Positions 1-26,197 of a DNA stretch of 26,197 nt are shown piece after piece. The stretch's first letter is position 1; each line of letters begins with the position of its first letter. Source of the DNA: a virus; IMG/VR virus record IMGVR_UViG_3300017727_000133, positions 1-26,197 of that record; one strand, given 5' to 3'. The notes below the pieces were generated by a model. The model was not told where the DNA came from. It saw only the letters and a program-made list of their open reading frames with translations, and made no database searches. The position numbers were made by a program, and so were the translations under genes.

Positions 1-1
1 A

Positions 2-1519
2 GAAGAGGGACTGACAGAATTTGCTAGTGATGTATCTATAGCAGACAAGATTATACATACAGGAGATACAAATACTGCTATTAGATTTCCATCTGCAGAT
101 ACAGTTACGATTGAAACTGCTGGAGTCGAAAGGTTAAGAGTCAACTCTACTGGTGAAGTTATAGCAAGTGGAACCGTAACTGGTGCAGCACCAACTGCAA
201 ATACGCACTTAACCACAAAGCTATATGTCGATACTGAAGTGGCAGGAATAGTTAATGGTGCGCCTGAGTCATTAAATACTTTAAACGAATTAGCGGCAGT
301 ATTAGGTGATAATCCAAATTACGCTACTGCTACTACTACATTGATTGGAGAGAAATTGGCGATCGCGAGCAACTTGTCGGATTTAGCAGATGATGCTACC
401 GCAAGAACAAACTTAGGATTAGGTAATGTTGAAAATACTGCATTGAGTACATTTGAGGGAACAACTAACATTGACACAATTGGAGAATTGGACGTCGCAG
501 TAAAATCTGCGAAGCCCGCTCATATATTTGGTGCTAGTGAAAATCCTGCCCCAGGTCAATATACTTTAGGTACTGCACAACAATATTTTACAGCAAATAT
601 ATGGAGTACTTCAGGTTCGGCTCTTTCAATTAATAGAAAAACAAGTAATGATAATACTTCATTAGGTAATATAACTTGGTTCAATGCTGAAAATGATGAA
701 GGTACTAACATGGGTAATAATCTTGGTAACATACCCAGTGTTTCTTCAATATGTGCAAAGGTTGAAAGTAGTGATGATAATAATAATCCGTCAGATTCTG
801 GTGGAAGACTAGTATTTTCAACAAAAGCGGAAGGCGCTGCACCAGCAGATGCATTAATATTACAAGGTGATAAAACTGCAGATTTCAAAGGTGATATACA
901 ATGCAGTGGTACTGTTACTAGTACTCAATTTAAAAGTGCGGCAGATACTAATTTAAATGTTAGTGCGCTTGGCGGGAATTTAACTTTAAACGCTACCACT
1001 ACCGGCGCTGGTGGAGGAGATATAACTATAAGTGCTATTCAAAATCTTGCACTATCAGATGGTATTGGCCTTACTCTTGGCAATGACAAACTCAATATTC
1101 ACGCAGCGAGTGGCAACTGCTTAAATATTAGTGATCAAAGCAGCGGCATCGAGTTTATTGATGCTAACATTACCACTAAGAAATTTGATGTTCAAGGTAC
1201 TGTTCATGCTAAAGGATTCTCACTAAATGCAGATACATTTACGGTTGTATCGACTACCTCTACACTTGCAGCATCTACGAATGGATTAACAGTGATATTA
1301 CAAAACACTGGTCCTATCACTATCACACTTCCAACATTGGCAGCTGGTCACGTAACAACATTTATATCAGAAACTAATAACGCAGTTACATTTGTCGGTG
1401 ATACAGGAATTACTGTAAATTCATTTGGAGGTAATGACACTACAGCTGGAATTTTTGCCCAATGCCAAGTAATATATAAAACAACTACTGTTGCATTCCT
1501 TGGAGGTAATCTTATATGA
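2..1519 (+). CDS. Tail fibre / virion structural protein, 5'-truncated
   Basis: The frame is open from base 2 without a stop, so the gene begins before the window; the GTG at 239 is internal. At least 505 residues are visible. The sequence is Thr/Ala/Asn/Gly-rich and beta-repetitive. It contains TKLYVDTEVAG followed by APESLNTLNELAAVLGDNP and the phrase LGLGNVENTALSTF. These are hallmark phrases of marine T4-like phage tail-fibre shafts. The C-terminal 90 residues, starting near FTVVSTTSTLAAS, look like a trimeric beta-domain cap. The stop overlaps the next start as ATGA (1516-1519), so the two proteins are probably translated together. Family membership is inferred from recognised repeat phrases; which fibre it is (long, short or baseplate-attached) cannot be told. 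Confidence 0.8.
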   Translation, partial: EEGLTEFASDVSIADKIIHTGDTNTAIRFPSADTVTIETAGVERLRVNSTGEVIASGTVTGAAPTANTHLTTKLYVDTEVAGIVNGAPESLNTLNELAAVLGDNPNYATATTTLIGEKLAIASNLSDLADDATARTNLGLGNVENTALSTFEGTTNIDTIGELDVAVKSAKPAHIFGASENPAPGQYTLGTAQQYFTANIWSTSGSALSINRKTSNDNTSLGNITWFNAENDEGTNMGNNLGNIPSVSSICAKVESSDDNNNPSDSGGRLVFSTKAEGAAPADALILQGDKTADFKGDIQCSGTVTSTQFKSAADTNLNVSALGGNLTLNATTTGAGGGDITISAIQNLALSDGIGLTLGNDKLNIHAASGNCLNISDQSSGIEFIDANITTKKFDVQGTVHAKGFSLNADTFTVVSTTSTLAASTNGLTVILQNTGPITITLPTLAAGHVTTFISETNNAVTFVGDTGITVNSFGGNDTTAGIFAQCQVIYKTTTVAFLGGNLI

Positions 1520-3597
1520 GTTTTTTACCAAGTATAAGTCCAGGTAATGTGAAAGGAAAAGTTCCTACTGATTGGAAGTTTGATAACGATACTACATGGA
1601 CGAGGCCTACTGAATGGATTGATTTAAATATACCTTCAGGTGTACCAGAAAAAATCATTGGTTTAGTTGCAGTATTTCCAAGCGATTCACATAACTATGT
1701 TTCGTTCAATATCGATACAAATGACGGATCTTCACTTACTGTAAATTGGGGAGATGGCACTACAGAAACAATTGCTGAAGATACTACAGTCTTTCATGCT
1801 TATGATTATGATTCAATCACATCAGATACAAGCACAGCAAAATCTACAGTGTTTAGAGGTTATAAACAAGTAAAGTTCGAGATTACATTAACTGGCTCTG
1901 CAGCTTTTGGTTCTATAAACTTTGATGTAGCTGGTCCTTTCGTTACTCACGCAAGTTCATTATACAGGCGAGGTTCAAACATTTTAGACTTATTTGTAAG
2001 CTCTGCGAATAGTACATATATGGACATATCGGACAATTATCCATTCAGTATATGTGAACAAATAGAAATACGAAATACGAGTAGCAATCGACTTACTTCG
2101 CCATCATTGCTATACCAAAGCGCTAAGTCTTTACAATCAATTCCATTTGTACCATTTATTACCACTTCAAACGTAACTTTTAGACAGACTTTTTATGGTT
2201 GCCATGTTTTAAGACGCTTGCCTGATGATTTTGCCGATCCTGATAAGTATTGGTTTACAAATCCTACTAGTTATCAAGAAGCATTTAGATATTGTTATAA
2301 GTTAGAATATTTGCCAAATGGATTATTTGGTACAACAGAATGGTCTTCGTGCGGTTCTTTTTATCTTATGTTTGCTGACTGTCGCGCGTTAAAATATATA
2401 CCTTATCTTCCTATGAGAACAGGTGCCGGCACTGATACGCGGTGTGATTATTTGTTTTATAATTGTTCCAGTTTGAAAGCAATCCCTCAAGGATTCTCGG
2501 CCGAAAGAGCAGACACAAATGGTATTGATAGAACATTTTATAATGTATCTAAATGTACCGATTGGTCCGCTCTGTATGATGGCGGAGTAGCCATGCTAGA
2601 TAATCTTAATATTGCACAAGGGTCTACGTTTAGTATGTCATATGCTTTTGGCCAGTGGGATAACTTATTAGAATTTCCTTATATTGGCAGTTTTTCGAAA
2701 CACAGCGGTGACGCTTATGCTATGTTTTTAGGTAGTAATAAGATGGTAAGATTCAATTCACAATATACACATATAGACTTAACAGGAGCAACTGGATTAA
2801 GGCAAGCTTTTCAAGACTTATATTGCATGGAAGAATTGCCAGAAATTAAAGTTCGCTCATTAACAGCTAGTAATGCATTTTACTATACGTTCTATAATAT
2901 GTATGCCCTCAGAAGTCTTAAAATGACTGGTATGATATCGCACACTGGAAATGGTGAATACTACAGGTGTTTTTATAATTGTAGAACATTGGCAGTCATT
3001 GATGGAGTCGACTTTTCTTTTGCTACTGAAGCAAGCGATTATTATCAAATATTTCATGTATGTCGTGATATTAGTGCTATTAGATTTCCTGGTACGTTTA
3101 GAGCTGGTTATGCAAGTCCAAGAATAAACGTAACTGTAAATGGACATGCAGATGTAAGCGGTGAGTACCAAATTAATGCCAACGGAGAAGGATATACTCA
3201 AGTTGGCGGCAATGGGAATCTTAGCGTTGTTAGTCAGGCTATAAATGAAGCTGGAGACCTTGAATATCAATGGACATTTATAGATAATTTTGACGGATCT
3301 CCTAGTCATAACTCCGATTATGAAGCTGATACACAAAATACACCACATTTAGCAACTTGGCCATCTAATACATTAACGTTCTCAGAAGTTGAAACAGGAT
3401 TTAAATATAGTCTTGGAAATGATGGTTTAAGATATTGCCCAATTCAACGAGAAGATATGCTAGAAATTTTTAATCAATTAGTTACTCAAACAAGCGGTAC
3501 TCAAACACTTGATATAAGAAATAATTCATACACTGCAGATTTAACAGCCGCAGATAAATTAATTGCGGAAAATAAGGGGTGGAATTTATCATTATAA
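1516..3597 (+). CDS. BspA/DUF285-like leucine-rich-repeat tail protein, putative receptor-binding
   Basis: This is a 693-residue protein. Residues 60-100 include VNWGDGTTE, the core of a PKD-like beta-sandwich. Residues about 225-545 hold roughly eleven degenerate repeats of about 27-33 residues. Each is built on an aromatic-rich F-x-x-C-x-x-L-x-x-(I/L)-P core, for example TFYGCHVLRRLP, AFRYCYKLEYLP, MFADCRALKYIP and LFYNCSSLKAIP. The C-terminus has LDIRNN...LTAADKLIAENKGW, the usual last repeat of BspA/DUF285 proteins. Such proteins are surface adhesins in bacteria and occur as tail proteins in marine T4-like phages. Its ATGA overlap with the upstream fibre gene suggests joint expression and a role at the fibre tip. 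The receptor-binding role is inferred. Confidence 0.75.
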   Translation: MSFLPSISPGNVKGKVPTDWKFDNDTTWTRPTEWIDLNIPSGVPEKIIGLVAVFPSDSHNYVSFNIDTNDGSSLTVNWGDGTTETIAEDTTVFHAYDYDSITSDTSTAKSTVFRGYKQVKFEITLTGSAAFGSINFDVAGPFVTHASSLYRRGSNILDLFVSSANSTYMDISDNYPFSICEQIEIRNTSSNRLTSPSLLYQSAKSLQSIPFVPFITTSNVTFRQTFYGCHVLRRLPDDFADPDKYWFTNPTSYQEAFRYCYKLEYLPNGLFGTTEWSSCGSFYLMFADCRALKYIPYLPMRTGAGTDTRCDYLFYNCSSLKAIPQGFSAERADTNGIDRTFYNVSKCTDWSALYDGGVAMLDNLNIAQGSTFSMSYAFGQWDNLLEFPYIGSFSKHSGDAYAMFLGSNKMVRFNSQYTHIDLTGATGLRQAFQDLYCMEELPEIKVRSLTASNAFYYTFYNMYALRSLKMTGMISHTGNGEYYRCFYNCRTLAVIDGVDFSFATEASDYYQIFHVCRDISAIRFPGTFRAGYASPRINVTVNGHADVSGEYQINANGEGYTQVGGNGNLSVVSQAINEAGDLEYQWTFIDNFDGSPSHNSDYEADTQNTPHLATWPSNTLTFSEVETGFKYSLGNDGLRYCPIQREDMLEIFNQLVTQTSGTQTLDIRNNSYTADLTAADKLIAENKGWNLSL

Positions 3598-3601
3598 AAT
3601 T

Positions 3602-3859
3602 ATGGAAGAAGAAAAAGCATTTTATAAATTAGAGCCAAGTAATAAAAACAGACCTATATTAATTTGTGGTACATTTATATCAAGTAAAAACTATAAATTA
3701 GATATAGCTTTAAAAGATACGTACACCTATCCAATAGATGGATGGACATATTATGATAGCTTTGATGAAGCCGCGGTAGGTTTTAATTTAACAGAAGCAC
3801 AAAAAGAACAGTTTAAGGAAGATTTGTTTCCTATTGACGAGGAAATCATCGAAATATAA
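3602..3859 (+). CDS. Hypothetical protein, 85 aa
   Basis: ATG at 3602 gives an 85-residue acidic protein starting MEEEKAFYKLEPSNKNRP and ending PIDEEIIEI. An in-frame TTG at 3563 would extend it into the preceding gene and is less likely. The upstream bases TATAAAAT (3593-3600) are a one-off match to the T4 late box, very close to the start. No family is recognised. Its place between the tail adhesin and the head cluster suggests a virion-related or chaperone role, but nothing in the sequence proves it. Confidence 0.65.
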   Translation: MEEEKAFYKLEPSNKNRPILICGTFISSKNYKLDIALKDTYTYPIDGWTYYDSFDEAAVGFNLTEAQKEQFKEDLFPIDEEIIEI

Positions 3860-3883
3860 TTAACAACTCAAAATATCAATTAT

Positions 3884-3891
3884 TATAAATA
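3884..3891 (+). promoter_or_regulatory. T4-type late promoter box
   Basis: This is an exact TATAAATA, the T4 late -10 consensus read by gp55-RNA polymerase. It lies 7 bases before the ATG at 3898, at the head of the prohead cluster. Predicted transcription would start at about the start codon. gp55 is encoded in the window. Confidence 0.55.
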
Positions 3892-3897
3892 TAGACT

Positions 3898-4059
3898 ATG
3901 GAAGCAACCGAAAAATTATTCAATTCATTAGTACAAAATGACGAAACAAGTGCACAAGAGCACTTTAAAACTGCAATAGCAGATAAATTAGAACAAGCAC
4001 TCGATGTGAAAAAAGTTGCCGTAACAGCAGACATTTTTAATCAACAAGGAGAAAAGTAA
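3898..4059 (+). CDS. Small prohead-core-like protein, 53 aa
   Basis: The frame runs from ATG 3898 to TAA 4059. It encodes MEATEKLFNSLVQNDETSAQ, then EHFKTAIADKLEQALDVKK, then VAVTADIFNQQGEK. The layout is a short amphipathic helix, a helical 'ADKLEQALDVKKVAVTADIF' segment and a short tail. This resembles the small helical proteins commonly encoded just before gp21 in T4-like phages and annotated as prohead core (gp67-like) proteins. It is preceded by an exact late promoter box and followed three bases later by the next gene. The assignment rests on position and pattern, not on a firm family match. Confidence 0.6.
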   Translation: MEATEKLFNSLVQNDETSAQEHFKTAIADKLEQALDVKKVAVTADIFNQQGEK

Positions 4060-4061
4060 AC

Positions 4062-4328
4062 ATGCAAGTACACCCTTTAGGTCTTCAAGTAAGTGCGGGA
4101 GCAAGCTCAGGCGCGGCCATCACGGTTAGTAACGCAAAATTAGTATATGTATTTAATACAGATACTGCAGAGCAATTAGTAACTGTAGAAGAAGCTGCGA
4201 CAGGTGTTGCAAAAGCATCACTTTTAGTCGGGCCAGATCAATCGATTGTACTACAAAAAGCGGCCTTAGATGAAATATTTGCGGGTTCAACTAATGTTAA
4301 ATTTACTCCTGTAGCATATACAAACTAA
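4062..4328 (+). CDS. Small Ala/Val-rich protein upstream of gp21, unknown function
   Basis: This 88-residue protein starts MQVHPLGLQVSAGASSGAA. It has alternating hydrophobic stretches (AKLVYVFNTDTAEQLVTVEE) consistent with a small beta-sandwich. GGAG occurs 9 bases before the ATG within AAGGAGAAAAGT, a better ribosome-binding site than most here. Its TAA overlaps the gp21 ATG by one base (TAATG), indicating co-translation with the protease. It could be a head decoration or core protein. No family is recognised with confidence. Confidence 0.7.
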   Translation: MQVHPLGLQVSAGASSGAAITVSNAKLVYVFNTDTAEQLVTVEEAATGVAKASLLVGPDQSIVLQKAALDEIFAGSTNVKFTPVAYTN

Positions 4329-4972
4329 TGAAATTTATTGTAGAACATTTAGAACAAGAACTCAATTATTTAACTGAGGAAAAGAACGGTAAGAAACAAA
4401 CCTTTATCGAAGGTGTGTTTATGCAAGCCGACAAGTTAAATAAGAATAAAAGAATTTATCCTAAATCAATACTTGAAAAGGCAACGAACAAGTATATTAA
4501 GGAACAAGTTAAAACCGGTCGTGCGGTGGGTGAATTGAATCACCCCGACGGCCCGTCAATTAACTTAGATAAAGTTTCACACAGAATTACTGAACTCAAA
4601 TTTGAGGGTAATAATGTTGTTGGAAAGGCACTAGTGTTAGACACACCGATGGGTAATATTGTGAAAGGTCTCGTTGATGGTGGTTGTAAGCTAGGTGTCT
4701 CTAGTCGTGGTATGGGAACAGTTGAGAGTAAAAATGGCCAGACGGTAGTAAAAGACGATTTCGTTCTTTCTACGGTCGACATCGTTCAAGACCCCTCTGC
4801 ACCTCAAGCCTTCGTAGATGGCATAATGGAAGGTGTAGAATGGATTGTTGAAAGTGGCGTATTTGTACCTCAACAAATTGAAAAATATGAGACTGAAATT
4901 CGAAAGGCATCAAGCTCTGAACTTGCAGAAGCTCAGAGACGGGTCTTTAGTGATTTCCTCTCCAAACTCTAA
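4328..4972 (+). CDS. gp21: Prohead core protease, gp21-like
   Basis: This is a 214-residue serine protease that matures the prohead by cutting scaffold, core and capsid proteins. It is the usual length for T4 gp21. Family motifs visible: RIYP (42-45), GELNHPDG with the probable catalytic His72, GVSSRG with the probable catalytic Ser at 125 or 126, and DIVQDPSAP (151-159) with a candidate acidic residue. The order gp21-gp22-gp23 immediately following is the conserved T4 head cluster. It is translationally coupled to the gene before it by a one-base overlap. Identification is firm; the exact catalytic serine is not resolved. Confidence 0.95.
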   Translation: MKFIVEHLEQELNYLTEEKNGKKQTFIEGVFMQADKLNKNKRIYPKSILEKATNKYIKEQVKTGRAVGELNHPDGPSINLDKVSHRITELKFEGNNVVGKALVLDTPMGNIVKGLVDGGCKLGVSSRGMGTVESKNGQTVVKDDFVLSTVDIVQDPSAPQAFVDGIMEGVEWIVESGVFVPQQIEKYETEIRKASSSELAEAQRRVFSDFLSKL

Positions 4973-4993
4973 TCATTAAAATCAAAAAGCTAT

Positions 4994-6364
4994 ATGGAAG
5001 ATACACATACAGAAAACGAAGATATCATTGAAGATATCACAGAAGAGCAGCTTGCTAATGAAGAGGTTGAACAGGACACTACTGAAGTTACTGAAGAAGC
5101 CTCCGAAGAATCAGCTGTGGCAGAATCAGATTTGACTGACTCTATCAAAGACATCTTACTTGGCGAAAAAGCCAAAAAAGAAGATGAACATGATGACGAG
5201 GAAGAAGATGAAGATGAAGTCGAAGAAAAAGCAGTGAAAAAAGAAGCTGCTAAAAAAGAAGGCGAGCACGACGACGAAGACGAAGATGAAGACGAGGACA
5301 AAGTTAAAAAAGAAAGTACTGAAGTAAGTTCTGAAACTGAAGACCTCGAAGAAGCAACTAAGGCAAACCAATTAAAAGATGCTTACATGAAATTGAAAGC
5401 AATGAAAAAGGCTGACCTTAAAGGTGCTTATGAAGGCCACTGTGAAAACACAGCCGCTGCTAAAACTCTACGTCCTGGCGCTTCAAAGCTCGAAATCTTA
5501 AACGCGATGTATAAAGAAATGCAAAAGATGACTAAGTCTAGTCTTGTTGCTGCTGTTGATGGTCTTGCTAAATATCAAGATGACAAACAAAGCGCAGCAT
5601 TCAAAGGTGAGTCTAAAGAAATCACTGCAGCTATTAATACATTAATTGAAAATGACTCTAATCTAAGTGAGGATTTCAAAGTCCAAGCTTCTACTCTTTT
5701 CGAAGCAGCAATTGCTAAGAAAGCAACTGAGATAAAAGAAGACTTGGAAATCCAATATCAAGAAGATTTACAAGAAGAGTTAAATGGTGTACGTGATGTT
5801 CTTGTTGAGAAAATCGATAACTATCTTTCTTACGTAGTAGAAAGCTGGGTCGAAGAAAATGAAGCACAAGTAACTTCAACTCTTAGAGCTGATATTGCTG
5901 AAAACTTCATGTCTTCATTGAAAGACGTATTTGTAGAAAACTACATTGAGGTACCAGAAGAAAAACGTGACCTTGTTGAAGAACTCACACAAAGTGCTGA
6001 GTCTGCTCAAGAGAAGTTATCTGAGTCCGAATTGGAACTAGAAATACTTAAAGACCAAGTTGAAGCCTACGAAAGAAATGAAATCATTGCTGAAATGTCA
6101 CATGACCTTTCTGAAAATGAATCTCATAAGTTAAGAGAAATTCTCGAAGACATTGACTTCAGCGACAAAGAAGCATTTACATCTAAAGTAAAAGTCATTA
6201 AATCTTCTCTTTTCTCCATTAAGGAAGAAACATCTACTGAAGAAGTAGTAGAAGACACCACTGGCGAAACAGAAGTAATAATTGAAGGTGAAGGCGACCC
6301 ATTGGAAAAACTTCCAAAGAGCATGAAAGCTTATATGAACGCTATTTCTCAATTCAAAAATTAA
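4994..6364 (+). CDS. gp22: Capsid assembly scaffolding protein, gp22-like
   Basis: This 456-residue scaffold builds the prohead core and is degraded by gp21. It is longer than T4 gp22 (269 residues), as in marine relatives. Residues 1-110 are extremely acidic and carry a tandem internal duplication: KKEDEHDDEEEDEDE at 61-75 and KKEGEHDDEDEDEDE at 87-101. The middle and C-terminal parts are Glu/Lys-rich helices with strong coiled-coil character. The end, KLPKSMKAYMNAISQFKN, matches the conserved gp22 tail that contacts the capsid protein. There is no clear Shine-Dalgarno sequence before the ATG. Position between gp21 and gp23 confirms the call. Confidence 0.93.
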   Translation: MEDTHTENEDIIEDITEEQLANEEVEQDTTEVTEEASEESAVAESDLTDSIKDILLGEKAKKEDEHDDEEEDEDEVEEKAVKKEAAKKEGEHDDEDEDEDEDKVKKESTEVSSETEDLEEATKANQLKDAYMKLKAMKKADLKGAYEGHCENTAAAKTLRPGASKLEILNAMYKEMQKMTKSSLVAAVDGLAKYQDDKQSAAFKGESKEITAAINTLIENDSNLSEDFKVQASTLFEAAIAKKATEIKEDLEIQYQEDLQEELNGVRDVLVEKIDNYLSYVVESWVEENEAQVTSTLRADIAENFMSSLKDVFVENYIEVPEEKRDLVEELTQSAESAQEKLSESELELEILKDQVEAYERNEIIAEMSHDLSENESHKLREILEDIDFSDKEAFTSKVKVIKSSLFSIKEETSTEEVVEDTTGETEVIIEGEGDPLEKLPKSMKAYMNAISQFKN

Positions 6365-6403
6365 TCCCATAACAAAACAACAACATAGAAAGAAATTAAT
6401 AAA

Positions 6404-7768
6404 ATGCTAAACGCAACAACAGAAATGAAAAAGTGGGCACCCGTGTTAGAACACGCTGATGCTCCAGCTTTCAGAGATGACTACCGTAAGCAAGTTACAG
6501 CTAAGCTACTTGAAAACACTGAAAAAGCTCTTGCAGAAGAGAGTGCTCAGTCTAATTTTCTTAGTGAAAATAATCAAACAGCAGCTGCAGTAAGTAACTA
6601 CGATCCGGTTCTTATCTCTTTGGTCAGACGTGCAATGCCAAATCTCATCGCTTATGATGTAGCTGGTGTTCAACCAATGTCTGGCCCTACAGGACTAATC
6701 TTCGCAATGAAGTCACGCATGGGTAGTGTAGATTCACCAGGTTCTGGTAAAATCGATGCATCTGATGCTGAAGCTTTCTTCACTGAGCCTAACACAGACT
6801 TTTCGACTGGTACTGGTTCAGGTGCGAATGCTAACTACGCAACTGCTGACGAAACAGATCCTGCATTCGGTACTGCTGATGTTGGTTCACCTGAAACTGA
6901 TGTTACTAACTTCTCAACTGGTATCAGCCGTGAAGCTGGTGAAGCTGACTTCTTCAACGACATGGGTTTCACCATCGAGAAATCAACTGTTACTGCAGTT
7001 ACTCGTGGTCTGAAAGCCGAATACACCATGGAGCTTGCACAAGACCTTAAAGCTATTCACGGCCTCGACGCTGAATCTGAATTGGCTAACATCTTGTCAA
7101 CTGAAATCCTTGGTGAAATCAATCGTGAAGTTATCCGTTCAATCAATGCATCGGCTGAGCTTGGTGCTCGTAATGATGACACACAAGGTGCAAGTGCTAA
7201 CCGTGGTACTGCCCAAACTGGTTCATTCTCACTAACAACTGATGCAGATGGCCGTTGGTCAGGTGAAAAATTCAAGTCGCTTCTTACACAGATTCAACTT
7301 GAGTGTAACACAGTCGCAAAACGTACACGTCGTGGAAAAGGTAACTATGTTATCTGTTCTTCAAACGTAGCTTCTGCTCTTGCTGCAACTGGTGCACTGG
7401 ATTACCAACATGATGGTCTTAATGTAGATGACACAGCAAATACCTTCGCAGGTACTCTTACTGGTGGAATCAAAGTATACATTGATCCTTATGCAGTTAC
7501 AGATTACGCTACAGTTGGTTATAAAGGAGCTTCTCCTTATGACGCTGGACTATTCTATTGCCCATACGTACCACTCACAATGGTTCGTGCAATTGATGAG
7601 CAAACATTCCAACCTAAGATTGGATTCAAGACTCGTTACGGTATGATTGCTAACCCATTCGCTTCTGGCAGTGGTGCAACTATTACTGACGGTTCTCTTG
7701 GACCTGTTCGTGCGAATAGATTCTTCAGAATCTTCCGTGTACAGAACATCAATGTAGAGGACGCATAA
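6404..7768 (+). CDS. gp23: Major capsid protein, gp23-like
   Basis: This 454-residue protein is the main shell subunit. Recognisable gp23 phrases include YDPVLISLVRRAMPNLIAYD (66-85) followed by VQPMSGPTGLIFAMKSR, and later VICSSNVASALA, VYIDPYA and GFKTRYGMIANPF. An LSE triplet ending at residue 55 fits the gp21 L/I-x-E cleavage rule, so the mature subunit probably begins at Asn56. Codons are more C- and G-rich than in neighbouring genes, as expected for a highly expressed protein. A strong terminator follows 26 bases after the stop. Identification is firm; the cleavage site is inferred. Confidence 0.97.
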   Translation: MLNATTEMKKWAPVLEHADAPAFRDDYRKQVTAKLLENTEKALAEESAQSNFLSENNQTAAAVSNYDPVLISLVRRAMPNLIAYDVAGVQPMSGPTGLIFAMKSRMGSVDSPGSGKIDASDAEAFFTEPNTDFSTGTGSGANANYATADETDPAFGTADVGSPETDVTNFSTGISREAGEADFFNDMGFTIEKSTVTAVTRGLKAEYTMELAQDLKAIHGLDAESELANILSTEILGEINREVIRSINASAELGARNDDTQGASANRGTAQTGSFSLTTDADGRWSGEKFKSLLTQIQLECNTVAKRTRRGKGNYVICSSNVASALAATGALDYQHDGLNVDDTANTFAGTLTGGIKVYIDPYAVTDYATVGYKGASPYDAGLFYCPYVPLTMVRAIDEQTFQPKIGFKTRYGMIANPFASGSGATITDGSLGPVRANRFFRIFRVQNINVEDA

Positions 7769-7794
7769 GTCTAAAGCAAGTTTAACAAATTTAA

Positions 7795-7824
7795 AGGGGC
7801 TCTCGAAAGGGAGCCTCTTTTTTT
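7795..7824 (+). terminator. Rho-independent terminator after gp23
   Basis: A 10-bp stem (7795-7804 with 7809-7818, two G-U pairs) closes a GAAA tetraloop and runs into seven T residues. It ends capsid transcription and isolates the following small gene. Confidence 0.9.
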
Positions 7825-7843
7825 GTGTTAAGTTACATTATTT

Positions 7844-7851
7844 TATAAATA
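7844..7851 (+). promoter_or_regulatory. T4-type late promoter box
   Basis: This is an exact TATAAATA, 20 bases past the gp23 terminator and 45 bases before the ATG at 7897. It gives the membrane-protein gene its own late promoter. Confidence 0.7.
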
Positions 7852-7856
7852 GATTT

Positions 7857-7871
7857 GTTACAAGTTGTAAC
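7857..7871. promoter_or_regulatory. 15-bp perfect inverted repeat at the expected start point
   Basis: GTTACAA-G-TTGTAAC is a perfect palindrome with 7-bp arms and one central base. It begins 6 bases past the late box, at the predicted transcription start. It could be a protein-binding operator; as RNA the one-base loop would be unfavourable. No known operator is recognised. Confidence 0.4.
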
Positions 7872-7896
7872 GATTGTTCATTCAAATTAAAATATT

Positions 7897-8151
7897 ATGG
7901 AAATTATAGCATACACTGCAATTTGGCTTGCGGTTAGTGGATTATTTGCAATGCTTCTATTGTCAAATGACCCTTATGCTCGAGCCAGAAAACTTGCTGA
8001 TACCGCTTTAGAGCGTATCGAAGTATTAAAACACAAGTGGCTTGAATCAGAAAAAGCTGGATATGATATTGGTATGGAAACTGCCAAGAAATCTTGGAAA
8101 AGAACCCATGCTAAAAAATGGAAAGCTAGTAGACGAAAGCTACTTAATTAA
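7897..8151 (+). CDS. Small single-pass membrane protein, unknown function
   Basis: This 84-residue protein begins MEIIAYTAIWLAVSGLFAML, giving one hydrophobic transmembrane helix at about residues 4-23. There is no cleavage site, and the C-terminal two thirds is a charged, basic helix ending KRTHAKKWKASRRKLLN. The likely topology is a membrane anchor with a cytoplasmic basic tail. The gene stands alone between two strong terminators with its own late promoter, so it is an independent cassette inside the head/tail region. It could be a spanin-, holin-like or membrane-tethering protein. None of these is supported beyond the single helix. Confidence 0.75.
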   Translation: MEIIAYTAIWLAVSGLFAMLLLSNDPYARARKLADTALERIEVLKHKWLESEKAGYDIGMETAKKSWKRTHAKKWKASRRKLLN

Positions 8152-8166
8152 ATAGAAAACTAAACC

Positions 8167-8202
8167 GCAGCTCATCTTTTTCGAAAGGTGGGCTGCTTTT
8201 TT
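8167..8202 (+). terminator. Rho-independent terminator after the membrane-protein gene
   Basis: A 13-bp stem (8167-8179 with 8184-8196, including G-U pairs) closes a TTCG tetraloop and is followed by six T residues. This is one of the strongest terminators in the window. Confidence 0.92.
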
Positions 8203-8205
8203 ATC

Positions 8206-8213
8206 CATAAATA
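8206..8213 (+). promoter_or_regulatory. Late promoter box variant (CATAAATA)
   Basis: CATAAATA is a one-mismatch match to the T4 late consensus. It lies just after the terminator and 5 bases before the ATG at 8219, in the same position as the exact boxes elsewhere. Confidence 0.45.
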
Positions 8214-8218
8214 GTATT

Positions 8219-8695
8219 ATGCCATCACAAAACAATCTTACAACAAATCACAACTTTCTTTCACCGACGGGTTTTAAGCTTGTTATCAATAGAGAAAAGT
8301 TTGCGAATACAGAATATTTCTGTACATCTGCAAGTTTGCCAAATGTGTCTCTTGGAGTAGCTGAAACAAACTTTCAGCAGTTCAAAGGATATGTTCCTGG
8401 TGATGTAACGCACGAAGAACTAACTGTTCGTATTGCGGTTGACGAAGACTTAGTAGTATATAAAGAAATTTTAGATTGGATATATCGTAATCGTGATGTT
8501 AAAGAAATAGAAGTTCACGATGCTACCTTATTAATTATGTCAAGTAGTTTTGACGCATCAAAAAGTAAACAGATACAGTTAACAAATATGTTTCCAACAA
8601 GTATCGCATCACTTGAATTCAACACACAAAATACAGATGTTGAATATTTTCAAGCAGATGTGAGCTTCAGATATGACTACTATAAGTTTCTATAA
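8219..8695 (+). CDS. Tail-tube-like structural protein
   Basis: This 158-residue protein opens NFLSPTGFKLVINREKFANT, then EYFCTSASLPNVSLG. This is the pattern of T4-like tail-tube and tube-related proteins: an N-terminal strand, then the 'ASLPNV' loop. It ends VEYFQADVSFRYDYYKFL, comparable with the YW/YY strand at the end of T4 gp19. Length is close to T4 gp19 (163 residues). In marine T4-like phages a protein at this position between gp23 and uvsY has been labelled either gp19-like or gp3 (tail completion), and the sequence alone does not settle which. A late box variant precedes it. Structural tail role likely; exact T4 equivalent uncertain. Confidence 0.65.
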   Translation: MPSQNNLTTNHNFLSPTGFKLVINREKFANTEYFCTSASLPNVSLGVAETNFQQFKGYVPGDVTHEELTVRIAVDEDLVVYKEILDWIYRNRDVKEIEVHDATLLIMSSSFDASKSKQIQLTNMFPTSIASLEFNTQNTDVEYFQADVSFRYDYYKFL

Positions 8696-8698
8696 ATA
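8691..8698 (+). promoter_or_regulatory. T4-type late promoter box before uvsY
   Basis: This is an exact TATAAATA overlapping the stop of the tail-tube-like gene and 5 bases before the UvsY ATG. The overlap with coding sequence means chance is possible, but the same arrangement recurs before regA and the gene after it. Confidence 0.45.
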
Positions 8699-8703
8699 AT
8701 TAA

Positions 8704-9150
8704 ATGATAACTCTTGAGAATGTATTAGATATGTGGAAGACCGATTCGGTCATTGACGAAAACGAACTTGATAAAACAACCATAGATACGTCAAAACTTC
8801 ACGCAAAATATTTAGAAGTGTTTTCTGTTGCAAAGTTGCAGCTTAAGAAAAATGAAAACAGACTAGATGAATTGAAAAAAGAAAAGTGGCTATACTTTAC
8901 TGGTAAAATGACACAGGCAGATATGGATGCTCGTGGTTGGGCTTATGATCCATTTAACGGTATTAAACCACTTAAATCAGATATGGAACTTTACTATAAT
9001 GCTGATAAAGATATTGTTCAGGCGAAAGATCGTATACAATACTCCAAGACATTAATCGATGCTCTTGAAGAAATAATTAATGCGATTCGTTGGAGACATA
9101 CTCACATCAAAAACATTATAGATTTTCGTAAGTTCACATCTGGTGTATGA
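8704..9150 (+). CDS. uvsY: UvsY-like recombination mediator
   Basis: This 148-residue helical protein is close in size to T4 UvsY (137 residues). Matching features are a charged helical start, the central Tyr-rich phrase KWLYFTGKMTQADMDARGWA, the 'YNADKDIVQAKDRIQYSKTL' segment and the ending AIRWRHTHIKNIIDFRKFTSG. T4 UvsY has equivalents of each (LDYYSG, SADKDVLK, GFAIKHIQDMRAFEAG). UvsY loads the UvsX recombinase onto gp32-coated single strands. The stop overlaps the uvsW start as ATGA (9147-9150), so the two are coupled. Confidence 0.88.
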   Translation: MITLENVLDMWKTDSVIDENELDKTTIDTSKLHAKYLEVFSVAKLQLKKNENRLDELKKEKWLYFTGKMTQADMDARGWAYDPFNGIKPLKSDMELYYNADKDIVQAKDRIQYSKTLIDALEEIINAIRWRHTHIKNIIDFRKFTSGV

Positions 9151-10616
9151 TATCAATTAAGAAGAAAAACGAGGCGCTACTATACGTGTCTTCAGAAGAC
9201 TCTGGTGTTCTTCGTGAAATATCAGAATACTTTACATTTTATGCTGATGGGTATAAATGGATGCCTGCATTTAAGAATAAACTCTGGGATGGAAAGGTAA
9301 GGTTATTTGATTTACGTTCAAGAACCTTACCTTATGGTCTACTCGAAGAGACTATTCAGTTCTGTAATGACAGAGGTTATGAATATACTCTTACAGATAT
9401 TGCGAATCGTTTTTCTTTTTCAAGTGAGTTCGTAGATGGTTTAACTCTGTCGCTCGGTAATAAAGAAATAAAGCCTAGAGACTATCAGTTAAAAGCGTTT
9501 GAATACGCTACAGAAAGCCAAAGAGCTATACTGTTATCACCCACTGGTTCGGGCAAGTCTCTAATCATTTATATGTTACTTCGTTATTTTCTATCAGAAG
9601 AACTTGATAAGAAAGCAATAGTAATTGTACCTACTACATCTTTAGTTGAACAGATGTATAAAGACTTTGAAGACTATTCACAACTCGATGACTTTAATGT
9701 CGAAGATGAAGTACATCGAATTTATTCGGGTAAAGAGAAATACTTTGATCAACCGATTGTAATTACTACATGGCAGTCTGCAATTAAAATGCCACTAAAT
9801 TGGTTTGCAGAATTTGGTTGCGTAATTGGAGACGAAGCACATACATTTAAAGCGAAATCATTAACTACAATTATGAATCGATTAGTGAATGCAGAATTAC
9901 GAATAGGTACTACAGGAACTATAGATGGTGGACAAGTAAATGAGTTAACGCTAATAGGTAACTTTGGACCTATTCATAAAGTTATTACAACGAAAGAACT
10001 CATTGATTCTCAAACTTTGGCAGACTTATCCATTCAGTGTCTCGTTTTAAAATATAGCGACGAAGTACGAAAAGAATTTGGAAAGAAAACATACCAAGAA
10101 GAAATCACGTATATTGCTGAACACGAAAAAAGAAATAACTTTATTACTAATCTAGCATTAGATTTAAAAGGTAATAGTTTGGTTATATACAATCTAGTAA
10201 AAAAACATGGTGAGCCATTGTTTAAACAGATAAGAGATAAAGCGAAAGGCAGAAAAGTATTTTTTGTATCGGGTAATGTAGATGCAGAAGAACGAGAAAG
10301 AATACGTTCTATTACTGAAAAAGAAAAGAACTCAATCATAGTTGCTTCTGCAGGTACCTTCTCAACTGGTATAAATATAAGAAACTTACATAATATAATT
10401 TTTGCCTCCCCAACCAAGTCGCAAATTCGAGTACTTCAGTCTATCGGACGTGGTTTAAGAAAGAGTGACAATGGGCAAGGGACAGTGATATACGATTTGG
10501 CGGATGATCTTTCTTGGAAAAAAAGAAAGAATTACACATTAAATCATGCGGTGGAAAGAGTAAAGATATACAATAAAGAAAAATTCAAATACGAAATACA
10601 CGAGGTACCATTATGA
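9147..10616 (+). CDS. uvsW: UvsW-like DNA/RNA helicase
   Basis: This is a 489-residue superfamily 2 helicase. Residues 1-100 form the UvsW N-terminal substrate-binding domain, with DGYKWMPAFKNKLWDGKVRL. RDYQLKAF (111-118) is a Q-like motif, SPTGSGKS (131-138) is Walker A, and DEAH is at 229-232. GTTGT is motif III, and SIGRGLRKS, with its arginine finger, is motif VI. T4 UvsW remodels forks and R-loops and switches replication from origin- to recombination-dependent mode. It is co-translated with UvsY upstream and overlaps the next gene by 4 bases (10613-10616). Identification is firm. Confidence 0.95.
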   Translation: MISIKKKNEALLYVSSEDSGVLREISEYFTFYADGYKWMPAFKNKLWDGKVRLFDLRSRTLPYGLLEETIQFCNDRGYEYTLTDIANRFSFSSEFVDGLTLSLGNKEIKPRDYQLKAFEYATESQRAILLSPTGSGKSLIIYMLLRYFLSEELDKKAIVIVPTTSLVEQMYKDFEDYSQLDDFNVEDEVHRIYSGKEKYFDQPIVITTWQSAIKMPLNWFAEFGCVIGDEAHTFKAKSLTTIMNRLVNAELRIGTTGTIDGGQVNELTLIGNFGPIHKVITTKELIDSQTLADLSIQCLVLKYSDEVRKEFGKKTYQEEITYIAEHEKRNNFITNLALDLKGNSLVIYNLVKKHGEPLFKQIRDKAKGRKVFFVSGNVDAEERERIRSITEKEKNSIIVASAGTFSTGINIRNLHNIIFASPTKSQIRVLQSIGRGLRKSDNGQGTVIYDLADDLSWKKRKNYTLNHAVERVKIYNKEKFKYEIHEVPL

Positions 10617-11098
10617 CAAACGATTTATTCCACCAAATATCAAAAGCAGAAGTATTCACCTATCATCTTGTAGATGGTAGTTACATAGTAGCAGAAGAGT
10701 TCGATTATGATAAAGAGAACAATGTAATGTTTATTACAACACCAGCAAAACTAATACAGCGTAGAGATGGGTATGCATTAGCGGATTGGACTATAGTTGA
10801 TGGTGATGAAATCACTGAGCTAATGGCTGATAAAATTATAACTCGCTCAGAAGCTCCATTCGAGTTAAAGACACACTATAATAAATTCTTAATCGCAACG
10901 AAGCTTCGAAATCACTTAGATAGCGATGAACTTGAAAAGGTTTTAGATGAAGCTTTCAATCCTTTTGACGTATTTGATTCTAATGATTCAGACGAAGAAG
11001 AAGAAGAATTTAACGTTGAAGATACAGAAATTCATAAACGGAGATTTGAATGGAAACCTGAGTATGATATACCACCAGATGATCTCTCTAATAACTAG
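10613..11098 (+). CDS. Acidic protein coupled to UvsW, possible Sm-like N-terminal fold
   Basis: This 161-residue protein overlaps uvsW by ATGA. The N-terminal 95 residues contain AEVFTYHLVDGSYIVAEEF, ITTPAKLIQR and WTIVDGDEITELMADKI. This spacing of strands resembles the Sm-like beta-barrel proteins often found in T4-like phages (a 'gate/verb ... IIAE' first strand followed by 'ITTPAKL'). Residues about 115-140 are a long Asp/Glu run, and the end is basic then acidic (HKRRFEWKPEYDIPPDD). Function unknown. The Sm-like idea is a weak pattern match; the coupling to UvsW suggests a nucleic-acid-linked job. Confidence 0.7.
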   Translation: MTNDLFHQISKAEVFTYHLVDGSYIVAEEFDYDKENNVMFITTPAKLIQRRDGYALADWTIVDGDEITELMADKIITRSEAPFELKTHYNKFLIATKLRNHLDSDELEKVLDEAFNPFDVFDSNDSDEEEEEFNVEDTEIHKRRFEWKPEYDIPPDDLSNN

Positions 11099-11101
11099 TT
11101 A

Positions 11102-11139
11102 GTCTTTGTTTTGATTAAACCAATTATAAGACTTTTTAT
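11102..11139 (+). terminator. Possible weak terminator after the uvsW operon
   Basis: A 6-bp stem, GTCTT-type arms AGTCTT and AAGACT separated by about 21 bases, is followed by TTTTT. The long loop makes it weak. It is the only stop signal seen between the uvsW operon and the secreted-protein gene. Confidence 0.35.
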
Positions 11140-11157
11140 AAACATTGTCAAATAAAA

Positions 11158-11169
11158 AAATACGTATTT
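11158..11169. promoter_or_regulatory. 12-bp palindrome upstream of a promoter
   Basis: AAATACGTATTT is a perfect palindrome ending 17 bases before the -35 box at 11187. Position and symmetry suit an upstream regulator site, but AT-rich palindromes of this size can occur by chance. Confidence 0.3.
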
Positions 11170-11186
11170 CGAATATCACTTTTTGT

Positions 11187-11215
11187 TTGACAACACTATC
11201 AATATAATATAATAT
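11187..11215 (+). promoter_or_regulatory. Sigma-70-type promoter of the secreted-protein gene
   Basis: A perfect TTGACA (11187-11192) is followed by TATAAT at 11208-11213 (spacer 15) or TAATAT at 11210-11215 (spacer 17), inside a TATAATATAATATAA run. The expected start point is within a few bases of the ATG at 11222, so the mRNA would be leaderless or nearly so. Confidence 0.7.
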
Positions 11216-11221
11216 AACAAT

Positions 11222-11638
11222 ATGAAAAAATTAATTATACTAATGTTAGCTCTAGTAGCTTCGAACACATACGCATCCGACAGAATACAAGACGCACTCG
11301 TCGGAGGTATACTTGGTGCGGTCATTGGTAATAACATTGGAGACGGTGATTCAAAATCAGGTGCAGTTATAGGTGCGATCTCTGGTGTTATTGTAGGCGG
11401 CAAACACCATTCACCACACCGCGGATCACAATATCACGTTCGTCAACATACACGAAATCACTACCACAGTATTAGAAGTGGTGGATGTAACTGTGGTGTT
11501 AAAACAATTCGTATTGAAGAAAGATATTGGATACCCGAAAAAAAAGTTTATGATTCATGTGGTCAACTTTTATATTATGAACCAGGCCGGTATGAAACAT
11601 CTTATAAGTTTCGTTCAGTGCCTGTATGCGGAAGATAA
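11222..11638 (+). CDS. Secreted glycine-zipper protein
   Basis: This 138-residue protein starts MKKLIILMLALVASNTYA, a textbook signal peptide with a signal peptidase I site after TYA (residue 18). There is no lipobox Cys. Residues 23-59 form a glycine zipper (VGGILGAVIGNNIGDGD...GAVIGAISGVIVGG), as in Gly-zipper outer-membrane and '17 kDa antigen'-like proteins. The rest is His/Tyr-rich with an HH...RH...NH..H cluster and four Cys (CNC, DSCG, VCG), suggesting disulfides or metal binding outside the cytoplasm. It has its own strong promoter in the middle of replication genes, so it behaves like a 'moron' altering the host envelope. A role in superinfection exclusion or lysis is possible but unproven. 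Confidence 0.8.
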   Translation: MKKLIILMLALVASNTYASDRIQDALVGGILGAVIGNNIGDGDSKSGAVIGAISGVIVGGKHHSPHRGSQYHVRQHTRNHYHSIRSGGCNCGVKTIRIEERYWIPEKKVYDSCGQLLYYEPGRYETSYKFRSVPVCGR

Positions 11639-11654
11639 TTCAAAATAATTTATT

Positions 11655-12233
11655 ATGGCAAGAAGAGCAAAAGAACATTACGTAAACAATAAAGAATTTT
11701 CTCATGCAGTCGTTGACTATGTTAATGAAGTTAATGCGGCAAGAGAAAAAGATAAAGTAGAACCAAAGATAACTAATTATATCGGCTCTTGTTTTTTGAA
11801 AATTGCTGAAGGTCTATCACATAAGCCTAACTTCTTTTCTTATACCTACAGAGAAGAAATGGTTATGGACGCTGTTGAAAATTGTATTAAAGCAATTATG
11901 AACTACAACATTGAGAAAGCTACTAGAACAGGTCTTCCCAACGCATTTGCTTACTTTACACAAATATCATATTATGCATTTTTACGACGAATTGCTAAAG
12001 AAAAAAAACAACAAGACATTAAAGAACGATACATTGATTATGCAGGTGCTGACGCTTTCGCTGACTTTGATGGTGATACTGATTCAGAATTTATTGTTGA
12101 TCAAGTAAGACAAAAATCACAATGGATTCGCGAAAAGGATAACGCTGTTAAGGCTTTCGGCAAAAGCGAAAAGAAAAAGCAACGAGCCAAAAGAAAAGTT
12201 ATTGACTCTTTCGAAGAATTCTATATAGTATAA
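11655..12233 (+). CDS. gp55: Late-transcription sigma factor, gp55-like
   Basis: This 192-residue protein is close to T4 gp55 (185 residues). The core YREEMVMDAVENCIKAIMNY, then NIEKATRTGLPNAFAYFTQI, then SYYAFLRRIAKEKKQQ, matches the sigma region 2-like domain of gp55, which binds the RNA polymerase coiled coil and reads TATAAATA. The C-terminus DSFEEFYIV is a short hydrophobic-acidic tail like the T4 gp55 motif that docks on the sliding clamp gp45, which is also encoded here. Several exact TATAAATA boxes in the window are its expected targets. No clear Shine-Dalgarno sequence. Confidence 0.92.
   Translation: MARRAKEHYVNNKEFSHAVVDYVNEVNAAREKDKVEPKITNYIGSCFLKIAEGLSHKPNFFSYTYREEMVMDAVENCIKAIMNYNIEKATRTGLPNAFAYFTQISYYAFLRRIAKEKKQQDIKERYIDYAGADAFADFDGDTDSEFIVDQVRQKSQWIREKDNAVKAFGKSEKKKQRAKRKVIDSFEEFYIV
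12202..12229 (+). promoter_or_regulatory. Sigma-70-like promoter overlapping the end of gp55, driving gp47
   Basis: TTGACT (12202-12207), a 16-base spacer and TATAGT (12224-12229). The predicted start point is within about 2 bases of the gp47 ATG at 12238. The sequence ATATAGTATA before the start is shared with gp43. Confidence 0.5.
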
Positions 12234-12237
12234 CTAT

Positions 12238-13287
12238 ATGAAAATTGCTATTTTGAATGACACTCATGCGGGTGTCAAAAATGGCTCTGATATATTCCTA
12301 GACTATTCAGAGCGTTTTTATAATAATACATTCTTTCCTTATATAAAGGAAAATAACATTAAGAAAATATTACATCTTGGTGATTATTTCGAGCATCGTA
12401 AATACGTTAACTTTAAAGTTCTTAAACGTAACTATGAGCACTTTATATCAAAGCTTGAAGAATATGATATTACTATGGATATTATACCAGGTAATCACGA
12501 TGTTTATTATAAGAATACAAATGACATAAACTCTTTAGATGAAATACTAAGTCAATATGATCGCATTACAATATATTCTAAACCTACTGATGTTAATTAC
12601 GATGGTTGCCATATTATGGTGTTGCCTTGGCTTTGTTCCGAAAATTCAGAAGAGTTTATGGAATTGGTTAATAAGTCTACTTCCACGATTCTTGCAGGAC
12701 ATCTTGAACTCGACGGATTTGAAATGATGCAAGGAGTTCGTGCCACACATGGTATGGACAAAAAAGTATTTGATAAATTTGATTTAGTTTTATCTGGTCA
12801 CTATCATACAAAAAGTACACAAGGAAATATTCATTATCTTGGTACACAGTATCAATTAACATGGGCCGATGCCGCAGACGAAAAACATTTTCATGTACTT
12901 GATACAGACACTCGTGAGTTAACACCTATACATAACCCCGATAAAATATTTTACAAATTAAATTATGACGAAAACAATCCACCTAAGATTGACAACCGTT
13001 ACAAAAATTGTTATATTAAAGCTATAATATTAAATAAAAAAGATTTATACGCTTTTGACCAATGGTATGATAAACTTAATAAAGTTGAGCCCTTTGAAGT
13101 TCGAGTAATAGAAAACTTTGAAGAGTACCTTGGAGAAAACGTTGATGACGACGGAGTGGATACTGTTGACACATCTAGTTTACTTAATAGTTATATTGAT
13201 TCTACTGACACAAACTTAAATAAAGAAACATTGAAGAAATTGATGCATGAGCTTTTTGTTGAAGCTCAAGATGTAAGTACTATATGA
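12238..13287 (+). CDS. gp47: Recombination nuclease subunit, gp47/Mre11-like
   Basis: This 349-residue phosphoesterase matches T4 gp47 (339 residues). Metal-binding motifs appear in order: NDTH (D8, H10), HLGDYFEHR (D49), IIPGNHD (N86, H87), LAGHLELDG and LSGHYHTKS. With gp46 it forms the Mre11/Rad50-type complex that resects double-strand ends for recombination-dependent replication. Its stop overlaps the gp46 start as ATGA (13284-13287). There is no Shine-Dalgarno sequence; a promoter lies immediately before the ATG. Confidence 0.96.
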   Translation: MKIAILNDTHAGVKNGSDIFLDYSERFYNNTFFPYIKENNIKKILHLGDYFEHRKYVNFKVLKRNYEHFISKLEEYDITMDIIPGNHDVYYKNTNDINSLDEILSQYDRITIYSKPTDVNYDGCHIMVLPWLCSENSEEFMELVNKSTSTILAGHLELDGFEMMQGVRATHGMDKKVFDKFDLVLSGHYHTKSTQGNIHYLGTQYQLTWADAADEKHFHVLDTDTRELTPIHNPDKIFYKLNYDENNPPKIDNRYKNCYIKAIILNKKDLYAFDQWYDKLNKVEPFEVRVIENFEEYLGENVDDDGVDTVDTSSLLNSYIDSTDTNLNKETLKKLMHELFVEAQDVSTI

Positions 13288-14996
13288 TTATATTTGAAAA
13301 GTTACGTTATAAAAATTTTCTATCAACAGGAAACAAACAAATAGAAATTGATTTGAATAACGCGTCGGCTACGTTAGTAGTTGGTTCTAATGGAGCAGGT
13401 AAGTCTACTATGCTCGATGCTCTTTCGTTTGGTTTATTTGGTAAGCCACACCGTAACATTAATAAAACACAATTAGTTAATTCAATTAATAATAAAGCAA
13501 CTGAAGTTGAAGTTGAATTTAAAATCGGGCCCAATAATTTTAGAGTTTCTCGTGGAATTAAACCTACAAGATTTGAAGTCTACCAGAACGGAAAACTTTT
13601 GAACCAAGAATCACATTCCCGCGATTACCAAAAGATACTTGAGAACAACATACTAAAATTAAATCATAAATCTTTTCATCAGGTTGTGGTTCTTGGTTCA
13701 TCTAACTTTGTTCCTTTTATGCAGTTACCGTCTCATCAAAGACGTACCGTGATTGAGGACTTACTTGATATTGGAGTATTTACAACAATGAATACTCTAG
13801 TAAAAGAACGTTCTGCAAAGTTAAAACAACAGATTATTAAAACACAATCTGACATTCGTATATGCGAAGAATCAATAAGGCTTCAGAAAAAACACATTAA
13901 ACAACTTCAACAAATTGATTTGAATCAAGCAACAAAGAATCAAAAGAAAATTGATGAACTTGAATCAGAAAAAGAATTGCTCATAAAAAGAAACGAAGAG
14001 ATACACGATAATTACACAGAGAAAGAACCATACCTTTCGGGTGATATTAAAGCAGTTAGTACAAAGGAAAAAACTGTTTCGTCTGAACTACGAGAAAACG
14101 AATTTACTGTAAAGGGTCTAATAAAGAAAGATAAGTTTCTTGCAGATAATGAAGTTTGTCCTACATGTAGTCAAGCAATTGATTCAGAGTTTGCAGCGTC
14201 TGAAAGAAGTAAATTAAAAGAAGAAAGCGATAAGTATCTTAAAGAAATTAGTAAGCTAGGAGTCATTAAAAACGAATTGGTAAGAGAACTAAAAGAGATT
14301 AAAGAAAAGCACTCGCTACTTACAAGTACACTTTCTGATATACGAATAAATGATTCTTCAATCGCAAATATTGATGCTCAAGTTAAAAGACTTTCGTCAG
14401 TAGAAGAAACACAGTCTATTGATACTACTAAAGCTGAAAGAGAACTAAGCACTCAGAACGAAAACTTTAAAGAGCTTTCAAAAACATCGACTGGCCAAAC
14501 TTCTATAAAAGCTTATATCGATGCTATATTTGAATTGTTAAAAGATACGGGGATTAAAACAAAAGTAATACGTCAGTATCTGCCTGTAATGAATAAGCTA
14601 ATTAATCAGTATTTGCAGATACTTGACTTCTTTGTTTCGTTTACTTTAGATGAATCATTTAATGAAACGATTAAATCGCGCTATCGCGATGAATTTTCTT
14701 ATGCTTCATTTTCCGAAGGTGAGAAACAACGTATTGATTTGGCTTTACTCTTTAGTTGGAGACAAGTAGCAAGAATGAAAAACTCTGCTAATACGAATTT
14801 ACTAATGCTAGATGAAACATTTGATTCGTCACTCGATGCAGAAGGTGTAGATAATCTACTTAAAATACTTTATACGTTAAAGAAAGATACCAATGTGTTT
14901 ATTATATCACATAAACAAGATATGTTAGATGGCAAATTTCCTGCGAAACTGACGTTTTCTAAGCAAAACAATTTTAGTTATTGCGCAAGTAGTTAG
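13284..14996 (+). CDS. gp46: Recombination nuclease subunit, gp46/Rad50-like
   Basis: This 570-residue SMC/Rad50-type ATPase matches T4 gp46 (560 residues). It has Walker A GSNGAGKST at 34-42, long Lys/Glu/Gln-rich coiled coils on each side of a zinc-hook CPTC at 292-295, the ABC signature FSEGEKQRIDLALLF and Walker B LLMLDETFDSSLD, then the switch histidine in ISHKQDM. It is translated with gp47 by overlap. The C-terminal tail is short and Cys-containing (NFSYCASS). Identification is firm. Confidence 0.97.
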   Translation: MIIFEKLRYKNFLSTGNKQIEIDLNNASATLVVGSNGAGKSTMLDALSFGLFGKPHRNINKTQLVNSINNKATEVEVEFKIGPNNFRVSRGIKPTRFEVYQNGKLLNQESHSRDYQKILENNILKLNHKSFHQVVVLGSSNFVPFMQLPSHQRRTVIEDLLDIGVFTTMNTLVKERSAKLKQQIIKTQSDIRICEESIRLQKKHIKQLQQIDLNQATKNQKKIDELESEKELLIKRNEEIHDNYTEKEPYLSGDIKAVSTKEKTVSSELRENEFTVKGLIKKDKFLADNEVCPTCSQAIDSEFAASERSKLKEESDKYLKEISKLGVIKNELVRELKEIKEKHSLLTSTLSDIRINDSSIANIDAQVKRLSSVEETQSIDTTKAERELSTQNENFKELSKTSTGQTSIKAYIDAIFELLKDTGIKTKVIRQYLPVMNKLINQYLQILDFFVSFTLDESFNETIKSRYRDEFSYASFSEGEKQRIDLALLFSWRQVARMKNSANTNLLMLDETFDSSLDAEGVDNLLKILYTLKKDTNVFIISHKQDMLDGKFPAKLTFSKQNNFSYCASS

Positions 14997-15016
14997 TACA
15001 CAACGAAATAAACTCC

Positions 15017-15045
15017 TGTACAAATCAACGTAAATATAGTATAAT
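15017..15045 (+). promoter_or_regulatory. Sigma-70-type promoter P1, upstream of the VWA gene
   Basis: TGTACA (15017-15022), a 17-base spacer and TATAAT (15040-15045). The region from about 15007 is plainly related to the promoter at 17420: both share ATAAACT-like, TACAAATC and ACGTAAA segments. Transcription would start about 15052 and meet the hairpin at 15083. Confidence 0.7.
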
Positions 15046-15051
15046 AGTACT

Positions 15052-15198
15052 ATGATTGATTTAGTACTGTTTATAAAACTCGGCAGGCAATTCTGCGTGC
15101 TTTTTAGAAAAAGTTTTTTAAAACATTCTAAGTCTTTGTTCAACAACAATTTAAACTTGTTGACAAAATCATCAAAATATAGTATAATATTATTATAA
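15052..15198 (+). CDS. Possible 48-aa ORF, doubtful
   Basis: An ATG at the predicted start point of promoter P1 opens 48 codons, beginning MIDLVLFIKLGRQFC and ending LTKSSKYSIILL. It runs through the hairpin with T tract and through the next promoter, and its composition (Leu/Ser/Lys/Phe) is what AT-rich non-coding DNA gives. It has no ribosome-binding site. It is listed only because of the promoter in front; a short RNA is the better explanation. Confidence 0.15.
   Translation: MIDLVLFIKLGRQFCVLFRKSFLKHSKSLFNNNLNLLTKSSKYSIILL
15083..15105 (+). terminator. Hairpin with T tract, probable terminator of a short transcript
   Basis: GCAGGCA (15083-15089) pairs with TGCGTGC (15094-15100), with one G-G mismatch, around an ATTC loop, followed by five T. 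The core GCAATTCTGC is identical to the core of the terminator at 18648 downstream of the MoxR gene. Confidence 0.6.
15137..15167. promoter_or_regulatory. Interrupted inverted repeat overlapping the P2 -35 box
   Basis: The left arm TTTGTTCAACAA and right arm TTGTTGACAAA are complementary except for one extra base, separated by about 9 bases. The right arm contains the TTGACA of P2, a typical layout for a repressor operator. Confidence 0.45.
15160..15188 (+). promoter_or_regulatory. Perfect sigma-70 promoter P2 of the VWA/peptidase gene
   Basis: TTGACA (15160-15165), a 17-base spacer and TATAAT (15183-15188): full consensus on all three counts. The leader to the ATG at 15214 is about 19 bases. 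The 25 bases from 15183 to 15207 are identical to 17443-17467 before the MoxR gene. Confidence 0.88.
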
Positions 15199-15213
15199 GA
15201 TTGATTAAGACCT

Positions 15214-17391
15214 ATGATAAATTTTGAAAACCAATCCACTCTAGCAAGGCTTCTGGCCAAAGAAAATATTACGGTTACTACCGGTAATATGAAAACAGCG
15301 TACTTTGACGTTAAGAATCGTACTCTCGGACTTCCTGCTTGGAAAAACCGTGGCAAAGACGTTTATGACATGTTGACCGGCCACGAAGTCGGCCACGCTC
15401 TTTATACTCCCGCCGACGCTGTTGAGCGACTCAAAGAACGTTGTGGTTCAATACCATTTGACGTTTGTAATATTGTAGAAGACATTCGCATTGAACGTCT
15501 GATTCAAAAAACATATCCTGGTTTGCCACGAGTTTTCAACAAAGCTTATACAGCACTTACTGAAGATGACTTCTTCGGTATTCGTGGTAAAGATGTCGAT
15601 TCTCTCAAGTTTCTTGACCGACTTAACCTTCGCGGCAAAATCGGCAATCTTGCTGAGATTCCACTCAACGACGAAGAGGAGTCAATTTACAACAAATGTG
15701 TAGAGGCCGAATCATTTGATGACGTTCTTGAGGTTTGTGCAGATATTAAAGAATTTATTGAAAACAACCCTGAGCCAGAAGAGCCAGAGTCTAACGATCC
15801 AATGTGCGGTGAAGACAACGCTGAGACTGACGAGACGCCTGGTACACCTGACACGGAGTCTAATGACGACAACGAGGGTGAAGAAAACGAAAGCGACGAT
15901 GGCACCGAGTCTCACAGTCAAGCGACTGATGAAACTGACGAAGAGCCTGAAGCTGATACATCTTCTGCTGATATCAAGTCAGAAAATGACGACGAGAGCG
16001 AAACATCTAATACTGACGAGCAAACTGAAGAGGGTGACAATGGCGAGCCTGAGCCACCTAAAGATTTTGTTTCAGACACTCTAGCTGATTTTGATCGTGC
16101 ACTTGAAGATGAAGTCAATGCTCCAAAAGACAATGGTTACACGCCACTTCTTGCTCCTCGTAGAGAATACATTTACGATACAATCGTCGATTACAAAACT
16201 CTTGCGAAATCTCGTGAAGACGGCAAGATTGTAAAGAGCATTGCTGATCTAAGCGACCACCAGATTGCTAACTATAAAGAATTTAAGAAAGTTACTAACA
16301 AGAAAGTTGGTACTTTGGTTCGTGAGTTCGAACAAAGAAAAGCTGCTTATCAATACTCAAGGGCTTCTCAAGCTCGGACAGGTAAGCTCGATGTCAATAA
16401 GCTCCACGCTTACAAGATGACAGATGAGATTTTCCTCAGTCAAACAAAATTGGCTAATGCTAAATCACACGGAATGATTTTCTTGCTCGACTACTCTGGT
16501 TCGATGTCTAGTGTATTGGGCGACGTCCTCGCTCAGACTTTAAATCTAGTCACCTTCTGCAAAAAAGTTGGAATTCCTTTCGTAGTGTACTCTTTTACTT
16601 CACGGTATTGCATGAGACAGAATCACAAAAGCACAATGGAGGCAACAATTAACGAAGTCGATTTAAGAGACGTAATGCTTGTTGAGCAAATTTCAAGTGA
16701 TCTTTCAAAGTCAGACTACGAATCAGCTTTCCGCGATCTGTGGTTACGGACTGAAAGATACTCTCCTATAGTTTCAGATTACGACGAGCTTGGTGGTACT
16801 CCACTCAATAACGTATTGACTATGATGCCTACTGTCATTAATGACTTTATTGCAAAACACAAAGTTCAAAAACTCAACTTTGTAACTCTTACAGATGGTG
16901 ACTCTCACTCCATTCAAACAAACCACGAGTGGGGTGAGTGGAGCGGCGCTTATCAAGTTAAGCTTAATGGCAAGTATCATTCAGTTCACCGTAACTGCAC
17001 TGACAAGCTTATGGAAATTATTCAAGATATGACAAATGTCACAACGATTGGTTTCTTTCTACCAAACTCTAAAAACGAAATAAAGCGTGTTATTGAAAGA
17101 CGCTGCGGTTATCGTTACAACACCGGGTATCGCAAAGAAGTTGCTAAGCTTCGTAAAGAGCACAAGAAAGAAGGTTTTCTAAATCTAAAGTCTAAAGGTT
17201 TCAACGCTTACTACTTACTCGATTCTGACGTTAGAATTGATGACGCAGACTTTACTTACGAATCAGATGGTATTGACATCTCTTCTACTAAGAGAGCACA
17301 AACAAAATTGGCCAAAGAGTTCGGTAAACACCACTCTGCGGCAAGGAAAAACCGCGTGCTTTTGACCAACCTTGCAACTCAAATTGCATAA
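15214..17391 (+). CDS. CobT-like protein: HExxH peptidase domain plus VWA domain
   Basis: This 725-residue protein has three parts. Residues 1-180 carry HEVGH (57-61) followed by NIVEDIRIERL (86-96), the zinc-peptidase arrangement with a downstream acidic ligand. Residues about 185-283 are an Asp/Glu/Ser/Thr linker of low complexity. Residues about 420-650 form a von Willebrand A domain with the MIDAS motif DYSGS (D426, S428, S430) and a later TLTDGDS. This layout fits phage proteins annotated as CobT-like or VWA peptidases. CobT proper is a cobaltochelatase subunit acting with the AAA+ CobS, and a CobS-like ATPase follows here. It has its own consensus promoter and slightly GC-richer codons than gp46. 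Proteolytic activity and the true substrate are unknown; cobalamin synthesis is unlikely without the large chelatase subunit. Confidence 0.88.
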   Translation: MINFENQSTLARLLAKENITVTTGNMKTAYFDVKNRTLGLPAWKNRGKDVYDMLTGHEVGHALYTPADAVERLKERCGSIPFDVCNIVEDIRIERLIQKTYPGLPRVFNKAYTALTEDDFFGIRGKDVDSLKFLDRLNLRGKIGNLAEIPLNDEEESIYNKCVEAESFDDVLEVCADIKEFIENNPEPEEPESNDPMCGEDNAETDETPGTPDTESNDDNEGEENESDDGTESHSQATDETDEEPEADTSSADIKSENDDESETSNTDEQTEEGDNGEPEPPKDFVSDTLADFDRALEDEVNAPKDNGYTPLLAPRREYIYDTIVDYKTLAKSREDGKIVKSIADLSDHQIANYKEFKKVTNKKVGTLVREFEQRKAAYQYSRASQARTGKLDVNKLHAYKMTDEIFLSQTKLANAKSHGMIFLLDYSGSMSSVLGDVLAQTLNLVTFCKKVGIPFVVYSFTSRYCMRQNHKSTMEATINEVDLRDVMLVEQISSDLSKSDYESAFRDLWLRTERYSPIVSDYDELGGTPLNNVLTMMPTVINDFIAKHKVQKLNFVTLTDGDSHSIQTNHEWGEWSGAYQVKLNGKYHSVHRNCTDKLMEIIQDMTNVTTIGFFLPNSKNEIKRVIERRCGYRYNTGYRKEVAKLRKEHKKEGFLNLKSKGFNAYYLLDSDVRIDDADFTYESDGIDISSTKRAQTKLAKEFGKHHSAARKNRVLLTNLATQIA

Positions 17392-17419
17392 GCCTTTAAT
17401 GATAAACAACATAAACTTC

Positions 17420-17448
17420 TTTACAAATCACGTAAAGTATGATATAAT
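17420..17448 (+). promoter_or_regulatory. Sigma-70 promoter P3 of the MoxR/CobS-like gene
   Basis: TTTACA (17420-17425), a 17-base spacer and TATAAT (17443-17448). The start point would be about 17455, leaving a 12-base leader. It is related over about 50 bases to P1 and shares a 25-base leader with P2. Confidence 0.85.
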
Positions 17449-17466
17449 ATTATTATAAGATTGATT

Positions 17467-18624
17467 ATGACTGAAAATAAAGAAACACAACTCCGCGAGA
17501 AATTCGCAAACGAAACCGCCCCGGTACGTCGCAAAGACATTAATGCCGCCGGCGCTGAGCTCGGAATGTCCGAGTATGAAGTGTGGAAAGTAGTGAAGAC
17601 ACTACTCTCTGCTGGTAAACGAGGCTACTTTTATTTCAAGGCGCCCGCCACTGAAGTTTCAGCTCCTGCTGAAAAACTCTCTGCCGCCAAAAAGTTCAAG
17701 ATGGCGACCACAGTTGCGTCTGTAGTTGACGACGAAATTTACATTCCAAAGGCTGACCCGACATACGTCAAATGGGGCGAGTACAAAACCGTCTTGTCCG
17801 TGATTGAGTCTGGTCACTTTTTCCCACTTTACATTTCCGGTATGTCCGGTAATGGTAAGACCTTTATGGTCGAACAAGCGACTGCGAAAGCCAAGCGCGA
17901 ATACATCCGAGTTCAAATCTCGCCTGAAACGGACGAAGACGATTTGATCGGTGGTTTCCGTTTGATTGACGGAGAAACCATTTTCCAAAAGGGCCCTGTC
18001 ATTAAGGCCATGGAGCGTGGAGCTATTCTACTCATCGACGAGATTGACCGAGCAACTAACAAGATCATGTGTCTTCAAGGTGTACTCGAGGGTAACCCAG
18101 TGCTTCTTAAAAAGACTGGTGAAGTTATCAATCCCGCACCTGGTTTCAACGTAATTGCTACTGCAAATACTAAGGGTCGTGGCTCTGATGACGGACGTTA
18201 CTCCGCAGCTTCTATTATTGATGACGCTTTTCTTGAGCGATTCGTTGCTTCAATCGACCAAGCCTACGCACCATCTAACGTTGAGAAAACAATTCTCACC
18301 AAGCATGCTGCGAAGTACGATGTCGACGACTCAGAGTTTATTGAAAAGCTCGTCAGTTGGTCAACGGTAATCCGCAAGACTTTCGAAGATGACGCTATCG
18401 ACGAAGTAGTTTCAACACGGCGTCTATGCCACATCGTTAAAACACATTCTGTTTTCAACGATCGCTCTAAGTCAATCGAGCTTTGCATCAATCGTTTCGA
18501 CAACGAAACTAAGACAGCGTTCCTCGACCTTTACACAAAGATTGACGAATCAGCCGAGCCAATCGCGACTGAAGAAGCCAATACAGATACACCACTTTCG
18601 GAGCAAGAGGTCGCTCCGTTTTAA
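17467..18624 (+). CDS. cobS: MoxR-family AAA+ ATPase, CobS-like
   Basis: ATG 17467 gives 385 residues; the in-frame TTG at 17461 lies in the promoter leader and is rejected. Residues 1-60 look like a helix-turn-helix-type N-terminal domain (VRRKDINAAGAELGMSEYEV). The AAA+ core has Walker A GMSGNGKT (125-132), Walker B LLIDEID (188-194), sensor ATANT (231-235) and the arginine-finger phrase DAFLERF with R258. CobS-like ATPases are widespread in marine T4-like phages. MoxR ATPases usually remodel targets together with a VWA partner, which is the gene just upstream. A strong terminator follows. Calling it cobalamin synthesis would over-interpret the name. Confidence 0.9.
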   Translation: MTENKETQLREKFANETAPVRRKDINAAGAELGMSEYEVWKVVKTLLSAGKRGYFYFKAPATEVSAPAEKLSAAKKFKMATTVASVVDDEIYIPKADPTYVKWGEYKTVLSVIESGHFFPLYISGMSGNGKTFMVEQATAKAKREYIRVQISPETDEDDLIGGFRLIDGETIFQKGPVIKAMERGAILLIDEIDRATNKIMCLQGVLEGNPVLLKKTGEVINPAPGFNVIATANTKGRGSDDGRYSAASIIDDAFLERFVASIDQAYAPSNVEKTILTKHAAKYDVDDSEFIEKLVSWSTVIRKTFEDDAIDEVVSTRRLCHIVKTHSVFNDRSKSIELCINRFDNETKTAFLDLYTKIDESAEPIATEEANTDTPLSEQEVAPF

Positions 18625-18647
18625 TACAGTCATAACTCAATCAATCA

Positions 18648-18683
18648 GTGGCCCCTGCAATTCTGCGGGGGTCACACTTTTTT
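18648..18683 (+). terminator. Strong Rho-independent terminator after the MoxR gene
   Basis: A 12-bp stem (18648-18659 with 18664-18675, two G-U pairs) with an ATTC loop is followed by T-rich DNA running to the next ATG at 18694. It closes the VWA/MoxR module. Confidence 0.93.
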
Positions 18684-18693
18684 AAATTTTTTT

Positions 18694-19011
18694 ATGGATA
18701 ACACCGGAATTAAATACGATGCAGGTAAACCAGAGTATGGTTTAATTCCTGCTCATGCTCTTGAAGAAGTTGCTAAGGTTCTCACCTTCGGAGCTAACAA
18801 ATACGACCGAGAAAATTGGCGTAAACTTGAACACCTTCAGCGTCGTTATTTTGACGCTGCCCAACGTCATATGTGGGCCACTAAACGTAATGAGATTGCA
18901 GACCCCGAATCGGGCCGGCATCACATTGCACATTCTATCGTTTGTTTGCTTTTTTATCTTGAAAGCGAGCTCAATTCTGATATAGTATTAACTAACAATG
19001 AAACTAAGTAA
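18694..19011 (+). CDS. dNTP pyrophosphohydrolase-like protein (DUF5664, all-alpha MazG-like)
   Basis: This 105-residue protein begins GIKYDAGKPEYGLIPAHALE, then EVAKVLTFGANKYDRENW, and continues RYFDAAQRHMWA with ADPESGRHHIAHSIVCLLF. This is the signature of the DUF5664 family, annotated as dATP/dGTP diphosphohydrolase N-terminal domain. The E..E..H..ESG..H..H residues are candidates for the metal site. Such enzymes cleave dNTPs to dNMP and pyrophosphate and shape the phage nucleotide pool. The related MazZ acts in the 2-aminoadenine pathway, but no PurZ or DatZ is present in the window. It overlaps the gp45 start by 14 bases, so it is co-expressed with the clamp. Confidence 0.82.
   Translation: MDNTGIKYDAGKPEYGLIPAHALEEVAKVLTFGANKYDRENWRKLEHLQRRYFDAAQRHMWATKRNEIADPESGRHHIAHSIVCLLFYLESELNSDIVLTNNETK
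18959..18986 (+). promoter_or_regulatory. Sigma-70-like promoter inside the DUF5664 gene, driving gp45
   Basis: TTGAAA (18959-18964), a 16-base spacer and TATAGT (18981-18986). The predicted start is about 5 bases before the gp45 ATG at 18998. The layout is the same as before gp47 and gp43. Confidence 0.45.
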
Positions 19012-19687
19012 AGAAACAATATCCGTACTAAAAAACTTTAGTGCGATTCAACCCAACCTCGTAGTTAAGCCTGGCTCAACTATTTCAACATTGGCTGATG
19101 CTAAAAACATTATTGCCGAATCAAACGTCAAAGAAACGTTTCCGCAGGAGTTCGGAATCTACAATCTAAATGAATTTATTAACGCACTTTCATTAGTTGA
19201 AGAACCCGAGCTAGAATTTTCTGAAAGACATGTCACAATTGTTGGCAGTGATGGAGCTAAAGTAAAATACCATTTTGCTGATTCATCTATTCTTACAAAG
19301 AAAGAAAAAGATATCGCGATGCCACCAAGTGAACTTCGTGTAGTCTTAACTGACGAACAGATTAATACTATTCGACGCGCTGCAGGAGCACTTGGTCAAT
19401 CAGTACTTTCGTTTACAATTGAAAACGATGAATGTATTGCTCGAGTCAAAGACCCTAACAATGCTAGTGCAAATTCCTTTTCGATTGTAGTTGGAAAGGG
19501 TATGAACGAAGCGTATGATAAAGAGTTCTGTGATGCAATTGATTTTCAATTCCTAATTGCTAACTTGAAGCTTATACCTGGCACCTATAACATCGATATT
19601 TCAAGCAAATTAATTTCAACGTGGAGTGGTAATGATGTAAATTATTTCATTGCACTAGAAAAGACCAGTAAGATTTTTGATAAATAA
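18998..19687 (+). CDS. gp45: DNA polymerase sliding clamp, gp45-like
   Basis: This 229-residue protein is the same size as T4 gp45 (228). It starts MKLSKETISVLKNFSAIQPN, then LVVKPGSTISTLADAKNI, closely parallel to the T4 clamp start. It has the FGIYNLNEFINALSLVEEPE and SELRVVLTDEQINTIRRAAG segments of the two-domain clamp fold, and ends NYFIALEKTSKIFDK. It forms the trimeric ring for gp43 and also activates late transcription through gp55, encoded upstream. No Shine-Dalgarno sequence; RegA, encoded further on, is known in T4 to repress gp45 and gp44 translation. Confidence 0.96.
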   Translation: MKLSKETISVLKNFSAIQPNLVVKPGSTISTLADAKNIIAESNVKETFPQEFGIYNLNEFINALSLVEEPELEFSERHVTIVGSDGAKVKYHFADSSILTKKEKDIAMPPSELRVVLTDEQINTIRRAAGALGQSVLSFTIENDECIARVKDPNNASANSFSIVVGKGMNEAYDKEFCDAIDFQFLIANLKLIPGTYNIDISSKLISTWSGNDVNYFIALEKTSKIFDK

Positions 19688-19712
19688 AATCTTTAACCTA
19701 CACAATAATATT

Positions 19713-19970
19713 ATGAGTGAAGAAAATCAAGACGCCGCTGCAGCACAAGCAGCACAACAAGAACCTGTAGTTTCAACTGCAGATGAACTAAATCTGAATG
19801 ACCTCGCGGTTGTTCTTCAAGTCATTGACGTATGTTCTAAACGTGGAGCATTCGAAGGTAATGAGCTGAAAGACGTAGGTACTCTACGTAATCGCATCGC
19901 CGCGTATGTCGATGCTCGTGTGCCAAAAGAAGAAAAGACTGAAGACACAAAAGTAGAAGGTGATTCTTAA
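19713..19970 (+). CDS. Conserved small protein between clamp and clamp loader, unknown function
   Basis: ATG 19713 gives 85 residues; an upstream alternative at 19677 would overlap gp45 and is less likely. The N-terminus is Ala/Gln-rich, followed by LNLNDLAVVLQVIDVCSKRG, then AFEGNELKDVGTLRNRIAAY and a charged tail. The 'IDVCSKRGAFEGNEL..VG.L.NR' pattern recalls a small hypothetical protein found beside gp45/gp44 in marine T4-like phages. It is likely helical. A GATAAATA late-box variant (19679-19686) lies upstream. A terminator follows directly. Function unknown. Confidence 0.75.
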   Translation: MSEENQDAAAAQAAQQEPVVSTADELNLNDLAVVLQVIDVCSKRGAFEGNELKDVGTLRNRIAAYVDARVPKEEKTEDTKVEGDS

Positions 19971-19976
19971 TCTAAT

Positions 19977-20007
19977 GGAGGTCACATTATGTGGCCTCCT
20001 TTTTTTA
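19977..20007 (+). terminator. Rho-independent terminator between the clamp and clamp-loader genes
   Basis: A 9-bp stem, GGAGGTCAC (19977-19985) with GTGGCCTCC (19991-19999), one G-U pair, an ATTAT loop, and eight T. It ends only 7 bases before the gp44 start. Confidence 0.92.
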
Positions 20008-20014
20008 TTATATT

Positions 20015-20950
20015 ATGCGAGAAAATTTATTATGGGTTGAGAAGTACCGACCCAAAACAGTTGAAGACTGTGTACTTCCGAAAAAATTAAAACAAACATT
20101 TTCTGAGTTCGTAGCAAACAAAGATATTCCTAACATGATTCTTGCTGGTACAGCAGGAACAGGAAAGACTACAATCGCACGAGCTTTATGTAATGAGTTG
20201 AATGTTGACTCATTGATTATTAATGCGTCTGATGAAAGTGGTATCGATGTTTTACGAAACAAGATAAAACAATTTGCTTCTTCTATGACGTTAGATGTAG
20301 AATCAAAGTATAAAGTAATTATATTAGATGAAGCTGACTATCTAAATCCGCAATCTACTCAACCAGCTCTTCGTGGTTTTATTGAAGAGTTTGCAGGTAA
20401 TTGTAGATTTATACTTACATGTAATTTCAAGAATCGTATTATCGAGCCCTTACATTCTCGTTGTACTGTTATTGATTACACTGAAGTAAATGACACAAAG
20501 ATTTATCCTGCCTTTATGAAAAGGTTAGTACATATCTGCGAATCAGAAAACATTGAATTTGATAAACAAGCTATCGCTGATTTGATTATGAAACATGCGC
20601 CAGATTGGCGGAGAGTAATTAATGAATGCCAACGCTATTCAAGTTCAGGTAAGCTATCTACTGAAGTATTAGTTTCAAATGATGCTTCCATTACATCTCT
20701 TGTAAAACATTTAAAAACAAAAGACTTCAAACAGATGAGAGCATGGTGTGCTTCAAATTCTGATATTGATACGTCTGTAGTATTCCGTAAGATATATGAT
20801 AAGGCTTATGATATACTTGACCCACAATCAATACCACCTGTAATTATTTTGTTAGCGGACTATCAATATAAAGCTGCATTCGTTGCAGATCACGAACTAA
20901 ACTTAGTTGCTTGTCTCACTGAGATTATGGCAACTGCAACATTTAAATAA
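20015..20950 (+). CDS. gp44: Clamp loader large subunit, gp44-like
   Basis: ATG 20015 gives 311 residues (T4 gp44: 319). The protein starts RENLLWVEKYRPKTVEDCVL, the standard AAA+ clamp-loader opening. It has Walker A GTAGTGKT (45-52), the DEAD box at 105-108 and the SRC arginine-finger motif at 148-150. With gp62 it opens and loads gp45. A GTG at 19991 in the same frame lies in the terminator stem and is rejected as a start. No promoter is visible between the terminator and the start, so expression probably depends on read-through. Confidence 0.96.
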   Translation: MRENLLWVEKYRPKTVEDCVLPKKLKQTFSEFVANKDIPNMILAGTAGTGKTTIARALCNELNVDSLIINASDESGIDVLRNKIKQFASSMTLDVESKYKVIILDEADYLNPQSTQPALRGFIEEFAGNCRFILTCNFKNRIIEPLHSRCTVIDYTEVNDTKIYPAFMKRLVHICESENIEFDKQAIADLIMKHAPDWRRVINECQRYSSSGKLSTEVLVSNDASITSLVKHLKTKDFKQMRAWCASNSDIDTSVVFRKIYDKAYDILDPQSIPPVIILLADYQYKAAFVADHELNLVACLTEIMATATFK

Positions 20951-20951
20951 C

Positions 20952-21113
20952 ATGAAAAAACAAAAGAAAAGTAAATGTTGTGTGTGCTCTTCTCCTAACT
21001 ACGGCTCATTGACCTTTTGGAAGAATAAAGATTTCTGGCAATCGGTTTTACTATACGTGTGTATGATCGGATTACTTTACTTTGGTGTAATGTTAGCGAG
21101 GCTAATACAATGA
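20952..21113 (+). CDS. Small Cys-containing membrane protein, 53 aa
   Basis: ATG 20952, one base after the gp44 stop, gives 53 residues: a basic start MKKQKKSKCCVCSSPNYGS, then one transmembrane helix (about SVLLYVCMIGLLYFGVMLA). The CCVC motif near the basic end could bind metal or be acylated. It overlaps the next start as ATGA (21110-21113). It is one of three small genes between gp44 and gp62. Tight packing supports it being real; function unknown. Confidence 0.65.
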   Translation: MKKQKKSKCCVCSSPNYGSLTFWKNKDFWQSVLLYVCMIGLLYFGVMLARLIQ

Positions 21114-21319
21114 ACATAGGAAAATACTGCATAGATATTACTGACTTTGAATTACGTCCGTGGTTTAGAGTCGAGCTTGAATACGAAGACAATAGCAAAG
21201 ACAAAGGATACGTTTATGTCCATCGTGGTTGGCTATGGTTTGTCGTATCATACAAAGAAAGTTTTGGTTGGAAAGAATTTCAAGAGACTGTCCACAACAT
21301 TGTTGACAATAAGCAATAA
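21110..21319 (+). CDS. Small Trp/Tyr-rich protein, 69 aa
   Basis: ATG 21110 overlaps the previous stop. The protein starts MNIGKYCIDITDFELRPWFR, continues VELEYEDNSKDKGYVYVHRG and WLWFVVSYKESFGWKEFQ. It is rich in aromatic residues and alternates like beta-strands. No family is recognised. It is followed by an AT-rich run before the next gene. Confidence 0.6.
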   Translation: MNIGKYCIDITDFELRPWFRVELEYEDNSKDKGYVYVHRGWLWFVVSYKESFGWKEFQETVHNIVDNKQ

Positions 21320-21338
21320 TAATATAATATATAATAAT

Positions 21339-21530
21339 ATGGGTAAAGGTATGACACCAAAGAAAGGCTATAACGATAAAGCCTATAAAGATAATTATGA
21401 TGCTATTGATTTTTCAGGTGTACGTAAAAATCGGCAGGGCCTAATGGGTTCGAAGACAATTGTACATGGTGATAGAAAAGCAAAGCACACTAAAAAGATA
21501 CATCAAGAAGAAATAGATGACGCCATTTGA
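21339..21530 (+). CDS. Small basic protein, 63 aa
   Basis: ATG 21339 gives 63 residues, MGKGMTPKKGYNDKAYKDNY, then DAIDFSGVRKNRQGLMGSKT and a basic tail ending in an acidic EEIDDAI. Upstream in-frame codons to 21147 belong to another reading frame of the preceding gene and are not used. The 'MGKG..P+KG' start recurs among small T4-like phage proteins, but no function is known. Its end overlaps the gp62 start by 14 bases, supporting coupled translation. Confidence 0.65.
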   Translation: MGKGMTPKKGYNDKAYKDNYDAIDFSGVRKNRQGLMGSKTIVHGDRKAKHTKKIHQEEIDDAI

Positions 21531-21924
21531 TTTTTTAAATTCTATTAACGAAAAGAAAAAATATCTTTTCGAAGGTTGCACTGCGGATGATTCTGGTGAA
21601 GCGGCTGACCTTGATTCAGTAGATAGAAAGTACACGCCCTTTATGGTGAATCGCGGACTATCAAACTTTACTGATACTATTTTATTTGCAAACGAAATGA
21701 ATGGACGTGCTCACATGTCTAAGAAAATGCAATATGATTTTCTTTTTCATTCTGTAAGACGTAAGAGGCGATTTTCAAAGTGGCATAAAAAAGCAAAAGA
21801 TAGCAAAGATATTGAGCTAATTAAAGAAGCTTATAATTGTAATCGCGAACAAGCTGAAGAATTTTATGACTTACTTGATATGGATAAGCTTAGAATGTGT
21901 ATGTCAAAAGGTGGCATATTATAA
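21517..21924 (+). CDS. gp62: Clamp loader small subunit, gp62-like
   Basis: This 135-residue protein, shorter than T4 gp62 (187), keeps the conserved core: YTPFMVNRGLSNFTDTILFA, NEMNGRAHMSKKMQYDFLFH and RRKRRFSKWHKK. The T4 equivalents are [20 protein letters not shown], a NYLMAAVPRGKRYGKWAK stretch and so on. It forms the clamp-loader complex with gp44. The region after KWHKK is short, so the C-terminal part of T4 gp62 is missing, as in marine relatives. A late box overlaps its stop. Confidence 0.85.
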   Translation: MTPFDFLNSINEKKKYLFEGCTADDSGEAADLDSVDRKYTPFMVNRGLSNFTDTILFANEMNGRAHMSKKMQYDFLFHSVRRKRRFSKWHKKAKDSKDIELIKEAYNCNREQAEEFYDLLDMDKLRMCMSKGGIL

Positions 21925-21927
21925 ATA
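21920..21927 (+). promoter_or_regulatory. T4-type late promoter box before regA
   Basis: This is an exact TATAAATA overlapping the gp62 stop, 5 bases before the regA GTG and 41 bases before the alternative ATG at 21969. A start point near 21938 would leave a 31-base leader only if the ATG is used. Confidence 0.5.
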
Positions 21928-21932
21928 ACTAA

Positions 21933-22355
21933 GTGAATGAATACAAAATAGAATGGACACCAGAAAGTATGTTGGAGGTTTCTCTTTCTGAGCCCGATGA
22001 CTTTTTAAAAATTAAAGAAACTCTTACAAGAATAGGAGTAGCATCTAAGCGCGAATCACAAACGCTATTTCAGAGCTGCCATATTCTTCATAAGCAAGGA
22101 CGGTACTTTATTGTACACTTCAAAGAATTGTTTATGCTTGATGGAAAACCGTCTAACCTTAGTGAAGACGACATAGCACGAAGAAACACAATTGCGATTC
22201 TTTTATCTGATTGGGGTTTACTTGATGTACTTAGTGAAGAAAAAGCAGCTGAAAGAACTTCATTACGTAATATAAAAATAATATCTCACCGCGATAAGAA
22301 CGATTGGGTTCTTGAAGCAAAATACTCAATAGGAAACGTAAAAACGTATAAATAA
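21933..22355 (+). CDS. regA: Translational repressor RegA
   Basis: The conserved body LSEPDDFLKIKETLTRIGVA, QSCHILHKQGRYFIVHFKEL, FMLDGKPSNLSEDDIARRNT, ILLSDWGLLDVL and KYSIGN matches T4 RegA (122 residues) along its length. RegA binds start regions of replication mRNAs and blocks their translation. From GTG 21933 the protein is 140 residues; from ATG 21969 it is 128 and begins MLEVSL, aligning exactly with the T4 start MIEITL. Neither has a Shine-Dalgarno sequence. The late box fits the ATG better; the N-terminal EYKIEWTPES looks protein-like, so the longer form is kept. Identification firm, start uncertain. Confidence 0.93.
   Translation: MNEYKIEWTPESMLEVSLSEPDDFLKIKETLTRIGVASKRESQTLFQSCHILHKQGRYFIVHFKELFMLDGKPSNLSEDDIARRNTIAILLSDWGLLDVLSEEKAAERTSLRNIKIISHRDKNDWVLEAKYSIGNVKTYK
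22347..22354 (+). promoter_or_regulatory. T4-type late promoter box
   Basis: This is an exact TATAAATA overlapping the regA stop, 5 bases before the ATG at 22360. The layout is the same as before uvsY and regA. Confidence 0.4.
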
Positions 22356-22359
22356 TAAC

Positions 22360-22740
22360 ATGACAGACATAAGCAAATTAACAAAAGTAGAATTAGAAGA
22401 ACTCGGTAGAGAGCATGGACTTGAGCTCGATCGTAGACTTACTAAAGGTGCTCTAATTGAACAATTAGAAGAAGTAATAACAGAAGAGCCTTCATCAATA
22501 GTTGACTTAAAAGCTGAGTACGTTGAAGAAGCACCCGTTTTAAAAGAAGTAGTACCAGCACCTTCTGGTCAACTTTTAACAGAAAGAACTAAGCCAGCAA
22601 AGACCGTAGATAGATTGTTTGCTGATGCTGATGGTAACGTTCTTAAGTTCGAAACACGAGGAGCTGCTCGCTCGACCGGTCATAAATATGACGGAAAAGT
22701 GCTTGAACAAGACGGGCATTTTGTTGTTCGCAAATACTAG
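22360..22740 (+). CDS. Protein with Rho-N/SAP-like N-terminal domain
   Basis: This is a 126-residue protein. Residues 1-40, KLTKVELEELGREHGLELDR, then RLTKGALIEQLEEV, fit the LEM/SAP/Rho-N helix-extended-helix motif, which often binds nucleic acid. Residues 41-80 are an acidic/Pro linker. The last 45 residues, TVDRLFADADGNVLKFETRG, then AARSTGHKYDGKVLEQDGHF, form a small beta-rich module of unknown type. It lies between regA and hsp20. Binding nucleic acid is inferred; no partner is known. Confidence 0.7.
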   Translation: MTDISKLTKVELEELGREHGLELDRRLTKGALIEQLEEVITEEPSSIVDLKAEYVEEAPVLKEVVPAPSGQLLTERTKPAKTVDRLFADADGNVLKFETRGAARSTGHKYDGKVLEQDGHFVVRKY

Positions 22741-22747
22741 TTTTTAG

Positions 22748-22755
22748 TATAAATA
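22748..22755 (+). promoter_or_regulatory. T4-type late promoter box before hsp20
   Basis: This is an exact TATAAATA, outside any gene, 65 bases before the hsp20 ATG. It would start an approximately 58-base leader with two predicted hairpins. Confidence 0.65.
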
Positions 22756-22763
22756 ACTTTATA

Positions 22764-22810
22764 GATGGTGCTCACAATGAGGCCATCGCCCTTAACCTGC
22801 CTAACGGAGG
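22764..22810 (+). promoter_or_regulatory. Two-hairpin leader masking the hsp20 ribosome-binding site
   Basis: Hairpin 1: GATGG (22764-22768) with CCATC (22783-22787), continuing CTCA with TGAG around a CAA loop. Hairpin 2: CCT-G-CC (22796-22801) pairs with GGAGG (22806-22810) around TAAC, with one bulged G. Hairpin 2 holds the full Shine-Dalgarno sequence. A bulged G opposite the Shine-Dalgarno is the mark of ROSE-type RNA thermometers of small heat-shock genes. No thermometer family was matched computationally. Confidence 0.5.
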
Positions 22811-22820
22811 ATAAAATAAA

Positions 22821-23255
22821 ATGACAAATACATATACATGGCCAGGTCAGACCTGGACTATCGGTTTTGATTCTATGTTTAATAGAATTGAAAAACTACA
22901 ATCACAACAACAGGGGTATCCACCTCATAACGTTGTAAATCACGGCGAAGAGAAATACGAAATTGCTCTTGCTGTTGCAGGATTCAGCGAAAAAGATTTA
23001 TTCGTTGAACAAGAAGAAAACGTTCTTACAATCGCATCAAAGGATGTAGATTTAAACGGAGATAAAGAATACATCCACAAAGGTATTGCAACTCGTAAAT
23101 TTCAAAAGAAATTCACACTAAGTGAATACGTTGAAGTTGATTCCGTTGCACTTGTCGATGGTATTCTTTCTGTATTCCTACAAAAAAATATACCAGAAGA
23201 AAAGAAGCCGAAGCGCTTTGGTATAAATACAACAAAAGAATTTTTAACTGAATAG
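22821..23255 (+). CDS. hsp20: Small heat-shock protein, Hsp20/alpha-crystallin family
   Basis: This 144-residue chaperone has an N-terminal WTIGFDSMFNRIEKLQ helix and then the alpha-crystallin domain: YEIALAVAGFSEKDLFVEQE, ENVLTIASKD, GIATRKFQKKFTLSEYVEVD and ALVDGILSVFLQKNIPEEKK. The last contains the G-x-L-type strand of the family, and the C-terminus ends KRFGINTTKEFLTE. It holds unfolding proteins in a refoldable state. Hsp20 is a common gene of marine T4-like phages. It has the strongest ribosome-binding site of the window, GGAGG 10 bases before the ATG, apparently hidden in a hairpin. Confidence 0.95.
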   Translation: MTNTYTWPGQTWTIGFDSMFNRIEKLQSQQQGYPPHNVVNHGEEKYEIALAVAGFSEKDLFVEQEENVLTIASKDVDLNGDKEYIHKGIATRKFQKKFTLSEYVEVDSVALVDGILSVFLQKNIPEEKKPKRFGINTTKEFLTE

Positions 23256-23277
23256 TTTTTTCTGCGTTAAACATTAA

Positions 23278-23317
23278 GTCCGTCGAGCCTTATTCCTGCT
23301 TGGCGGGCTTTTTTTTG
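23278..23317 (+). terminator. Rho-independent terminator after hsp20
   Basis: A 10-bp stem (23278-23287 with 23299-23308, three G-U pairs) with an 11-base loop is followed by eight or more T. The T tract runs into the -35 box of the gp43 promoter. Confidence 0.85.
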
Positions 23318-23345
23318 TTTACTTTTGCGGAAAACTCTATATAGT
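23318..23345 (+). promoter_or_regulatory. Sigma-70-like promoter of gp43
   Basis: TTTACT (23318-23323), a 16-base spacer and TATAGT (23340-23345). The predicted start is at about the A of the ATG at 23353, so the gp43 mRNA may be leaderless. Confidence 0.5.
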
Positions 23346-23352
23346 ATATACT

Positions 23353-25998
23353 ATGATTGGCTTTTATACCTCCATTGTACACAAAGGAAACACACTATTA
23401 TATCGCGGCTACGACCAAAACGGTAAACGCGTTCAAGAAAGACTAAAGTTTAGACCGACTTATTATCTCGAGTCTAAAAAATTAACTTCAAAGTATCACG
23501 GACTTGACGGTACACCTGTTGAGCCAATGACCTTTCCAACGGTTAAAGATGCGAATGAGTTTGAGAAACTCTACGAAGGAGTAAAAGATTTTAAAATCTA
23601 TGGTAACCCACGCCACGTACCTGCGTTTATTCAACAACATTTTCCTAATGAGATTACATTCAACCGCGCTCTTGTAAACATCGGCTCTTTTGATATTGAG
23701 ACTGCGTACGGCGACGGATTTCCAACGCCCGAGAATCCTGTTAATGGCGTATTAACAATTGCATACAAATCTTCAAAAGAAGAGTTCTATCGCGTATGGG
23801 GTATGAAGCCCTATGACGAAACTCAGTGCAGACTTAAGAATCTCGAAGTAAGATACAAACAGTTTGTAAGTGAAGAAGCAATGCTTACTGACTTTATTAA
23901 TTATTGGTCAGACCCCGAAAACACACCAGACGTAATTACAGGTTGGAACACAGAGTTCTTTGATGTTCCTTACTTACTTGCTCGAGTAGAGCACTTGCTT
24001 GGAACTACAATGATGAAAAAGTTTTCGCCTTGGAATAATGTTTGGCATCGCAATGTAACAATGTTTGGTCGTGAGCAACGCGTAACTAACATCGATGGTA
24101 TACCAAACTTAGACTACATGGGCTTATTTAAAAAGTTTGCTTACTCTTATGGTAACCAAGAGTCTTATCGACTTGACCACATTGCTTCTGTTGTACTCGG
24201 CGAAAGAAAACTTGATTACTCTGAAGCTGGTTCGTTGCGGAATCTTTATGAAGTTGACTTTCAGAAATACATTGATTATAATATAAAGGACGTAGAATTG
24301 ATTGAACGCTTTGAAGAAAAGCTCGGTCTTATTACGCTAGTAATGACAACTGCATATATCGGTGGAGTAAATTATACCGATACACTTGGTACTACTGCGA
24401 TATGGGATTCAATCATTTACCGACGTCTTATGAGAAAAAGAACAGTGCCTAGACTTCGACAATTACCACCAAGTAACTATACTCCGTATGGAGCAAAAGT
24501 TGGTTCTCTTACACACAATGGTAGGCCCGGTGATAGAAACACAAGTAAGTTCGCAGCAATTGCGGGTGGTTATGTAAAAGAAGTTAAAGAGGGCATGAGT
24601 GATTGGGTGATGAGTTTTGATTTGAACTCACTGTATCCTAACATTATTATTCAAAACAATATGTCAGCCGAGACACTCGTGCCCCACTCTTTTATACCAA
24701 ATGTTTTTCCTAATCGCATTCTTTCAGAAAATTCGTTTCCGTCAGATATAGATTTATGTCGAGCAGCCAATGGTTCTGTGTATAGAAAAGATATTAAAGG
24801 AATTGTACCTGAGCTAGTCGAAGAACTTTACTCTAAACGTGTTGAAGTTAAAAAGAAAATGATTGAAGGCCAACAAGCTCTTCAGCTTGATAAAGATAAC
24901 AAAGCATTAATACGTGATGTGTCGCGAAACGAAACAATGCAGATGGCCGTAAAGATTTTGCTAAACTCTCTTTATGGTGCAATGGCAAACAAGTACTTTA
25001 GATACTACGACCCACAAGTCGCAGAGGGCATAACACTCACGGGCCAAACAGTTATTCAATGGGCAGAGAAAGCAGTAAACCAAAAGATATCTGAGTTCTT
25101 GCAAGAAGAAACTATTCAAGACAGAGTAATTGCAATTGACACTGATTCTGTTTACATTACTGCTGCTGACATCGTTGAGAAGTTTAAACCAAAAGACCCT
25201 GTACATTTCTTAGATGAGTTCGGTGAAAAGGTTATTGAACCTGCGCTGTCAAAAGCTTTTGATGAATACGCTAGAATTTCTAACGCTTACGATAACCGAA
25301 TGGTTATGGCACGTGAAGCAATCGCAGATCGTGGAATATGGACTGCAAAGAAACGTTACATACTCAATGTACATAACAATGAAGGTGTTCAGTATTCTGA
25401 GCCTAAGATAAAAATGATGGGTATCGAAGCAATCAAATCTTCAACGCCTGAAGTTTGTCGAGATGCTATGAAAGAGATGTTTAAGACAATACTTACGGGT
25501 AGTGAGAAGAAAACTCGCGAAGCCATAGAGTTATTCAAAACACATTTCAAAACATTACGACCCGAAGAAATTGCTTTTCCTCGTGGTGTTTCAGAAGTTG
25601 AAGCGTATTCTAGCAGAGACACGATTTATAGAAAGGGTACTCCAATCAATTCACGTGCTGCGATTCTTTACAATCACTACGTTAAAAAGCACAAGCTTGA
25701 AAACGAGTACGAGACGATTTACAACGGAGATAAGATTAAGTTTTTATATTTAAAAGTTCCTAACGCAATAAACGAAAACGTCTTTGGCTTTAAAGATGCA
25801 TGGCCAGAGAAGCTTGACTATGATAGATACATTGATTACGATATGCAGTTTACTAAAACGTTTATGGAACCACTACAAATTATTCTAGGTAGTTTAGGTT
25901 GGACTGCTCAAGCTACACTATTTAAAGACGACAGACCCGTCAAAAAGAAAAGAATTCAAAAAGAAGCATACGTTTCAGATACAGCCGCGCTTTTTTAA
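23353..25998 (+). CDS. gp43: Replicative DNA polymerase, gp43-like, family B
   Basis: This 881-residue enzyme (T4 gp43: 898) is complete. The 3'-5' exonuclease site FDIETA has D114 and E116, matching T4 D112 and E114. Polymerase motif A is SFDLNSLYPNIIIQNN, motif B KILLNSLYGAMANKY, motif C IDTDSVY with D596 and D598. The C-terminal DTAALF is a short hydrophobic clamp-binding tail. No intein or split point is seen; several marine T4-like relatives carry one. It has its own promoter after the hsp20 terminator. Confidence 0.98.
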   Translation: MIGFYTSIVHKGNTLLYRGYDQNGKRVQERLKFRPTYYLESKKLTSKYHGLDGTPVEPMTFPTVKDANEFEKLYEGVKDFKIYGNPRHVPAFIQQHFPNEITFNRALVNIGSFDIETAYGDGFPTPENPVNGVLTIAYKSSKEEFYRVWGMKPYDETQCRLKNLEVRYKQFVSEEAMLTDFINYWSDPENTPDVITGWNTEFFDVPYLLARVEHLLGTTMMKKFSPWNNVWHRNVTMFGREQRVTNIDGIPNLDYMGLFKKFAYSYGNQESYRLDHIASVVLGERKLDYSEAGSLRNLYEVDFQKYIDYNIKDVELIERFEEKLGLITLVMTTAYIGGVNYTDTLGTTAIWDSIIYRRLMRKRTVPRLRQLPPSNYTPYGAKVGSLTHNGRPGDRNTSKFAAIAGGYVKEVKEGMSDWVMSFDLNSLYPNIIIQNNMSAETLVPHSFIPNVFPNRILSENSFPSDIDLCRAANGSVYRKDIKGIVPELVEELYSKRVEVKKKMIEGQQALQLDKDNKALIRDVSRNETMQMAVKILLNSLYGAMANKYFRYYDPQVAEGITLTGQTVIQWAEKAVNQKISEFLQEETIQDRVIAIDTDSVYITAADIVEKFKPKDPVHFLDEFGEKVIEPALSKAFDEYARISNAYDNRMVMAREAIADRGIWTAKKRYILNVHNNEGVQYSEPKIKMMGIEAIKSSTPEVCRDAMKEMFKTILTGSEKKTREAIELFKTHFKTLRPEEIAFPRGVSEVEAYSSRDTIYRKGTPINSRAAILYNHYVKKHKLENEYETIYNGDKIKFLYLKVPNAINENVFGFKDAWPEKLDYDRYIDYDMQFTKTFMEPLQIILGSLGWTAQATLFKDDRPVKKKRIQKEAYVSDTAALF

Positions 25999-26026
25999 TT
26001 GACAACAAACAAAAATAATATAGTAT
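25999..26026 (+). promoter_or_regulatory. Sigma-70-like promoter of the terminal MazG-like gene
   Basis: TTGACA (25999-26004) begins at the base after the gp43 stop, followed by TAGTAT at 26021-26026 (spacer 16). Transcription would start about at the ATG at 26034. Confidence 0.45.
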
Positions 26027-26033
26027 TAATAAT

Positions 26034-26165
26034 ATGAGTAATAATTGGGTAAAAGATATTGCAGAAATGCATACTAAATACGGGACGAACAAAGCAGTTC
26101 GTTCTATGGACAAAACGCAACTAAGAACCTTCTTAAAGTTTAGAGTTGATTTTCTTCAAGAATAA
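26034..26165 (+). CDS. MazG/HisE-like pyrophosphohydrolase, reading frame interrupted by TAA, runs off the window
   Basis: The first 43 codons read SNNWVKDIAEMHTKYGTNKA, then LRTFLKFRVDFLQE and a TAA at 26163. The same frame continues after the stop as LDELNEASKQ to the window end. F-x-F-R-x-x-F-L-x-E-E-L-x-E-L is the metal-binding helix of the MazG/HisE-type nucleotide pyrophosphohydrolases of marine T4-like phages, so one GAA-to-TAA change splits it. Without the change the protein would continue beyond the window. Alternatives are a base-call error, a real truncation, or read-through. The 43-residue piece alone would be inactive. Confidence 0.6.
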   Translation: MSNNWVKDIAEMHTKYGTNKAVRSMDKTQLRTFLKFRVDFLQE

Positions 26166-26197
26166 TTAGATGAACTTAATGAAGCAAGTAAGCAAGG

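Follow-up and report, generated by a model that had tools for sequence, protein, structure and literature searches.

The described systems closest to the leader analysed here are the ROSE_3 family (RF02523) and the short ROSE element of Pseudomonas ibpA (PMC3669281), in which the 5' untranslated region of a small heat-shock gene forms a stable hairpin followed by a short hairpin that holds the Shine-Dalgarno sequence (SD) and has one bulged G; in ROSE_3, the first hairpin also contains a bulged G, in a UGCC...CGGG context. Deletion of the bulged G in ROSE elements lowers heat induction (PMC3669281, PMC11342760), and ROSE-like elements occur on other genes too (PMC11342760). In E. coli, IbpA binds the ROSE leader of its own mRNA and holds down translation; this self-repression requires R93 and positive charges at positions 97 and 98 and was abolished by the substitution K98A (PMC10474464). 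In the ROSE-G variant, found on ABC-transporter genes, CUGCY faces the SD, with one bulged G on its side and two C-G pairs in place of the U-G wobble, and another G is bulged in the SD strand (PMC12857270). The cyanobacterial hsp17 thermometer, also on a small heat-shock gene, consists of one hairpin interrupted by a 1x3 internal loop (PMC4477652). In phages, temperature-responsive leaders have been described for lambda cIII, SPbeta blyA (fourU) and the sigma70 gene of gut Caudoviricetes (fourU) (PMC11182007, PMC10586365); these are of the fourU or alternative-structure kind and lie on genes other than hsp20, and the three phage RNA thermometers named in the open literature include none of the ROSE type (PMC11182007). 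The hsp20 gene itself belongs to the core genes of marine cyanophages (PMC3037559). Our search of the open literature, which took in few subscription papers, returned no ROSE element in a phage, no RNA control of phage hsp20 and no account of how phage hsp20 is regulated.

The leader lies in a window of 26,197 nucleotides, the whole stretch of viral DNA that was analysed (IMG/VR record IMGVR_UViG_3300017727_000133). Its gene content identified the source as part of a T4-like phage genome, and its DNA polymerase gp43 is 44-45% identical to the polymerases of cyanophages and of phage C48C1. With a late promoter box and a leader of about 60 nt in front and a strong terminator-like hairpin behind, hsp20 seems to form a transcription unit by itself (Table 1). 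The original prediction had used the late box to place the transcript start; the box is indeed present, and the start, about 58-60 nt before the hsp20 ATG, follows from the spacing of T4 late promoters applied to TATAAATA. Of the 179 phage hsp20 leaders described below, 76 have the same box no more than 130 nt upstream. The hsp20 SD had also been held to be the only strong one in the window, which proved wrong, since three other genes have six-base matches (GGAGGU at gene 1516, AAGGAG at gene 4062 and GGAGGU at gene 19991); it is the combination of a late box with a strong SD that is confined to hsp20 among the window genes. The start region of the 693 aa open reading frame (1488-1516), with its own GGAGGU, can form a G-bulged hairpin as well.

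Table 1. Features of the hsp20 locus in the window. Bulged bases are in square brackets.
Feature	Position	Strand	Basis or remark
Clamp loader genes	19991, 21517		Profile matches (Pfam, PHROG)
regA	21933-22355		Two genes upstream of hsp20
Prohead-protease-inhibitor gene	22360		Weak match
T4-type late promoter box TATAAATA	22748-22755	+	Sequence
Hairpin 1, GAUGGU[G]CUC...GAGGCCAUC, bulged G22770	22764-22787	+	Fold; covariation in relatives
Linker joining both hairpins	22788-22795	+	Sequence
Anti-SD CCU[G]CC, bulged G22799 at the ROSE position, variant of U(U/C)GCU	22796-22801	+	Sequence, fold, relatives
Loop UAAC	22802-22805	+	Fold
SD GGAGG, pairs with 22796-22801	22806-22810	+	Fold
hsp20 gene, 144 aa, alpha-crystallin family	22821-23255	+	Pfam PF00011 (E=7.8e-16); phrog_432 (E=2.4e-40)
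Predicted intrinsic terminator, hairpin and U run	23276-23316	+	Fold (z = -5.3); pattern scan
DNA polymerase gp43	23353		Profile match

Sequence and folding analyses of the leader recovered the pairing of GGAGG with CCUGCC around a single bulged G and a UAAC loop, as first proposed, together with the stable hairpin that had been noted before it; the bulged G of this first hairpin is an additional feature that had gone unremarked. The window leader thus resembles ROSE_3 and Pseudomonas ibpA in gene context (it precedes hsp20, as assigned by Pfam), in having the SD in the 3'-proximal hairpin after one of the one to three stable hairpins usual for ROSE-like elements, and in the bulged G of the SD stem; a bulged G in hairpin 1 is shared with ROSE_3. 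The window leader differs from both in being phage-borne, with a T4-type late box in its clade, in its fully Watson-Crick SD stem and in the motif CUGCC, which stands opposite the SD in place of U(U/C)GCU. The two C-G pairs and the bulged G opposite the SD are shared with ROSE-G, from which the window differs in its CUGCC (CUGCU in ROSE-G), its unbulged SD strand and its gene, hsp20. The window leader is ROSE-like in architecture and lacks UYGCU, one of the sequence features by which ROSE elements are defined.

Taken from the window sequence alone, the SD hairpin is not beyond chance. The whole leader was more stable than its shuffles (z = -2.4; 5 of 200 shuffles), and a G-bulged SD hairpin arose in 621 of 5,000 shuffled leaders (12%), with the SD buried at least as deeply in 249 of 1,000 (25%), as would be expected if a purine-rich SD had merely met a pyrimidine stretch. 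This explanation was refuted by comparative data. A relative of hsp20 was found in 507 phage records. Five different phage Hsp20 proteins served as queries to collect hsp20 loci in IMG/VR, which gave, after removal of duplicates, 179 distinct leaders. The G-bulged SD hairpin was present in 175 of these 179 and in 19 of 673 control leaders, which belong to other genes of at least 100 aa on the contigs carrying the hsp20 loci (Fisher p about 1e-153, indicative only, the leaders being related). When the count was restricted to genes with a strong SD, the association with hsp20 was again near-exclusive (137/142 versus 3/117 controls), and the bulged base was G in 139 leaders, A in one and T in one. 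Several of the 19 control genes with such a hairpin sit upstream of one homologous gene. In the controls L023, L033 and L052, the conserved leader of a gene of about 355 aa contains a G-bulged inverted repeat, CUCUUUCGCCU...AAAGGGGAUUUUU followed by TATAAATA, which looks, from its sequence, like a terminator and then a late promoter.

Compensatory changes were observed in both stems, so that the search for homologous leaders without the pairing, proposed as a refutation, turned out in favour of the hairpin. Since a MAFFT alignment of 43 divergent leaders lost the hairpin registers, stem alignments of equal length were used; the covariation counts refer to related sequences rather than independent events, and slid registers scored far lower. 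Comparison of the window clade (CCUGCC...GGAGG) with its relatives, which have CUC[G]CU or CUU[G]CU (CUCGCU...AGGAG in L027, L028, L038 and L041), shows both bases replaced at three of the five pairs of the SD stem, and in other groups the outermost pair turns from C-G to G-C with the SD changing along. The structure is kept even where the SD itself is altered, as in S-TIM61 (L561, 300-361), in which AAGGUGG faces CCAC[G]CUU. Hairpin 1 is 100% paired in all eight distinct sequences of the window clade, with double compensatory changes at 4 of 9 pairs, and in the broader set the two hairpins together have double changes at 6 of 14 pairs. The motif U(U/C)GCU was present in 149 of the 178 phage leaders having an SD, L027, L028, L038 and L041 of the window's close relatives also having it, and the dominant phage form, U(U/C)GCUUAA...AAGGAG, is the exact ROSE motif; given these counts and the form found in the window's close relatives, the window sequence is best classed as a derived, divergent variant and not as a canonical ROSE member.

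Covariance searches tied the phage leaders to bacterial ROSE elements. Rfam ROSE_3 matched the leaders of Melnitz-3 (E=1.6e-6), C48C1 (E=1.3e-4) and L039, a relative of the window (E=9.1e-6); in the full Melnitz-3 and C48C1 genomes and in the L039 contig, the match was confined to the hsp20 leader, and its alignment took in hairpin 1, the bulged G of hairpin 1 and the SD hairpin. The scores (34.1 bits for the best phage leader, 29.5 for the window relative) are below the gathering threshold of 43. Conversely, a covariance model built from 14 phage leaders only (R1) recovered P. aeruginosa ibpA (L564, E=4.4e-6), E. coli ibpA (0.008) and ibpB (0.001), and SAR11 hsp20 leaders with E down to 1e-15. 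Of 13 complete phage genomes, 10 had their hsp20 leader matched by R1, which gave just one further, weaker match. The window's own leader had no match at E<10 in the Rfam search, ROSE_3 included, and was not scored by R1; it is connected to ROSE by close relatives that carry this gene, such as L009, whose leader was found by R1 and whose Hsp20 is 88% identical to that of the window. The entry L564 (Pseudomonas phage Y7, OQ572409.1, unverified) contains a stretch resembling P. aeruginosa IbpA and its ROSE leader, and is likely host DNA.

Among bacterial Hsp20 homologues, U(U/C)GCU was present in 74 of 80 leaders. The Hsp20 tree placed most phage proteins in one large group, with SAR11 inside and other proteobacteria outside, its long branches leaving the details uncertain. 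The SAR11 hsp20 genes L368, L373, L382, L386 and L421 also have a leader of this type, and their products branch within the phage group. Leaders that closely resemble or match phage ones were also seen before hsp20 in L357 and L358 (Rhodobacteraceae MAG Water_Bin34) and in L425 (Nonlabens xiamenensis), which are probably phage sequence inside bacterial assemblies.

A search of IMG/VR that used no protein information, with the pattern AACTCGCTTAAN{1,5}AAGGAG, led to the same gene. Among the matches listed, a start codon followed the motif by 3-16 nt in all 80 pattern loci examined, and the gene started was hsp20 in 68. The remaining 12 include truncated contigs, small genes directly preceding hsp20 (L451, L499, L511) and other small genes; in two of the 12, the motif lies just before hsp20 with a small helical gene between. 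ROSE-type leaders were also seen before small helical genes in L451, L479, L487, L501, L511 and L515, which are 70-97 aa long where complete, with one weak Phasin_2 match below the cut-off, and which in L451 and L511 directly precede hsp20; such genes possibly represent a second class of ROSE-controlled gene. Also among the 12 loci is L438:4898 (reverse strand); here the gene behind the ROSE-like motif is an ahpC-like peroxiredoxin gene, with an ahpF-like gene after it, on a contig that may be bacterial.

Folding of the leader at several temperatures, which had been proposed as a check, gave a divided answer: the predicted opening energy of the SD hairpin falls with heat, from 8.3 kcal/mol at 10 C to 5.0 at 37 C and 4.0 at 45 C, but the hairpin is predicted to be mostly closed even at 45-50 C. 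An identical calculation for the validated P. aeruginosa ROSE element gave 7.4, 3.7 and 2.8 kcal/mol, suggesting that the window hairpin would be somewhat tighter than a working thermometer, and its SD stem was among the most stable of 53 phage leaders compared. At 25 C, the opening energy was 6.6 kcal/mol with the bulged G and 10.8 kcal/mol after its removal in silico. Applied to E. coli ibpA, these Vienna energies indicated no response to temperature and, having missed the response of that element, they discriminate poorly and cannot decide function; with so weak an energy method, we infer temperature as the signal of the window leader by analogy with bacterial elements.

Taken together, the window hsp20 leader of this T4-like phage is probably a ROSE-type translational switch, a reading to which we give a probability of roughly 70%. 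The likeness to ROSE elements advanced in the original prediction is strongly supported as to anatomy, by the conserved bulged-G hairpin, the preceding hairpin, the covariation and the presence of UYGCU and ROSE_3 matches in relatives, but not as to the motif, which in the window is CUGCC. By analogy with ROSE elements, the leader should hold down hsp20 translation until the SD hairpin opens. The late transcript would start near 22761 and hairpin 1 would fold first; the short second hairpin would then bury GGAGG opposite CCUGCC, with one bulged G weakening the stem. While this hairpin is closed, little Hsp20 would be made; once opened by heat, probably aided by ribosome binding, the unusually strong SD would let chaperone be made in a rapid burst while virions assemble.

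The switch may respond to more than heat. Phage Hsp20 could bind its own leader and repress translation like E. coli IbpA, until misfolded or unassembled phage proteins engage the chaperone and repression lifts; the proteostasis load of late infection would then be the signal and temperature would be secondary. This chaperone titration, which has a real chance of applying though it falls short of even odds, may coexist with thermometer action, and the confidences given to the two are not exclusive because the mechanisms are compatible. The equivalent of R93 is Arg in 169 of the 179 phage Hsp20s, all of which have R or K at position 97 and an aromatic residue at position 34, and the window Hsp20 has R, K and K at the equivalents of 93, 97 and 98 and Y at 34, the full set of IbpA-type residues. 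The invariant bulged G of hairpin 1 exceeds what a bare thermometer needs, and the small temperature variation that marine hosts undergo within one infection also favours titration. However, most phage Hsp20s lack a cationic residue at position 98, the site at which K98A removed repression in E. coli, and R93 is general in proteobacterial small heat-shock proteins and may simply be inherited. Sensing of folding load by Hsp20 is plausible as a second signal in a phage that makes much structural protein. It is a more tentative proposal, and slightly less probable, that the hsp20 genes of marine T4-like phages (of SAR11 and Methylophilales, and cyanophages) and of HTVC115P-type pelagiphages have in common one class of ROSE-type leader, built of two bulged-G hairpins in tandem, that acts as a self-contained proteostasis sensor via Hsp20 self-repression relieved by heat or by assembling phage proteins.

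A leader that senses nothing is less probable still. It would be a static translation damper inherited with the bacterial hsp20, which only keeps the basal level low; the small predicted opening across marine temperatures agrees with this, and the same kind of leader in bacterial homologues could make it a relic, but both stems have evolved by compensatory changes and the bulged G is near-invariant across highly divergent phages, which argues for a specific weakened stem and not any stem. Binding by another phage regulator such as RegA is very unlikely: regA lies close by, and in S-RSM4 hsp20 directly follows it, but the element is also present in bacteria and in HTVC115P, a 55 kb phage with hsp20 near ribonucleotide reductase genes, and RegA targets are AU-rich start regions. 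Least credible of all is the chance pairing considered above, to which the conservation in homologues leaves almost no room. The reading as a ROSE-type switch stands as the preferred one, with translational repression by the leader proposed by analogy.

A ROSE-type leader class thus appears to be widespread on marine phage hsp20 genes and is apparently unreported in the open literature. Its conservation predicts that temperature or folding load directly controls translation of the phage chaperone, which would give a testable connection between sea-surface temperature and phage gene expression. In addition, cyanophages have the proteobacterial ROSE form and not the hsp17 type of cyanobacteria, and a proteobacterial-style switch in these phages would bear on the origin of their hsp20 gene.
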